DNA of 64,000 bases from Megamonas funiformis. GTDB taxonomy: Bacteria; Bacillota; Negativicutes; Selenomonadales; Selenomonadaceae. Location: positions 1,997,292-2,061,291 of the forward strand of contig NZ_CP048627.1 in the NCBI RefSeq assembly GCF_010669225.1. Reading direction: 5' to 3'. Of the stretch, positions 1 through 64,000 are shown piece by piece. The notes beneath the pieces are model-generated. The model did no database searches and was not told the origin of the DNA. It was given only the letters and a program-made list of their open reading frames with translations. Position numbers and translations under genes: made by a program. Position 1 is the first letter of the stretch. Each line of letters starts with the position of its first letter.

Positions 1-546
1 GTATTTATTATCTTCTTTTTTGCAAGTTATCAAGCTATCAATGCTAACACCTGCTTGTCCAAAGATTTCTGCGATATCTTTAACTACACCAATTTTATCT
101 GTAACTTCCAAAGTAATACGAGTTTTTCCATCAGCTAAGCCCATTACATCTACAAATGTTTTGAAAATATCTGTTTCTGTGATAACGCCTACTACAGCAC
201 CCATATTACTTACAACTGGCATACCACCAATTTTATTTTTATACATAATAAGTGCGGCTTCTTCAATAGTTGCACCTACATTTACAGAAACAACATCTTT
301 TTTCATGATATCTCGAACGCAAATTTTTGCAAGTAACGAATTTATCTCATATCTTGATAAGGTTGTTGCAGGCGATGGTGCTACACGCATTAAATCACTA
401 TCGCTTAAAAATCCTACTAATTTTCCATCATCTACAACAGGTAAGCGACGAAAATTATGTTTTTTCATTAAATGAGCTACTTCATCAACTTTAGTATCAG
501 CTGTTACTGTCATAGGATTTTTCGTCATTCTATTAATAACAAACAT
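1..546 (-). CDS. CBS-pair/ACT domain protein (AcuB-like), 3' end outside window
   Basis: An open minus-strand frame starts at ATG 546-544 behind a GAGGTG ribosome site (553-558) and runs off the left edge, giving 182 codons. Two CBS motifs are visible, about residues 7-60 (ending VGFLSDSDLM) and 80-130 (ending VGVITETDIF). From about residue 140 the sequence turns ACT-like (TRITLEVTDKIGVVKDIAEI). CBS pairs bind adenosyl nucleotides and ACT domains bind small ligands such as amino acids, so the protein is probably a metabolic sensor of the AcuB type. It lies downstream of the liv transporter on the same strand, which hints at a link to amino-acid status. The exact ligand cannot be read from sequence. 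Confidence 0.85.
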   Translation of the reverse strand, partial: MFVINRMTKNPMTVTADTKVDEVAHLMKKHNFRRLPVVDDGKLVGFLSDSDLMRVAPSPATTLSRYEINSLLAKICVRDIMKKDVVSVNVGATIEEAALIMYKNKIGGMPVVSNMGAVVGVITETDIFKTFVDVMGLADGKTRITLEVTDKIGVVKDIAEIFGQAGVSIDSLITCKKEDNKY

Positions 547-589
547 TTTTTTCACCTCATATAAATTTATTTTATTATCCTATAAGAAA

Positions 590-615
590 GGATTCGCTAT
601 AAATCTAACGAATCC
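590..615 (-). terminator. Hairpin after livF
   Basis: GGATTCG (590-596) pairs with CGAATCC (609-615) just downstream of livF. The T-rich tail on the minus strand is short, so termination may be partial and the CBS-ACT gene could be read through. Confidence 0.5.
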
Positions 616-642
616 CTGCATACAATAATTATCTATATAAAA

Positions 643-1347
643 TCAGCCACCAAGATATGCTTTTCTTACTTCTTCACTAGCAGCAAGTTCTTTGGCATCA
701 CCAGAAAGTGTAATTCGTCCTGTTTCCAAAACATATGCACGATTAGCAATAGAAAGTGCCATATTTGCATTTTGTTCTACTAATAAAACTGTAGTGCCTG
801 CTTTATTGATATCTTGTATTATTGAAAAAATTTCTCTTATCAATAATGGTGCAAGACCCATGGAAGGCTCATCTAAAAGTAGTAAACGAGGTCTACTCAT
901 CAAAGCTCGTCCCATAGCAAGCATCTGCTGTTCCCCACCAGATAAAGTTCCTGCTTGTTGATTTACCCTTTCTTCAAGTCTTGGGAAACGTTCAAATACC
1001 ATTTTCAAATCTTTAGCAATACCAGCTTTATCCTTACGAATAAATGCACCTAATTCCAAGTTTTCCATAACAGTCATTTCTGCAAAAACACGTCTGCCTT
1101 CTGGTACTTGAGAAATACCTGCTTTTACGATATTTTGTGCTGGCATTCCGGCAATATTTTTACCTTCAAACTCAATTGTACCAGTCTTTGGTTTTAAAAG
1201 CCCTGAAATAGTGCGTAGAGTTGTAGATTTTCCTGCCCCATTAGCTCCAATCAAAGTAACTATTTCACCTTCATTGATTTCTAGGCTAATTCCTTTTAAA
1301 GCATGAATTGCACCATAATAAACATTCATATCATTTATTTTTAACAT
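643..1347 (-). CDS. livF: Branched-chain amino-acid ABC transporter ATPase LivF
   Basis: This 234-residue ATPase is one of the two ATP-hydrolysing subunits that power uptake of leucine, isoleucine and valine. It has Walker A GANGAGKST at about residues 34-42, the signature LSGGEQQ, Walker B LLLLDEP and the switch histidine region LLVEQNANMAL. The VEQN form of the switch region and the short length are typical of LivF rather than LivG. It is the last transporter gene of livKHMGF and starts 5 bp after livG ends. No odd features are seen. Confidence 0.95.
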   Translation of the reverse strand: MLKINDMNVYYGAIHALKGISLEINEGEIVTLIGANGAGKSTTLRTISGLLKPKTGTIEFEGKNIAGMPAQNIVKAGISQVPEGRRVFAEMTVMENLELGAFIRKDKAGIAKDLKMVFERFPRLEERVNQQAGTLSGGEQQMLAMGRALMSRPRLLLLDEPSMGLAPLLIREIFSIIQDINKAGTTVLLVEQNANMALSIANRAYVLETGRITLSGDAKELAASEEVRKAYLGG

Positions 1348-1352
1348 AAATT

Positions 1353-2117
1353 CTACACCTCCCCACCTAAATAAGCTTTAATAACCTCAGGATTTTTCTG
1401 AATTTCTTCTGGAGTTCCACTGGCAATAATACAACCATATTCCAAAACATAGATGCGTTCACAAATTCCCATTACTAAGCTCATATCATGTTCAATAAGT
1501 AAAATAGATAAACCAAATTCTTTACGTATCCAGCGTATCATTTCCATCAATTCTTGTGTTTCTTGTGGATTCATACCTGCTGCTGGTTCATCTAATAATA
1601 ATAATTTTGGCTTAGTAGCCAAAGCTCTGGCAATTTCTAAGCGACGTTGTGCCCCATATGGTAAATTTTTTGCCACTTCATAAGCTTTATCTTCTAATTT
1701 AAAAATCTTTAATAATTCTAGACTTTTTTTAGTGATTTCATCTTCTTCTTTGAAATATCTGCCCAAACGAAGTACAGACTCCACTAAACTATATTTTGCA
1801 TGAGAATCATATGCTATCTTTACATTATCTAAAACAGTTAATTCCGAGAACAATCTTATGTTCTGGAAAGTACGTGCAATTCCTCGAGAAGTTATCTGAT
1901 AAGGTTTTAATCCAACTAAACTTTTACCAGCAAAATCAATAGTACCTGTAGTTGGTTGATATACACCTGTCAATAAATTAAATGCAGTTGTTTTCCCTGC
2001 ACCATTTGGCCCAATAAGACCTATGAGTTCGCCCTCATTTATCTCTATATCAAAATTAGATACTGCTTTTAATCCGCCAAATACTTTTGATACACCATCT
2101 GTTTTTAATAATTCCAT
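1353..2117 (-). CDS. livG: Branched-chain amino-acid ABC transporter ATPase LivG
   Basis: This 254-residue ABC ATPase is the second nucleotide-binding subunit of the Liv transporter. Walker A is GPNGAGKTT near residue 35, the Q-loop is in TFQNIRLF, a degenerate signature reads LPYGAQRRLEIARAL, and Walker B with the switch reads LLLLDEPAAGMNP...LLIEHDM. The LPYG signature in place of LSGGQ is normal for LivG proteins. It starts 2 bp after livM ends and is translated in the same operon. Confidence 0.95.
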   Translation of the reverse strand: MELLKTDGVSKVFGGLKAVSNFDIEINEGELIGLIGPNGAGKTTAFNLLTGVYQPTTGTIDFAGKSLVGLKPYQITSRGIARTFQNIRLFSELTVLDNVKIAYDSHAKYSLVESVLRLGRYFKEEDEITKKSLELLKIFKLEDKAYEVAKNLPYGAQRRLEIARALATKPKLLLLDEPAAGMNPQETQELMEMIRWIRKEFGLSILLIEHDMSLVMGICERIYVLEYGCIIASGTPEEIQKNPEVIKAYLGGEV

Positions 2118-2119
2118 AA

Positions 2120-3064
2120 TTATCCACGACCTCCCTTAAAACGTTGGAAAATCTTAAGGCTTGTAATTTCTGTATAACCAAAAAGACCTTGTGGACGATA
2201 AAACATTAATAAAATCAATACTAATGCATATGCAATCATACGGAATTCAGGCCAGCTAGCAAGTGCTGCTGATACGAAAGTTACTACAAATGCACCAGCG
2301 ATTGAACCTGTAATTGAACCTAATCCGCCAAGTACTACCATGATTAAGAAATTAAATGATGCCATAAAAGTAAATGAAGATGGATTGATAATATAGAAAC
2401 AATGAGCGAATAATCCACCGCCAATACCAGCAAAAATAGCACCAATAGTAAATGCCATTACTTTATATTTTGTAGTATTAACACCCATAGCTTCTGCTGC
2501 AATCTCATTTTCACGTACAGCAATACAAGAACGACCATATTTAGAATTAACAAAGTTCTTAATGAAGAACAATGTAAATAACATTATAAAAAATACCCAT
2601 GGAAAAGTCGTATTATGTGGTATACCTTTAAAACCAGCTGCACCACCTACATACTCTATATTCATGATAACAATACGAATGATTTCCCCTAAGCCTAATG
2701 TAGCGATAGCCAAATAATCACCTTTTAGACGCAATGTTGGCAAACCAATCAAAAATCCCAAAATACCAGCTGCAAAACCGCCAATTAATAAAGCCACAAT
2801 AAATGGAGAATGAAAATTAACTGTTAAAATTACGCCAACATAGGCGCCTACTGCCATAAAGCCAGCATGACCTAAAGAAAATTGACCTGTATAACCATTT
2901 ATCAAATTTAAACTTGCTGCCATGATAATATTGACACATACAAGGAAAATATTTAATTCCCAGAATGAGCCAATAATTCTTTCAGCCATCAAAAATTGCA
3001 AAACGCCAAATAAAACAATCGCAAGTATTAAAGTTATTATATCTTTTTTTCTAAGAGAATTCAC
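2120..3064 (-). CDS. livM: Branched-chain amino-acid ABC permease LivM
   Basis: This is an integral-membrane permease of about 314 residues with roughly nine hydrophobic segments. It carries the family loop GLPTLRLKGDYLAIATLG and the motif GGLGSITGSIAGAF near the C-terminus. It forms the translocation pore with LivH. The frame opens at GTG 3073, but GTG 3064 is better placed after the AGGTG ribosome site and is preferred here. It follows livH with no real gap. Confidence 0.93.
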   Translation of the reverse strand: MNSLRKKDIITLILAIVLFGVLQFLMAERIIGSFWELNIFLVCVNIIMAASLNLINGYTGQFSLGHAGFMAVGAYVGVILTVNFHSPFIVALLIGGFAAGILGFLIGLPTLRLKGDYLAIATLGLGEIIRIVIMNIEYVGGAAGFKGIPHNTTFPWVFFIMLFTLFFIKNFVNSKYGRSCIAVRENEIAAEAMGVNTTKYKVMAFTIGAIFAGIGGGLFAHCFYIINPSSFTFMASFNFLIMVVLGGLGSITGSIAGAFVVTFVSAALASWPEFRMIAYALVLILLMFYRPQGLFGYTEITSLKIFQRFKGGRG

Positions 3065-3073
3065 TTTTAACAC

Positions 3074-3961
3074 CTACACTTTCTCATTAGTATTCTTACC
3101 AAAAATACCAGATGGTTTGAATAACAATACTAATATTAATATCGCAAAAGCTGCTGCATCACGGAATGTAGAAGATATAAAACCAGATACTAAAGCTTCT
3201 ATTACACCTAAAACAATACCACCAGTCATAGCTCCTGGGATACTACCGATACCACCTAATACAGCGGCAACGAAAGCTTTAAGCCCTGGCATAATTCCCA
3301 TAAGTGGGTCAATAGAGTTATAATATACACCTACTAAAACACCACCAGCGGCTGCTAGTGCTGAACCAATACCAAAAGTAAAAGAAATTACTCTATCTGC
3401 ATTTATACCCATGAGTTGAGCTGTTTCTGTATCAAAAGATACAGCACGCATAGCTTTACCCATTTTAGTTTTCTGTACAATGTAAGTGAGTAATACCATC
3501 AAAATTACAGTAATAATAAAAATTAATAATTGCTGTCCATTAATTACAAATGAACCAATATTTAAAGATAAGGAATCAATAACATTTGGAAAAGTTCTTG
3601 GTGTTGGTGAAACAAAATACATACTTGTATATTCAAGGAAAAATGAAACCCCAATCGCTGTTATTAACAGTGATATACGTGGAGCTTTACGCAATGGTTT
3701 ATACGCTATTTTTTCTACTAAAATTCCTAAAAGACCAGTAACAACCATAGAGATGATAAGTGCTGGAATAATTGACATCTTAGTCATTGTTACAGCATAA
3801 AAGCCTACATACGCACCAACCATATAAATATCACCATGGGCAAAGTTTATCAACTTGATAATACCGTATACCATGGTATAGCCTAAAGCAATCAATGCAT
3901 AAATACTACCTAAGGAAATACCATTGATTAATTGCTGTATTAATTGCTCAAAAAAATCCAT
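3074..3961 (-). CDS. livH: Branched-chain amino-acid ABC permease LivH
   Basis: This 295-residue permease half has the hallmark N-terminus NGISLGSIYALIALGYTMVYG and the loop KLINFAHGDIYMVGAY. A second signature, AAVLGGIGSIPGAMTGG, lies near residue 235. The frame is open further upstream, but ATG 3961 sits 5 bp after GGAGGAAAG (3967-3975) and starts at the conserved family N-terminus, so it is chosen. LivH pairs with LivM. A strong hairpin separates it from livK, which suggests differential expression of binding protein and permeases. Confidence 0.94.
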   Translation of the reverse strand: MDFFEQLIQQLINGISLGSIYALIALGYTMVYGIIKLINFAHGDIYMVGAYVGFYAVTMTKMSIIPALIISMVVTGLLGILVEKIAYKPLRKAPRISLLITAIGVSFFLEYTSMYFVSPTPRTFPNVIDSLSLNIGSFVINGQQLLIFIITVILMVLLTYIVQKTKMGKAMRAVSFDTETAQLMGINADRVISFTFGIGSALAAAGGVLVGVYYNSIDPLMGIMPGLKAFVAAVLGGIGSIPGAMTGGIVLGVIEALVSGFISSTFRDAAAFAILILVLLFKPSGIFGKNTNEKV

Positions 3962-3983
3962 CTTACTTTCCTCCTTCACAAAG

Positions 3984-4008
3984 AAAGGCCGCAAAATTGC
4001 GGCCCTTT
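3984..4008 (-). terminator. Intercistronic hairpin between livK and livH
   Basis: The arms GGCCGCAA and TTGCGGCC (3987-4004) form a GC-rich stem, extended by AAA/TTT, in the 59 bp between livK and livH. A short T-rich tail follows on the minus strand. Such hairpins often act as partial terminators or mRNA stabilisers, giving more binding protein than permease. Confidence 0.7.
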
Positions 4009-4020
4009 CACCTAGTATAA

Positions 4021-5205
4021 TCAGCCTTCTGCTGTTGTTGGTGTAACTCTTTGTTTAAGAACTTTATTACCATCTTTCATTTCAATAATGAAAGCATTTT
4101 TGATCAAGTTGTGATTTTCATCAACAGTAAGTTTACCTGTACCAACTTGTAAATCTTTAGTTTCTGCTAATGCTTTCTGAATTGCTTCTGGATCTGTGCT
4201 ACCTGCACGTTTTATAGCATCAACGAGCATTTTACCTGCATCATAACCAAGAGCAGCAAATACACCTGGAGCATGACCATATTCTTTTGTGAATGCATCT
4301 ACAAAAGCTTTAGCATCTGGATCTGTTTCAGTATAGTGAGTGATGAAGTAAGTATTATTAAGTGCATCTGCACCAGCGATATCTACTACTTTTGTATCAT
4401 CCCAACCATCTGTACCTAAAATTGGTTGTGTAATACCAAGTTCACGTGCTTGTTTTACAATTTTACCAACTTCTTCATAGTAAGCAGGAATATAAATTAT
4501 ATCTGCATTTGCTGTTTTAATATTTGTAAGAGTTGCTTTAAAGTCTTGGTCTTTAGCTACGAAAGCTTCTTCCATTACGACTTTACCGCCTAAAGCTTCA
4601 AATTTATTTTTAAATACTTCAGCTAAACTCTTAGAATAATCTGTACTAGAGTCTAAATAAATAACAGCTGTTTTAGCTTTTAATTCGTTAGCTGCAAAAG
4701 CTGCCATTGTATTACTTTGTAATGGGTCAATGAAGCAACCACGGAATACAAATGGTTTAACTTGACCATTTTCTACTGTAATATCAGGGCTTGTTGCATC
4801 AGGTGCGATAATTGGCACTTTATTTTCAGTTGCTACCTGAGATTCAGCTTGTACTGCACCAGAAGTTGCAGGTCCTACAATAGCTACAACTTTGTCATCA
4901 GAAATAAGTTTTGTAGCTGCGTTAGCTGCTTCAGCAGGGTCCGATTTATTATCAGCTTCAACTAGAGTAATTTTTTTACCATTAATTCCACCGGCGTCAT
5001 TAGCTTCTTTGATAGCTAATTTCAAACCTTCTAATGTTGTTGTACCATAGTTGGCAACATTACCAGTCATTTCAAAATTGGCACCGATTTTAATTTCATC
5101 ACTATTTGCTGCTTCTTCACCGCCACAACCAGCGAAAATGCTACCGAACATTGTCATACCAAGAAGTAATCCTGCTATGCGCAAACGTTTTTTAGAAAAA
5201 TTCAT
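4021..5205 (-). CDS. livK: Branched-chain amino-acid ABC substrate-binding lipoprotein
   Basis: This 394-residue periplasmic-binding protein captures the amino acid for LivHMGF. ATG 5205 follows GGAGGAAT at 5211-5218. The N-terminus has basic MNFSKKRLR, a hydrophobic stretch and a lipobox-like FAGC at about residues 23-26, so it is probably lipid-anchored. The mature protein opens with IKIGANFEMTGNVANYGT and has the fold motif VAIVGPATSGAVQA, both typical of LivJ/LivK type I binding proteins. Specificity within leucine, isoleucine and valine is inferred from context. A consensus promoter lies about 80 bp upstream. Confidence 0.94.
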   Translation of the reverse strand: MNFSKKRLRIAGLLLGMTMFGSIFAGCGGEEAANSDEIKIGANFEMTGNVANYGTTTLEGLKLAIKEANDAGGINGKKITLVEADNKSDPAEAANAATKLISDDKVVAIVGPATSGAVQAESQVATENKVPIIAPDATSPDITVENGQVKPFVFRGCFIDPLQSNTMAAFAANELKAKTAVIYLDSSTDYSKSLAEVFKNKFEALGGKVVMEEAFVAKDQDFKATLTNIKTANADIIYIPAYYEEVGKIVKQARELGITQPILGTDGWDDTKVVDIAGADALNNTYFITHYTETDPDAKAFVDAFTKEYGHAPGVFAALGYDAGKMLVDAIKRAGSTDPEAIQKALAETKDLQVGTGKLTVDENHNLIKNAFIIEMKDGNKVLKQRVTPTTAEG

Positions 5206-5281
5206 TATGATTCCTCCCAGCATAGGCCTAAAATATAATTATTATAATTCCTTTATGTAGGTCTTAGTCTTGATGTTGTTT

Positions 5282-5310
5282 ATTATACTTTACAAGTTTA
5301 CAACAGTCAA
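5282..5310 (-). promoter_or_regulatory. Sigma-A promoter of the liv operon
   Basis: On the minus strand TTGACT (5305-5310) and TATAAT (5282-5287) are separated by exactly 17 bp. Transcription would start near 5275, leaving a leader of about 70 nt before livK. No riboswitch is recognised in the leader. Confidence 0.85.
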
Positions 5311-5556
5311 GTACATAATTTAAAAATTTTATATTTTTTATCTTTTAATAAGCAATAAATAATATGTACTATCTAGTAAATAAATTCCCTATTTCTTAAT
5401 TATATATTTAAATCTGTTACCTTTAAATATATATATTTATGTATATTATTACAGGACATTTAATTATAATGCTTAATTATGATGCTTATTTTAATAAACT
5501 TCTACCACTCTATCATTACTTATGATAGAATAAAAAGATAGTACTATTTTTTTATA
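5311..5556. other. AT-rich divergent intergenic region livK/prfC
   Basis: This very AT-rich spacer holds the liv promoter at its left end. On the prfC side, TCTATCA (5509-5515) pairs with TGATAGA (5523-5529), about 40 bp before the prfC start. It could be a leader hairpin or a protein site. No gene is seen. Confidence 0.5.
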
Positions 5557-5568
5557 GGAGGATTTAAA

Positions 5569-7197
5569 TTGTCGGAATTACAAACTGAAATTCAAAAACG
5601 ACGTACTTTTGCGATTATCTCTCACCCAGATGCTGGTAAAACTACTTTAACTGAAAAATTATTGCTCTATGGAGGTGCAATCCATTTAGCAGGTTCTATA
5701 AAATCCCGTAAAACTCAACGTCATGCTGTTTCTGACTGGATGGAAATTGAAAAACAGCGTGGTATTTCTGTAACTTCTAGTGTACTTCAATTCGATTATG
5801 CTGGTTGCCGTATCAATATCCTTGATACTCCAGGTCACCAAGACTTCAGTGAAGATACTTATCGTACACTCATGGCTGTAGATAGTGCTGTCATGATTAT
5901 CGACGTAGCCAAAGGTGTCGAAGCACAGACAAAAAAATTATTCAAAGTTTGTAAACAACGTCATATTCCAATTTTTACATTTGTTAATAAACTTGACCGT
6001 TTTGGTAAAGCTCCACTTGAATTAATGGAAGAAATCGAAGATGTTTTAGGTATTCGCTCTTATCCAATGAATTGGCCTATCGGTACAGATGGTCATTATA
6101 AAGGTATTTATCACCGCGAAACTGAAAAAGTAGAATTATTCAGTGAAGATACATCTCATGGTCAAGAAGAACGTGAGTCTGTAATTTTTGATTTAAAAGA
6201 CCCAAAAGCTAAAGAAATCATTGGCGACACTGATTATCAAGCTTTATTAGATGATATTGATTTACTTGATGTTGCTGGCGAACAATGGTCTATGGACAAA
6301 GTAAATAAAGGTGAATTGACACCTATGTTCTTTGGTAGTGCCATGACTAACTTCGGTGTACGTGGTTTCTTAGAAGAATATCTTCGTCTTGCACCAGCTC
6401 CTCAACCTCGTATGAGCTCCGATGGTCTTATCAGCCCTGATGATGAAAATTTCTCTGGCTTCATCTTCAAAATTCAAGCTAATATGAACCCTGCTCATCA
6501 TGATAGATTATCCTTTATTCGCATTTGCTCTGGTAAATTCGAACGTGGTATGAGCGTTTATCATATGCAAGGTGGCAAAGCTGTAAAACTTTCTCAGCCA
6601 CAACAATTCTTAGCTCAAGACCGTCAAATTATTGATACTGCATACCCTGGAGATATTGTTGGTTTATTTGACCCTGGTATCTTCGGTATCGGCGATACAC
6701 TTTGTATGCCTTCTCACAAATTCAAATTTGCAGATTTCCCTGTATTCCCACCAGAAAGATTTGCTCGTGTTTCTGCTAAAGATACTATGAAACGCAAACA
6801 ATTCGTAAAAGGTATCATGCAGCTTACACAAGAAGGTGCTGTACAATTATTCCAACAAGCAGGTGCTGGTATGGAATCTTATATTGTTGGTACTGTAGGA
6901 CAATTGCAGTTTGATGTATTAGAATACCGCTTAAAAAGCGAATATAATACAGAAATAGTCATGAATATGCAACCATTTGAAGTTGCTCGTTGGCTTCGCT
7001 TCAAAGATAATCGTCCTGTAACTCCAGAATCTCTCCGTGGTGCTGACCGTGGAATGTTCGTATATGATATGAAAGATCGTCCTGTACTTCTTGTAAACAA
7101 CGAATGGGCATTAGGCTGGATTCAAGATAATAATCCAGATTTAGAAATGTTCCCTGTACCACCAGAAAAACAAGATGCTGAAGACGATATGAAGTAA
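5569..7197 (+). CDS. prfC: Peptide chain release factor 3
   Basis: This 542-residue translational GTPase recycles release factors RF1 and RF2 from the ribosome after peptide release. The GTPase motifs are HPDAGKTT (residues 19-26), DTPGHQDF and NKLD. The RF3-specific stretch IRSYPMNWPIG and the C-terminal domain (VGQLQFDVLEYRL) are present. Translation begins at TTG 5569, because AGGAGG lies just upstream and no suitable ATG exists. The length is close to that of E. coli RF3. It appears monocistronic and ends at a bidirectional terminator. Confidence 0.96.
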   Translation: MSELQTEIQKRRTFAIISHPDAGKTTLTEKLLLYGGAIHLAGSIKSRKTQRHAVSDWMEIEKQRGISVTSSVLQFDYAGCRINILDTPGHQDFSEDTYRTLMAVDSAVMIIDVAKGVEAQTKKLFKVCKQRHIPIFTFVNKLDRFGKAPLELMEEIEDVLGIRSYPMNWPIGTDGHYKGIYHRETEKVELFSEDTSHGQEERESVIFDLKDPKAKEIIGDTDYQALLDDIDLLDVAGEQWSMDKVNKGELTPMFFGSAMTNFGVRGFLEEYLRLAPAPQPRMSSDGLISPDDENFSGFIFKIQANMNPAHHDRLSFIRICSGKFERGMSVYHMQGGKAVKLSQPQQFLAQDRQIIDTAYPGDIVGLFDPGIFGIGDTLCMPSHKFKFADFPVFPPERFARVSAKDTMKRKQFVKGIMQLTQEGAVQLFQQAGAGMESYIVGTVGQLQFDVLEYRLKSEYNTEIVMNMQPFEVARWLRFKDNRPVTPESLRGADRGMFVYDMKDRPVLLVNNEWALGWIQDNNPDLEMFPVPPEKQDAEDDMK

Positions 7198-7210
7198 TTT
7201 AATAAATAAA

Positions 7211-7246
7211 AAAACGACTACGCTTAAATGCTTAGTCGTTTTTTTT
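7211..7246. terminator. Bidirectional terminator prfC / HIT-like gene
   Basis: AACGACTA (7213-7220) pairs with TAGTCGTT (7233-7240), followed by a run of T. On the opposite strand the A-run serves the converging gene, whose stop codon lies inside the stem. Confidence 0.85.
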
Positions 7247-8005
7247 GTCAAAATATAATTGTTTTATATGTTTTGCAATCCCTTGTAAGTTATTTGGCAC
7301 AAGTTCGATATTATAGCCAATGAATAATGGAGATGTCGCAAATCTAGGCATTATTTTTACATGTATATTGCCTTCAATTAAATAGAAGAATAAATTATAA
7401 CTGCTACAATTTACGCTGAAATGGTTCATAATATAATCGACGCCTATCTGCACAAATTCAGCTAAGGTATCAATATCATTTAGACCTTGCATAATCACAT
7501 TGACTTCTGTAAATCCCACACGTGGCTTTGTAGACAAGTTCATAACTACATTATTTTTTTTTGCAATTTTAATGCCTTCAAATTGGCGCTTATCACACAT
7601 ATTTTTAAACTCTAAATTTTTAATGCCCACAATTTGCATATGTGGATGACGCATAGTTCCACCAGATAAAGGCCCATGATTTTTGAAGAAAAGCACTGTT
7701 TTATATTTTTTACTATTAATGATATTGAGCCAGTGATTTATACTAAAATGCATGAGTTCTTGCATATGCTCTAAAGTATAATCTGGAATATCTGCATTAC
7801 ATTCACTGCCTTCAATAATTAATAATTGATAAGCTTCTTGTAAAACTTGATATTTATTTTCTAATAATATCATATCATTTTTTATTTCTATGATATTTTT
7901 TAAACTTTTCACATCACAAAATGGACAAGCAACTTCTCTATGTACAATATTTTCAGGTTTTGATTTACCAATATTTATATCAAATCCTAGATAATTATAC
8001 TCCAT
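7232..8005 (-). CDS. DUF4931-like HIT/GalT-family protein
   Basis: The 257-residue product contains the HIT-type motif RHPHMQIVG (about residues 120-128), the HxHxQ pattern of galactose-1-phosphate uridylyltransferase-related nucleotidyl transferases and hydrolases. An N-terminal CPFCD may bind zinc. I assign it to the DUF4931/GalT-like group from memory of that family; substrate and reaction are unknown. ATG 8005 is chosen because GAAAGGAAAA precedes it and the upstream 13 codons look like leader. It converges on prfC and is monocistronic. Confidence 0.7.
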   Translation of the reverse strand: MEYNYLGFDINIGKSKPENIVHREVACPFCDVKSLKNIIEIKNDMILLENKYQVLQEAYQLLIIEGSECNADIPDYTLEHMQELMHFSINHWLNIINSKKYKTVLFFKNHGPLSGGTMRHPHMQIVGIKNLEFKNMCDKRQFEGIKIAKKNNVVMNLSTKPRVGFTEVNVIMQGLNDIDTLAEFVQIGVDYIMNHFSVNCSSYNLFFYLIEGNIHVKIMPRFATSPLFIGYNIELVPNNLQGIAKHIKQLYFDKKND

Positions 8006-8202
8006 AAGAATTTTCCTTTCTTTTTTTATTTTACTTAAACTCATTCAATGCTTACTTAATCCTAGCTTTATAGCTATAAAAGTAAAATATACTAGCATAG
8101 TTTTACGATAAATGCTATAATTTTCTAGTATAATTACTTTTTTAAGCTGTATTTACTATTATACAGTCTTTTCAATTAAAAGAAAATGATGTTTTAAAGC
8201 AG

Positions 8203-9858
8203 GTGTTTTCCATTAACGAACAAGATAATACTTCAAAAAAATCTCATAAAGCTGAAAGCTTTTTAAAAGGAACTTTTATATTAACAGTCGCTAGCTTAGT
8301 AGTTAAAGTTATCGGCTCATTAAACTGGATTTTTGTTTCCCGCGTTTTAGGCGGTGAAGGTATCGGTCTTTATCAAATGGCTTTTCCTATTTATTTTTTA
8401 GCCTTGACCGTTTCTTCTGCAGGTGTTCCTGTAGCTATCTCTATTATAACAGCTGAAAGAGTTGCCTTAAATGATATTTTTGGGGCAAAACGCATTTTTC
8501 GCATTTCCATGTGCTTTATGTTCTGCACTGGTTTATTTTTTAGTTTGCTGACCTATTTTGGTGCTCAATGGCTCATAGATTGGCAATTTGTGCGTGACCC
8601 GCGTGCATATTATTCCATTATTGCACTTGCTCCAGCTGTATTCTTCGTTACTATCTTAGCTAGTTCTCGAGGATATCTCCAAGGTTGGCAACGCATGACA
8701 CCAACTGCTGTATCACAGATTGTTGAACAGATATTCCGCGTTGTAACCATGATTTTATTTGCTCAACTCCTCTTACCTTATGGACTTGAATATGCTTCAG
8801 CTGGTGCTTCCTTAGGTGCCTTAGCTGGTGCTATTACTGGTGTCATGGTTTTAGTTTATTTCCACATAAAATTAGAAAAAGATATTGTCAAAAACTACGG
8901 CAATGAATTAAAACCGGTAAATGATGCTCAAACAGCTTCTGTCTGGAAGATTATTAAACGTATCTTTGTATTGGCACTTCCAGTTTCTGCTGCTAGTATC
9001 ATGCTTCCGATTGTATCTAATCTTGATTTATTAATCGTACCAGCTCGCTTGGAAGTAGCTGGTTATAGCGTAAATGAAGCTACAGAATTATTCGGTTATT
9101 TGACTGGTATGGCTGTACCACTTGTCAATCTTTCCACTATTTTAACAGCTTCTCTTGCTGTAAGTATCGTACCTGCTATCTCTGAAGCTCGTACGTTAAA
9201 AGATAAAACACGTTGTTTCAATCAAACAGCAGCTGCTATGCGTATTTCAAATTTTATCTGTTTCCCTGCATTTGTAACAGTTATGATGTTAGCTGTGCCT
9301 ATCTCAACTTTAATCTACAATGCACCTGGAGCAGGCCCTGCTGTTTGGGTGTCATCCTTTAGTATAGTATTACTTGGTCTTCATCAAGTTACTACTGGTG
9401 TTCTTCAAGGACTTGGACACCCTACTATTCCAATGATTAATATGGTTATCGCTGCCATTGCTAAAGTTATTTTAAACTGGGTATTAACAGCACAACCTTC
9501 ACTCGGCATCATGGGTGCTGCATGGGCTACTGTTGCTGATATCGGTATTGCAGCTTTAATCAATCTATATTTCTTATATAAATATATCAATTATAAAATT
9601 GAAATCATGCAATTATTAAAAACTATTGTTTCTGCTGCTATCATGGCTGGTATTATTCATTTTGGCTATGAATTCTTATTATATGAAACAGCAAGCAATG
9701 CTTTAGCTACTTTTGCATCTTTATTTGTTGGTATGTTCTTCTATATTATTGTCTTAATTTTAATTGGTGGTATCATGGAATCAGATATCGAACGCATTCC
9801 TATGATTGGTGCCCCTAGTATTCGTTTCTTCAAAAAAATTGGTGTTTTAAAAAATTAA
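8203..9858 (+). CDS. MOP-superfamily polysaccharide/lipid II flippase (SpoVB/MurJ-like)
   Basis: This 551-residue protein has about 14 membrane segments and the N-terminal signature FLKGTFILTVASLVVKVIG, followed by GGEGIGLYQMAFPIYF, typical of the SpoVB/Wzx branch of MATE-like flippases. These proteins move undecaprenyl-linked oligosaccharides or lipid II across the inner membrane. It probably starts at GTG 8203, since no in-frame ATG precedes the first helix; the ribosome site is weak. The next gene, a lipid kinase, begins 15 bp downstream and is likely cotranscribed. Whether it serves peptidoglycan, LPS or capsule is not decided by the sequence. Confidence 0.88.
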   Translation: MFSINEQDNTSKKSHKAESFLKGTFILTVASLVVKVIGSLNWIFVSRVLGGEGIGLYQMAFPIYFLALTVSSAGVPVAISIITAERVALNDIFGAKRIFRISMCFMFCTGLFFSLLTYFGAQWLIDWQFVRDPRAYYSIIALAPAVFFVTILASSRGYLQGWQRMTPTAVSQIVEQIFRVVTMILFAQLLLPYGLEYASAGASLGALAGAITGVMVLVYFHIKLEKDIVKNYGNELKPVNDAQTASVWKIIKRIFVLALPVSAASIMLPIVSNLDLLIVPARLEVAGYSVNEATELFGYLTGMAVPLVNLSTILTASLAVSIVPAISEARTLKDKTRCFNQTAAAMRISNFICFPAFVTVMMLAVPISTLIYNAPGAGPAVWVSSFSIVLLGLHQVTTGVLQGLGHPTIPMINMVIAAIAKVILNWVLTAQPSLGIMGAAWATVADIGIAALINLYFLYKYINYKIEIMQLLKTIVSAAIMAGIIHFGYEFLLYETASNALATFASLFVGMFFYIIVLILIGGIMESDIERIPMIGAPSIRFFKKIGVLKN

Positions 9859-9873
9859 TGGAGAGATTATAAA

Positions 9874-10758
9874 ATGAAAAAATTTCTATTGGCATATAAT
9901 CCAGTTTCTGGTGATGCCATGTTTAAGAAAAAATTAGACGATATTATCAATCAATTTCAAAGTCGTGACTGTATCATCATGCCTTACCGCACTAAAAAAG
10001 AAAGTTTTGACCCTTTCTTTGCTAATTGCGTACGCAATGTAAATGCCGATGGTATCATTGCAGCTGGTGGCGATGGTACTTTGCATAAAATAATCAATAT
10101 GACCTTAAAAGAAAATCTTGACGTACCTGTAGGTATTATTCCTAGTGGTACATCTAACGATTTTGCTTCTCATCTTGGTATTGATGCCAAATTTGATGAA
10201 TATATCAATAGTATCATCACTGGAAAAACTCAATATGTAGATGTTGGCTCTATCGGTGATGAATACTTTATTAATGTAATCAGTGCTGGTATGATGACAG
10301 GCGTTGCTCATGAAGTTGATACTCGTCTTAAAAATACTTTTGGTAAATTAGCTTATTATTTCCGTGGACTCGGTGAACTTCCTAGATTTCGCGGTTTAGA
10401 TTTCACAATTGAAGCTGATGGTGAAATCATCAAAGAAAAAATCTTCTTTGTATTAGTCGTTAATTCACCTGTTGTAGCTAGCTTCAAAAATATATCTATG
10501 GACGCTAAAATCAATGATGGTAAATTAGATATGATATTATTAAAACAATGTAATATTCCTGAATTGATGAAAATTGTAGCTGATACAGTGGCAGGAAAAA
10601 CATCTTTTGATAATAAAAATATCATCTATAAACAAGCATCTTATTTCAAATTCTCTTGCCCAGACCGCGTAGAAAGTGATTTAGATGGTGAACTTGGTCC
10701 TGTATTACCACTAGAAATTCATACAGTTTCTAATAAATTAAAAATGTTTGTCTTATAA
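9874..10758 (+). CDS. Diacylglycerol/lipid kinase, DagK (YegS) family
   Basis: This 294-residue lipid kinase has the catalytic-domain motif AAGGDGTLHKI near residue 66 and PSGTSNDFA near residue 90. A C-terminal beta-rich domain ends in a conserved acidic segment (SDLDGELG). The family phosphorylates diacylglycerol or related lipids at the inner face of the membrane, recycling lipid released by envelope phosphotransferases. It follows the flippase by 15 bp with its own GGAGAG site. It ends at a strong terminator. Confidence 0.9.
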   Translation: MKKFLLAYNPVSGDAMFKKKLDDIINQFQSRDCIIMPYRTKKESFDPFFANCVRNVNADGIIAAGGDGTLHKIINMTLKENLDVPVGIIPSGTSNDFASHLGIDAKFDEYINSIITGKTQYVDVGSIGDEYFINVISAGMMTGVAHEVDTRLKNTFGKLAYYFRGLGELPRFRGLDFTIEADGEIIKEKIFFVLVVNSPVVASFKNISMDAKINDGKLDMILLKQCNIPELMKIVADTVAGKTSFDNKNIIYKQASYFKFSCPDRVESDLDGELGPVLPLEIHTVSNKLKMFVL

Positions 10759-10766
10759 AATAAACA

Positions 10767-10817
10767 AAATGCACTTTAAAAGTTAGATTGATATTCTACT
10801 TTTAAAGTGCATTTTTT
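10767..10817. terminator. Strong bidirectional terminator
   Basis: AAATGCACTTTAAAAGT (10768-10784) pairs with ACTTTTAAAGTGCATTT (10798-10814). T-runs on both sides serve the lipid kinase gene and the converging DMT exporter gene. Confidence 0.9.
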
Positions 10818-10861
10818 ATAAGTATAACAATTTATAATATAAAAAAAATAATTCACAATGT

Positions 10862-11755
10862 TTATTTTTTACTTAATATCATTCCCACTAAAATGCATAT
10901 AGTACCTAAAACTTGTCCTAATACTAAAGTTTCTCCTAATAATATATATGCAAATATAAGAGAAAATACTGGCAACAAATACTGATAAATTGCAGTTCTT
11001 ACACTACCAATTTTACCAACAGCCCATACCCATACAATATTACCTAACCAAAGAGCAAAAACTCCAGAATAAACTACACTTATCCATGCTTCATTAGATA
11101 AAGTTTCAAAATTTATAAATTGTAACTCTGGTATTCCTAATAGAAAAAATACAATAGCCGAAATACTCATTAAAAAACTTACAATTTGACAAGGAGAATA
11201 TTTATTAAGTAAATCCTTAGCATAAATAGTATAATAAGCATTACTAAATTGTCCTAAAACTACTACTAATGTACCAATTAAATGATGATTAGCAAAACTG
11301 ATCTCTTTATTTGAACTAAAAATAATTGCCATCATTCCTACAAAAGAAATAATTAAACCTAAAATAACATTTTTGGACAAAGGATTTTGTTTAAACAATT
11401 TATTTAATAATACTACTGCTAATGGCATAATAGCTGAAGCTAATGATGCATTACCTGCGGTTGTTTTTGATAATCCAAAAGTTAAACAAACTTGTGTCAA
11501 ACAAAATCCACCTAAAGCCAATAATATTAAATATTTTAAATCTCTCCATGGCATTTTTCTATATGTATGTGTCTTATATAACCAAAGCCAACATAATAGT
11601 GCTACAATAATTAAACGTAAAGCATTATAGATAAATGGTCCTATTTCCTCAATTCCTATTTTCATTACTGCATTGTTTGATGACCAAATTAATATAATGC
11701 TTAAAATACTAAATTCAAAAAAATATTTTTTACCCAATTTAATTAAACTTCCCAT
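10862..11755 (-). CDS. EamA/DMT-family transporter
   Basis: The 297-residue protein has ten predicted membrane segments arranged as two EamA halves. The first half carries NAVMKIGIEEIGPFIYNALR and ASLASAIMPLAVVLL; the second carries LLPVFSLIFAYILLGE. DMT proteins export or exchange amino acids, nucleosides and other metabolites; the substrate here cannot be told. The gene is alone between terminators. Its start lies 18 bp from a LacI/CcpA-like palindrome, suggesting catabolite or sugar-linked control. Confidence 0.88.
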   Translation of the reverse strand: MGSLIKLGKKYFFEFSILSIILIWSSNNAVMKIGIEEIGPFIYNALRLIIVALLCWLWLYKTHTYRKMPWRDLKYLILLALGGFCLTQVCLTFGLSKTTAGNASLASAIMPLAVVLLNKLFKQNPLSKNVILGLIISFVGMMAIIFSSNKEISFANHHLIGTLVVVLGQFSNAYYTIYAKDLLNKYSPCQIVSFLMSISAIVFFLLGIPELQFINFETLSNEAWISVVYSGVFALWLGNIVWVWAVGKIGSVRTAIYQYLLPVFSLIFAYILLGETLVLGQVLGTICILVGMILSKK

Positions 11756-11773
11756 TTTTTAACTTCCCCTTTT

Positions 11774-11787
11774 AGCAAACGTTTACT
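11774..11787. promoter_or_regulatory. cre/LacI-family-like operator 1
   Basis: AGCAAACGTTTACT is a near-palindrome centred on CG, close to CcpA/LacI-family operators. It lies 19-32 bp upstream of the DMT exporter start. Confidence 0.5.
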
Positions 11788-11969
11788 ATTTTCCATAAAT
11801 ATAGATATATTAACTTTTATTTTTAAATATTGTGAAAATTTTATTATTTTATCATGAAAATTTATAAAAACTTAATTTTATTGAACTTTATACTTTCCCC
11901 CTTCTTAAAATTTTCTTATCAACAATTTTATTTTTAATATATTTTATTTTTTTCTCTATTCAATTCTTT

Positions 11970-11983
11970 AGTAAACGTTTTCT
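11970..11983. promoter_or_regulatory. cre/LacI-family-like operator 2
   Basis: AGTAAACGTTTTCT is a second copy of the same palindrome about 196 bp further upstream. Two sites at that distance could allow looping. The rest of 11788-12050 is AT-rich with no gene seen. Confidence 0.45.
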
Positions 11984-12055
11984 TTAATTTCATAATATAA
12001 TTATACTACTTACTATTAAATTTGTAAATATTTTCAGAATTTATTTTTTATAATA

Positions 12056-12085
12056 AAAAAGAGAAGAATATACATTCTTCTCTTT
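12056..12085 (-). terminator. Terminator of the ribonuclease J gene
   Basis: AGAGAAGAAT (12060-12069) pairs with ATTCTTCTCT (12074-12083), followed on the minus strand by a T-run. Confidence 0.85.
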
Positions 12086-12102
12086 AAATTTAGCTATTAT
12101 TT

Positions 12103-13770
12103 TTAAACTTCCATGATGATTGGTAAAATCATTGGACGACGACGTGTTTTTTCATAAAGATATCTACCAATAGCTTCGCGAATGTCATTTTTTATTACAG
12201 ACCATTCTGTAATATCATTATCTAAGCAATGTTCAATGGCAGAAGTTACTCTTTCTTTTGCTTCTTCCATCAAAGCTTCTGATTCTCTAACATAGACAAA
12301 ACCACGAGATACGATATCTGGGCCAGCTGCGATAAAGCGACCTTCTTTATCCATAGTAACAACTACGATTAAGATACCATCTTGAGATAATTGACGGCGG
12401 TCACGAAGTACGATATTGCCTACATCACCAACGCCAAGACCATCGATTAATACTTTACCAGAAGTTACTTTACCTACTACTTGACCTTTATCACGTGTAA
12501 ATTCTAAAACTTGTCCAATTTCACTGATGAAAATATTTTCTTTCGGCATACCAATACTTTCAGCTAATTTAGCATGCTTTACGATATGATGATATTCACC
12601 ATGTACAGGTATGAAAAATTTAGGACGAACTAAATTATGCATTAATTTTAATTCTTCTCTACTAGCATGACCTGAAACGTGAATTCCTTCATCACGTCCA
12701 TAGATAACATCAGCGCCTTGTTTTAATAAATTATCTATTGTTCTTGATACTAACTTTTCATTTCCAGGAATAGGTGTAGCTGAAATAATAATTGTATCAC
12801 CTGGCACAATGCCTACTTTGCGATGATTTGCTGTAGACATACGAGTGAGCGCTGACATTGGTTCACCTTGGCTACCTGTAGTGATTATTACCACTTGGTT
12901 CATTGGATAATTATTGATTTCATCAATGTCGATTAACATATCTTCAGGCATATTTAAATAACCTAATTTAATAGATATATTTACTACATTTATCATGCTA
13001 CGGCCTAAAATAGCTACTTTACGATTATATTTAATAGCTGTATCTACTACTTGTTGTATGCGATGTACATTTGAAGAAAAAGTCGCGATAATTATGCGAT
13101 TTTTAGCTTTACGGAAAGCTTTTTCAAAGGCAATACCTACTGTACGTTCACTTGGTGTATGCCCTTCGCGTTCTGCATTTGTGCTATCAGCTAATAATAC
13201 TAAAACGCCTCTATTTCCTAAATCAGAAAAAGCTCTAAAATCAGTCATTTTACCATCTACGGGCGTATAATCAAATTTAAAATCTCCTGTGTGTACAATC
13301 ATACCCATAGGAGTTTTAATGGATAAACCACATGCATCAGCAATACTATGATTTACACGTATAAATCCAACAGTAAAGCAACCTGCACTTATTATATCTC
13401 CATGATATACAGGATGAAGATTACTAGAATCCACTCCATTTTCTTTTAAACGACCTTCTAAAATTCCTAAAGTTAAACGTGTACCATAAACTGGTATATT
13501 AGGAATTTGACGTAAGACATAAGGTAATGCTCCGATATGGTCTTCATGACCATGTGTGAGCACAATAGCCTTTATCTTATCTTTATTTTCTAATAAATAC
13601 GTAATGTCAGGAATAACTAAATCTATACCTAGCATTTCTTCCTCAGGGAACATCAACCCAGCATCAATAACGATAATATCATCACCGTAACGTACAACGG
13701 TCATATTTTTACCAATTTCGCCAAGTCCACCCAAAGGAATTATTTGCAATTTTTGAGCTTCCTTTGCCAA
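12103..13770 (-). CDS. rnj: Ribonuclease J
   Basis: This 555-residue metallo-beta-lactamase/beta-CASP nuclease degrades and matures RNA by 5'-3' exo- and endonucleolytic cleavage. The metal site THGHEDHIGALPYV lies near residue 73, and HTGDFKFD, GHASREE and HGEYHH carry the remaining metal and beta-CASP residues. The C-terminal domain is complete. Translation starts at TTG 13770 behind GGAGGTG (13780-13786). Only one RNase J is present in the window, so J1 versus J2 is left open. A consensus-like promoter lies about 140 bp upstream. Confidence 0.95.
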   Translation of the reverse strand: MAKEAQKLQIIPLGGLGEIGKNMTVVRYGDDIIVIDAGLMFPEEEMLGIDLVIPDITYLLENKDKIKAIVLTHGHEDHIGALPYVLRQIPNIPVYGTRLTLGILEGRLKENGVDSSNLHPVYHGDIISAGCFTVGFIRVNHSIADACGLSIKTPMGMIVHTGDFKFDYTPVDGKMTDFRAFSDLGNRGVLVLLADSTNAEREGHTPSERTVGIAFEKAFRKAKNRIIIATFSSNVHRIQQVVDTAIKYNRKVAILGRSMINVVNISIKLGYLNMPEDMLIDIDEINNYPMNQVVIITTGSQGEPMSALTRMSTANHRKVGIVPGDTIIISATPIPGNEKLVSRTIDNLLKQGADVIYGRDEGIHVSGHASREELKLMHNLVRPKFFIPVHGEYHHIVKHAKLAESIGMPKENIFISEIGQVLEFTRDKGQVVGKVTSGKVLIDGLGVGDVGNIVLRDRRQLSQDGILIVVVTMDKEGRFIAAGPDIVSRGFVYVRESEALMEEAKERVTSAIEHCLDNDITEWSVIKNDIREAIGRYLYEKTRRRPMILPIIMEV

Positions 13771-13915
13771 AAAAAAAGCACCTCCAAATTTATATTTATA
13801 TATATATTTATTTTTTAGTATTCATTATTATTGTAAATTTAAACGTAAATCCGTCCCGTACAGATGACCTTTGATAAATAATATATATACACCGAAACAT
13901 TTAATACTCGAATTA

Positions 13916-13944
13916 ATTATATAACTAAATTCATTCTTTGTAAA
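13916..13944 (-). promoter_or_regulatory. Promoter of the ribonuclease J gene
   Basis: TTTACA (13939-13944) and TATAAT (13916-13921) on the minus strand are 17 bp apart. The leader to the TTG start would be about 140 nt; I see no known riboswitch in it. Confidence 0.7.
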
Positions 13945-14009
13945 GAAGCCCCTGCATTATCAATGTCTTTTGGTTATAAATCATAACTACATATCAATTC
14001 GTATTTTTA

Positions 14010-15152
14010 TTAATCTAAGAGAAATTCACTAAATACTTGATTGCCAAATTTCATGCCTTTGAAGGTTAAATAAATATACTTTTGAGTATTGATTATCAAC
14101 CCATCTTTTTCTAGATTTGGCAAAATTTCACCGTATAAATTTTCTATATCTGTATTAAATTTTTGCTTAAAAATTTCTTTATCTATGCCTTTAGCCATGC
14201 GCAGACCTAAAAAACAAAATTCTTCAATATGTGCTTTTTCATCTACTATTTCCTCATTGATAAACGGCAATATTTTTTGATTGCATTTTTTTATATATTC
14301 ATCTATATCAAAAGGATTTTGCACACGTTTTTGATTATAATATCCATGAGCGCCTGCTCCTAATCCTAGATAAAATTTATCTTGCCAATAAGCTAAATTA
14401 TGTCTACTTTCATAACCAATCTTCGCAAAATTAGATATTTCATAACGATTGTAATTATATTTAGGCAATTGCTCTGTTAAATAATCATACATCATTTCAC
14501 TTTCGTCTTCTGATGGCAATATCAATTTCCCTTGGTCATATAATCTGCCAAAAACGGTATTTTCTTCTATTTGTAAACCATAAATAGAAATATGTTGTAT
14601 ATTTTTATTTACTACCCAAAATACAGCTTCTTTGAGCATCTCTAATGTTTGCCCAGGTAGTCCATACATCAAATCCACACTTATATTTTTAAAACCTATT
14701 TTCTGAGCCATTTCTATAGCCATATCAGCTTCTTTTATCGTGTGAATTCGCCCTATTTTTTGCAATAAATCATCTTGTACTGCTTGTACACCAAAACTCA
14801 ATCTATTAATTCCATTTTGATAAAGATACTGTAATTTTTGCTCATTTACAGTTCCTGGATTTGCTTCTAAAGTTATTTCTATATCAGAATTTAACGCAAA
14901 ATTTGCCTTTACAGTATTTAATGCTCGTATAATTAAATTTGGTGGCAAAATCGAAGGAGTTCCGCCACCAAAATAAATCGTATCAATACAAATATCAGGA
15001 AATAACGCCTGATACATGGTTATTTCCTGACAAAGTGCATTTATATACTGTTCATATAAAGTTTCATCTACTTTTTTTGCAGTTGAAGCAAAATCGCAGT
15101 AAAAACATTTTTGTTTACAAAATGGAATATGAATATATATGCCAAATCCCAT
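14010..15152 (-). CDS. hemW: HemW-family radical SAM protein
   Basis: This 380-residue radical SAM enzyme resembles oxygen-independent coproporphyrinogen oxidase but is of the HemW type. The cluster motif CKQKCFYCDF lies at residues 12-21, with FGGGTPSIL near 60 and ISIYGLQIEENT near 190. HemW proteins bind heme and act as heme chaperones rather than as the oxidase. No heme-forming oxidase is seen in this window, where the tetrapyrrole operon goes only to uroporphyrinogen/siroheme. Its start overlaps the lepA stop region by one base, so the two are translationally coupled. Confidence 0.92.
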   Translation of the reverse strand: MGFGIYIHIPFCKQKCFYCDFASTAKKVDETLYEQYINALCQEITMYQALFPDICIDTIYFGGGTPSILPPNLIIRALNTVKANFALNSDIEITLEANPGTVNEQKLQYLYQNGINRLSFGVQAVQDDLLQKIGRIHTIKEADMAIEMAQKIGFKNISVDLMYGLPGQTLEMLKEAVFWVVNKNIQHISIYGLQIEENTVFGRLYDQGKLILPSEDESEMMYDYLTEQLPKYNYNRYEISNFAKIGYESRHNLAYWQDKFYLGLGAGAHGYYNQKRVQNPFDIDEYIKKCNQKILPFINEEIVDEKAHIEEFCFLGLRMAKGIDKEIFKQKFNTDIENLYGEILPNLEKDGLIINTQKYIYLTFKGMKFGNQVFSEFLLD

Positions 15153-16948
15153 TAGTCTATTTTTAAAATCGCCATGAAAGCTTCTTGTGGAACTTCTACA
15201 GAACCTACAGCTTTCATACGTTTTTTACCTTCTTTCTGTTTTTCTAATAATTTACGTTTACGTGTGATATCCCCACCATAACATTTTGCAAGTACATCCT
15301 TACGCATAGCACGTACATTTTCACGAGCAATAATTTTATTGCCCACTGCTGCCTGAATAGGAATTTCAAACATTTGACGTGGAATTATAGTTTTTAATTT
15401 TTCCGCTAATTGACGACCACGAGCTGCTGCTTTATCTACATGAACAATAGTGGATAAAGCATCTACAGGATCCCCATTTAACAAGATATCAAGTTTTACT
15501 AATTTAGATGTCTGATAATCTGTCATTTCATAATCAAGTGAAGCATATCCACGAGTAGCAGATTTTAATTTATCAAAATAATCATAGATAATTTCACTAA
15601 GTGGAATGTGATAAATTACCATTACACGATTTACATCAAGATAATCCATAGTTTTGAATACGCCACGTTTTTCTTGAGAAATCTCCATTACAGGTCCCAC
15701 ATAATCATTAGGCACGATTACAGTAGCTTTTACATAAGGCTCTTCAATATGTTCAATCTCTGTAGGAGATGGCATAGAAGCTGGGTTATCAATTTTTACC
15801 ATTTCTTTATTAGTTTTATATACATGGTAAATAACGCTTGGTGCTGTAGTTATGAGTTTTAATTTATATTCACGTTCTAAACGTTCTTGAATAACGTCCA
15901 TGTGTAAAAGACCTAAGAAACCACAACGATAACCAAAGCCTAAAGCAATAGAAGTTTCTGGTTCAAAAGTAAGTGCAGCATCATTTAATTGTAATTTTTC
16001 TAAAGCATCTTTTAAATTTTCATAATCAGAGCTATCAACTGGATATAAACCACAATATACCATTGGTGTTACACCACGATAACCTGGTAATGCTTCACTA
16101 GCCGGATTATTAGCATCAGTAATAGTATCACCAACGCGAACATCACGCACATTTTTAAGGCTACCAGCGACAAATCCTACCTCACCAGTTTCTAACATAT
16201 TGATATTAACTGGCTGTGGTCTAAAGCAACCGATATCTGTAACTTCAAATTCTTTACCTGTTGCCATCATTTTTAATTTCATGCCAGGTTTAATAGAACC
16301 ATCAATTACGCGAATATGAGCAATTACACCTTTATAAGCATCAAAATAAGAGTCAAAAATAAGTGCTTTTAATGGTTTATCACTGTCATCTGGTGGAGCA
16401 GGAATTTTTTGTACAATCTGTTCTAAGATATCTTCAATACCAATTCCAGCTTTTGCACTTGCAAGTACTGCATCAGAAGTATCCAAACCAATGATATCTT
16501 CAATTTCCTGTTTTACCATTTCAGGTTCAGCACTTGGTAAATCGATTTTATTGATTACAGGAATGATTTCTAAATCATGTTCTAAAGCTAAATAAACATT
16601 TGCCAAAGTCTGTGCTTCCACACCTTGAGTAGCATCTACAACTAATAACGCACCTTCACAAGCTGCTAAGCTACGAGATACTTCATAGTTAAAGTCAACG
16701 TGGCCTGGTGTGTCAATTAAGTTTAATTCATAGATTTCGCCATCTTTTGCTTTATAGTGTAAACGCACAGTCTGTGCTTTAATTGTAATTCCACGTTCAC
16801 GCTCTAAATCCATGCTATCTAAAACTTGAGATTCCATTTCACGTTCAGTGAGCGTACCTGTATATTCAATTAATCTATCTGCCAAAGTAGATTTACCATG
16901 GTCGATATGAGCAATAATCGAAAAATTTCTAATATGTTTTGCGTCCAA
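15152..16948 (-). CDS. lepA: Translation elongation factor 4
   Basis: This 598-residue ribosomal GTPase back-translocates or remodels stalled ribosomes. The G motifs are AHIDHGKST (residues 13-21), DTPGHVDF and NKIDLP. The LepA-specific C-terminal domain ([17 protein letters not shown]...[24 protein letters not shown]) is intact and full length for the family. It starts at TTG 16948 after GGAGGAAC. The lepA-hemW order is common in Firmicutes. Confidence 0.97.
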
Positions 16949-17054
16949 CGTTGTTCCTCCATTAATTATTTTATTGTTATAATTATATCATTTAGTAGAA
17001 GTTTCTAGCAATAGCTATACCTATAGCCTATATAAAAGATAAATAATATTATAT

Positions 17055-17089
17055 AAAAAAACTAGGAAGAATATACTCCCTAGTTTTTA
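17055..17089 (-). terminator. Terminator of brnQ
   Basis: AAAAACTAGG (17056-17065) pairs with CCTAGTTTTT (17079-17088). It sits between brnQ and lepA with T-runs on both strands. Confidence 0.85.
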
Positions 17090-17128
17090 TTTTTATCTCA
17101 TAAATATTTCACAAATAATAATTTAAAA

Positions 17129-18289
17129 TTACATATAAGATTGAATTGTAGAAATCAAACCATATAAAAATGCCACTAAAGCAATACCTTTATAAACTAA
17201 AGTATTTTTAATTTGATTGCGGAATAATAACAATAATACTGTTATCATAAATGGTGGGCAAATTGTTGTTAAAATTGGTACTGCTACATTTATAATAGTA
17301 GTCAAACCTAAATTACAAAGAGAAATACTAATTAATGTATTGATAACAACCCATACAGGATATTTGATTTTTTTGTTTGTAAAATCTTCAAAGAAGCAAG
17401 CTGTGGAACCGATAAGACCTACAGCAGTAGTCAAACAAGCAAAACCTACGATTATACCTAAAATAACCATACCTGTATGACCCATTAAATGATTTGTAAT
17501 AGCTACAATAAGCTGTGCTTGGTTGAGATTATTATTACCTAAAACAATGCTAGAAGTAGCACCTAAATAAGCTAAACCACCATAAATTAAAGATAATAAA
17601 ATACCAGCAACGATACAAACACCAATGATTGCTTTTATCTGGGATTTACGTTCTACATATCCTTTTAAACGCAAAGTGTTGAGCATTACAAGACCAAAAC
17701 CAGATACAACTAAGATATCCATTGTTTGATAACCTGCGATGATACCATCTTCAGCAACTGTTTGAGATACTGGAGCTGCGATTTCACCAATAGGGCTAAG
17801 GATACCTGCGATAATCAAAATAAATGTACAAATAATGAGTACAGGTGTTAAAAATTTACCGATTATATCAACAAAACGTGTAGGGCGAATAGTAAAAGCA
17901 AATACTATACCAAAGAAAATAATAGAGAACACAAATAAGGAAATCTTATCTGTAAATGGCGCAATACTCATTTCAAAAGTAGTTGCTGCTGTTCTTGGTG
18001 GAGCAATCAATACACCTGTACATAATACAGCTGCTACATTTAAAATCATGCCTGGAATTTTACCTACAACACTTTCTAAGGCTTTAATGCCACCGCCACC
18101 ATAAACTATAGTAAATATTCCGATACAAGATAAAAATACATCAATAAATATGAAACATAAGAAACCTGTTAACCACTCTGTTCCAGAGGTCATACCTAAA
18201 TATGGAGGAAATATTACATTTCCTGCACCAAAAAACATTGCAAATAATGCAAAACCCGTTACAACTACATCACTAATTTTTACTTGCAT
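17129..18289 (-). CDS. brnQ: Branched-chain amino-acid:cation symporter BrnQ (LIVCS)
   Basis: The 386-residue permease opens with VVTGFALFAMFFGAGNVIFPPYLG, the family signature, and has about 10-12 membrane segments. LIVCS proteins couple leucine, isoleucine and valine uptake to sodium or protons. It is shorter than typical members (about 430-450 residues), mainly at the C-terminus, but no frameshift is seen. It gives the cell a second branched-chain uptake route beside livKHMGF. It is monocistronic. Confidence 0.9.
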   Translation of the reverse strand: MQVKISDVVVTGFALFAMFFGAGNVIFPPYLGMTSGTEWLTGFLCFIFIDVFLSCIGIFTIVYGGGGIKALESVVGKIPGMILNVAAVLCTGVLIAPPRTAATTFEMSIAPFTDKISLFVFSIIFFGIVFAFTIRPTRFVDIIGKFLTPVLIICTFILIIAGILSPIGEIAAPVSQTVAEDGIIAGYQTMDILVVSGFGLVMLNTLRLKGYVERKSQIKAIIGVCIVAGILLSLIYGGLAYLGATSSIVLGNNNLNQAQLIVAITNHLMGHTGMVILGIIVGFACLTTAVGLIGSTACFFEDFTNKKIKYPVWVVINTLISISLCNLGLTTIINVAVPILTTICPPFMITVLLLLFRNQIKNTLVYKGIALVAFLYGLISTIQSYM

Positions 18290-18461
18290 AATAAAATCCT
18301 TTCTTTTAATGTATTACGATTATAGTCATATTTTTATATTATATAGGCAAAATAAAATATACACAATACAAAAAATGTAAATTTGTATATTTTTTAAAAA
18401 ATATAATTTTAATCATTTTTTCATTTTATTGATTAATTTATGATAATCCTATGTAAAATAA

Positions 18462-18496
18462 AATAATCCTCAGCATAAATACTAAGGATTATTTTT
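18462..18496 (-). terminator. Terminator of the Rrf2 gene
   Basis: AATAATCCT (18462-18470) pairs with AGGATTATT (18485-18493) with a T-rich tail on the minus strand. The stem includes the stop codon of the Rrf2 gene. Confidence 0.75.
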
Positions 18497-18959
18497 TATC
18501 TTTTTTATTTTCTTTTTCATTTTGTTGGCAAGTAATCATTGCATTATTTTCTTTAGCTTGTCTTGCCAATTCTGATAAAGTAACACTATCTAAATAACCA
18601 TTTATCACTTTATTCAAACCTAACCAAAATGGCAATACACTACAATAATCAGCTCTATTACAATTACAATGATCTTTTTCAATACAAGCAATTGGAGCCA
18701 TATCTCCTTCAGCTGCTCGCAAAATATCGCCAGCTGTGTATTGCATACTAGATTTTGCTAATAAATAACCTCCATTATTTCCTCGCACGCTTTTTACTAA
18801 TTTTGCTTTTATCAATAAAGAAATTATCTGTTCCATATATTTCAAACTTATATTCTGTCTAGTTGCAATATCTTTTAACGGAATGGGATTACCTGTATTA
18901 TTCACTGTTAAATCAATCATTGTTCTCAATGCATATCGACCTTTTGTTGAAACCTTCAT
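18489..18959 (-). CDS. Rrf2-family transcriptional regulator (IscR/CymR-like)
   Basis: This 156-residue regulator has an N-terminal winged helix (MKVSTKGRYALRTMIDL, residues 1-17) and a cysteine cluster CIEKDHCNCNRADYC around residues 95-110. Three or four such cysteines can ligate an iron-sulfur cluster, as in IscR, so it may sense Fe-S, iron or redox state. The C-terminal tail is unusually Lys/Asn/Glu-rich (KENKKDKK). ATG 18959 is chosen over GTG 18968, which lies inside the GAGGTG ribosome site. No isc or suf genes are adjacent, so the target is unknown. Confidence 0.85.
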   Translation of the reverse strand: MKVSTKGRYALRTMIDLTVNNTGNPIPLKDIATRQNISLKYMEQIISLLIKAKLVKSVRGNNGGYLLAKSSMQYTAGDILRAAEGDMAPIACIEKDHCNCNRADYCSVLPFWLGLNKVINGYLDSVTLSELARQAKENNAMITCQQNEKENKKDKK

Positions 18960-19114
18960 CAAAATCACCTCATAAATATTTTACTATTATTTTAGTAGGA
19001 AATCAATTTTAAAAACTGCTATATTCTCAATTTTTTTCTATTTTTTCTCAATTATACACCTATAAAATATCAGGTATTTAATTATATAAAAAATTAACAA
19101 TGTAACAATATTAC

Positions 19115-19143
19115 TTGACTTTAATATTATAGCTAAGTATAAT
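19115..19143 (+). promoter_or_regulatory. Sigma-A promoter of T-box/leuS
   Basis: TTGACT (19115-19120) and TATAAT (19138-19143) are exactly 17 bp apart, upstream of the leuS leader. Confidence 0.88.
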
Positions 19144-19159
19144 GATATTTGTTTATATC

Positions 19160-19376
19160 AAATTCAAATCCAATGATACAGAGTAGTAAATTATTTAAGG
19201 ATTTTTCAGAAAGTAGGCGGTTGATGCGAGCCTATAATCATGTAATTGAACTCGCTGTGGAGGAGTGCAAAAGCACCGCTAATCCCGTTAAGATTTTAAA
19301 GAGGATAACTTTTTGTTATCAATCAGGGTGGTACCGCGATAATTCGTCCCTGGCATTTTGCCAGGGGCTTTTTTAA
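19160..19376 (+). ncRNA. T-box leader (tRNA-Leu responsive) of leuS
   Basis: The T-box core AGGGTGGTACCGCG is at 19325-19338, followed by a terminator hairpin (CCCTGG/CCAGGG with T-run, 19348-19375). A stem I-like domain (about 19190-19265) carries GAACTCGCT, where CTC (19251-19253) followed by a purine fits a leucine specifier codon. Uncharged tRNA-Leu would bind specifier and T-box and favour antitermination into leuS. The T-box motif is unmistakable; the exact specifier is inferred. Confidence 0.95.
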
Positions 19377-19407
19377 TGTCCAAAAATAGTATAGGAGTGT
19401 TAATTTT

Positions 19408-21879
19408 ATGGAAAAATATTGTCCTCAATCCATTGAAAAAAAATGGCAGAAAATCTGGGACGAAACAAAAGCTTACCAGATTAATATGGACCCAAACAAA
19501 CCAAAATATTATGTACTTGAAATGTTCCCTTACCCATCTGGTAATTTACATATGGGACATGTTCGCAATTACTCCATCGGTGATGTTATTGCTCGTTATA
19601 AAACTATGAATGGTTTCAATGTACTTCATCCAATGGGCTTTGACGCATTCGGTATGCCTGCTGAAAACGCAGCTATCAAACATGGCGTTAGTCCTTCTGA
19701 CTGGACTGAAGATAATATGGCAAATATGACTCGTCAACAAAAAGAAATGGGTCTTTCTTACGACTGGGATAGAAAAGTTGCTACTTGCCATGAAGATTAT
19801 TATAAATGGACTCAATGGCTCTTTGAATTATTCTATAAAAAAGGCTTAGCTTATAAGAAAAAAGCTTCTGCTAACTGGTGTGAAACTTGCCATACTGTAC
19901 TTGCTAATGAACAAGTTATTGATGGTAAATGCTGGCGCTGTGATGATACAGTAGTGAAAAAAGACCTTGAACAATGGTTCTTAAAAATCACAGATTATGC
20001 TGATGTATTATTAAAAGACCTTGATAAACTTGAAGGCTGGCCAAACCGCGTAAAAATCATGCAGGATAACTGGATTGGTCGCAGTGAAGGTGCTGAATTT
20101 AGCTTTGATGTACCTGATTACAATGAAAAAATTTCTGTTTATACAACTCGCCCTGATACTGTATTTGGTGTATCTTATGTTGTACTTGCAGCAGAACATC
20201 CACTTGTAAAAAAATTCATCAAAGGCAAAGAAAACGAACAAGAAATCTTAAAATTCATTGAAGAAGTACACAATATGAATGAAATCGAACGTACTTCTAG
20301 TGAATCTGAGAAAAAAGGTATGTTCACAGGCGTTTATGCTATAAATCCATTCAATGGTGAAAAAGTTCCTGTATGGGTAACAAACTATGTTCTCTTTGAA
20401 TATGGTACTGGCGCTGTTATGGGTGTTCCTACTCATGATGAACGTGACTTTATGTTTGCTAAAAAATACAATTTACCAATGAAAATTGTTATTCAAAATA
20501 AAGAACATAATTTAACACTTGAAACTATGGAAAATGCATACGTTGAAGATGGTGAACTTGTAGAGTCCGGTCAATTCACTGGCATGAATAATCGTAAAGC
20601 TATCACAGCTATGATTGATTGGCTCGAAGAAAATAACCTCGGCAAACGTCGTGTAAATTATCGTTTACGTGATTGGCTCATCTCCCGTCAACGTTATTGG
20701 GGTGCTCCAATTCCTATTATTTACTGCCCTCATTGCGGTGAAGTTCTCGTTCCTGAAGAACAATTACCTGTAAAATTACCTAAAGATGTAAAATTTGAAA
20801 CTGGTGCAACTTCTCCACTTGCTCAAGCTGAAGATTTCGTAAATTGCACATGTCCAAAATGTGGTGCACCTGCAAAACGTGAAACAGATACTATGGATAC
20901 ATTCATCTGCTCTTCCTGGTACTATATGCGCTATGCTGATCCACACAATGATAAAGCTCCATTTAGCAAAGATGCTATCAATTATTGGCTCCCTGTTGAC
21001 CAATATATCGGTGGTATTGAACATGCTATCTTGCACTTATTATATTCCCGTTTCTTCACAAAAGTATTAAAAGATGCAGGTCTTGTAGAATTTGATGAAC
21101 CATTTACAAACCTTTTAACTCAAGGTATGGTTATCAAAGATGGTTCTAAAATGAGTAAATCTAAAGGAAATGTTGTATCTCCTGAAGAAATCATCAAAAA
21201 ATATGGTGCAGATACTGCTCGTCTCTTTATTTTATTTGCTGCTCCACCAGAACGTGACCTTGAATGGAGTGACCAAGGCGTTGAAGGTGCTTGGCGTTTC
21301 ATTCAGCGTGTATGGAGAATTATCCTTTCCTATGCTGATAAAGTTAAAGAAAATCCAACTTTTGATGTAAAAGCACTCACTAAAGAAGAAAAAGAATTAT
21401 TCCGTATTTTAAACGTTACTATTGAAAAAGTAACTGAAGATATCGGTACTCGTAGTACTTTCAACACTGCAATTAGCTCCATCATGGAACTTGTAAATGC
21501 TTTCTATGTATTCAAAGATGGCAACTTAAATGCAGGTCTTGCTCGCGAAGTAGTTATCAACTTAATTAAACTTTTAGCACCATTTGCACCACATGTTACT
21601 GAAGAACTTTGGCAACAAATCGGTCAAACAGGTAGCGTACATCATACTACATGGCCAACATTTGACCCTAAAGCTACTATTGCTGATGAAGTTGAAGTTG
21701 TTGTCCAAGTAAATGGTAAATTACGTAGCAAAATAATGGTATCTTCCTCTGCTACTCGTGAAGCACAACAAGAAATCGCTCTTGCTGATGAAAAAATCAA
21801 AGGCTTAATCGAAGGTAAAACTATCGTTAAAGTAATCAGCGTTCCTAAAAAACTTGTAAATATCGTTGTTAAAGGCTAA
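19408..21879 (+). CDS. leuS: Leucyl-tRNA synthetase
   Basis: This 823-residue class I synthetase charges tRNA-Leu. It has the HIGH-type motif HMGH near residue 48 ([17 protein letters not shown]), the zinc-domain cysteines CETCHTV...CWRC, the CP1 editing domain with [11 protein letters not shown] and [15 protein letters not shown], and [12 protein letters not shown] near residue 580. The C-terminal domain ends in [16 protein letters not shown]. The length is normal. It is preceded by its T-box leader and ends at a clear hairpin. Confidence 0.98.
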
Positions 21880-21893
21880 GATTAGTCTATAAA

Positions 21894-21940
21894 AAATAAG
21901 CTATAGCAATTAAAATTTTACTTTGCTATAGCTTATTTTT
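21894..21940. terminator. Bidirectional terminator leuS / PepSY gene
   Basis: AAATAAGCTATAGCAA (21894-21909) pairs with TTGCTATAGCTTATTT (21923-21938), with T-runs on both sides. Confidence 0.9.
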
Positions 21941-22556
21941 ATTTATGATTTTTCCATTTCCATTCTACGAAAGTTCCTGTATTTTTATCTATGGTAAATT
22001 CATATAAAACACCATTGACTTGTGCTCTACCTTCATATTGTAAATAGTCATCATCATGTTCTAATTTCAAATTAATATCACCTGTAGTACAATTTGGAAT
22101 TTGTGCTTTTACTAATTCAATAGCACCCGCTTCATCTACTGGTTTTCCAGATAATTTGGCATAATATTTTTTATCAATCTCATAATCCATTGCCAAAATT
22201 TCTCCGCCATACATATCTACATTATAATTATATTCTTTATTATCAGCATAAAATTCTATATCATAAATATCTTTACCATAATAATTTTCTATTTTAGTCT
22301 TTAATCGACTGATATCTTTAGCTTCCATATCTGCATTTTCTAAAACAATAATTTCAGCTTGTTCCTTTGATATTATTCCTGATTTTTCCACTTTTACATC
22401 ATGCTGTTCAATTTGCTGTTCTGTTCTATTATCCATAGGAATAACATTTTTTACTCCTTTAAATTCTTTTTGGTCATCTATCTGCGATTGCATTATACCA
22501 TAGCCTCCAAAAAAGCCCAATACTAAAATGATAATTATAATACCAACAATCCTCAC
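21939..22556 (-). CDS. Membrane-anchored protein with two PepSY domains
   Basis: The 205-residue protein has an N-terminal membrane anchor (residues 2-22) and two PepSY-like repeats. The first is about residues 58-130 (ISKEQAEIIVLENADM...VDMYGGEILAMDYEID); the second is about 138-205 (DEAGAIELVKAQIPNC...FTIDKNTGTFVEWKWK). PepSY domains are thought to inhibit or chaperone exported proteases, or to occur as envelope sensor modules. The exposed part should lie in the periplasm. The next upstream gene is a GNAT acetyltransferase 44 bp away; cotranscription is possible. Confidence 0.82.
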   Translation of the reverse strand: MRIVGIIIIILVLGFFGGYGIMQSQIDDQKEFKGVKNVIPMDNRTEQQIEQHDVKVEKSGIISKEQAEIIVLENADMEAKDISRLKTKIENYYGKDIYDIEFYADNKEYNYNVDMYGGEILAMDYEIDKKYYAKLSGKPVDEAGAIELVKAQIPNCTTGDINLKLEHDDDYLQYEGRAQVNGVLYEFTIDKNTGTFVEWKWKNHK

Positions 22557-22600
22557 AAAATCATACCCTTTCTTTATTCTCTATCCATGCTATTTAAACT

Positions 22601-23029
22601 TTACTTTATTAATTTTTCCATATGTATATGCGGACAATATTCATCTAAATAAATATCTCCACTTGCTCTATATCCTAAACTTTCATAAAAAGCTCTCGCT
22701 CTACATTGTGCAGATAAATTTATTTTTTCACCTGATAAAGCTTTCACTTTTTCCTCTAATAAGTTCATCAAGTTAGTGCCTATATGACATTTACGATATT
22801 CTTTAAGCACTGCTAATCTGCCAATTATATATGAATTTTTCTCATCTTCATCTCGATATAATCTCGCATTTGCTATAGCTTTTTCTCCTTCCCAAATAAT
22901 TAAATGATATGCAATATCATCTATATCATCAAATTCATTTTCAAATTTTTGTTCATTCACAAATACTTCTATGCGTATATCTTTTGCCTCTTGGGGCAAA
23001 TAATCAAAAAACTTGTACTTCAAATTCAT
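22601..23029 (-). CDS. GNAT-family N-acetyltransferase (ElaA-like)
   Basis: This 142-residue protein has the acetyl-CoA-binding stretch IGRLAVLKEYRKCHIGTNLM and a C-terminal ARAFYESLGYRASGDIYLDEYCPHIHM, both characteristic of the GNAT fold. The ending resembles ElaA-type acetyltransferases. The substrate is unknown. ATG 23029 follows AAAGGTGTAAAG directly and is preferred over the open frame that extends seven codons upstream. Confidence 0.85.
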   Translation of the reverse strand: MNLKYKFFDYLPQEAKDIRIEVFVNEQKFENEFDDIDDIAYHLIIWEGEKAIANARLYRDEDEKNSYIIGRLAVLKEYRKCHIGTNLMNLLEEKVKALSGEKINLSAQCRARAFYESLGYRASGDIYLDEYCPHIHMEKLIK

Positions 23030-23131
23030 CTTTACACCTTTACTTATCATACTTTTATTTATATTATATCATGAAAATTGCTCTCAATAACACCGATTAT
23101 AGCACTATTCTCATATATTTAATAAAAAAAT

Positions 23132-23183
23132 TAACAGTGTTACAAGAGTTTTATAAATAATTAAACTCTCATAAACACTGTTC
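23132..23183 (-). terminator. Terminator of feoAB
   Basis: AACAGTGTTACAAGAGTTT (23133-23151) pairs imperfectly with AAACTCTCATAAACACTGTT (23163-23182). A T-run follows on the minus strand. Confidence 0.75.
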
Positions 23184-23199
23184 AAACAAAAATTAAATA

Positions 23200-25251
23200 T
23201 TAATATAAAATATTGCTACCTACTTGATAGATAATAACGGCTACTAAATATGCAATTAATAATTGGAAAAATATTGCAAAACAAGTCCATTTTGTAGAAT
23301 TAGTTTCTTTTTTTATAGTTACAATACTAGCTATACATGGAGTATATAATAAACAAAATACCATCAAAACATAAGCATTTAATTCATGAAAACCAACTTG
23401 TGCTAATTGACCAACTAAATTATTCATGCCTTCTGCTGAATTGATATTTAAAATACCATACAATACACTCAAACTTGCTACAACAACTTCTTTTGCTGCA
23501 ATACCAGATATCAAAGCCACTGCAATCTGCCATAATCCAAGTCCAGCAGGAACTAAAATAGGTGCTATCAATCGACCGATTTGAGCTCCAAAGCTATCAC
23601 CGATATCTACCATACCGGAGAAATTAAAGTTTAAGATAAACCAGATAATTATTGAAGCTACGAAAATCGTTGTACCAGCTTTGGCTAAATATGATTTAAC
23701 TTTTTCCCAAGCATATAAGAATATAGACATTACATTTGGTGATTTATATTCAGGAAGTTCTATCAACAATACTTTTTTATCGCTCTTATCGCTCACCTTA
23801 TAAAAGATTTTAGCAATAATTATCGCCATAACTATGCCGATTACATACATAGAAAAAGCTACAAACATCGCATATTCTGGGAAAAACATTCCTGAAAATA
23901 AAATATATATTGGAAGTCTAGCACTACATGACATAAATGGCGTTACTAAAATAGTACGCAATCTATCTTTTGGGTCTTCTAATGCTCTTGATGCCATAAT
24001 TGCTGGCACTGAACAACCAAATCCCAATAATAAAGGAATAAATGCTCTACCAGATAAACCGATTTTGCCCATTACTGAGTCCATGACATAAGCCACACGC
24101 GACATATATCCACTATCTTCTAACACAGCTAAAGCTAAGAATAAAATAAATATATTCGGTAAAAATGCTAATATACCACCAATACCAGCTATAGCCCCAT
24201 CAATTAACAATGACGATATAATTGGACTGACATCTATAGAATTCAATATTGCCATCAAATCATTGCTTACAATATCTATTCCTTCTACTAAATAATTTTT
24301 AAAAATATCACCTATAGTAAAAGTTAAGAAGAAAATAAATGCCATAATAGCCAAGAAAATTGGAATACCCCAAACATTATCAGTAAGCACAGCATCTATT
24401 CTATCTGTAGAGCGCGCTTCTTTATCTTTATTTACTAATACCTCTTGTATTATTTCTTCGATAAAGTCATATTTTTGCTTGATGATATCTTTTTCATAAC
24501 TTCTATCCAATACATCAGGCAAATCTAAAGGATATTTTTCAATAATTTCTTTATCCTGTACTAATTCTTTGATTGCATGCCAACGCAAATTAGGTAATTG
24601 ACCATATTTTTCAACGAGAGCTTCCTCAATAATATCTATCTTATCTTCAATCTCATCACTATAAACAACTACACAATCTTTATGATGATTATGTCTATGC
24701 TTGCGATTTAAAATTTCTTCACCATGATGATGTTCTATTTTATCTTTAATTTTTTCACCCTGATGATGAGCAACTGCATGCATTAAGATTTCCAGACCAC
24801 GTTTTTTTCTAGCACTGACAGGAACTACTGGTATCCCTAGCATTTCTGGCAATCTATGAAAATCGATATCCATGCCTCGCTCTTCAACAATATCCATCAT
24901 ATTTAAAGCTAGAACCATTGGCTTACCTAATTCAATAAGTTGCAATGCTAAATATAAATTTCGCTCTAAAGAAGAAGCATCTGCCACATCGACAACAATA
25001 TCGACTTCATCATCTAATATATATTGACGTGATACTTGCTCTTCCATAGTATATGAAGTCAAACTATAAATTCCTGGTAAATCCACTAATTTATAATTTT
25101 CATTGTGAAATTGCATTGCTCCTTCTTTTTTTTCTACAGTTACACCGGGCCAATTAGCAACTTTTAAATGAGCACCAGTATAAGCATTAAATAAAGTAGT
25201 TTTCCCACAATTAGGATTGCCAATAAAAGCTACATGAACATCTTTACTCAT
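23200..25251 (-). CDS. feoB: Ferrous iron transport protein FeoB
   Basis: This 683-residue protein is a GTPase-coupled membrane permease for Fe2+. The N-terminal G domain has GNPNCGKTT (residues 11-19), DLPG (57-60) and NMMD (117-120). A long C-terminal membrane domain has two Gate motifs, including FGCSVPAIMASRALEDPKDRL, and YTPCIASI. Residues 162-190 form an unusual His-rich insert (nine His, including HHH at 174-176 and HRHNHH at 185-190) between the G domain and the helical linker. It overlaps feoA by 8 bp, so the two are coupled. No feoC is seen. Confidence 0.97.
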   Translation of the reverse strand: MSKDVHVAFIGNPNCGKTTLFNAYTGAHLKVANWPGVTVEKKEGAMQFHNENYKLVDLPGIYSLTSYTMEEQVSRQYILDDEVDIVVDVADASSLERNLYLALQLIELGKPMVLALNMMDIVEERGMDIDFHRLPEMLGIPVVPVSARKKRGLEILMHAVAHHQGEKIKDKIEHHHGEEILNRKHRHNHHKDCVVVYSDEIEDKIDIIEEALVEKYGQLPNLRWHAIKELVQDKEIIEKYPLDLPDVLDRSYEKDIIKQKYDFIEEIIQEVLVNKDKEARSTDRIDAVLTDNVWGIPIFLAIMAFIFFLTFTIGDIFKNYLVEGIDIVSNDLMAILNSIDVSPIISSLLIDGAIAGIGGILAFLPNIFILFLALAVLEDSGYMSRVAYVMDSVMGKIGLSGRAFIPLLLGFGCSVPAIMASRALEDPKDRLRTILVTPFMSCSARLPIYILFSGMFFPEYAMFVAFSMYVIGIVMAIIIAKIFYKVSDKSDKKVLLIELPEYKSPNVMSIFLYAWEKVKSYLAKAGTTIFVASIIIWFILNFNFSGMVDIGDSFGAQIGRLIAPILVPAGLGLWQIAVALISGIAAKEVVVASLSVLYGILNINSAEGMNNLVGQLAQVGFHELNAYVLMVFCLLYTPCIASIVTIKKETNSTKWTCFAIFFQLLIAYLVAVIIYQVGSNILY

Positions 25252-25474
25252 TTTCTATTTCCTCGATTTCTATAGCATCTGCTATTTCTTTACCTATGGC
25301 AAAACGAGTGCCACGTACCTTTATAATTACAGCACCTTGATTTTTTTTATTTAAAACCATAAGTTTTACTTGGTCAGTCATGCCGAGCATCTCCAAACGA
25401 CGTTCAATATTTCCCTCTAAATTTACTTTTTTTACAAGATAAGTTCTTCCTTTTTGTGCTTGTGATACATTCAA
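25244..25474 (-). CDS. feoA: FeoA-domain ferrous iron transport accessory protein
   Basis: This 76-residue SH3-like FeoA protein has LEMLGMTDQVKLMVLNKKNQGAVIIKVRGTRFAIGKEIADAIEIEE, the usual FeoA core. It binds and modulates the FeoB GTPase domain. Translation starts at TTG 25474, 8 bp after GGAGG; the nearby ATG 25470 is out of frame. It is the first gene of feoAB. An AT-rich stretch upstream might hold a Fur-type site, but I cannot identify one with confidence. Confidence 0.93.
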   Translation of the reverse strand: MNVSQAQKGRTYLVKKVNLEGNIERRLEMLGMTDQVKLMVLNKKNQGAVIIKVRGTRFAIGKEIADAIEIEEIENE

Positions 25475-25541
25475 AATTATTGCCTCCTAAATATACATAT
25501 TTTTCATTTTATCACATCTAGGCAAATTTTATCTAAAAAAT

Positions 25542-25572
25542 AAAAAACGACACCTTTAAATAGTGTCGCTTT
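25542..25572 (-). terminator. Terminator of the zinc-ribbon membrane gene
   Basis: CGACAC (25548-25553) pairs with GTGTCG (25563-25568), extended by A/T pairs, and a long T-rich tail follows on the minus strand. Confidence 0.8.
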
Positions 25573-25594
25573 TATAGATAAAATCATTATTTAA

Positions 25595-26344
25595 TTAAAA
25601 TTTATCCTTATCTTTTGGTGGTGTAATATCTATTATTTTACCACTTTTAGACTCTGTATATTCCGCATCTTGTTCATTTGTATATTGATTATATTGTTGA
25701 TATTCACTTTGATTTGCACCATTTAAACGGTTTCCACATTCAGGGCAGAATTTTGGAGGATTATTTCTATCTGGTGCCATCCATCCACAATTAGGACAAC
25801 GGAAATTATTTTCATCATATCTACTGCTAGCATAAGCATTAGTTTCATTTTTTTTGCCAAAAAGTTTACGATAAATAGCCATAATTATCATTACTACGAT
25901 ACCGATAAGTACCACATTGGCAATTAAGCCTAAAATATCACCCATAAATCCGCCAAGACCAAACATATTGCTGAGCATGCTACCTAAGAACATACCACCA
26001 GCAAATAAACCAATATTTCTTAAAGCACTACCCCAACGGCTACCAGATTGCTGATTGTTTGCTGTATTTGTAGTAGTGTTAGTTTTATTTGCAGTATTTG
26101 TGCTCGCATTATTTGTTGTATTATTTGTAGTTGCATTAGACTTAGGTGCTTCTGTAGCATTTGTCTTTGGTGCATCAGTTTTTGGTGTTGTTGTTGTTGT
26201 TGATTTTGTAGAAGGTGTTAAAGATTTTGTTGTACTAGCTGGAGCTTTGAACCCGCCACCGCCAGATTTTGCTTTTGCCATGCCGATACCACTAAAAGCA
26301 AAAACACACACCATCACAATTGCTAATATTTTTTTGAAATTCAT
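25595..26344 (-). CDS. Exported membrane protein with C-terminal zinc ribbon
   Basis: The 249-residue protein has a signal peptide (MNFKKILAIVMVCVFAFSG), then SGGGGFKAP and a Thr/Asn-rich low-complexity linker (about residues 35-100). Two Gly-rich hydrophobic segments follow (about 105-165). The C-terminal zinc ribbon reads FRCPNCGWMAP...KFCPECGNRL. The GGG start and the FLGSMLSNMFGLGGFMG membrane region resemble Tim44-like bacterial membrane proteins (COG4395 type), but the Tim44 domain is replaced by the ribbon. Function is unknown. Cysteine ligands after the membrane segments suggest a cytoplasmic C-terminus. It stands alone between terminators. Confidence 0.75.
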   Translation of the reverse strand: MNFKKILAIVMVCVFAFSGIGMAKAKSGGGGFKAPASTTKSLTPSTKSTTTTTPKTDAPKTNATEAPKSNATTNNTTNNASTNTANKTNTTTNTANNQQSGSRWGSALRNIGLFAGGMFLGSMLSNMFGLGGFMGDILGLIANVVLIGIVVMIIMAIYRKLFGKKNETNAYASSRYDENNFRCPNCGWMAPDRNNPPKFCPECGNRLNGANQSEYQQYNQYTNEQDAEYTESKSGKIIDITPPKDKDKF

Positions 26345-26452
26345 TATACACACTCTCTTTTTAATAGTTATTTTTTGTCTAATTAATAGTTATTTTAACA
26401 TATAAAGCATAATCAATCAATTATCTAATTAATTATTTATAAACTTGCCTAC

Positions 26453-26480
26453 AAAAAAAGCTACAGCCAAAACTGTAGCT
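26453..26480 (-). terminator. Terminator of dnaX-ybaB-recR-bofA
   Basis: AGCTACAG (26459-26466) pairs with CTGTAGCT (26473-26480). On the minus strand a run of T follows directly. Confidence 0.9.
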
Positions 26481-26481
26481 C

Positions 26482-26733
26482 TTATAACATAGAATAAATC
26501 GCTAATACCAATACTCCTGGTACTCCAAATATCCCTGCTATCAATGCCGTTATAAAATTAATCGGAATGTATACAAATCCCAAGAAATTTATAATATATA
26601 AAACGATAGCACCTATTATGCTATTATAAATGCAATTCCATAAGATTTTTAGTGGCATAGAAAAAATTTTAGTGAATACACATAAAATCAATAAGCCCAC
26701 AAAAAAAGCAATAACTAATGTAGATTCAACCAT
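26482..26733 (-). CDS. BofA-family integral membrane protein
   Basis: This 83-residue protein has two or three hydrophobic segments and the C-terminal family signature GVPGVLVLAIYSML. BofA inhibits the SpoIVFB protease that processes pro-sigma-K in Bacillus, where bofA lies just after recR as it does here. The presumed host lineage mostly does not form spores, so another role or a relic is likely. It is the last gene of the dnaX operon and begins 28 bp after recR. Confidence 0.85.
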   Translation of the reverse strand: MVESTLVIAFFVGLLILCVFTKIFSMPLKILWNCIYNSIIGAIVLYIINFLGFVYIPINFITALIAGIFGVPGVLVLAIYSML

Positions 26734-26761
26734 AAAATCACAACCTTTGTTCTAAATGAAC

Positions 26762-27358
26762 TTACATTTCTCGACGATTTTCAATAGCTTTAGCTAAAGT
26801 TACCTCATCTGCATATTCTAAATCGCCACCAACAGGAAGTCCATGAGCAATTCTTGTTACTTTTACACCTAGTGGTTTTAATAATTTGGCAATGTACATA
26901 GCTGTTGCTTCGCCTTCGATATTAGGGTTAGTAGCCATGATAACTTCTTTTACTTTATCATCATATAGACGATTTAATAATTCTTTGATATGAATATCCT
27001 CTGGCCCTACTCCTTCAATTGGCGATAAAGCTCCATGCAATACATGATAAACGCCTTTATAATCTCGCATACGTTCCATAGCCACTATATCTTTAGGCTG
27101 TTCTACTACACAAATAATAGAATGATCTCTATTTGGAGAAGTGCAAATAGCACAAGGGTCTGTATCACTGAGATTAAAACAACAACTGCAAAAGCCAATT
27201 TTTTCTTTAGCTTCAATAATAGCCTGCGCCAAGGCTTTTGCTTGGGCAGGCTCCATGTCTAAAATATGATATGCTAAGCGTACAGCTGTCTTTGAACCAA
27301 TTCCTGGTAAAGCACGAAAATGTTCAATTAGCTTAGCCATAGGCTCAATATATCTCAT
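26762..27358 (-). CDS. recR: Recombination protein RecR
   Basis: The 198-residue DNA-repair protein has a helix-hairpin-helix ([17 protein letters not shown], residues 18-34), a four-cysteine zinc finger ([16 protein letters not shown]) and a Toprim domain with the conserved end [16 protein letters not shown]. RecR loads RecA at gaps together with RecF and RecO. Its first codon abuts the last codon of the YbaB gene, giving tight coupling. Confidence 0.97.
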
Positions 27359-27681
27359 TAGAATAATCCAGCAGGAAGATTTAAACCACTAGTTAATTTG
27401 CTCATTTCACTAGCCATCATTTCATCTACTTTTACCATAGCCTGATTTACAGCAGATAAAATAAGGTCTTGTAACATTTCTACATCTTCTGGATCTACTG
27501 CAGCTTTATCAATAACAAGGGACTGCATCTGTTTTTCACCGTTCATAACGACTTTAACAACACCGCCACCAACACTTACTTCAACAGTTTTCTTTTTAAG
27601 TTCATCTTGCATTTTTTTCATATCAGCTTGCATTTTCTGAACTTTTTTCATCATGCCAGCCATATTACCTTGATTAAACAT
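27358..27681 (-). CDS. YbaB/EbfC nucleoid-associated protein
   Basis: The 107-residue protein has the family pattern of a basic, Met/Lys-rich N-terminal helix ([20 protein letters not shown]), a central [17 protein letters not shown]-like sheet and [19 protein letters not shown]. These dimers bind DNA non-specifically. ATG 27681 is 7 bp from GGAGG and preferred over the adjacent TTG. The position between dnaX and recR is the classic arrangement. Confidence 0.94.
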
Positions 27682-27752
27682 CAAAATACCTCCATATAAA
27701 ATATTTTTCTCTATTTAGAGTATCAAAATAAAATAAAATCGTCAATTATCTA

Positions 27753-29666
27753 TTATTTATTATCTTCAGGAATTATTTTTCCACCAAAAATCTCAATCGC
27801 CGTCTGTAATGTATGTTTACCTTCTGGTGTCATATTATCATAATCTACATCTGTTGGCGCTATATCTACATAATCTTCATCTGTAGGCATAGGAATGTCT
27901 GCTTGATAATCACCTTGTGGCAATACATCCTCATCTTCAATCATAGGAATTATTACTTTTGGCGCTTTTATTTCCTGTATTTTATCAACATTATTATTTA
28001 AAGTAGTATTAACCTGTGGCATTTGCGTTATTTTCAAATCTCCACAAGTACAGACTAAACGCAAATTATGACCTGTTACATTTTCTAATACTTCTTCTAT
28101 CAATAAACGATAATCATCTTTTTCTGTACGAGCTTGTAAAAATGGGCTATCAAAATGGATAAAAAATTGATTATCTGCTATACGATAAGGTAGCGCTCTA
28201 TTTACACAAGCCACTACAACTTTTTTGCGACGAGCATTAAGCCCTGCCAACACATTTTGCCAAATAGCTGTAGCATCAGCATTTTCCATTGGCATTATAT
28301 TAGTATGCACTGGCTCATTTTCAACTATTTTTGAAGCTCTTTTTACTGTATTTTGTCTTGGCTCTACAGAAGTATTCATCATTGGCGCATTTGTCATTGG
28401 AGCTGATTTATACTGCTCTTGCATATTAGCCAACTGACTACTAAGTGCTTTGACTATTCTATCTAAACGAGAAACAGTCTGTTCTAGCGCCATTATTTTT
28501 GCCTCTGAAGCTCCCTTGTTATTTACTGCAGGTATATTATTCATCATCGGCATTATTTTCTCTGAATTATTATTTTCAGCTTCGCCTTGCCAACATAATT
28601 TTAAAAATAAAACTTCTGCCGTTATTCTAGGTTGACTTGCCCATTTTATTTCGTTAATAGCCTCATGTATTTTTTGAATAATTTGCATTATCTGCTCATG
28701 CGTAAATTCTTTAGCTTGGCGAGATAATACCTCTTCATCTTCAAAATACATATTTAAATTTAATAATTTATTTGAAGCTTTATAGAGCATAATCGAACGA
28801 AAATGCAATACTAATTCGTTCAATAATTGTTTTATTTCTTTACCTTGAGCTATTATTTCATCAAGGATAGTTAAAATCGTTTGACTATCTTTTTTAGCTA
28901 GAGCATCTGTTATCTGCCATACCCAATCATGACCTACAAGCCCTAATACTTTTCTCACTTGTGTAACAGTAAGTTCATCTTTGGTAAAAGCAAGACATTG
29001 GTCTAATAAACTGAGTGCATCACGCATACCGCCATCTGCCTGAATGGCAATAATAGACAATGCATCTTTATCTGCATTTAGCCCCATCTCATCAGTAATC
29101 ATCACAAGTCGTTTTAAGATATCATCTTTTGTTATGCGTTTAAAATCATATCTTTGACAACGTGATTGTATTGTTATTGGCACCTTATGCACTTCTGTTG
29201 TTGCCAAAATAAATACAACATGAGATGGTGGTTCTTCTAATGTTTTTAGCAAAGCATTAAAAGCTTCTGTCGTCAACATATGAACTTCATCGATGATATA
29301 TACTTTATATTTACCATCTACAGGAGCAAATTTCACTGTTTCACGTAAATCACGAATTTCATCAATACCACGATTGGAAGCCGCATCTATTTCAAAAACG
29401 TCCATGAATGAACCATCATTTATTTTTTGACAACATACACATTGATTACAAGGTGTTGGTGTCGGTCCATGCTCACAATTTAAAGCCTTCGCTAAAATCT
29501 TAGCTGTACTTGTCTTCCCTGTACCACGTGGTCCAGAAAATAAATATGCATGAGCTACTTTACCGGTGCTTATAGCATTAGATAAAGTTTCACTGATATG
29601 TTCTTGGCCTATAAGATCCGAAAAATCTTGTGGTCTCCACTTTCGGTAAAGTGCCATATAAGCCAT
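27753..29666 (-). CDS. dnaX: DNA polymerase III subunits gamma/tau
   Basis: The 637-residue clamp-loader ATPase has Walker A GPRGTGKTS near residue 45, a four-cysteine zinc module (CEHG...CNQCVCC), Walker B IIDEVHML and sensor 1 LATTEVHKVP. Domain III ends near residue 360, and a less conserved tau-like tail follows, with low-complexity Met/Asn stretches and an acidic end. It loads the sliding clamp and links polymerase to helicase. It heads the dnaX-ybaB-recR-bofA operon. No programmed frameshift site was identified. Confidence 0.96.
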   Translation of the reverse strand: MAYMALYRKWRPQDFSDLIGQEHISETLSNAISTGKVAHAYLFSGPRGTGKTSTAKILAKALNCEHGPTPTPCNQCVCCQKINDGSFMDVFEIDAASNRGIDEIRDLRETVKFAPVDGKYKVYIIDEVHMLTTEAFNALLKTLEEPPSHVVFILATTEVHKVPITIQSRCQRYDFKRITKDDILKRLVMITDEMGLNADKDALSIIAIQADGGMRDALSLLDQCLAFTKDELTVTQVRKVLGLVGHDWVWQITDALAKKDSQTILTILDEIIAQGKEIKQLLNELVLHFRSIMLYKASNKLLNLNMYFEDEEVLSRQAKEFTHEQIMQIIQKIHEAINEIKWASQPRITAEVLFLKLCWQGEAENNNSEKIMPMMNNIPAVNNKGASEAKIMALEQTVSRLDRIVKALSSQLANMQEQYKSAPMTNAPMMNTSVEPRQNTVKRASKIVENEPVHTNIMPMENADATAIWQNVLAGLNARRKKVVVACVNRALPYRIADNQFFIHFDSPFLQARTEKDDYRLLIEEVLENVTGHNLRLVCTCGDLKITQMPQVNTTLNNNVDKIQEIKAPKVIIPMIEDEDVLPQGDYQADIPMPTDEDYVDIAPTDVDYDNMTPEGKHTLQTAIEIFGGKIIPEDNK

Positions 29667-29704
29667 AATAAATGCTCCCCTCCTATTTTTGGATATAAAA
29701 AAAA

Positions 29705-29849
29705 CAGCTTCTCAGGTAAGAACACGGTATTCAGGCGCCCTCACGGCACATGAAGATGATCACTTACCGTTGCTCCCTTCCGGACCTGGCGGGGTTCATG
29801 AGTCTCCATTGCGCGAGACCCGAATACCGCAGTCTTACATGAGAAACTG
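29705..29849 (-). ncRNA. ffs: Signal recognition particle RNA (small bacterial type)
   Basis: The minus strand contains the universal domain IV sequence with GGTCCGGAAGGGAGCAAC, flanked by an internal-loop stem (CGGTATTCGGGTCTCGCG against GGGCGCCTGAATACCG). The outer arms TTTCTCATGTAAGA and TCTTACCTGAGAA extend the stem and end in a long T-run, so the basal stem probably doubles as the terminator. The Alu domain of long Firmicute SRP RNAs is absent. It lies directly upstream of dnaX. Confidence 0.95.
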
Positions 29850-29861
29850 CTCATGAATGAT

Positions 29862-29890
29862 ATTTTAGCATAAAAAAAGAATTATTACAA
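29862..29890 (-). promoter_or_regulatory. Promoter of the SRP RNA gene
   Basis: TTGTAA (29885-29890) and TAAAAT (29862-29867) on the minus strand are 17 bp apart and place the start at about 29855, at the predicted 5' end of the RNA. Confidence 0.65.
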
Positions 29891-30105
29891 GTGTTCGCTC
29901 ATTCGTTTTTCTTTTAGTCAAAAGAAAAATGAACCAAAAAGAAAAACCACCCGCGATATTGATTTTACTTTGTCAAAGATAAAATTATGTCTACAACGCT
30001 CTAAACTCGCTTTGCTCAAACAGTAGAGCTAAAAACCGTAGCCCTAATTTTATCTTTGCCAATAGCTTTCAGCTACCGTAAAAGTCTGCTAACGCGGGAA
30101 AATTT
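29891..30105 (+). repeat. Structured intergenic repeat, copy A
   Basis: The element begins with a hairpin (TTTTTCTTTTAGTCAAAAGAAAAA, about 29905-29929, shown here by its two arms TTTTTCTTTT and AAAAGAAAAA), then GAACCAAAAAGAAAAACCA. A larger stem follows (AAAGATAAAATTA, 29975-29987, against TAATTTTATCTTT, 30045-30057). Its loop holds the core AACGCTCTAAACTCGC followed by TTTGCTCAAACA. It ends near GCGGGAAAA. Copy B has the same order of parts in opposite orientation. No reading frame is credible. Confidence 0.7.
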
Positions 30106-30135
30106 GGTATTTATTAATAATACCGTACTATTTTT

Positions 30136-30327
30136 TCCGCATTATAAAATTTGAATGGTAACCTTTAGGTTATTGAACATAATTATCACTGAATACGATT
30201 TTAGTCTGAATGTTTGAGCGAAGCGAGTTTCTAAGCGTTGTATGAAGTGATAATTATGTTCAAAGTTCAAATTTTATCTGCGATGGTTTTCTTTGGTTCG
30301 TTTCTTTGTCATCAAAGAAATGAACAA
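30136..30327 (-). repeat. Structured intergenic repeat, copy B (inverted)
   Basis: Read on the minus strand, the order matches copy A: hairpin with CATTTCTTTG and CAAAGAAACG arms, GAACCAAAGAAAACCA, then a long stem. TTGAACATAATTATCACT (30173-30190) and AGTGATAATTATGTTCAA (30246-30263) are an 18-bp perfect inverted repeat. The loop core is AACGCTTAGAAACTCGC followed by TTCGCTCAAACA, and the element ends in AATGCGGAAAAAA. It abuts the hemB stop codon. Confidence 0.7.
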
Positions 30328-30331
30328 GTTT

Positions 30332-31306
30332 TTAGCCTTTTAACCATTTTGCTACATCAATAGCGTGATATGTGATGATGATATCTGCACCTGCACGTTT
30401 CATGCTGAGAAGTGTTTCCATAACGATGCGTTTTTCATCAATCCAGCCATTTTGAGCTGCTGCTTTTACCATGGAATATTCACCACTTACATTATATACA
30501 GCTATAGGACGATCAATTTTATCGCGAACTTGACGAACGATATCAAGATAACATAAAGCAGGTTTTACCATGATGAAATCTGCTCCTTCTTCCATATCAA
30601 GTTCTACTTCTTTCATAGCTTCACGACTATTAGCAGGATCCATCTGATAAGCTCTTCTATCACCAAATTGAGGAGCAGAATCAGCTGCATCTCTAAATGG
30701 TCCATAATATCCAGAAGCATATTTTACTGCATAAGACATGATAGATACATTTTTAAATCCAGCTTCATCTAAAGCTTCACGAATTACAGCAATTCTGCCG
30801 TCCATCATATCAGATGGGGCAATGATATCCGCACCGCTTTGAGCTTGGCTTACAGCAACTTTTGCTAACAATTTTAAAGTAGCATCATTATCTACTTCAT
30901 GACCACAAAGCTGACCGCAATGACCATGTGTTGTATATTGGCAAAGGCATACATCACCAACAATTACAAGGTTTGGCACAGCTTCTTTAATTGCACGCAT
31001 AGCACGTTGTACAGGGCTATTTAAATCCCATGCACTAGAACCTATTTCATCTTTATATTCAGGAAGACCAAAAACTTCAATCGCTGGAATTCCAAGTTCA
31101 TAAACTTCTTTTGCCACTTTTACTGCATTATCTACAGAAAGATGATATACATCTGGCATACTAGGAATTTCTTCTTTTACATTTTCACCAGCAACCACAA
31201 AGATAGGATAAATTAAATCCTTTACAGATAAAGAATTTTCACGAACCATGTCGCGAACAGCGCTATTTAAACGCAAACGGCGTGGTCTTAAAGTATTGAG
31301 TTTCAT
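30332..31306 (-). CDS. hemB: Delta-aminolevulinic acid dehydratase (porphobilinogen synthase)
   Basis: The 324-residue enzyme condenses two 5-aminolevulinate molecules to porphobilinogen. The metal-site cysteines are in [14 protein letters not shown] near residue 120. The two active-site lysines are in [18 protein letters not shown] and [16 protein letters not shown] 31306 is used rather than the adjacent TTG; GGTGA upstream overlaps the end of the preceding gene. It is the last gene of the tetrapyrrole operon. Confidence 0.97.
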
Positions 31307-31312
31307 CAATAG

Positions 31313-32824
31313 TCACCATCCAAAATTTTTTATTTTTGCTACTAAACCATCTATAGTATATACATCGGCTTCTACATCAACAGTGAGCCCATGTTTTTCA
31401 CAAGTATTGGCTGTGATAGGTCCAATGCTTGCTTTAGCCACATTATCTAATAAAGATTTATCTTCATCAATTAATTTTAAAAGATTTTCTACAGTAGAAG
31501 AACTTGTAAAAGTTACCATATCTACTTTATGTTCTTTTAATAAAGCCTTTATCTCTTCTTTATTTGTATCTGCCATTTTTGTAGTATATGTTTCTGCTAC
31601 ATCTACAACAGCACCTAATTGACGAAGTCCTATTGGTAAAGCTTCACGAGCTTTTTGTGCTCTGGGTATTAAGACTTTTGTACCTTCTTTAATATCATCT
31701 TTTAAAACATTTAAAATACCTTCTGCCATAAACATTGTTGGTACTTTATCTGCAATGATACCATAATTTTTTAATTTATTTGCAGTAGCTGTACCGATAG
31801 CTGCAATTTTAGCATCTCTTAAGCTACGTACATCTAATCCTTTTTCATTTAAGCGAGCGAAAAATCTATCTACACCATTTGTACTAGTGAAAATAATCCA
31901 TTCATATTCACCGATTTTAGCGATAGCTTTATCTAAACTTGCAAAATCATCATCAGGAGTTGTGATTTTTATAGCTGGAGCTTCTATACAATTTGCCCCT
32001 AAATCTTCTAATGCTGTTGTCAATTTAGAAGCTTGTTCGCGCGCTCTTGTAACTAAGATATTTTTGCCAAATAATGGTTTATTGTCAAACCATTGAATTG
32101 TCTGACGTAAATTTACTACATTACCAACTACAAAAACTGCTGGTGGTTTTAAATTATGTTTTTTTACATCTTCCACAGCATTACCTACTGTAGTTACTAA
32201 TACTTCTTGTTCTGCTTTTGTACCCCAACGCACTAAAGCTGCTGGCGTATCTGCACTTCTTCCATATTTTATCAATTGACTTGTGATATGTGGTAAATTA
32301 CCTACACCCATCAAAAATACTAAAGTATCTACAGCTGTAGCTAATTTTTCCCAATTTATATCGGATTTTCCTTTTGTTGGGTCTTCATGACCTGTGATTA
32401 CGGCAAAAGATACTGCAACTTTGCGATTAGTTACAGGGATACCCGCATAAGCAGGTGCTGCAATAGCAGAGCTGATACCTGGTACAATTTCAAAAGCTAC
32501 ATTATTTTTCTTTAAAACTTCTGCTTCTTCACCGCCACGACCAAATACAAATGGGTCGCCACCTTTTAAGCGTACCACGCATTTTCCTTCTTTCGCTTTA
32601 TCAGCGATAAGTTGGCTGATATCTTCTTGACGCATTGCGTGATTGCCAGCTTTTTTACCTACATAGATATATTCTACATCATCTTTAGCAAAAGCCATCA
32701 AACGTTTATCTGCTAAATAATCACAAATAACTACATCTGCTTTTTCTAAACATTCTTTTCCCTTTAAAGTAATTAGGCGATAATCTCCAGGACCTGCACC
32801 TACTAAATAAACCATTCCATTCAT
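31313..32824 (-). CDS. cobA/hemD: Fused uroporphyrinogen-III methyltransferase/synthase (CobA-HemD)
   Basis: The 503-residue fusion has an N-terminal SAM-dependent methyltransferase (about 1-245: VYLVGAGPGDYRLITLKG, VRLKGGDPFVFGRGGEEAE, TLVFLMGVGNLP). The C-terminal part is uroporphyrinogen-III synthase (about 250-503: ILVTRAREQASKL, FTSTNGVDRFF, VTFTSSSTVENLL). It closes the tetrapyrrole ring and methylates it to precorrin-2, steering flux to siroheme or cobalamin. A GGAGG site precedes ATG 32824. The fusion is common in Firmicutes. Confidence 0.96.
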   Translation of the reverse strand: MNGMVYLVGAGPGDYRLITLKGKECLEKADVVICDYLADKRLMAFAKDDVEYIYVGKKAGNHAMRQEDISQLIADKAKEGKCVVRLKGGDPFVFGRGGEEAEVLKKNNVAFEIVPGISSAIAAPAYAGIPVTNRKVAVSFAVITGHEDPTKGKSDINWEKLATAVDTLVFLMGVGNLPHITSQLIKYGRSADTPAALVRWGTKAEQEVLVTTVGNAVEDVKKHNLKPPAVFVVGNVVNLRQTIQWFDNKPLFGKNILVTRAREQASKLTTALEDLGANCIEAPAIKITTPDDDFASLDKAIAKIGEYEWIIFTSTNGVDRFFARLNEKGLDVRSLRDAKIAAIGTATANKLKNYGIIADKVPTMFMAEGILNVLKDDIKEGTKVLIPRAQKAREALPIGLRQLGAVVDVAETYTTKMADTNKEEIKALLKEHKVDMVTFTSSSTVENLLKLIDEDKSLLDNVAKASIGPITANTCEKHGLTVDVEADVYTIDGLVAKIKNFGW

Positions 32825-32862
32825 TGATAAGAACCTCCAAAAGATATTATAATCCCAATTAC

Positions 32863-33813
32863 TTATTGGGCATTTTCATCAGGGCAACATAAACCTAGAC
32901 TTTGCATGATTTTTAATCCGCCATTTGCCAAAAGTTTTTCAGCTAAATCTTTTCCCAAAGTTTTGGCATTAGCTCTTGAACCTATGATTTTATCACGGAT
33001 TATACATTTGCCATCAATAGAACCAATTACAGCTTCTACAGACAAATTATCATCATCTTCAACTTGAGCATAGACACCAACAGGCACTTGGCAACCGCCT
33101 TCTACACGAGCCAAAAAGCTACGTTCTGCTTTTGTCGCATCTGCTGTTTTATCATCATGCAAAAATTCAAGCATTTGTTTTATTTCTTCATCATCTTCTC
33201 TAGTTTCTATAGCCAAAGCACCTTGACCTACAGCTGGAAGACAAATTTCACGAGGAATAATCTGTGTTATTTTATCACCAAAGCCTAATCTTTTAAGCCC
33301 TGCTACTGCTAAAACAATAGCATCAAAATTTTCTTCTTCTAATTTACGAAGTCTTGTGTTTACATTTCCACGAAGACTATGAATATCTAAATCTGGTCGT
33401 GCTTTTAATAATTGAGCCTTGCGACGAAGACTAGAAGTTCCTACCTTAGCCCCTTGTGGTAAATTTTCTAAAGTTTTATATTTTGGACTAACTAGTGCAT
33501 CTCCACAATCTAAACGCTTAGTTATAGTGGTCAAAGATAATCCTGTTGGTAATACAGTAGGCATATCTTTTAAACTATGTACTGCTAAATCTACACGTTT
33601 TTCTAACATTGCTACTTCAAGTTCTTTTGTAAATAATCCTTTGCCACCGATTTTAGCAAGTGGCACATCAAGAATTTTATCGCCTTTAGTAACAATATGC
33701 ATCAACTCAACTTCCAAACCTTCATATTGTTTACGTAGGCGATCTGCCACATATTCTGCCTGCCATAATGCTAATTTACTGCTACGTGTACCAATAACAA
33801 TCTTTTTACGCAC
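32863..33813 (-). CDS. hemC: Porphobilinogen deaminase (hydroxymethylbilane synthase)
   Basis: The 316-residue enzyme polymerises four porphobilinogens into hydroxymethylbilane. The N-terminus reads VIGTRSSKLALWQAEYVA; VHSLKDMPTVLP and GTSSLRRKAQL are active-site segments. The cofactor-carrying cysteine lies in VEGGCQVPVG near residue 240. It starts at GTG 33813 after GAGAGGGA. It lies 2 bp after hemA and 38 bp before cobA/hemD. Confidence 0.97.
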   Translation of the reverse strand: MRKKIVIGTRSSKLALWQAEYVADRLRKQYEGLEVELMHIVTKGDKILDVPLAKIGGKGLFTKELEVAMLEKRVDLAVHSLKDMPTVLPTGLSLTTITKRLDCGDALVSPKYKTLENLPQGAKVGTSSLRRKAQLLKARPDLDIHSLRGNVNTRLRKLEEENFDAIVLAVAGLKRLGFGDKITQIIPREICLPAVGQGALAIETREDDEEIKQMLEFLHDDKTADATKAERSFLARVEGGCQVPVGVYAQVEDDDNLSVEAVIGSIDGKCIIRDKIIGSRANAKTLGKDLAEKLLANGGLKIMQSLGLCCPDENAQ

Positions 33814-33815
33814 TA

Positions 33816-35093
33816 TTATTCCCTCTCTTTTAATACATCTATTTTAAATAACTTAGTTACAGCATTCACATAATAATCTTCTTGTTGTGTTCCTGCAAAA
33901 CTGTTTAACTTAATCATTGGCTCACGCAATAATTTACGAACAATCATATGTGACATATGTTCAATTTCTCTAACCTGACTTTCAGTTAAATCGCCAAGTT
34001 TTGTCATTGCTCGTTTCACTTCGCGACGACGAATGCGCTCAGCTTTTGTTGATAAACGAGCCATTACTGGCTGACAAGATAAATATTGAAAACGCTCTAA
34101 AATTGAATTTACTTCTTCATCAATAATTTTTTGAGCTTGATATGCTTCATATTCACGTTCTTTGATATTATCTTCAACTACAGCTTCTAAATCATCAATA
34201 TTATATAATTCTACGCCTTTTATCTCTGCTACATCTGGATCAACATCACGAGGCACTGCTATATCAATAATGACAAGCGGTCTACCTTTACGCTTAGACA
34301 TGAATAATTGTGTTTCCCAAGGTTTTACTACATAATGAGGTGCTCCTGTGGAAGTTACTACAATATCTACATCATTTGCTTTGCGCAAAGCATCACGGAA
34401 ACCTACTGCTTCACCGCCAAATTGACTAGCTAATTCCTGTGCTTTATCAAAATGTCTATTAGCTACATAAATTTTCTTAGCGCCCTTGCCCATTAAATTA
34501 CGAGCAGTGAGTTCTGCCATTTGACCTGCACCATAGATAAGCGTATTGCTATGTTCTAGATTGCCGAAAATCTTTAAAGCTAATTGTACAGCGGCATAAC
34601 TAACAGATACTGCATTATAAGCAATTCTAGTTTCTGTACGCACTCTTTTTCCTGTAGTAATCGCACGGTGAAATAAAGTATTTAAAATTGTACTTGTCGC
34701 TTGAGCTTCTCTTGCCATTGAATAAGCTTTTTTAACCTGACTTAAAATCTGACCTTCACCAATGATAAGTGAATCCAAGCTAGAAGCTACTGCAAATAAA
34801 TGACGTATACAATCTTTATCTACATGATAATAAAAATACTCATCTTTTGCATCATCACTTCCTGCAAGCGTGAAGAAAAACTCTTTTACATCTTGCATAT
34901 TTTCGTTTGCATCATCTACAACAGCATAGATTTCTGTGCGATTACAAGTAGATAAAATTACAACTTCACTAATTCCATTATAATTATCTAAATGACGTAA
35001 TCCTTTATTAATATTGTCAACAGAAATGGCAAATCTTTCACGTACTTCTACAGATACAGTTTTATGATTAAGCCCTAAAACCACTAATTGCAT
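33816..35093 (-). CDS. hemA: Glutamyl-tRNA reductase
   Basis: The 425-residue NADPH-dependent enzyme reduces glutamyl-tRNA to glutamate-1-semialdehyde, the first committed step of C5 tetrapyrrole synthesis. The catalytic cysteine is in STCNRTEIYAV near residue 50. The loop SLIIGEGQILSQVKKAY, the NADPH site IYGAGQMAELTARNL and the C-terminal dimerisation helix are present. No hemL is in the window. It overlaps the preceding sirC by 26 bp. Confidence 0.96.
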   Translation of the reverse strand: MQLVVLGLNHKTVSVEVRERFAISVDNINKGLRHLDNYNGISEVVILSTCNRTEIYAVVDDANENMQDVKEFFFTLAGSDDAKDEYFYYHVDKDCIRHLFAVASSLDSLIIGEGQILSQVKKAYSMAREAQATSTILNTLFHRAITTGKRVRTETRIAYNAVSVSYAAVQLALKIFGNLEHSNTLIYGAGQMAELTARNLMGKGAKKIYVANRHFDKAQELASQFGGEAVGFRDALRKANDVDIVVTSTGAPHYVVKPWETQLFMSKRKGRPLVIIDIAVPRDVDPDVAEIKGVELYNIDDLEAVVEDNIKEREYEAYQAQKIIDEEVNSILERFQYLSCQPVMARLSTKAERIRRREVKRAMTKLGDLTESQVREIEHMSHMIVRKLLREPMIKLNSFAGTQQEDYYVNAVTKLFKIDVLKERE

Positions 35094-35706
35094 CTCTTAT
35101 GCTCGCCTCCGCTTCATCATATTTTTTAGCCCTTACAAGTTCCATCACATCATCACTTAACGCACTACGCCAAAAGATTTCACGGTCATCACTTGTTGGC
35201 AATTTTTCAATAGCTTCTTTTCTTAATTGCACTAATTTATCTAACCAATTTGCATATGTTTCGTCAAATTCTCGTTCCATTTTACAACGCAAATATCTAG
35301 ATAATGCTGGTGATTTTCCATTAGTTGAAAAAGTTACTAATAAATCACCTCTTCTAATTTTTGCAGGCAAAGCAAAATCACAAAATTCTAATCTATCAAC
35401 TACATTTAATATCACTTTTTTTTGATTTGCTTCTTTTCGAACTTGTGCATTTACTTCTTCATTGCCTATAGCGCAAATAGCCAAAATAAAATCAGTTAAA
35501 TCTCCTTGTTCATAGCATTTTTTTTGCCAAATTATAGCTTTTGTTTCCACTAGTTTAGCCAAACCTTCCACTATTTGAGGAGAGATAACTGTAACTTTTG
35601 CCTTTGCCTCTAATAAACCTTTTACTTTTCTCAGTGCTACATGTCCGCCACCTAAGACTACACAAGGCTTATTATCCAAAATTAAATTAATAGGATACAC
35701 ACCCAC
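35068..35706 (-). CDS. Precorrin-2 dehydrogenase / sirohydrochlorin ferrochelatase-type protein
   Basis: The 212-residue protein has an N-terminal NAD-binding site (CVVLGGGHVALRKVKGLLEA, residues 15-34) and the Met8/SirC/CysG-N pattern FALPAKIRRGDLLVTFSTNGKSPALSRYLRCKME. It oxidises precorrin-2 to sirohydrochlorin and may insert iron. It probably starts at GTG 35706 after AGAGGTG. As first gene of the operon, and coupled to hemA by a 26-bp overlap, it shows that the operon makes siroheme or corrinoid rather than protoheme. Confidence 0.92.
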   Translation of the reverse strand: MGVYPINLILDNKPCVVLGGGHVALRKVKGLLEAKAKVTVISPQIVEGLAKLVETKAIIWQKKCYEQGDLTDFILAICAIGNEEVNAQVRKEANQKKVILNVVDRLEFCDFALPAKIRRGDLLVTFSTNGKSPALSRYLRCKMEREFDETYANWLDKLVQLRKEAIEKLPTSDDREIFWRSALSDDVMELVRAKKYDEAEASIRDAISGFRA

Positions 35707-36022
35707 ACCTCTTCAAAATATGAATATAATTCATTTTTTATAATTATACCGCAATAAATATGCTCTATCAACACTTTAAAGTAATATTATATAACAAGCT
35801 ATCAAATTTATTAATACCTTATCTTGGAATTATTTTACCTGAATTTTTCTTTACCAAAAAAGTCAAATAGTTTATACTTATAATATCCTTTAGATGTTTA
35901 TGTCGATACAAAGAAGATTAATATATGGAAATCCTTTTATGTTTTATTATTTCTCCTATATTCCTTTTCTTTGTTCCATAACAAATGAAAAGGAATTATA
36001 TTATTAAGTAGGTGTTAAATTT
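35707..36022. other. Divergent intergenic region sirC/mgsA
   Basis: An AT-rich spacer with a promoter for mgsA (35850-35878) and a hairpin in its leader: ATTCCTTTTC at 35960-35969 against GAAAAGGAAT at 35987-35996, with GTT/AAC extensions. No T-run follows, so it is not a normal terminator. No gene or known riboswitch is seen. Confidence 0.5.
35850..35878 (+). promoter_or_regulatory. Putative mgsA promoter
   Basis: TTTACC (35850-35855) and TATACT (35873-35878) are 17 bp apart, giving a leader of about 135 nt before mgsA. Confidence 0.55.
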
Positions 36023-36397
36023 ATGAAAACTATCGCATTAATTGCCCATGACCAGAAAAAAGAAGAAATGCTTGAATTTGTTGGCAATCATCTTGATGTC
36101 TTAAAACAATTTCATCTTGTAGCAACTCGCACAACTGGTACATTAATCAACGAAAAATATAATTTAAATGTTGAAACTATGATGTCTGGTCCTTTAGGTG
36201 GCGACCAACAAATCGGTGCTATGGTAGCAACTGAAAAAGTAGATTATGTAATTTTCATGCGCGACCCATTAAACGCTCAGCCTCACGAACCTGATATCAA
36301 CGCACTTCTTCGCATTTGCGACGTTCACAATATTCCACTTGCTACAAATCGCAGAAGTGGTCATATTTTAATCAAATATGCTGGTGAAAAATTATAA
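36023..36397 (+). CDS. mgsA: Methylglyoxal synthase
   Basis: The 124-residue enzyme converts dihydroxyacetone phosphate to methylglyoxal and phosphate, a bypass that relieves sugar-phosphate stress. The N-terminus [10 protein letters not shown], the phosphate-binding TRTTGTLI and the catalytic-aspartate segment [14 protein letters not shown] (near residue 60) are present, with [12 protein letters not shown] at the end. AGGTG precedes the ATG. It is monocistronic and carries a hairpin in its leader. A VOC (glyoxalase-like) gene lies 5 kb away but is not linked. Confidence 0.96.
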
Positions 36398-36405
36398 TAT
36401 TACGC

Positions 36406-36448
36406 AAAAAAAGGCTTTAGCTCTAAATAGAACTAAAGTCTTTTTTTT
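36406..36448. terminator. Bidirectional terminator mgsA / SIMPL gene
   Basis: AAAAAAGGCTTTAG (36407-36420) pairs with CTAAAGTCTTTTTT (36433-36446), with T-runs on both sides. Confidence 0.85.
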
Positions 36449-36454
36449 ATCTAA

Positions 36455-37159
36455 TTAATTCATTTCAAATACAACTGATACATTTGCTCTAACACTGATA
36501 TCACCACTTTGAATAGGTGAAGTTGCTCCTGTTGCATCAGCTGCTCTCATATACATAGCATTATTGAAATTTTTAGCTTCAATATATGTGCTTCCAGTAT
36601 TTACACTGACTACATTTACTATAGATTTTTCTAAGCTATTAGCAACTACTTGTGCTTTACGTTTAGCATCTGCGATAGCTTGCTGTAATACTTTATCTTT
36701 ATAAACTTGGCTGTCTTTTAAACCAAATTCTATAGAATTTACATTACTAGCACCTGCATTAATTGCTGTATCAATCACAGTTCCTACCATATCGATATTA
36801 TCTATAGTAACAGTAATTTCATTTGATACACTGTAGCCAATGATTTCTCTACTATTATCTTTAGTGTTATATACAGGATATAAATTATAATTTGTTGTCT
36901 GCATTTTATCTTTAGTTATAGCTAATCCCAATATAGCACTTTGAATATTTTGCATGATTTGAGCATTTTGTGCTGAAGCCAATTTTGCATCTTTTGCAGT
37001 ATTTTCAATGCTAATACTTATAGTTGCTTTATCTGGAGCAACTTTTATCGTAGAACTTCCATCTACAGAAATTGTTCTTAAATCCTGTGCTTGTACTAGA
37101 CTACAAGAAAATAAAATACATAGAGCCATCACTAAGCCGACCAAACTAAATTTACGCAT
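36455..37159 (-). CDS. Exported SIMPL-domain (DUF541) protein
   Basis: The 234-residue protein has a signal peptide (MRKFSLVGLVMALCILFSCSLVQAQ) and a SIMPL domain through the rest (ISVDGSSTIKVAPDKATISISIEN; TTNYNLYPVYNT; GYSVSNEITVTI). SIMPL proteins are periplasmic or outer-membrane associated and linked to stress responses; their molecular role is unclear. The signal ends near a cysteine (FSCS), but a lipobox is not convincing. ATG 37159 follows AAAGGAGTG. Confidence 0.9.
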   Translation of the reverse strand: MRKFSLVGLVMALCILFSCSLVQAQDLRTISVDGSSTIKVAPDKATISISIENTAKDAKLASAQNAQIMQNIQSAILGLAITKDKMQTTNYNLYPVYNTKDNSREIIGYSVSNEITVTIDNIDMVGTVIDTAINAGASNVNSIEFGLKDSQVYKDKVLQQAIADAKRKAQVVANSLEKSIVNVVSVNTGSTYIEAKNFNNAMYMRAADATGATSPIQSGDISVRANVSVVFEMN

Positions 37160-37223
37160 AAATAACACTCCTTTTGCTTTAAATTAATTAAATTATTAAA
37201 ATTTTATTAAAATTTTCCAGATA

Positions 37224-37252
37224 AAATATAGGGAAGAATTTTCCCTATATTT
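37224..37252 (-). terminator. Terminator of ychF
   Basis: ATATAGGGAA (37226-37235) pairs with TTCCCTATAT (37241-37250), with a T-rich tail on the minus strand. Confidence 0.75.
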
Positions 37253-37261
37253 ATTTATGCA

Positions 37262-38368
37262 TTAAACATTGAAACGGAAATGTGTAACATCGCCATCTTG
37301 CATGATATAATCTTTACCTTCTACACGAACTTGACCTTTTTCACGAGCTGCTGCTACACTTCCAGAAGCTACTAAATCATCATAAGATACGATTTCTGCA
37401 CGAATGAAGCCACGCTCTATATCAGAGTGAATTTTACCGGCAGCCTGTGGAGCTTTTGTACCCACTTTAATAGTCCATGCACGACATTCATCTTCACCAG
37501 CTGTCAAGAAAGTCATAAGACCTAATAATTTAAAAGCTGCTTTGATTAATTTATTAAGACCAGATTCATCAAGTCCTAAATCAGATAAAAATTCATTTGC
37601 TTCTTCTTCATCGAGTTCTGCAATTTCAGATTCTACTTTAGCGGAAATTACTACAACACCTGCATTTTCTTTTTGAGCATATTCTTTTACTTTTGCTACA
37701 TATTCATTATCATTTTCAGCAGTAGCTGCTTCATCTTCACTTACATTTGCTACATATAATGTAGGTTTTAAAGTCAATAAATTCAAATCTTTGATGAGTT
37801 CTAATTCATCTTCACTGAGTTTTGCCTGACGTGCTGGAATAGCTTCTTCTACTACTTTTTTTACTTTTTCCAAAACAGCTTCTTCAGCACGAGCTTCTTT
37901 ATTACCGCTTTTAGCTGTACGAGAAACTCTATCTAAACGTTTTTCTACAGAATCAAGGTCTGCTAAACAAAGTTCAGTGTTGATGATTTCAATATCACGA
38001 ATTGGGTCTACACTACCTTCAACATGAGTAATATCACCACTAGCAAAACAACGTACAACATGAGCTACTGCATCTACTTGACGAATATGGGATAAGAATT
38101 TATTTCCTAAACCTTCACCACGAGAAGCGCCTTTTACTAAACCTGCAATATCAACAAAGCTTACGCTTGCAGGAGTAGTTTTTTTAGAATTGTACATTTC
38201 ATGAAGAACTTTTAATCTTTCATCAGGAACATCTACAACACCTACATTTGGTTCAATTGTGCAAAATGGATAGTTTGCTGCTTCTGCACCTGCTTTTGTA
38301 ATAGCATTAAATAAAGTAGATTTACCCACATTTGGCAATCCTACAATACCAACTTCTAAATTACTCAA
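37262..38368 (-). CDS. ychF: Ribosome-binding ATPase YchF
   Basis: The 368-residue Obg-family ATPase has GLPNVGKSTLFNAITKA (residues 10-26), DIAGLVKGASRGEGLGNKFLSHIRQVDA and the altered G4 motif NVSED typical of ATP-preferring YchF. The C-terminal TGS domain ends in VEGKDYIMQDGDVTHFRFNV. It associates with ribosomes and with stress control. It starts at TTG 38368 after GGGTGA. The length is exactly that of the family. Confidence 0.96.
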   Translation of the reverse strand: MSNLEVGIVGLPNVGKSTLFNAITKAGAEAANYPFCTIEPNVGVVDVPDERLKVLHEMYNSKKTTPASVSFVDIAGLVKGASRGEGLGNKFLSHIRQVDAVAHVVRCFASGDITHVEGSVDPIRDIEIINTELCLADLDSVEKRLDRVSRTAKSGNKEARAEEAVLEKVKKVVEEAIPARQAKLSEDELELIKDLNLLTLKPTLYVANVSEDEAATAENDNEYVAKVKEYAQKENAGVVVISAKVESEIAELDEEEANEFLSDLGLDESGLNKLIKAAFKLLGLMTFLTAGEDECRAWTIKVGTKAPQAAGKIHSDIERGFIRAEIVSYDDLVASGSVAAAREKGQVRVEGKDYIMQDGDVTHFRFNV

Positions 38369-38422
38369 AATTATTCACCCTATCTTTTTTATTTTTCTAT
38401 ATAATTATACCTTATTCTTATT

Positions 38423-40393
38423 TTACTGCAACAAGGCTTCATCTATAATTGTACCATATTTGCCAAGCCACCAAGAAATAGCTCTTACACCATTGATATA
38501 ATTTTCTAAAACAGTTCTATCTGGCAAGGCTTCACGATTAAAATATTGTGGTTTTTCTACTAAATCATCAGTATTGCCGATAGCATCAGCAGTTATCCAA
38601 AAAGCATAACTTTGACCTAATTTATTTTCACTCAAAGATTTCCCCACACTATAATAAGTAAAACCTTCTGGAGCTATTAAATCTATCACTGTTGGCATAA
38701 TATCTATTTGACTTCCTGCCATATCTTCTGGCAATAAATCTTTTTGTATGCCTTTTCCTGTGATGATAAGTGGCACGCTATAGCGTTCATACATTGTAGG
38801 TACTTTATCGATATTATATCTATCAGCATGGTCGCCCACAAAAATAAATAAACTATCTGGATATTTTGCTTTGACTTTATTGATGAAATCACTTGCCATC
38901 TTATCTGCATACCAAAAATGACCAAGCTCTTTGATTAATTCTTGATTATTTTTTTCTTTATCAGGCAAACCTTCAATCACTTTACTAACATCAAAACCTT
39001 CTTTTTCTAAGTCAATATTAAATGGTGAATGATTTGATGTATTTAAAATCACTGAAAAAGTCATTTTATTATCATCAATCTGTTTAAAAATAGCATCATA
39101 TAAATATTCATCATCAGCGCCCCATACGCTACCTGTAGCATTAGGGTCAATATTGCCTCTACTATAAAAATTATCAAAGCCTTGTGCTAATGTAAATTCT
39201 TGAATATTTTCCCATGTAGCAGGACCAGCATACCAAAAACTTGTTTCATAGCCTAAATTTTTCATCTGTGGTGCTGTTGCCGTGATATAAGGATTTGCTA
39301 ATGCTTCTGGCATAGTTGTCAAATATAAATTAGAATTTGCCATGCCTGTAACCATAGTCATTAAAGCACCTACTGTACTTGAGCCACTAGGCAACATATG
39401 CGAAGTATAAATCGTATCATCTTCAGCGATTATTTTTTTCATATTATCAGCAATATGCAAATTGCTATATTTATCTAATAATGGCCAGTTCGCATAGCTT
39501 TCTGATACAATCACAAAAATATGTTTTGGTTTTTCTATCTTAGCCCCTGTTGCTTCTTTAGCTAGATATATACTTAAATCATTTCCGCCATCTTTATTTG
39601 TTAAAGATTTTGCTAAATCTCTCACATTTTGCGCTGAAAAACTAAGTCCATTACAAGCTTCCATACGCATTTGATTTGCATATGCTCGATAAATAGCTTG
39701 ATAATCATCTAAAATAGACTCATTTAAAAATGTATCATTTGTAATTCCTGCATTTTCCCAATTCACACCAGATTTCCAGCTCCAGCCACCGCCATATAAA
39801 GATAATGTACCTAAGACATATATGCACATGAGCAAGGAAACCGTTTTTATTTTCTCTGGTAATATTTGCCATCTTTTAACTTTAAAACTATAAACTAAAA
39901 ATTTATTAAAAGCATAATTCAAGATAGCAACTAAAGCAATTATTAATAGCAATTTCAATGGCAACTGAAATTCTTCCACCAAAGAAATAAATAATGCATA
40001 TAAATCTTCATGCATTGCTGTAAATAACATTTGATTGAAACCGCTATGGAATTGTTGATAAAAAGGAAATCTAGCTACAAATAATAATGTGGTTATAAAC
40101 AAAATCACAAATGAACAAATATAGCGAAAATATTTTAATCTATGCCATATAGTTTCAGCGATAAAACCAATGAGCATACATAATGTAAGTCCGCCTGCTG
40201 TTTGCAAACTTAATTTTGCCCCACTATAAATTGCTGTAAGAATTAAATTATGTCCACTACCTGCACTGAGATATTCACTCATCCCCCAAATAAAAATCAA
40301 ACGATAGACACATAATAATAACCAAAAAAAGATAAAGGTTTTTATTATTTTTGTTAAATTTTTATTTAAACCTAACAAAATTTTATTTAGCAA
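38423..40393 (-). CDS. LTA-synthase-like membrane sulfatase (phosphoglycerol transferase family)
   Basis: About 656 residues. Five N-terminal membrane helices (to about residue 210) are followed by an extracytoplasmic sulfatase-fold domain. Metal and catalytic motifs include IFVIVSESYANWPLL, the nucleophile threonine in LPSGSSTVGALMTMVTGM, YAGPATWENIQ and FIFVGDHADRYN. Such enzymes transfer phosphoglycerol or phosphoethanolamine to envelope glycans. In a diderm the acceptor is more likely a periplasmic glucan, LPS or another glycan than lipoteichoic acid. TTG 40393 follows AGAAAGAAGGA and is preferred over the ATG 11 codons upstream, which has no good ribosome site. Confidence 0.88.
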   Translation of the reverse strand: MLNKILLGLNKNLTKIIKTFIFFWLLLCVYRLIFIWGMSEYLSAGSGHNLILTAIYSGAKLSLQTAGGLTLCMLIGFIAETIWHRLKYFRYICSFVILFITTLLFVARFPFYQQFHSGFNQMLFTAMHEDLYALFISLVEEFQLPLKLLLIIALVAILNYAFNKFLVYSFKVKRWQILPEKIKTVSLLMCIYVLGTLSLYGGGWSWKSGVNWENAGITNDTFLNESILDDYQAIYRAYANQMRMEACNGLSFSAQNVRDLAKSLTNKDGGNDLSIYLAKEATGAKIEKPKHIFVIVSESYANWPLLDKYSNLHIADNMKKIIAEDDTIYTSHMLPSGSSTVGALMTMVTGMANSNLYLTTMPEALANPYITATAPQMKNLGYETSFWYAGPATWENIQEFTLAQGFDNFYSRGNIDPNATGSVWGADDEYLYDAIFKQIDDNKMTFSVILNTSNHSPFNIDLEKEGFDVSKVIEGLPDKEKNNQELIKELGHFWYADKMASDFINKVKAKYPDSLFIFVGDHADRYNIDKVPTMYERYSVPLIITGKGIQKDLLPEDMAGSQIDIMPTVIDLIAPEGFTYYSVGKSLSENKLGQSYAFWITADAIGNTDDLVEKPQYFNREALPDRTVLENYINGVRAISWWLGKYGTIIDEALLQ

Positions 40394-40524
40394 TATAATC
40401 CTTCTTTCTCGCTTTACCAAAATCACTAAAATTTACAAGAAACTTACTATACTGCTTTATTATACAAAAAAATTTTTCACTTATAAATACACTATTAACT
40501 AAAACCTTACAAAATTTATAAAAT

Positions 40525-40578
40525 AAGCAAAAAGACTTCCTATAGCCATTTATTCATTAAATAAACCATAGGAAGCCC
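40525..40578 (-). terminator. Terminator of the 40.6 kb exported-protein gene
   Basis: Imperfect stem of AAAGACTTCCTATAG (from 40530) against CCATAGGAAGCCC (to about 40578), with a T-run on the minus strand. Confidence 0.65.
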
Positions 40579-40622
40579 TAATTTATAAAAATGATAAAAT
40601 CTGAGCTATCTTTTTACAATAA

Positions 40623-41189
40623 TTAGTCTAAGATAACTGCTTTTGTAGCTGTAGCTTGTCCAGGCATGCTCATTGCTACAAAATCATACCATACTAAAAC
40701 TTTATCACCTTGTTTTAATTCTTTAGCATCATCTTCTACATTTTCAGGAATTGTAACGAACATATCTTCATTAGTATTTAAAAATTTAACGCCATTTTTT
40801 ACTTTATCCACTTTGCTAACATGCATATAGATACCATCATGCTGACCATCACCCATTACAAGTGCATATGCTCTGCTTTGTGGTGGGAGGCTACGAGTGG
40901 AAATAGAGCTATAATATGCTGTTAATTCATCGCCTACATGTAAACGATTGAGGTCTACATCCTCACCATTTTTACCATTTAAAATTTCAGTATCCCAACG
41001 CACGATTAAAGCCACTGTATTATCAGAATTTGTATCTTTTATAGTAATCATGTCATCATTAATAGATACAATCTGACCATGCATACTTACCACATTATCT
41101 ACTGCTTTGTTTGCAGCAGCAGCAAATGCAGCTGTAGAAGCAAAAGCTAAACATAACACCATCATCAATAAAATTCTAAATTTCTTCAT
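40623..41189 (-). CDS. Exported protein of unknown function
   Basis: The 188-residue product has a clear signal peptide (MKKFRILLMMVLCLAFASTAAFAAAANK). The mature part is beta-rich (SMHGQIVSINDDMITIKDTN; LHVGDELTAYYSS; LKQGDKVLVWYDFVAMSMPG). Repeated short strands spaced around VGDEL and QGDKVLVW suggest tandem OB- or SH3-like barrels, but I recognise no named family. ATG 41189 is used; GGAGG lies 11 bp upstream, a long spacing. It is monocistronic. A periplasmic location is inferred from the signal peptide. Confidence 0.75.
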   Translation of the reverse strand: MKKFRILLMMVLCLAFASTAAFAAAANKAVDNVVSMHGQIVSINDDMITIKDTNSDNTVALIVRWDTEILNGKNGEDVDLNRLHVGDELTAYYSSISTRSLPPQSRAYALVMGDGQHDGIYMHVSKVDKVKNGVKFLNTNEDMFVTIPENVEDDAKELKQGDKVLVWYDFVAMSMPGQATATKAVILD

Positions 41190-41299
41190 TGTAAATTCAA
41201 CCTCCATTGAATATATTCATTAACCTTATATTATCATCTTTAATGAACATATTCAATAAGAAATCTATTAGAAATAAATTAAAAGATTATTAAAATAAA

Positions 41300-41348
41300 A
41301 AGAGATTTATTACCTTTGCTCTATATAAACAAATTCATAAATCTCTTT
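41300..41348 (-). terminator. Terminator of the permease-VOC operon
   Basis: AAAAAGAGATTTAT (41299-41312) pairs with ATAAATCTCTTTTT (41335-41348), with a T-rich tail. Confidence 0.75.
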
Positions 41349-41358
41349 TTATTATATT

Positions 41359-41739
41359 CTATTCATGTAATTCCAATGGCAGTCCATCAGGGTCTTTAAA
41401 AAATGTCATTTTTTTCTGCGTAAAATCGTCCCATCTAATTGGTTCACATTCAATGCCCAATTTTTCTAATTCTGCTACAGTCTTTTCTATACATTCCACT
41501 TTAAAAGCTAAATGTCTAAGTCCACAAGCTTCCGGATTATTTACACGTTTTGGTGCATCTGCTTTACCAAAAATCTCCAATTCACAACTACCTAATTTTA
41601 AATCTAGCTTATAATCATTTCTATCTTCTCTATGATGTTCTCTAATCACTTCAAAACCCAATAAATCTACATAAAAATGACGAGATTTCGCATAATCAGA
41701 TACGATAATTGCCACATGATGAATTACTTCTAAATTCAT
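41359..41739 (-). CDS. VOC-family (glyoxalase-like) protein, YaeR type
   Basis: The 126-residue protein is a single vicinal-oxygen-chelate unit pair: HHVAIIVSDYAKSRHFYVDLLGFEVIREHHR, then NNPEACGLRHLAFKVE, and a C-terminal FTQKKMTFFKDPDGLPLELHE. Metal-ligand positions (His near residue 6, Glu near 54, His near 77, Glu near 125) are present. It closely resembles YaeR/GloA2-like proteins by my reading; the substrate is unknown. It begins 11 bp after the upstream amino-acid permease gene and shares its terminator. Confidence 0.87.
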   Translation of the reverse strand: MNLEVIHHVAIIVSDYAKSRHFYVDLLGFEVIREHHREDRNDYKLDLKLGSCELEIFGKADAPKRVNNPEACGLRHLAFKVECIEKTVAELEKLGIECEPIRWDDFTQKKMTFFKDPDGLPLELHE

Positions 41740-41750
41740 GATTTACACCT

Positions 41751-43100
41751 CTAATCTTTCTTTTTAAATAAATATGTCATATAAATAAATATTACCCAAA
41801 TAGGTAAAACTATTATAGAAATCAACATATCTGGTATTTGTGTCATAATCACTACTACTGCAATTAAGAACAAGATACAGAAATAATTTGTATATGGATA
41901 AAATAAAGATTTAAATTTAAGTTCATCTAAACGATTTTCACGAGTAAATTTCAATCTAAATTTCATATGTGTAATAGTGATAATAAACCAGCTGATGATT
42001 AAGCCAGCTACTACAATAGATAATAAATACATAAATAATTCTTTAGGGAAATAATATGTCATTATTACAAGAATTATACCAATAACTGCTGATACTAAAA
42101 TCCCTACCATTGGAATACCAGTACGAGATAAGGAAGCGAAAATTTTTGGTGCATTTCCTTCTTTTGCTAAACCATAAAGCATACGAGATGTACCATATAA
42201 AATACCATTATATGCAGATAATGCTGCTACTAATACAACAAAGTTTAAAATATTAGCTGCTGCTGGAATACCAATATTAGAGAAAATCTGTACAAATGGA
42301 CTGCCTTGAAGACCAACTTGATCCCATGAAGAAAGACTCATCAATACTACCATAGTACCGATATAGAAAATTAAAATACGAATTAAAATTTGATTTATAG
42401 CTTTTGGTAAAGTTTTTTCTGGATTTTCAGCTTCTCCTGCTGTTATCCCAATTAAATCTACACCACCAAAAGAGAACATAACTACTACTAAAGAAGCCGC
42501 AAAGCCCCAAGCACCGTTAGGAAAAAATCCACCATTTACCCATAAATTACTGAAATTTTGAGGGAATGGTCCCATTGTTGTAAAAATTAAATACAAACCG
42601 AAAACAATCATACAGCAAATAGCTGTTATTTTAATAAATGATGCCCAATATTCTGATTCACCATAAAAACTTACATTGATTAAATTAACAGTTATAATTA
42701 CTAAAATACAAATTAAAATAGTGAGCCATTGTGGAAAATCAGGTAACCAGAAATTGACATATGTTGCTGTTGCGGATAATTCAGCCATACCAGCTATCAT
42801 ATATAAAAACCAATAATTCCAACCTGCTAAATAACCTGCAAATCTATGCCAATATTTATCAGCAAAATAACTGAAAGAACCAGATACTGGTTCTCTAACA
42901 GACATTTCACCCAACATTCTCATGACAAAGAAAATAAAAATCCCTGCTAATAAATAAGATAAAATAATACCAGGCCCTACTAATTTGATTGTTGGTGCAG
43001 AACCATAAAATAAACCTGTACCAACAGAAGCCCCTAAAGCAATCATTTGCATATGACGACTTTTTAAGCCCCTCTTCATTTTGTGTTCATTATTATCCAT
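41751..43100 (-). CDS. Amino-acid permease, APC superfamily (AAT type), paralog 1
   Basis: The 449-residue permease has 12 membrane segments and the AAT signature at its start (MKRGLKSRHMQMIALGASVGTG, given here as KRGLKSRHMQMIALG). GEMSVREPVSGSFSYFADKY and GVDLIGITAGEAENPEKTLP are further family motifs. The family imports neutral or aromatic amino acids, proline or GABA by proton symport; specificity is not assignable. It is roughly 70% similar by eye to the next gene, with the same length, which indicates a tandem duplication. It is cotranscribed with the VOC gene. Confidence 0.92.
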   Translation of the reverse strand: MDNNEHKMKRGLKSRHMQMIALGASVGTGLFYGSAPTIKLVGPGIILSYLLAGIFIFFVMRMLGEMSVREPVSGSFSYFADKYWHRFAGYLAGWNYWFLYMIAGMAELSATATYVNFWLPDFPQWLTILICILVIITVNLINVSFYGESEYWASFIKITAICCMIVFGLYLIFTTMGPFPQNFSNLWVNGGFFPNGAWGFAASLVVVMFSFGGVDLIGITAGEAENPEKTLPKAINQILIRILIFYIGTMVVLMSLSSWDQVGLQGSPFVQIFSNIGIPAAANILNFVVLVAALSAYNGILYGTSRMLYGLAKEGNAPKIFASLSRTGIPMVGILVSAVIGIILVIMTYYFPKELFMYLLSIVVAGLIISWFIITITHMKFRLKFTRENRLDELKFKSLFYPYTNYFCILFLIAVVVIMTQIPDMLISIIVLPIWVIFIYMTYLFKKKD

Positions 43101-43229
43101 ATCTATCCACCTTTTTTAATAAAATCTAAAAACATAAATAATATATTATCATTTACCTTATCAACTTTACAATAAACAAATAAAAAATCCCTATAAATAA
43201 TAAAATAATATGTATAAAAATTACAGACA

Positions 43230-43267
43230 AAAAGCACTAACTATCAAAAATCAATAGTTAATGCTTT
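43230..43267 (-). terminator. Terminator between the two permease genes
   Basis: AAAAGCACTAACTAT (43230-43244) pairs with ATAGTTAATGCTTTT (43254-43268). It ends the unit of paralog 2. Confidence 0.8.
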
Positions 43268-43287
43268 TCATCTTAATTCATACCTTA

Positions 43288-44637
43288 TTATACTTTTGCT
43301 CTCAATTTATATGTTATATAAATAAATGCTACCCAAACTACTAATGCCCCTAAAGATATTCTCATGTCTTCCATAAAGAACATAATCACTACAATAGCAG
43401 CTAAGAAAATAAAACAAAAATAATTAATATACGGGAATAAAAATGCTTTAAAATGAAGTTCATCCAAACGATTTTCCTGTATGAATTTCATTCTAAATTT
43501 CATATGAGTTATAGCTATAGTTGCCCATGTGATAACAAGTGCTGCAACTACAGTTGATAATAAATACATGAAAACTTTTTCAGGTAAAATATAAGTCAAA
43601 ATTACAAGCAATAAAGAAATTGCTGTAGATACCAAAATACCTACCATTGGTATACCACGACGAGATAAAGAAGCAAACATCTTAGGTGCATTTCCATTTT
43701 GCGCCAAATTGTGCAAAATACGAGATGTACTATATAAACTACTATTGTATACAGAAAGTGCTGCTACAATTACTACGAAGTTTAAAATATTAGCTGCCGC
43801 TGGAACACCGATATTAGAGAAAATCTGTACAAATGGGCTAGCATTTAAACCAACTTCATCCCATGGAGCAAGTGTCATCAATACTACCATAGTACCAATG
43901 TAGAAAATTAAGATACGAAGCAATACTTCATTTATAGCTCTTGGTAAAGTTTTTTCTGGATTTTCAGCTTCTCCTGCTGCAATACCGATTAATTCTACAC
44001 CGCCAAAAGAAAACATAACTACAGCTAAAGACTGTGCAAATCCCCAAGCACCATTAGGGAAAAAGCCACCATTATTCCATAAATTACTAAAATTATCAGG
44101 AAATGGTCCCATTGTTGTAAATATCAAATAAAAACCAAATACAATCATACAGCAGATAGCTAAAATTTTAATAAATGATGCCCAAAATTCTGCTTCACCA
44201 AAAGTTTTTACATTGATTAAATTTACAGTTGTTACTACTACAATACAGACTAAAACTGTTATCCAATGAGGTACATCAGGAAACCAATAATTTACATAAA
44301 TAGCAATTGCAGATAATTCCGCAAAGCAAACTAATAAATATAAAAACCAATAATTCCAACCTGCTAAATAACCTGCAAAAGGACCTAAATATTTATTCGC
44401 AAAATAAACAAATGAACCAGAAACAGGCTCTTTTACAGACATTTCCCCTACCATTCTCATGATACAGAAAATGAAAACACCAGCTAAAGCATAAGATAAA
44501 ATAATCCCTGGACCTACTAATTTAATTGTTGGTGCAGAACCATAAAACAGCCCCGTACCAATAGAAGTACCAAGTGCAATCATTTGCATATGGCGATTTT
44601 TCAGCCCTCGCTTCATTTTATTATTTTCATCACTCAT
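43288..44637 (-). CDS. Amino-acid permease, APC superfamily (AAT type), paralog 2
   Basis: This 449-residue, 12-helix permease is identical in length and near-identical in many segments to the next gene downstream (KRGLKNRHMQMIALG; GEMSVKEPVSGSFVYFANKY; GVELIGIAAGEAENPEKTLP). Differences concentrate in helices 3-4 and the C-terminal tail, which could shift specificity. It starts 18 bp after the DAACS symporter gene ends, so the two are probably cotranscribed from upstream of 45861. Confidence 0.92.
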   Translation of the reverse strand: MSDENNKMKRGLKNRHMQMIALGTSIGTGLFYGSAPTIKLVGPGIILSYALAGVFIFCIMRMVGEMSVKEPVSGSFVYFANKYLGPFAGYLAGWNYWFLYLLVCFAELSAIAIYVNYWFPDVPHWITVLVCIVVVTTVNLINVKTFGEAEFWASFIKILAICCMIVFGFYLIFTTMGPFPDNFSNLWNNGGFFPNGAWGFAQSLAVVMFSFGGVELIGIAAGEAENPEKTLPRAINEVLLRILIFYIGTMVVLMTLAPWDEVGLNASPFVQIFSNIGVPAAANILNFVVIVAALSVYNSSLYSTSRILHNLAQNGNAPKMFASLSRRGIPMVGILVSTAISLLLVILTYILPEKVFMYLLSTVVAALVITWATIAITHMKFRMKFIQENRLDELHFKAFLFPYINYFCFIFLAAIVVIMFFMEDMRISLGALVVWVAFIYITYKLRAKV

Positions 44638-44655
44638 AATAATCCACCTTTAAAA

Positions 44656-45861
44656 TTATTCTTTATACATATGTTCAATACGTGCTACAGCCAATGTACT
44701 TACTACATCGCCTGTTACATTGAGTGCAGTATGAATCATATCTATTAAACGGAAGATACCAACTATCATACCCATAATTTCAATAGGAAGCCCCATTGTT
44801 GTAAGTAACATTATAGTCAATACAATGCCACTGTTTGGAATACCAGGAGTACCTATGGAAATCAATGTAGTCATAAAGATAAACATCACTTGTTGCATTA
44901 AAGAAAGTTCTACACCATATACTTGAGCTACAAATAATACAGTAACAGCATAATATACAGCAATCCCATTCATATTGATAGTTGCACCAATAGGCAAAGT
45001 AAATGATGCCAATTCATCTTTTACTTTAAATTTTTCTTCAGTAACACGTAAGCTAACAGGTAAAGTACCAGAACTACTTGTTGTACTAAATGCTACTAAC
45101 CAAACCTCTGTAATTTTAGTAAAGAAATCTTTCAATGAAATCTTAGCAATGTATTTAATAATAAATACATACATAAATAACACTACAGAAAAAGCACCTA
45201 TGTAATGAGTTAAAATAAATTTACCTAAAATATTAAAAATAGATAAACCATATTCGCCAACACTACAAGCAACTAAAGCAGTTACCCCAAATGGAGTTAC
45301 TTGCATTACCATATCTGTGATTTTAAACATAATAATATTGGCTTCATCAATAACTTTTTTAATATTTTTTACTCTATCACCCAAAATAGTTATCGCAATA
45401 CCAATAAATACCCCAAATACGATAATTTGCATTAAATTACCTGTAGCTAAAGCTGTTATCGGATTATCAGGAACCATGCTCAAAATAGTCTGGCTAACAG
45501 TCATTGGCTCAGCAGGTTTTATCACTTCGCCTGTATCTACAATTTGACTTACAGCAAAATCAGCACCTGGCTTCATTATATGTGCCACAATAAGACCAAT
45601 AATTGCAGAAAGCACTGTAGTTACAATATAAAACCCTACTACCTTTGTTCCTATGCGTTTTAATTTTCCAATATCACCTATACTAGATATTCCACTAATA
45701 ATAGATAAAAATACAACAGGAACAACAATCATTTTAATGAGTTTTAAAAATAAATCTCCAATAGGTTGTAACCATAAAATATCTTTTTGAAAAATAAGAC
45801 CTAAGATAATCCCTATCCCAAAACCTAGAAAAACTTTAGCGCTCATACTAAGATTTTTCAA
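44656..45861 (-). CDS. Dicarboxylate/amino-acid:cation symporter (DAACS, GltP/GltT-like)
   Basis: The 401-residue symporter has eight membrane helices and two re-entrant loops. Signature segments are FSTTSSSGTLPVSLRV (hairpin 1 serine-rich motif), TLPIGATINMNGIAVYY (helix 7 NMNGxA sodium site) and GTPGIPNSGIVLTIMLL (hairpin 2). It takes up glutamate, aspartate or C4-dicarboxylates with sodium or protons. It heads a unit with the amino-acid permease downstream. Confidence 0.93.
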   Translation of the reverse strand: MKNLSMSAKVFLGFGIGIILGLIFQKDILWLQPIGDLFLKLIKMIVVPVVFLSIISGISSIGDIGKLKRIGTKVVGFYIVTTVLSAIIGLIVAHIMKPGADFAVSQIVDTGEVIKPAEPMTVSQTILSMVPDNPITALATGNLMQIIVFGVFIGIAITILGDRVKNIKKVIDEANIIMFKITDMVMQVTPFGVTALVACSVGEYGLSIFNILGKFILTHYIGAFSVVLFMYVFIIKYIAKISLKDFFTKITEVWLVAFSTTSSSGTLPVSLRVTEEKFKVKDELASFTLPIGATINMNGIAVYYAVTVLFVAQVYGVELSLMQQVMFIFMTTLISIGTPGIPNSGIVLTIMLLTTMGLPIEIMGMIVGIFRLIDMIHTALNVTGDVVSTLAVARIEHMYKE

Positions 45862-46030
45862 ATTATCACACCCTTAATTTATAAAATAATACGCTTTCCA
45901 TTATATCATACAATCCATAAAAAATTTACATATTTACATTATTTTTAAGAAAAAAGATAAAAATTTTATACATTTTATCCATAATAAACCTTATTATTTA
46001 CAAAATGCTCTATGATTAATAGCTAAAAAT

Positions 46031-46083
46031 AAAAAGCTTGATAAAATCTTATCTATATTTTCTAAGATTTCATCAAGCTTTCC
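46031..46083 (-). terminator. Terminator of the deaminase gene
   Basis: AAAGCTTGATAAAATCTTA (46033-46051) pairs with TAAGATTTCATCAAGCTTT (46063-46081), an imperfect long stem. On the minus strand the sequence past the stem is T-rich. Confidence 0.8.
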
Positions 46084-46113
46084 TATATTACTTATTTTAT
46101 TATTTATCTTAAA

Positions 46114-46590
46114 TTATTTATTCCAATAATCTTTATGAACTTCTACTACTTCATTTTCCACTTCTGGGAATGGACCTTCTACTTTTATATCTTTTTGACC
46201 TCTAGCGAATACTTCTCTACATGGTAAATCAAAAGTAGGATTTTGTTCATCATCACCAGTTAATTCCAAAAGGCGTTTTTCACTAATACCATAAACTACT
46301 TTACCTACATTACCCCAATATATAGCACCTGCACACATTGCACAAGGTTCAGCAGTAGAATAAAGAGTGCAATTCCATAAGAAATCTTTACTGTATTTTT
46401 TAGAAGCTTTTATCATTAAGCTAGTTTCAGCATGACCACTACAATTATATTCTGTGATTTCAATATTTTCTTGTTCTAATAAAATATTGCCTTCACCGTC
46501 TACTAAGATAGCACCAAATGGAGTATTTCCATGTTCACGAGATTTTTTTGATACTTCAATTGCTTTTCTTAAATAAAATAAATGATCCAT
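46114..46590 (-). CDS. Nucleoside/guanine deaminase-like (cytidine deaminase fold)
   Basis: The 158-residue zinc hydrolase has HAETSLMIKA (zinc His and catalytic Glu, near residue 53) and PCAMCAGAIYWGNVGKVVYG (two zinc cysteines, near residue 83). The arrangement fits the guanine deaminase/TadA branch; the tail (EVVEVHKDYW) is more like GuaD-type purine deaminases. It probably feeds salvage of bases imported by the nearby permease. The GntR regulator lies 26 bp upstream on the same strand. The exact base is not decided. Confidence 0.85.
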   Translation of the reverse strand: MDHLFYLRKAIEVSKKSREHGNTPFGAILVDGEGNILLEQENIEITEYNCSGHAETSLMIKASKKYSKDFLWNCTLYSTAEPCAMCAGAIYWGNVGKVVYGISEKRLLELTGDDEQNPTFDLPCREVFARGQKDIKVEGPFPEVENEVVEVHKDYWNK

Positions 46591-46616
46591 AATTTTACCT
46601 CACAAATTACTTATAA

Positions 46617-47363
46617 TTAATATTTCTTTTGTCTAATTAATTGATAATGAATAAATTTTGTATCTACATATTCATTAGCATAAAAGACAGGTTCATCATT
46701 ATTATCAAAATTGATAATATCGCAATTTAAAAAGCTTGTTATTTGTTCACATTTAAAATAATCAGTCAAAGAAGATAATTCCTGATTTGTTATTGTAGAT
46801 AATTCTACTTTGTCCCAAATAATTGTACGCTTTAAAAATTCGCTAAAATATTTATATATAGACATATCTAAGCAGTTTTGCAAAAAATTCTCTTTAACTA
46901 TTTTTACAGGAATTCTATCAACACAATAAATAGCTGGCATCTCATTAGCATAAAACATTCGCTCAACAATAAAAACTTCCTCATTATTATCTAACTGTAA
47001 TTTCTTAGCTTCATCATCTGTAGCTAAACGCTTATTAGTAGATAACACTTCTGTTTTTACCTCATAACCACTATTAGCAATTACATCACGTAAATCTCCA
47101 ATAGGATTAAATACTACATTCATGCCCAAAGCTTGTTGATTAACGAATGTTCCTTTTCCCTGTTTACGAAAAATAATACCTTCACTAGCAAGCTCATTTA
47201 ATGCACTTCTTACAGTAATTCTACTAACACCTAATTCTTGAGCCAATAATTCTTCTCTAGGGAGCTTGTTTGATATAGATAAATCCATTGATTGTATATA
47301 CTGTAAAATAGATTGTTTTGTCAATTGACTCAATGCTTGTTCTTTTACTTTACAAAATTTCAT
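46617..47363 (-). CDS. GntR-family transcriptional regulator (HutC/UTRA type)
   Basis: The 248-residue regulator has an N-terminal winged helix (residues 10-75: LPREELLAQELGVSRITVRSALNELASEGIIFRKQGKGTFV, in part) and a UTRA ligand domain (about 95-240). The HutC subgroup binds small metabolites such as nucleosides or sugars. It sits between the deaminase and the nucleobase permease, so it likely senses a purine or pyrimidine. The perfect palindrome at 48789-48810 is a good candidate operator. No such palindrome is seen before its own start. Confidence 0.88.
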   Translation of the reverse strand: MKFCKVKEQALSQLTKQSILQYIQSMDLSISNKLPREELLAQELGVSRITVRSALNELASEGIIFRKQGKGTFVNQQALGMNVVFNPIGDLRDVIANSGYEVKTEVLSTNKRLATDDEAKKLQLDNNEEVFIVERMFYANEMPAIYCVDRIPVKIVKENFLQNCLDMSIYKYFSEFLKRTIIWDKVELSTITNQELSSLTDYFKCEQITSFLNCDIINFDNNDEPVFYANEYVDTKFIHYQLIRQKKY

Positions 47364-47456
47364 TTACAATTCCTCTACTAATTAACTAATTTTGTTTTAA
47401 TTATATGACTGAAAAAATCAAGCTGTCAATTTATCTCTACCAGATATATCCATATT

Positions 47457-48770
47457 TTATTTTGTTTTAAAAATTTCACTATAATTAAATAAAGTATTCA
47501 AAATAATAGCTGTAACAGTGCCTGTAAAAATACCATTTTCTAGAAGCATTTTCAAAATTTCTGGCATTTCATTAAAAAGCCCTGGTGTAACAGTTGTTCC
47601 TAAACCAATACCAATACTACAAGCTACAATAATAATATTCTCATTCTTTTTAAAATCTACACTAGATAAGATTTTAATACCATTTGCACCAATTGTACCA
47701 AATAGACATATCATAGCTCCTCCTAATACTGGATGAGGAATTAATGTAGTGAGCATCGCAAATTTAGGAACAAGACCTAAGATAACTAAAATAATTGCTG
47801 CAGCTACTAATACAAATCTATTTCTTACGCCTGTAACAGTCATAAGTCCTGCATTTTCAGAAAAGGTAACATATGGGAAAGAATTGAATAATCCGCCTAA
47901 AAATTGAGCACAACCTTCAGCTCGAATACCATTTGCTATATCTTTTGGCGTTATTTTCACTTCACAAATATCAGCAATCATGTAAAAAATCCCCACAGAT
48001 TCAGCTACACTAATAACTAAAAAGATAGACATTACAACTACACTGTTGAATGTGAATTCTGGAGCACCAAAATGCAATGGATGAATAAGCTTAAACCAAT
48101 CTGCATCATTTAGATGAGATAAATCTACCATACCAAAAAAACTAGCAAATATTGTACCTAAAATTAAGCCTACTAAAATAGCTATAGATTTTGCAAAACC
48201 TTTGCAAAAACGATTTATCAACAAAATAATTATCAATACAAAAATAGCAACTAAATAATTTATTGGATCACCAAAATTTTCTGCTCCAATTCCACCTGCC
48301 ATATCTTGTAAAGCCAAAGGAACTAGTGAAAAACCAATGATAGTTACTAAAGACCCTATTACTATTGGTGGAAAGAATTTAATAATCTTATTAATAAAAA
48401 ATGAACACGCAAAAACTAATACACTAGATAATAAAATTGCACCATATAAAACTGTCATTCCACCAGTTTTACCGATAGAAATCATAGGACCTAAAGTTAT
48501 TACTGCACATCCCAATACTACTGGTAATTTGATTCCAATAAATCGACCAATACCAAAGGATTGTAAAAAAGTAGCAATACCACAAGTAAATAAATCTGCC
48601 GAAATCAAAAAAGCTAAATCTAAATTAGATAATTGCAAAGCATTAGCTAAAATTATTGGCACAATTACTGCCGCTGAATACATTACTAATACATGTTGAA
48701 ACCCTAATATTGTTAATTTACTTACAGGAATTTTTTCATTAATATAGTCTTTTTTCCCAATTTGTTCCAT
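47457..48770 (-). CDS. Nucleobase:cation symporter-2 (uracil/xanthine permease)
   Basis: The 437-residue NCS2 permease has about 14 membrane segments, with GFQHVLVMYSAAVIVPIILA at the start and the substrate-site regions ISVAESVGIFYMIADI and FPYVTFSENAGLMTVTGVRNR. These motifs favour the xanthine/uric-acid branch over uracil, but the call is not firm. ATG 48770 follows GAGGG. The promoter region contains a perfect palindrome. With the GntR regulator and deaminase downstream it forms a purine-salvage group. Confidence 0.9.
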   Translation of the reverse strand: MEQIGKKDYINEKIPVSKLTILGFQHVLVMYSAAVIVPIILANALQLSNLDLAFLISADLFTCGIATFLQSFGIGRFIGIKLPVVLGCAVITLGPMISIGKTGGMTVLYGAILLSSVLVFACSFFINKIIKFFPPIVIGSLVTIIGFSLVPLALQDMAGGIGAENFGDPINYLVAIFVLIIILLINRFCKGFAKSIAILVGLILGTIFASFFGMVDLSHLNDADWFKLIHPLHFGAPEFTFNSVVVMSIFLVISVAESVGIFYMIADICEVKITPKDIANGIRAEGCAQFLGGLFNSFPYVTFSENAGLMTVTGVRNRFVLVAAAIILVILGLVPKFAMLTTLIPHPVLGGAMICLFGTIGANGIKILSSVDFKKNENIIIVACSIGIGLGTTVTPGLFNEMPEILKMLLENGIFTGTVTAIILNTLFNYSEIFKTK

Positions 48771-48788
48771 AATCAACCCTCTTTCTTA

Positions 48789-48819
48789 AAAGGTAATACC
48801 TATTACCTTTATTATTATA
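48789..48819 (-). promoter_or_regulatory. Palindromic operator with -10 box before the nucleobase permease
   Basis: AAAGGTAATA (48789-48798), CC, TATTACCTTT (48801-48810) is a perfect 10+10 inverted repeat. On the minus strand a TATAAT box (48814-48819) lies 3 bp upstream of it, so a bound protein would cover the transcription start. The -35 is weak. The GntR protein at 46.6-47.4 kb is the likely ligand. Confidence 0.75.
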
Positions 48820-48850
48820 CATAAAAAATAAAAAAAAGCAAATAAAAAAA

Positions 48851-48878
48851 GGAAATTAAATTAAAAAATTTAATTTCC
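48851..48878 (-). terminator. Terminator of the adhesin operon
   Basis: GGAAATTAAATT (48851-48862), AAAA, AATTTAATTTCC (48867-48878) form a perfect 12-bp stem. A seven-T run follows on the minus strand, after the zinc-knuckle gene. Confidence 0.92.
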
Positions 48879-48903
48879 TCTTTTACTTTCTTCTTTACAA
48901 TAT

Positions 48904-49209
48904 TTAATTTTTATTTATTATCTTTTTAGGATGTTTCCAATATAACTTTTCACAACGAGGTGAACAAAAAATAGTTCGCCTATCATGCTTATTCACAACT
49001 GTTACTAATTCATGACATTTTTTACATCTAAATTGTCTTAGTATAACTCCTGTATTTTCTTCATCATTTATATCTTCTACAATCCTATTTTTGCTATAGT
49101 ATGTTTCTTTATGATGTTTTTTTCGACAATAATAGGTACAATACACTTGATCTTTTCTTCTAGCTTCGAAAGATTGATGACAAACTGGGCATATCTTATT
49201 TAAATGCAT
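48904..49209 (-). CDS. Small protein with two zinc knuckles, function unknown
   Basis: The 101-residue protein has two CxxC...CxxxC modules: C7/C10/C24/C28 and C62/C65/C82/C86. Both have basic, aromatic-rich surroundings (YCTYYCRKKHH; FCSPRCEKLYW) like treble-clef FCS/MYM-type fingers, suggesting nucleic-acid or protein binding. No membrane segment or signal peptide is seen, so it is cytoplasmic. Its start abuts the stop of the upstream gene, and it ends the predicted adhesin transcript at a strong terminator. I do not recognise the family. Confidence 0.75.
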   Translation of the reverse strand: MHLNKICPVCHQSFEARRKDQVYCTYYCRKKHHKETYYSKNRIVEDINDEENTGVILRQFRCKKCHELVTVVNKHDRRTIFCSPRCEKLYWKHPKKIINKN

Positions 49210-49704
49210 TTATTTCTCCATCATTTTTAGAAAACGATTTTTATCTTCTAAAGTTTTTAATGCATTTGTATAAATCTTAAAAATTATTTCATCATCAATC
49301 ATTTGTAATTGCATACTAGAACCTAAATCACCACAAACTTTACCTTGTGAATCAATTAAATATCTTTGTGGCATACAATAATATCTTCCATCATTAGTAA
49401 ACATATATAATGTTAATGAAGAAACAGTATCTTTTAAATCTTCACCTTTTCTAAGTTCAGTTAAAAAATCACTTTCTTTGTAGTGTTCTTCAGCAGATAC
49501 TATTAAATAAAAATGTCCATCTTTTTTTACTGTTTCTATAGTATCTGTATCTATATATACAGTACCAATATTTGTTTCTCCAATCATTTTATTTGATTGT
49601 GCTTCTACTGGTTTTGCAGGTTTACTCAAAAAAAATATACCCACACCTATAATAACTACAAAAAAAACTCCTATTATGCCTATATTATCTTTTAGAATGT
49701 CCAT
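49210..49704 (-). CDS. Membrane-anchored extracytoplasmic protein of unknown function
   Basis: The 164-residue product has one N-terminal membrane anchor (IGIIGVFFVVIIGVGIFFL, residues 9-27) and an extracytoplasmic domain of about 130 residues. The domain is alpha/beta in character (GTVYIDTDTIETVKKDGHFYLIVSAEE; YYCMPQRYLIDSQGKVCGDLG) with two cysteines that could form a disulfide. It resembles small surface-housekeeping domains seen beside adhesins, but no family is recognised. ATG 49704 is used after AGGTAG. It lies 14 bp from the preceding gene and directly abuts the zinc-knuckle gene. Confidence 0.75.
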   Translation of the reverse strand: MDILKDNIGIIGVFFVVIIGVGIFFLSKPAKPVEAQSNKMIGETNIGTVYIDTDTIETVKKDGHFYLIVSAEEHYKESDFLTELRKGEDLKDTVSSLTLYMFTNDGRYYCMPQRYLIDSQGKVCGDLGSSMQLQMIDDEIIFKIYTNALKTLEDKNRFLKMMEK

Positions 49705-49718
49705 ATTCACTACCTATA

Positions 49719-50141
49719 TTATTTAGAAGCTTCTTCTACTTGTAATGGAGTAAATACATAATCTGTTAATTTTTTGTCTTTATCAAATGCAAGCATAATA
49801 GCTACAGCTTGTTCTTTATCAAATGCTGCTACATAAGTTACTCTATCGCCTTGGTCAAATCTTTGAAAATTATAGAACTTAACTTCTTTGACATTACCAT
49901 ATTGTTCTTTGATTTGTTTAGATAAATCTTTGTAAGCTTTTTCATTTACATTTGTTTTTAAGGTATCTGAAAAATCTTTACTAACTACATCATATGCAGG
50001 AATTTGATCTTTAGTAAATACTTCCATAAAAGTTTCTGCTACTTTTTGTTCTTTATTTAAATCATTACCATCAGCTGCAAAACATAATCCACTAAAAGCC
50101 ATCATCATAATTAATGTTACTGTAAATATAACTTTTTTCAT
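49719..50141 (-). CDS. Exported DUF3887-like protein
   Basis: The 140-residue protein has a signal peptide (MKKVIFTVTLIMMMAFSGLCFA). Its single domain begins VAETFMEVFTKDQIPAYDVVSKDFSDTLK and ends VTYVAAFDKEQAVAIMLAFDKDKKLTDYVFTP. The NTF2-like DUF3887 pattern is a reasonable match from memory, not a firm one. It should reach the periplasm. AAAGGACG precedes ATG 50141. It follows the adhesin gene by about 98 bp that contain a hairpin, so it is likely expressed with the adhesin. Confidence 0.75.
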   Translation of the reverse strand: MKKVIFTVTLIMMMAFSGLCFAADGNDLNKEQKVAETFMEVFTKDQIPAYDVVSKDFSDTLKTNVNEKAYKDLSKQIKEQYGNVKEVKFYNFQRFDQGDRVTYVAAFDKEQAVAIMLAFDKDKKLTDYVFTPLQVEEASK

Positions 50142-50181
50142 ATTAAACAACGTCCTTTACTATCACTATTTTTTTATAATA

Positions 50182-50210
50182 GATAAGCGACAGAATATCT
50201 GTCGCTTATC
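50182..50210 (-). terminator. Intercistronic hairpin after the adhesin gene
   Basis: GATAAGCGACAG (50182-50193), AATAT, CTGTCGCTTATC (50199-50210) form a perfect 12-bp stem. No T-run follows on either strand, so it probably protects or processes mRNA or terminates only partly. Confidence 0.65.
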
Positions 50211-50239
50211 CTCTAGATTTATAACTTATAATTTAACTA

Positions 50240-53200
50240 TTAAGCTGTTTTTTGAGCTTCTCTTTCTGCTAATAATTTAGCATGTCTTTCAGCCTGAGCT
50301 TTTACTTTTGCATCTTGAGCTAATTTTTTCATTTCTTCAGCTTTTTCAAGACGTCTTGCTTCTTCATCTTTTGCTTTTTCAGCAGCAGATTTACGACCGA
50401 GTTTCCATGTAGCACCGATACCGCCCATTACTTCATCACCAGAAGTGGAAATGCTTGCACTGAGCATGAAGTCTTGATTTGGATAATGGAATACACCAAG
50501 AGCAAGACCTGTTTCGCTCTTATACTGACCTACACCAATAGCGATTTCTGTTGGAGCTTCTGGGTCAAATCCCATAGTACGAAGGTTTGCGATAGCTGCA
50601 GACATAGCACCTACTTTATCAATGCGATCTTCTACATCACTCATACGATTTTCCAAACTACCTACTCTACCATCTAATTGTTCAATCTGACCATCAATTC
50701 TAGAAATTTCATTACGACGAATATCAGCTTCGGCATTTACTGCACCAACAAGATTTGGATTATCTTTATAATTCTGATTGTCTGTAATTTCTTTATCAAG
50801 TTTTGATGTATCTCCAACTTTATTATCAACTGCATCTACTTTATCATTTACTTTATTTACTTCTTCATTTGTTGCTAAGTCGCCGATATTTGTGCCACCA
50901 ATTATAGCATTACCATCTTTATCTGTAGAAATTTGTACTCCATTATATGTTCCACCAGTTACATTACCAGTTGTTCCATCAACTTTAAAGTTATCTCCAA
51001 CAGATAAATCTCCACCAACTGTTACATCACCAGTTGTTGTAATATTACCGCCATTAATTGTTGTAGAACCACTACCATTTGCAAATGTTGTACCATCAGT
51101 AGTTGTAGTAACACTAGTATTTCCTACTTGATCTTTAATTCCTATTGTATTTTTATCATCAATATATCCTACACTACTGCTAGCTGTTGTTGTACCATTG
51201 CTAAAGGAAGAATGAACCCCTGTTGCACCACTAACAAAAGTATTAGTAATACCATTAGCATTATATTTAAGATCTAATGTACCATCTGCACCAAGTGATA
51301 AATCTCCTCCACCTACAACATTACCATTACCATCTGTAATAGCACCATTCAAATGAATATTATCTACATATAAATCTTTTGTAGTGATTGAAGAACCATT
51401 TATTACAGTTTCACCTGTTGTAATAGTTCCACCATTAATAGATGTAAAAGATACATTTTCTCCATTAGCATTTATAAATGTTGCACCATTTTTATCTAAT
51501 ATAAAACTGTTATTTCTAAAACCAAGACTTACACCTGTGTTATCTAAAGTGAAACTAGTTGTTGCTGCATAGCCCAAATCAAAACCATTTGTTCTATCCA
51601 TATTAAAACGGTAATTACCAGCTTTTGATGTTATGCTTCCATATGGATCTACTACAAAATTACCATTAGCTGTAGAAAAACGACCTGTGTTATATATTTT
51701 TGTTTTTCCTTCAATTTGAGTATAATAACCTAATCCATCTTCGTTTTCAGTATTACGATCAATACCTGCTACATCAGTAGCTACTCCTCCTATATCTTTA
51801 CCATTAACTATAAGATTAGTAGTTTTTATTGTGTCACCTTTTATTGTTGTAGAACCATTTCCTGTACTTGAAAAAGTTGTTCCATTAGCATTTGTTGTTA
51901 CAGAATTTGTTACATCATCTTTTGTAAAGCTATCTGTTACACCATTATAAGATACTTGGCTTTGTCCTATAGCACCTGTTGTTGCATTTGTAGATTTAAT
52001 AGTAGTACTACCTGTACCATTTACACTTAAACCACCAGTAGATAAGCTTGCATATTGAGTTTTTACACCATCAACATCTTTGTACAATGTTAATCCATTT
52101 GCATTTAAGCCTACATTTTTACCAGATAAAGCTACACCTGCTTCATTAAGAGTCAATGTTGAAGAAGCTGTGTTACTACCACCTCTTATTGTAGCTGTAC
52201 CAGTATTACCATTTAAGCTTATAGAGGCTTGATTATAAGATGTTGCTTTTCCATCTTCACCATAAATATAGTTTCCATAAGAAGTAATAGATGATGTACC
52301 ACCATTTACACTAACAGATGTTTTGTCTGTAACATTATTATTAGTATCATATTTTGTAGAGCTAATACCTACTCCAGATGTATTCTGATTAATCGCTGTA
52401 TCTATTTTTCCTGTAGTAGTTTTTAAAGATGTTGTATTAGAAATGCCACCTGTTCCTACATTTGAATATGCTACTCTAGCTCCATCAGTACCATACACTG
52501 CATCTGTTACACCAGTAGCACCTACTGTAGATGTTGTTTTATTTCCAGCTGTATTTTTAGCTGTAATATTTAAGCTTGTACCAGTAACAGCACCTGTAGT
52601 ACTAATACCACCAGTAGTATTACCATCTTCATCTTTTAATGTTAATCCACTAGTATTTAATGTTGCTGTTTTACCATTAGCATCTTTTAATGTAAATGTA
52701 CTACCAGATAATGTTGCATTGTTACCAGCAATTGATACATTGTTATTACTATCAACAGCAAATCCATAGTTACCTACTTTCAAGCTTGCACTATTTCCAG
52801 CTAAAGTTAAAGTTGATGTACCAACTGTTCCATTTTCATCTTTTTTAGTAGCACTTGCAGATATACCTCTTTTATCTTGATATATACTAGTACTCATTGT
52901 ATTATTAGTAGATCCATCTATACTTAAATTTGTTGTTGTATTAACAATGCCATTTGTTGTTACACTTGAAGAAGCTACTTGATTGCCTTTTACATTGTAT
53001 ACTGTATCTGTTACACCTGTAGCACTTACTGTAGATGTTGTTTTATTCTTATTACCAGAAATCGCATCTGTTGTATTATTACCTTGTACAGTTGTTGTTA
53101 CACTTGTAGGTCCTACTACTGTACCAGATGTATATGTTTTATTACCAGCTAATGTTGTATCAATTTTATTAGTAATTCCAGCATATGATGTAGTTGTAGT

Positions 53201-54709
53201 AGCTGCTATATCCTTTTTCATTGTTGATGTTCCAATATTTACCCAACTAGAATTCTTATCTGTAACATTCATTCCATCATTAGCTATAAGATTTCCAGTA
53301 TTACTAATACCACCAACTTTAATACCATCAGCATTATTAATGCTTAATCCACTAGCACCTAAGCTTGCTAAAGTTTTTCCATTTGTTGCATCTTTTAATG
53401 TAAATGTACTACCAGATAATGTTGCATTATTACCAGATAATGTTACATTTCCTAAAGTATTATCTACTTTCACATAAGCAGTACCTGATGTTAATGTTGC
53501 ACTATCACCTTTTATCGATAATGAAGATGATGTTTTAGTATTTTCTTCATCATATTTATTAGCTGTTAATGTTATACCAGCAGTATTTACTTGTGATTGT
53601 GCTAGTGTTTGATTAGATGCATTTGTTACTGTATCTGTTACACCAGTAGCACCTACTGTAGATGTTGTTGTATTTGTTCCATTTGTTACTGTATCTGTTA
53701 CACCATTGTAAGATACTTGGCTTTGTCCCATAGCACCTGTTGTTGCATTTGTAGATTTAATACTAGAAGTTCCTGTTCCATTTACAGTTAATCCTGTAGA
53801 TGTTAAGCTTGCATTTTTACCGCTAAATAATACATTGTTATTACTATCAACAGTAAATCCATAGTTACCTACTTTTAAACTTGCATTATCTCCACCTAAA
53901 GTTAAAGTAGATGTTGTTGTAGTTGATGTTTGATTATCAGTAACTATTTTTTTAGCTGTTAATGATACTTTACCATTTTCAATACCATTTGCAGCAGTAT
54001 TTTTAAATACATTTATAGATGACAATTCTGTTCCACTGTCAGTGTATATTGTATCTTTTATAGAATTAGTTGTTACATTAGATGTAGCTCTAGTAAAACC
54101 ACCCTGTTTTATAGTATCTGCTACTCCACTAGTTGTTACTTTTGATTCAACATAATTGCCCTCTGGTTTAATAGGATCAGATACTGCTTTTACAGTTAAT
54201 CCTGTACCAGTAATAGCCCCTGCCTTAGTAATAGTAGCTGTTGCTTTCGTATTAATACCATCATAAATATTCAACCCATTATTATTTAAACTTGCTAATG
54301 TAGTACCAGTACCATTTTTTATAGTTAATCCTGTACCAGTAATAGCTCCTGTATTACTAATACTACCCACTACAATTCCCTTAGTATTTTTAACAGACAA
54401 ACCACTATTATTCACAGCAAGATTACTACTATTTAAAGTAAATGTACCATAAGTAGTTCCATCTGTTGTTGTTTGTTTACCAACATTAATAGCTAAACTT
54501 TTATTACCTAAAGTAATTGTAGATTGTTGACTACCTTGTGCTCCAGCTGTAGCTGTGATAGTACTACCATTAGCTGTTACAGATGAATTTTTATCTGTAC
54601 TTTCTATTTTAGTAGGTGTATCTGCTGCTGATACCACTGTATAACTTCCAAAAATGGAAGAAGCACACATTACTGCTGCTAAAATCTGGGCTTTTTTATT
54701 ACTTGCCAT
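50240..54709 (-). CDS. Trimeric autotransporter adhesin (YadA-like)
   Basis: A 1489-residue surface adhesin. Residues 1-28 are a signal peptide ending SYTVVSAAD. The passenger (about 30-1270) is Thr/Ser/Asn/Gly-rich with many diverged repeats (TVSATGVTDTV, LKDANGKT, GLTLKDEDG, SIKSTNATTGA). About 1270-1365 is a coiled-coil stalk (EVNKVNDKVDAVDNKVG...RIDGQIEQLDGRVGSLENRM). About 1366-1439 is the YadA-type anchor (AIGVGQYKSETGLALGVFHYP...GGIGATWKLG), four strands per chain of a 12-stranded trimer barrel. A charged 50-residue tail (1440-1489) follows, which YadA proteins usually lack. It implies an outer membrane. The gene starts 64 bp after the small Cro-like gene with GGGAGGA before the ATG and no terminator between. 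Confidence 0.95.
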   Translation of the reverse strand: MASNKKAQILAAVMCASSIFGSYTVVSAADTPTKIESTDKNSSVTANGSTITATAGAQGSQQSTITLGNKSLAINVGKQTTTDGTTYGTFTLNSSNLAVNNSGLSVKNTKGIVVGSISNTGAITGTGLTIKNGTGTTLASLNNNGLNIYDGINTKATATITKAGAITGTGLTVKAVSDPIKPEGNYVESKVTTSGVADTIKQGGFTRATSNVTTNSIKDTIYTDSGTELSSINVFKNTAANGIENGKVSLTAKKIVTDNQTSTTTTSTLTLGGDNASLKVGNYGFTVDSNNNVLFSGKNASLTSTGLTVNGTGTSSIKSTNATTGAMGQSQVSYNGVTDTVTNGTNTTTSTVGATGVTDTVTNASNQTLAQSQVNTAGITLTANKYDEENTKTSSSLSIKGDSATLTSGTAYVKVDNTLGNVTLSGNNATLSGSTFTLKDATNGKTLASLGASGLSINNADGIKVGGISNTGNLIANDGMNVTDKNSSWVNIGTSTMKKDIAATTTTSYAGITNKIDTTLAGNKTYTSGTVVGPTSVTTTVQGNNTTDAISGNKNKTTSTVSATGVTDTVYNVKGNQVASSSVTTNGIVNTTTNLSIDGSTNNTMSTSIYQDKRGISASATKKDENGTVGTSTLTLAGNSASLKVGNYGFAVDSNNNVSIAGNNATLSGSTFTLKDANGKTATLNTSGLTLKDEDGNTTGGISTTGAVTGTSLNITAKNTAGNKTTSTVGATGVTDAVYGTDGARVAYSNVGTGGISNTTSLKTTTGKIDTAINQNTSGVGISSTKYDTNNNVTDKTSVSVNGGTSSITSYGNYIYGEDGKATSYNQASISLNGNTGTATIRGGSNTASSTLTLNEAGVALSGKNVGLNANGLTLYKDVDGVKTQYASLSTGGLSVNGTGSTTIKSTNATTGAIGQSQVSYNGVTDSFTKDDVTNSVTTNANGTTFSSTGNGSTTIKGDTIKTTNLIVNGKDIGGVATDVAGIDRNTENEDGLGYYTQIEGKTKIYNTGRFSTANGNFVVDPYGSITSKAGNYRFNMDRTNGFDLGYAATTSFTLDNTGVSLGFRNNSFILDKNGATFINANGENVSFTSINGGTITTGETVINGSSITTKDLYVDNIHLNGAITDGNGNVVGGGDLSLGADGTLDLKYNANGITNTFVSGATGVHSSFSNGTTTASSSVGYIDDKNTIGIKDQVGNTSVTTTTDGTTFANGSGSTTINGGNITTTGDVTVGGDLSVGDNFKVDGTTGNVTGGTYNGVQISTDKDGNAIIGGTNIGDLATNEEVNKVNDKVDAVDNKVGDTSKLDKEITDNQNYKDNPNLVGAVNAEADIRRNEISRIDGQIEQLDGRVGSLENRMSDVEDRIDKVGAMSAAIANLRTMGFDPEAPTEIAIGVGQYKSETGLALGVFHYPNQDFMLSASISTSGDEVMGGIGATWKLGRKSAAEKAKDEEARRLEKAEEMKKLAQDAKVKAQAERHAKLLAEREAQKTA
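51932..52024. repeat. Long intragenic repeat in the adhesin gene, copy 1
   Basis: This stretch of about 93 bp is almost identical to 53693-53786, encoding the SIKSTNATTGA...SQVSYNGVTD unit in both. Further pairs are 52687-52732 with 53393-53438, and 52734-52820 with 53829-53915. Confidence 0.75.
53693..53786. repeat. Long intragenic repeat in the adhesin gene, copy 2
   Basis: Second copy of the unit at 51932-52024, about 1.7 kb apart in direct orientation. Recombination between them would delete about 590 residues in frame. Confidence 0.75.
54645..54660. promoter_or_regulatory. Possible fourth operator inside the adhesin start region
   Basis: CTTCCAAAAATGGAAG matches the TTCCA-N4-TGGAA palindrome of the upstream control region and lies at codons 17-22 of the adhesin. 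Coincidence is possible, since the site also encodes SSIFGS. Confidence 0.35.
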
Positions 54710-54773
54710 AAAAATATCCTCCCTCGGTTTAGTAATTATTGCTTCAAAAAATAATAAAATAACTACTATTCAT

Positions 54774-55052
54774 TTATATCCACCATTTAGACGGCTTTGA
54801 TTTCTGTATAATATCGTCATGATATGTAGCTTCATTATCTTGTTCTTCTGTAAATAGATATTTTATATCCATTTCATTATTAAAAATCTCACTATTTATC
54901 TTTATTACTTCTTGGAATGTAAATTCCCCAACATGTTTTAGCTTATTTTCGATAATTTCTTCTGAACAATTTAGCAAATTAGCTAGTATATGTGCTATTT
55001 CTTCTGTTTTATAGCCTTTTTTTACAATCTCATTAACTAAATTATTATACAT
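54774..55052 (-). CDS. Small Cro-like putative regulator
   Basis: This 92-residue protein begins MYNNLVNEIVKKGYKTEEIAHIL. It has the helix pattern of small phage helix-turn-helix proteins: helices at about 2-10, 15-23, 27-36 and 44-54 (FTFQEVIKINSEIF), with a short acidic tail. The match is by pattern only, since key residues are diverged. ATG 55052 follows GGTGGT and is preferred over an upstream extension to 55130 that would run through the operator. It is the first gene of the adhesin transcript and divergent from the XRE repressor gene. Confidence 0.65.
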   Translation of the reverse strand: MYNNLVNEIVKKGYKTEEIAHILANLLNCSEEIIENKLKHVGEFTFQEVIKINSEIFNNEMDIKYLFTEEQDNEATYHDDIIQKSKPSKWWI

Positions 55053-55064
55053 AATACCACCACC

Positions 55065-55080
55065 TTTCCAAATATGGAAA
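55065..55080. promoter_or_regulatory. Operator O1 (TTTCCA-AATA-TGGAAA)
   Basis: Perfect 6+6 palindrome with a 4-bp spacer, downstream of the leftward promoter and next to the ribosome site of the Cro-like gene. Confidence 0.75.
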
Positions 55081-55092
55081 TATTTTAGTTTT

Positions 55093-55121
55093 ATTTTACT
55101 TCCATTTATGGAAAAAGTCAA
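55093..55121 (-). promoter_or_regulatory. Leftward promoter of the Cro-like/adhesin operon
   Basis: TTGACT (55116-55121) and TAAAAT (55093-55098) on the minus strand are 17 bp apart. The spacer is filled by operator O2. Confidence 0.78.
55100..55113. promoter_or_regulatory. Operator O2 (TTCCA-TTTA-TGGAA)
   Basis: Perfect 5+5 palindrome with a 4-bp spacer, exactly between the -35 and -10 boxes of the leftward promoter; binding there should block RNA polymerase. Confidence 0.78.
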
Positions 55122-55163
55122 ATACCTCAAAGGAAATATTAAAATTTTTAGAAATCTGTCAAC

Positions 55164-55192
55164 TTTACACTAAAATTTATAAATGATATACT
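55164..55192 (+). promoter_or_regulatory. Rightward promoter of the XRE repressor gene
   Basis: TTTACA (55164-55169) and TATACT (55187-55192) are 17 bp apart, with a predicted start near 55199. Confidence 0.78.
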
Positions 55193-55202
55193 ATTTCAAT
55201 AA

Positions 55203-55213
55203 TCCAAAATGGA
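55203..55213. promoter_or_regulatory. Operator O3 (TCCA-AAA-TGGA)
   Basis: Related palindrome with a 3-bp spacer, just past the rightward start site and overlapping the GGAGG ribosome site, suited to autoregulation of the repressor. Confidence 0.6.
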
Positions 55214-55226
55214 GGAATAATATATT

Positions 55227-55745
55227 ATGGAATCCTTTAAACCTATATTGGAAAAAATAAAAAAAATAAAACAAGAAAAAGGTTATACTAATGAAGTTTT
55301 AGCTCAAAAATCAGGTATTCCCCTCAGTACTTTGAATAAGATTTTATCTTCTGTTATCAAAGATCCCAAAATTGGTACTCTTATAGCTATCACAGATGCT
55401 TTAGATGTTGATATAAATTCATTGATTTATGATAATCTAAATATAAAAGATAAACCCAATCCAAAAGCAACTGATAACTTAGAAAAACTAGCTAATGAAT
55501 ATAATCTAAATATAGATGATATATCTTTTATTACAAAATATATCAATTTACCAGCTAAAGATCGTCAACATTTTCTTTCTTTATTAAGATTATTGACTTC
55601 AAAAAATATTGACAATTCTCCCGTTTTAACAAAACCAGATCACAAATTAACTATAGAAGAAAAACGTAAAATTGTTGAATATGAATTAGATCTAGAAGAA
55701 AAAAACCAAACATTATTAGCTTCCATTTCTTCAAATGGTTCATAA
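55227..55745 (+). CDS. XRE-family helix-turn-helix repressor (CI-like)
   Basis: The 172-residue protein has an N-terminal XRE helix-turn-helix (residues 8-62: TNEVLAQKSGIPLSTLNKIL...IGTLIAITDALDVDINSL). A predicted helical C-terminal segment (about 80-172) contains LPAKDRQHFLSLLRLL and a charged end. There is no LexA/CI peptidase domain, so induction by RecA self-cleavage is not expected. GGAGG precedes the ATG and overlaps operator O3. It faces away from the Cro-like gene across shared operators, and by that layout likely controls both. No phage structural or integrase genes are seen nearby. Confidence 0.85.
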   Translation: MESFKPILEKIKKIKQEKGYTNEVLAQKSGIPLSTLNKILSSVIKDPKIGTLIAITDALDVDINSLIYDNLNIKDKPNPKATDNLEKLANEYNLNIDDISFITKYINLPAKDRQHFLSLLRLLTSKNIDNSPVLTKPDHKLTIEEKRKIVEYELDLEEKNQTLLASISSNGS

Positions 55746-55756
55746 AAATCCATTAA

Positions 55757-55796
55757 AAAAAGGCAGTTTATGAAATTAATCATAAACTGCCTTTTC
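55757..55796. terminator. Bidirectional terminator XRE / 55.8 kb exported gene
   Basis: AAAAGGCAGTTTATG (55757-55771) pairs with CATAAACTGCCTTTT (55781-55795), perfect over 15 bp with T-runs on both strands. Confidence 0.9.
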
Positions 55797-55808
55797 TACT
55801 ATTATTTT

Positions 55809-56255
55809 TTATTTATTTATCCCAAAATAATCTGCTAAAATCAGCGTTGCATTATATTGTGGTTGATCAAAAGAACGACTGCTTAATTGGAACCAGCCAT
55901 TGCCATTTCCTCTAGCACTAGCAACATACATTTCATCATTTACAAATCTTATCATCGTTTTATAAGTGAATTTTGTTGTTTTATCCCCATCTACCATCAC
56001 AACATCATAAGAAAATACTGCTGTTTTGGTATTTTCTTCAACTTTTTCTTCTTGCTCAATAATTTTTGCTGAAGATACGTCAACATATCTATTTACACCG
56101 TTTTGTGAAAATGCTAATGGATAATTTGTATCATTATTCCAATAGCTAGCTGGAGTATATAATGCTGAAGCTTCAGCCATGGAAAAACTATTTGCCGTTA
56201 AAGCAAATATACATAAGGTAATAACCATCATAAAGTATTTAACTATTTTTTTCAT
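55809..56255 (-). CDS. Exported protein of unknown function
   Basis: The 148-residue product has a signal peptide (residues 1-30, MKKIVKYFMMVITLCIFALTANS and MAEASA). One small domain follows, with alternating strands (RYVDVSSAKIIEQ; KTAVFSYDVVMVDGDKTTKFTYKTMIRFVNDEMYVASA) and an aromatic end (WFQLSSRSFDQPQYNATLILADYF). The VDxSSAKI plus TxFxY pattern resembles exported proteins in Negativicutes that I cannot name. It should be periplasmic or surface exposed. It is monocistronic between two terminators. Confidence 0.75.
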   Translation of the reverse strand: MKKIVKYFMMVITLCIFALTANSFSMAEASALYTPASYWNNDTNYPLAFSQNGVNRYVDVSSAKIIEQEEKVEENTKTAVFSYDVVMVDGDKTTKFTYKTMIRFVNDEMYVASARGNGNGWFQLSSRSFDQPQYNATLILADYFGINK

Positions 56256-56346
56256 AATAAAGTTCCTTTCTTATTATGACCGATACAAAATTATATCCTA
56301 ACTTAATCATATCTTGTTTATCATCACAAGTCAATACAAGTCAATA

Positions 56347-56387
56347 AAAACAAAAAGAGCCTTTAGATTATAAAATCCAAAGACTCT
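56347..56387 (-). terminator. Terminator of the rRNA-tRNA operon
   Basis: AGAGCCTTTAGATT (56356-56369) pairs imperfectly with ATCCAAAGACTCT (56375-56387); the minus strand continues into T5-G-T5, directly after tRNA-Ser. Confidence 0.88.
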
Positions 56388-56399
56388 ACATTTTTAAAG

Positions 56400-56489
56400 T
56401 GGCGGAGCGAGAGAGATTCGAACTCTCGCACGGCGAAGCCGCCTAACGATTTAGCAAACCGTCCTCTTCAGCCTCTTGAGTATCGCTCC
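56400..56489 (-). tRNA. tRNA-Ser (GCT)
   Basis: A type II tRNA of 90 nt with encoded CCA. The acceptor GGAGCGA pairs with TCGCTCC. Anticodon loop TTTGCTAAA gives GCT. The long variable arm GGCGGCTTCGCCG is typical of serine tRNA. Last gene of the rRNA operon. Confidence 0.95.
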
Positions 56490-56536
56490 ATGATATAAAA
56501 TTTTAATAAAACTTAATGGAATACTGTATGCTATAA

Positions 56537-56612
56537 TGGCAGGGGCAGTAGGACTTGAACCCACAACCAATGGTTTTGGAGACCACTACTCTACCAATTG
56601 AGCTATACCCCT
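56537..56612 (-). tRNA. tRNA-Trp (CCA)
   Basis: A 76-nt tRNA with encoded CCA. Acceptor AGGGGTA pairs with TGCCCCT; the anticodon loop CTCCAAA gives CCA; the T-arm GGGTTCAAGTCC is canonical. Confidence 0.95.
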
Positions 56613-56619
56613 AATTTAA

Positions 56620-56697
56620 TGGGGCGACTAGTGGGGATCGAACCCACGCAATAACGGAGCCACAATCCGCCGTGTTGACCGCTTCACCATAGCCGCC
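56620..56697 (-). tRNA. tRNA-His (GTG)
   Basis: A 78-nt tRNA with encoded CCA. Anticodon loop ATTGTGG gives GTG. The extra 5' G pairs with C73, giving the eight-base-pair acceptor that marks tRNA-His. Confidence 0.95.
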
Positions 56698-56726
56698 ATA
56701 TTCCATTATAATGAGCCTAAAGGCTC

Positions 56727-56843
56727 TAACTGGCAACTTCCTATCCTCCCAGCACGTCTCCATGCAAGTACTTTTGGCCTCTAAATGCTTAACTACTGTG
56801 TTCGGTATGGGTACAGGTGGAACCATTTAGGCATCGTCACCAG
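56727..56843 (-). rRNA. rrf: 5S ribosomal RNA
   Basis: A transcript of about 117 nt starting CTGGTGACGATGCC, with the conserved CACCTGTACCCATACCGAAC and the closing GTTGCCAG. It lies about 90 bp after the 23S gene. Ends are placed by stem pairing and may be off by a few bases. Confidence 0.95.
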
Positions 56844-56931
56844 ATATTCTCTTTTTCTTTTTTGAAAGATATTAATCTTTCAAAACCACTCAGAAGATTA
56901 CTTTGCTCCAAGTCATTTCTTTTTTAAGTTA

Positions 56932-59845
<2,914 letters not shown>

Positions 59846-60061
59846 GTCATTTGCGTTTGTCTTCGCTAATGTAATTTGTTTAAATCCTAAAATGCTTGGT
59901 TCAATCCACTTTAAACTCATAAGAGAAGCTAATTCTTTTAATGAGGTTAGAACTTTTGTTCTAACTATAGTATCTGTAAATGATAAATCATTAACAGCCT
60001 ACTCATATGGTGAATTTGTTTTTTGCATTTCTTCTTCTGTGTAGTTTTCAAAGATCAATAA
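59846..60061 (-). other. tRNA-Ile to 23S spacer with processing signals
   Basis: Contains the conserved pre-23S element GATCTTTGAAAACT (about 60043-60056) usually found in 16S-23S spacers and a perfect hairpin GTTAGAAC/GTTCTAAC (59946-59965). No tRNA-Ala is present. The spacer is that of a normal rRNA operon although no 16S gene precedes it. Confidence 0.75.
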
Positions 60062-60138
<77 letters not shown>

Positions 60139-60197
60139 ATATTCTTATGTTCAAGCCGTTTGGCTTTTTTCTTGTTGGCTCACGAGCCAGCTTCTAT

Positions 60198-60226
60198 AGT
60201 ATATTAAATAATGAGCCTCTTGTCAA
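60198..60226 (-). promoter_or_regulatory. Promoter of the 16S-less rRNA operon
   Basis: TTGACA (60221-60226) and TATACT (60198-60203) on the minus strand are exactly 17 bp apart. The start would be near 60190, about 52 bp before tRNA-Ile. The perfect -35 box fits a strong rRNA promoter. The palindrome GGCTCGTGAGCC lies in the early leader. Confidence 0.85.
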
Positions 60227-60379
60227 CACTTTTTTTGATTTTTTTTTTATATTTTTATAAAAACTATAAAAAGCTTTATATTTCAAGTGTTTTTAATCAT
60301 CGAAAAGTGTTTTTTCTTTCTCTTTTTTATGCTAAAATCTATTTAAATTCACTTTATGATTATTTATAGAGGTTATATT
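60227..60379. other. AT-rich divergent spacer rRNA operon / kinase-like gene
   Basis: Contains T-runs on the plus strand and an extended -10 (TGCTAAAAT, TAAAAT at 60333-60338) that could drive the kinase-like gene; the -35 is poor. There is no trace of a 16S sequence. Confidence 0.5.
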
Positions 60380-61804
60380 ATGTCAAAACTTATCAATAAA
60401 ATTTTATTAATCATGTCCACAATACTCATTTTATTCGTTGTTTCGTTTAGTGCAGTATTTGGCTATCTATTCTTTCAACATTCTCAAAACATAGAAAGCA
60501 GTCGTTTAGAAAGCACAGCTTTATCTTTAGCTGATATTTTGAGTAAGTCTACAGGTAACAATCCTTTAAATAATATATATAACGCTAATGTTTTGCAATT
60601 AGTAAATATATTAGAACAAGGTGAAATATGGCTTGTAGATAAAAATACACTGCAAATTGTAGGTTCTCGCTTTAATCCAGCATTAACTTATGACCAACTT
60701 CCAGCTCAAGCAGCCAATGACCTTCAATCCATTTTAAACGGTCAAAATATTCGCACTCAAACCTTTAATATATATACACAGCCACATTATACTACAGTTG
60801 GTGTTCCTATATATGATAGTGAAGGTAATGTCAAAGGAGCATTGCTGTTTCATAGCAAAATGCCTACATTAAAATTCAGTTGGTATGATGGAATTGCTTT
60901 AATGCTATTTTGTTCTATAGTTCTATTTGTAATTTTAATACTTCTCTTAAAAGTTCTCCTAAAAAAATACGTTTTACCTTTAGAAGTATTAAATCAATTT
61001 ATTGAAAAGATTTTGCACCATAATTATACTTCCCATATAAAAACAAAAGCTAATGATGAGATAGCTCAACTAGCTCAAAACTTAAATCGTCTTTCTTTAT
61101 ATTTACAAAATCTCGAAACTACATCTAAAGCTAAAGCTCAATCTGATAATAATTTAATCATAAAAACAGCTTATAAACTCCATACACCTTTAAAAGAATT
61201 AAAACATGATATACAAGAATTAGCTCAAAAAAAATCCAATATACCTGAGCCATATTTAAAACAAATGCAAAAAAATATTGATAAACTAGATATGATTGCT
61301 AGTAATCTTTTAGATTTATCTCAATTAGATAATAAAGATTTTACACTTCAAAAAGATTTGCTCAATTTAATAGAAATTCTTCAAGATAGTATAAAAGCTC
61401 GTGAAAAAGTAGCTAAGGAACAAAATATAAAGATAGATTTAAAAATAAGTCTAGCTAAAGAAATCATTTTATTTACAGGAGATAAAAATCGTCTTAAACA
61501 AATGTTTTGTGAAACTTTAGATAAAGCACTTCAAATCTATCCTCAAAAAAGTGATTTAATCATAAAGATTTTAGAAGATGATAACAATTATTATATCTAT
61601 ATGCAAAACAATAATGATGAAATATCTGTCGAACACCTACCAGAAATGTTCCCTCAATTTTATCAGACCGCAGAAGATGATACTATCTTAAATAGCATTG
61701 AACTAAAAATTGCCCAACATCTAGCTAGTTTACATCAAATAAAATTGACAACAGAAAAACAGTCTGATAAATATACTGTTTTTAAATTTACAATTAGCAA
61801 ATAA
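60380..61804 (+). CDS. Degenerate sensor histidine kinase-like protein
   Basis: The 474-residue membrane protein has kinase architecture: TM1 (about 8-32), an extracytoplasmic sensor region (33-168), TM2 (about 170-194), HAMP (195-250), DHp helices (255-315) and a CA-like domain (320-474). The DHp motif reads TAYKLHTPL, so Tyr265 replaces the phosphoacceptor His of the usual SHELRTPL. In the N-box, ETLDKAL (378-384) lacks both Asn. The G1 region is NNNDEIS and G2 is NSIELKIA, without glycines. ATP binding and autophosphorylation seem lost although the frame is intact. No response regulator is adjacent. ATG 60380 follows GAGG. Confidence 0.88.
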   Translation: MSKLINKILLIMSTILILFVVSFSAVFGYLFFQHSQNIESSRLESTALSLADILSKSTGNNPLNNIYNANVLQLVNILEQGEIWLVDKNTLQIVGSRFNPALTYDQLPAQAANDLQSILNGQNIRTQTFNIYTQPHYTTVGVPIYDSEGNVKGALLFHSKMPTLKFSWYDGIALMLFCSIVLFVILILLLKVLLKKYVLPLEVLNQFIEKILHHNYTSHIKTKANDEIAQLAQNLNRLSLYLQNLETTSKAKAQSDNNLIIKTAYKLHTPLKELKHDIQELAQKKSNIPEPYLKQMQKNIDKLDMIASNLLDLSQLDNKDFTLQKDLLNLIEILQDSIKAREKVAKEQNIKIDLKISLAKEIILFTGDKNRLKQMFCETLDKALQIYPQKSDLIIKILEDDNNYYIYMQNNNDEISVEHLPEMFPQFYQTAEDDTILNSIELKIAQHLASLHQIKLTTEKQSDKYTVFKFTISK

Positions 61805-61807
61805 AAT

Positions 61808-61886
61808 AAAAAACTCATTTCAATATTTAAATTAACTATGAAAATATATCTTTTTTATAGTCAATTTCATTGAAATGAGTTTTTTT
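61808..61886. terminator. Bidirectional terminator kinase-like gene / modC
   Basis: AAAAACTCATTTCAAT (61809-61824) pairs with ATTGAAATGAGTTTTT (61869-61884) across a loop of about 44 nt, with T-runs on both strands. Confidence 0.75.
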
Positions 61887-61887
61887 A

Positions 61888-62943
61888 TTACTTATCTAAA
61901 AGAAAAATCTTATCTTGAGGTAATTTTACATATATAGTATCGCCAATTCTTTTATTATTTTGCCAATACTCTTTGCTGACTTCTAAACGAATGGCTTGTT
62001 TAGCATTTTCTTTTCTCAACATTATAACTATGCTAAAAATATTTTCTACTAATTCATCAATGATGACTTCTTCTACATTTATATCTTTTTTTCTTTCTTT
62101 ATCATCAACTATCATTAATTCATGGGCTCTAATGCCTATGTATCTATCTTTATCACTTATTTCACTAGTAACTGTTAAATCTATATTCCAATCAATAGCT
62201 CTACATAAATACTTGTCTATTTTCTCTATGCGTGAATGATTTTTACAACCACTCAATTTAGAAGCAGCTATTGAATTTGGTTTTTCAAATAAATCTTTTT
62301 TAGTGCTAAAAGACACAGTTTTTCCTTGTGATAATACCATAATTTCATCACAAAAACGATAAATTTCATCTCTATTATGGGAAACGAATAATACATTTTT
62401 ACCATAAAGCTTTAAAACTTTTGCTAATTCTAATTCAACTTGCCATTTCAAAAAATCATCTAAAGCCGAAAATGGTTCATCTAACATTAATATATCAGGC
62501 TGTGAAGCAAAAATTCTAGCTAATGCTACTCTTTGTTGTTGCCCTCCTGATAAATTTTTAGGATAAGCCTTTTTTAAATTTTCTAAATGAAAAATTTTTA
62601 AATACTTAGCTATAATTTCTTTTTGCTCTTCTTTAATTTTTATACCTACAGCAATATTTTCTTCAACATTCATATGAGGAAATAACGCATAATTTTGAAA
62701 TAAATAGCCTATATTTCGCTTTTGTGGTGATAAATTAATCTTTTTTTCACTATCAAACAAAACTCTACCATTGAGAATTATTTTACCTTCATCTGGTGTT
62801 TCTATCCCTGCAATACATTTTAAAGTCATACTCTTACCACAACCAGATGCACCTAATACACCTAAAATTCCTTTTTCAGTGTAAAAATTCACATCTAAAC
62901 TAAAATCAGGATAATATTTTTTTATTGCTACTTCTAAAGCCAT
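61888..62943 (-). CDS. modC: Molybdate ABC transporter ATPase ModC
   Basis: The 351-residue ATPase has Walker A GASGCGKSMT (residues 32-41), Q-loop LFQNYALFPHM, signature NLSGGQQQRVALARIF, Walker B ILMLDEPFSALD and switch VSHNRDE. The C-terminal part (about 230-351) is a TOBE/MOP-like regulatory domain. It energises molybdate (or tungstate) uptake with ModB and ModA. It starts 10 bp after modB. The residue Met in place of Thr after the Walker A Ser is unusual but conservative. Confidence 0.92.
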   Translation of the reverse strand: MALEVAIKKYYPDFSLDVNFYTEKGILGVLGASGCGKSMTLKCIAGIETPDEGKIILNGRVLFDSEKKINLSPQKRNIGYLFQNYALFPHMNVEENIAVGIKIKEEQKEIIAKYLKIFHLENLKKAYPKNLSGGQQQRVALARIFASQPDILMLDEPFSALDDFLKWQVELELAKVLKLYGKNVLFVSHNRDEIYRFCDEIMVLSQGKTVSFSTKKDLFEKPNSIAASKLSGCKNHSRIEKIDKYLCRAIDWNIDLTVTSEISDKDRYIGIRAHELMIVDDKERKKDINVEEVIIDELVENIFSIVIMLRKENAKQAIRLEVSKEYWQNNKRIGDTIYVKLPQDKIFLLDK

Positions 62944-62953
62944 TTACTTCACC

Positions 62954-63616
62954 TCAACTATTGACTTTTTGTTGCTGTTTTAACCAATAATTCATCAATA
63001 CCATTACCATTAATGATACAACAATTATTATCCCTGCCCAAACAAAAGCCGTTTCTTGGTCATTTGCTTGCACTGCTGAATAAATAGCTGTAGACATTGT
63101 CTGCGTTTTTCCTGGAATATTACCCGCTAGCATAATTGTCGCTCCAAATTCACCTAAAGCCCTAGCAAAAGATAAAATTGCACCTGCTAATATACCGGAT
63201 TTTGCCAAAGGTAATATAATCTTCCAAAAGATTTTTTCTTCACTCATACCTAAAGTTCTCGCTGCAAAAATCAAATCTTTATCTATCTGCTCAAAAGCTC
63301 CACGCGTCGTTCTATACATCAATGGAAAAGAAACTACAACTGCTGTAATTACAGTAGCTGGCCAGGAAAAAATTATATTAATATCAAATACAGCTAAAAA
63401 TTGTCCAATAAAACTATTTTTTCCTAAAAATAACAATAAGAAAAAACCCACTACAGTAGGAGGCAAAACTAAAGGTAAAGTGATGATGCCATCTATAAAT
63501 CCTTGATATTTTTTTAATTTGCAAATAAATCTAGCTGCATATATACCTAAAATAAAAGTAATTATTGTAGCAAGTCCCGCTGTTTTTAAGGAAATATATA
63601 ATGGAGAAAAATCCAT
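62954..63616 (-). CDS. modB: Molybdate ABC transporter permease ModB
   Basis: The 220-residue permease has five or six membrane segments and the EAA loop ARTLGMSEEKIFWKIILPLAKSGILAGAI, preceded by PLVLPPTVVGFFLL, as in ModB. ARALGEFGATIMLAGNIPG is also characteristic. It dimerises and couples to ModC. It lies between modA and modC, and a hairpin in the 71-bp gap from modA probably sets different expression levels. Confidence 0.94.
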   Translation of the reverse strand: MDFSPLYISLKTAGLATIITFILGIYAARFICKLKKYQGFIDGIITLPLVLPPTVVGFFLLLFLGKNSFIGQFLAVFDINIIFSWPATVITAVVVSFPLMYRTTRGAFEQIDKDLIFAARTLGMSEEKIFWKIILPLAKSGILAGAILSFARALGEFGATIMLAGNIPGKTQTMSTAIYSAVQANDQETAFVWAGIIIVVSLMVMVLMNYWLKQQQKVNS

Positions 63617-63636
63617 ATTTTCACCTCAAATGAAAA

Positions 63637-63681
63637 TAGCGACAAGCTAAAGCATTAATCTGCTTTAATTTGTCGCTATAT
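63637..63681 (-). terminator. Intercistronic hairpin between modA and modB
   Basis: TAGCGACAA (63637-63645) pairs with TTGTCGCTA (63671-63679), with an inner stem TAAAGC/GCTTTA. A weak T-rich tail follows, so partial termination or mRNA protection is likely. Confidence 0.65.
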
Positions 63682-63687
63682 ATTTTA

Positions 63688-64000
63688 TTATTTTACGTTA
63701 AATCCATATTTTGCCAAAATATTTTTTTGTGCATCTTGAGATAAATATGCAATAAAATCTTTTGCTACATCTGGATTTTTAGAGGAATTTACCATCGCTA
63801 TTGGATAAACTACAGGTTTATGCGTATTTTCTGGTGCTTCCATCAATACTTTAACTTTATCAGAAATAGCTGCATCTGTAGCATAAACTATACCGCAATC
63901 TACTTCGCCTGTTTCTACCCAACCGAGAACTTGACGTACATCAGAAGCATATACTGCCTTCTGTTTCATAGCGTCTAGTATCTTTAAATTAGAGAAGATT
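63688..64000 (-). CDS. modA: Molybdate-binding periplasmic protein ModA, 5' part outside window
   Basis: The C-terminal 104 residues are visible: the frame remains open to the right edge, with IFSNLKILDAMKQKAVY preceding the first in-window Met. The sequence DVRQVLGWVETGEVDCGIVYATDAAISDKVKV and the ending AKDFIAYLSQDAQKNILAKYGF are typical of ModA. It captures molybdate in the periplasm for ModBC. Signal peptide and N-terminal lobe are off the window. Confidence 0.92.
   Translation of the reverse strand, partial: IFSNLKILDAMKQKAVYASDVRQVLGWVETGEVDCGIVYATDAAISDKVKVLMEAPENTHKPVVYPIAMVNSSKNPDVAKDFIAYLSQDAQKNILAKYGFNVK

Follow-up and report, generated by a model that had tools for sequence, protein, structure and literature searches.

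Genes and features of the adhesin locus

The window, i.e., the whole 64,000-nt stretch of DNA that was analysed, carries a divergently oriented pair of regulator genes and, downstream of the smaller of the two and on the same strand, four genes of which the first encodes a trimeric autotransporter adhesin. The features of the locus are given below with their positions in the window; G001 denotes a second species of the genus and G226 a genome from another family.

48835-48890, - strand: operon-end terminator, a hairpin followed by a U-run (z -4.95)
48904-49209, - strand: zinc-knuckle protein, 101 aa, final gene of the operon (phrog_31911, 1.5e-14; 65% identity with G001)
49210-49710, - strand: 166-aa protein, membrane-anchored or exported, with a homologue in the same slot of G001 and G226
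49719-50150, - strand: exported DUF3887 protein, 143 aa (PF13026, 4.7e-10)
50151-50239, - strand: hairpin between the adhesin and DUF3887 genes (z -4.6), without a U-run
50240-54709, - strand: trimeric autotransporter adhesin, 1489 aa (YadA_anchor, PF03895, 2.7e-10, at residues 1382-1436)
54774-55052, - strand: small Cro/MOR-like partner, 92 aa (HTH fold over residues 1-70 and a disordered tail with an SKWWI end)
55053-55226: intergenic spacer of the regulator pair, 174 bp
55227-55745, + strand: XRE/CI-type repressor, 172 aa (HTH_3, 1.4e-11; 80% identity with the G001 homologue)
55746-55800, + strand: terminator after the XRE gene (z -8.0)

The first-pass annotation had described a divergent XRE/small-gene pair across 174 bp; this is correct and the gene coordinates were confirmed, while a longer, TTG-started version of the small gene was rejected because its start would fall upstream of the promoter. 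With a divergent XRE repressor and a small HTH partner on one control region, the pair has the arrangement of a phage CI/Cro-type unit. The XRE protein is built from an HTH domain (residues ~1-70), a variable linker and a helical C-terminal part. A family search (E-values up to 1) revealed no S24/peptidase domain in this protein, and it therefore falls outside the LexA/lambda-CI-like class of SOS-cleavable repressors, which that domain defines. The small protein gave no significant HTH match in Pfam, PHROG or NCBIfam; its earlier label, 'Cro-like', is in this respect not backed by family databases, but it does have a prophage homologue and a matching fold model (see below).

The adhesin has a YadA-like C-terminal anchor, a signal peptide and a long repetitive passenger, as expected for a trimeric autotransporter, and is the only protein of this class in its genome. 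All four genes downstream of the small gene are on the - strand as had been claimed, no intrinsic terminator was found between the small gene and the adhesin gene, and a strong terminator (z -4.95) indeed closes the operon; the strong hairpin between the adhesin and DUF3887 genes had, however, been overlooked. In G001 a hairpin of unrelated sequence, also without a U-run, occupies the same gap (L022 6111-6190; z -4.9), and these hairpins could possibly act as mRNA stabilisers or attenuators. For the 166-aa protein the family search gave no match. The absence of phage genes near the locus also held up: the flanks consist of transport, metabolic, tRNA and rRNA genes.

Two of the downstream products were considered as adhesin-specific components and rejected. 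Most copies of DUF3887 are not adjacent to an adhesin gene, and a paralogue of the zinc-knuckle protein elsewhere in the genome (L063 1501-1785) sits after a gene for a pilus-type (PilT-like) ATPase.

Promoters and candidate operators

The control elements are, with no strand assigned to the palindromes:

54646-54659: candidate operator 3, TTCCAAAAATGGAA, within the signal-peptide codons of the adhesin gene and 420 bp from operator 2
55066-55079: candidate operator 2, TTCCAAATATGGAA, just past the leftward start and 34 bp from operator 1
55093-55121, - strand: leftward (adhesin operon) promoter, TTGACT-17-TAAAAT, inside a 33-nt stretch identical in G001
55100-55113: candidate operator 1, TTCCATTTATGGAA, between the -35 and -10 elements of the leftward promoter; exact in G001
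55164-55192, + strand: rightward (XRE) promoter, TTTACA-17-TATACT, with TGN ahead of the -10 element, in a block conserved at 42 of 46 positions

Both promoters, TTGACT-17-TAAAAT and TTTACA-17-TATACT, are present as originally written. Promoter-like matches are no commoner in this AT-rich stretch than in shuffled sequences (42 observed vs 50 expected), and the support for the two promoters thus comes from their conservation. The window contains three copies of the palindrome TTCCA-N4-TGGAA (0.05 expected) and the whole genome (2.57 Mb) only six, three of which lie within 470 bp at the adhesin locus; by simple arithmetic, the remaining three genomic sites give a chance expectation of ~0.0006 in 470 bp. 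An earlier proposal of three palindromes of one type needs revision. Those at 55066-55079 and 55100-55113 stand, whereas TCCA-N3-TGGA at the rightward start is outside the TTCCA-N4-TGGAA class, coincides in part with the ribosome-binding site and has no counterpart in G001, and the actual third site (54646-54659) had been missed. The 420 bp that separate operator 3 from operator 2, the leader site, correspond to 40 x 10.5, and a role of operator 3 as a looping operator is possible.

Comparison of the spacer with that of G001 identified no conserved operator over the XRE promoter. The conserved sites are found on the leftward promoter only, and in this the locus departs from the phage CI/Cro type, where palindromic operators are shared by both divergent promoters.

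Conservation, phage ancestry and related systems

The within-genus comparison covers two species, the source genome and G001. G001 has all six genes with order and strand unchanged, at another chromosomal location and with different flanks (ilv genes and a permease gene in G001 vs permease/GntR genes and tRNA/rRNA genes in the source genome), which indicates that the block stayed together through rearrangement. Within the spacer, 32 of 34 positions are identical in the leftward promoter block and 42 of 46 in the rightward block, with 16 of 38 in the stretch in between. The longest identical run (33 nt) contains both the leftward promoter and operator 1; when the non-coding columns were permuted, 25 of 20,000 trials reached a run of this length. 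In the XRE gene, 21 of 43 fourfold sites (49%) are identical, suggesting that neutral positions are near saturation. In G001 operator 1 is exact, operator 2 has one mismatch and a spacing of 31 bp, and operator 3 was not found. An identical operator-type site at C1:1831316 of G001 lies inside a metabolic gene and was taken as a chance occurrence.

The two regulators evolve at different rates. The XRE protein is 80% identical to its G001 counterpart (68 of the first 70 residues), and the small protein, with 55% identity, evolves faster. Its predicted recognition helix changes from acidic in the source genome (SEEIIENKL) to basic in G001 (SKKIIKNKL), with both the fold core and the SKWWI terminus preserved.

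G001 has a second adhesin region (L065 3147-15145), the last 4.3 kb of which is 94% identical to the first G001 locus and comprises the 3' part of the adhesin gene along with genes for DUF3887 and the 166-aa protein. It has the opposite chromosomal orientation and carries neither the regulator pair nor the operators, and since the start and body of its adhesin are in two frames, the gene may be frameshifted or switched off.

The gene order had been predicted to recur in other Negativicutes. This is true within the genus (G001), but other families combine the adhesin, DUF3887 and 166-aa genes with other regulators, and this trio is probably older than the place of the regulator pair beside it. 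In G226 the trio is followed by a different HTH-type gene (L102 5859-7163), and the same HTH-type gene accompanies a second adhesin gene of that genome (L142 1-1997), together with a 166-aa gene; in G077 the DUF3887 and 166-aa genes are followed by an XRE gene (L141 5637-6888). In these three loci, of which L102 and L142 include the adhesin, the HTH-type gene occupies the slot that the zinc-knuckle gene has in the source genome. In G236 the gene for a 2535-aa adhesin has an XRE gene 18 bp ahead of it and DUF3887 behind it, and the three share a strand (L117 1631-10059). Hence, in this handful of loci, several lineages seem to put a DNA-binding protein of their own on the adhesin operon, which in the present genus is the phage pair. 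Divergent genes resembling those of small sigma-factor-type proteins precede the adhesin loci of G226 (L102 1075-1932) and G236 (L117 10626-11240), and in two species of another genus an XRE and MerR-like gene pair is located upstream of an adhesin (G010, L070 5388-6660; G038, L073 7052-8326). A general rule that XRE genes adjoin trimeric autotransporter genes was rejected on the basis of ~60 regions, where some cases occur in other genera at a level judged not clearly above the XRE frequency.

Among 189 family genomes the closest relative of the XRE protein outside the genus is a repressor in G044, whose gene adjoins a serine integrase gene and phage replication genes. The two match over their full length, including the C-terminal EKR-I--ELD-EEK (hhalign 96.6%). 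For the small protein, the homologue is a prophage Cro-like protein that G124 and G128 both carry (blastp 2e-9, hhalign 96.5%), and in G128 its gene adjoins a divergent XRE gene. Because both proteins have homologues among prophage immunity proteins, as a phage CI/Cro-type origin would predict, we infer that a prophage immunity unit of related bacteria gave rise to the pair. Scans of genome and viral contigs with the two proteins gave no hits, nor did scans of the viral contigs with the operator DNA, and tblastn against phage records yielded no convincing match. The AF2 model of the small protein shows a five-helix Cro/CI fold with pLDDT ~90 over residues 1-70, and its PDB neighbours include TP901-1 MOR, SinR and controller proteins of R-M systems, with scores as for a common fold. 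The structure model of the XRE protein was poor and below use for a fold search.

The CI/MOR switch of the Lactococcus phage TP901-1 resembles the locus in having a divergent, protease-less repressor of ~180 aa, a small HTH-fold partner and a spacer of ~170 bp. The TP901-1 operators include one at the lytic promoter and another, distal, within mor (PMC7250872), and MOR, in spite of its HTH fold, hardly binds DNA alone but blocks CI through an aromatic pocket (Tyr3, Tyr5, Trp43 and Phe67; PMC11149083). The operator layout, with sites on the lytic-side promoter and a distal site downstream, is found here as well (sites starting at 55100, 55066 and 54646), the distal site in the source genome only. 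The systems differ in that an adhesin operon replaces the lytic genes and that no site here resembles the central OR operator. Moreover, the small protein is not in DUF739 (which matches MOR itself at 1.6e-42), with no blastp match to MOR and an hhalign value of 2.9%, and the XRE protein compared with TP901-1 CI gives an hhalign value of 0.2%. These values place neither protein in the TP901-1 families, and on present analysis TP901-1 would serve as a comparison of working principle only. Of the small-protein positions aligned to the MOR contacts with CI, those of Tyr5, Trp43 and Phe67 stay aromatic (Y2, F44 and F67) and Tyr3 has no counterpart; the same three residues occur in the prophage Cro-like protein, so that they are consistent with a likeness to MOR without being specific to it.

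Phage immunity regulators retained in a chromosome and controlling non-phage cargo are also seen in the PaaR2/YdaS region of the cryptic prophage CP-933P of E. coli O157:H7, where bistability has been demonstrated (PMC8630535). That pair, however, is still in a prophage remnant and has a toxin-antitoxin operon as cargo instead of an adhesin. SinR/SlrR of Bacillus subtilis likewise involves an XRE repressor of surface and biofilm genes, and among PDB sequences SinR matches the XRE HTH domain best (2e-5), but the partner (SinI), the operator and the targets are different, and the SlrR NCBIfam match is far below its cut-off (25.8 vs 250 bits), placing the XRE protein outside that family. A dedicated repressor of a trimeric autotransporter is NadR of Neisseria meningitidis, which acts on nadA through several operators near the gene; it differs from the present pair in belonging to the MarR family, in not being phage-derived and in working without a partner protein.

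Models for control of the adhesin operon

We consider it probable that the pair is a former-prophage immunity unit kept by the host, in which the adhesin operon is kept down by the XRE protein and the small protein acts against this repressor. What is read from the sequence itself is the gene content, the gene order with its preservation in one relative, the sites and how rare they are, the conservation of the promoter and the descent from phage; from these we infer DNA binding by the XRE protein, repression, antagonism, looping and any bistability. Given the operator positions on the leftward promoter, the most direct reading is that the XRE protein represses the adhesin promoter. Specifically, the XRE protein, expressed from its own promoter, would bind the leftward promoter at its two TTCCA-N4-TGGAA sites and would also occupy the third site, 420 bp off inside the adhesin gene, possibly via looping, and binding would shut off the small gene together with the adhesin, DUF3887, 166-aa and zinc-knuckle genes. 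Should repression fail, the small protein would be made first and would counteract the XRE protein, most likely by binding to it rather than to its DNA, and the on state would be favoured. We favour such an anti-repressor over a true Cro because no operator is found on the XRE promoter and because the recognition-helix charge differs between the species while the XRE HTH region is identical at 68 of 70 residues.

A stronger form of this explanation, with which it overlaps, is a true toggle of the lambda/TP901-1 type, where the small protein represses the XRE promoter and adhesin states are inherited. The divergent cI/cro arrangement and the phage ancestry point in this direction, as do the precedents of TP901-1 (PMC7250872) and the cryptic E. 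coli prophage (PMC8630535), and the conserved TGTCAAC-TTTACA block at the XRE promoter could hold a second type of site; the XRE promoter nevertheless lacks a shared operator and the charge of the recognition helix is reversed between the two species, and we regard the toggle as possible but doubtful. Simple repression combined with an anti-repressor fits no worse than a toggle. That all of the following apply together, i.e., an adhesin on/off state inherited through a domesticated lysogeny switch, an HTH protein turned anti-repressor and a distal intragenic operator enabling looping, appears unlikely.

At the other end, the XRE protein might be a plain one-way repressor released by a signal, with the small protein vestigial and expression graded instead of bistable. 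The faster evolution of the small protein (55% vs 80% identity), the lack of conservation at its predicted DNA-contact positions and the restriction of conserved operators to the leftward promoter would agree with this, but both species retain an intact small gene at the head of the operon, and the fold core and SKWWI end of its product are conserved; we consider this explanation unlikely. Even less can be said for an immunity pair left by chance upstream of adhesin genes that it does not regulate: the phage origin, and the trio of G226 that exists without the pair, are compatible with it, yet the pair and the four genes remained together as the flanks changed, no terminator separates the pair from the adhesin and one operator is within the adhesin gene, and we consider it very improbable. 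Release of the XRE protein by a host protease (as in ICE/ImmA-like systems) was also considered and rejected: two M78 proteins were above the cut-off in the source genome and none in G001, and this kind of release is thus not a feature common to the two species.

The locus is well explained as a domesticated phage switch, and phage immunity control of non-phage cargo is already known in kind from E. coli. In the open-licence literature that we searched, we found neither a regulator of trimeric autotransporters in Negativicutes nor a description of a phage-type pair controlling an adhesin operon; a Veillonella study states that the circuits controlling trimeric autotransporters are still to be discovered (PMC7549365). 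The locus provides a compact and testable adhesin regulator with defined candidate operators. Bistable adhesin expression is possible judging from the DNA, and if it occurs it would account for the division of a commensal population into cells that stick and cells that do not, and would provide a clear example of how a phage decision circuit can be put to new use in controlling a surface trait.

Finally, the SKWWI end of the small protein (54774-54791 in the window; L022 13689-13706 in G001) is kept despite a diverged preceding tail, and possibly represents a short binding motif or a degradation signal.
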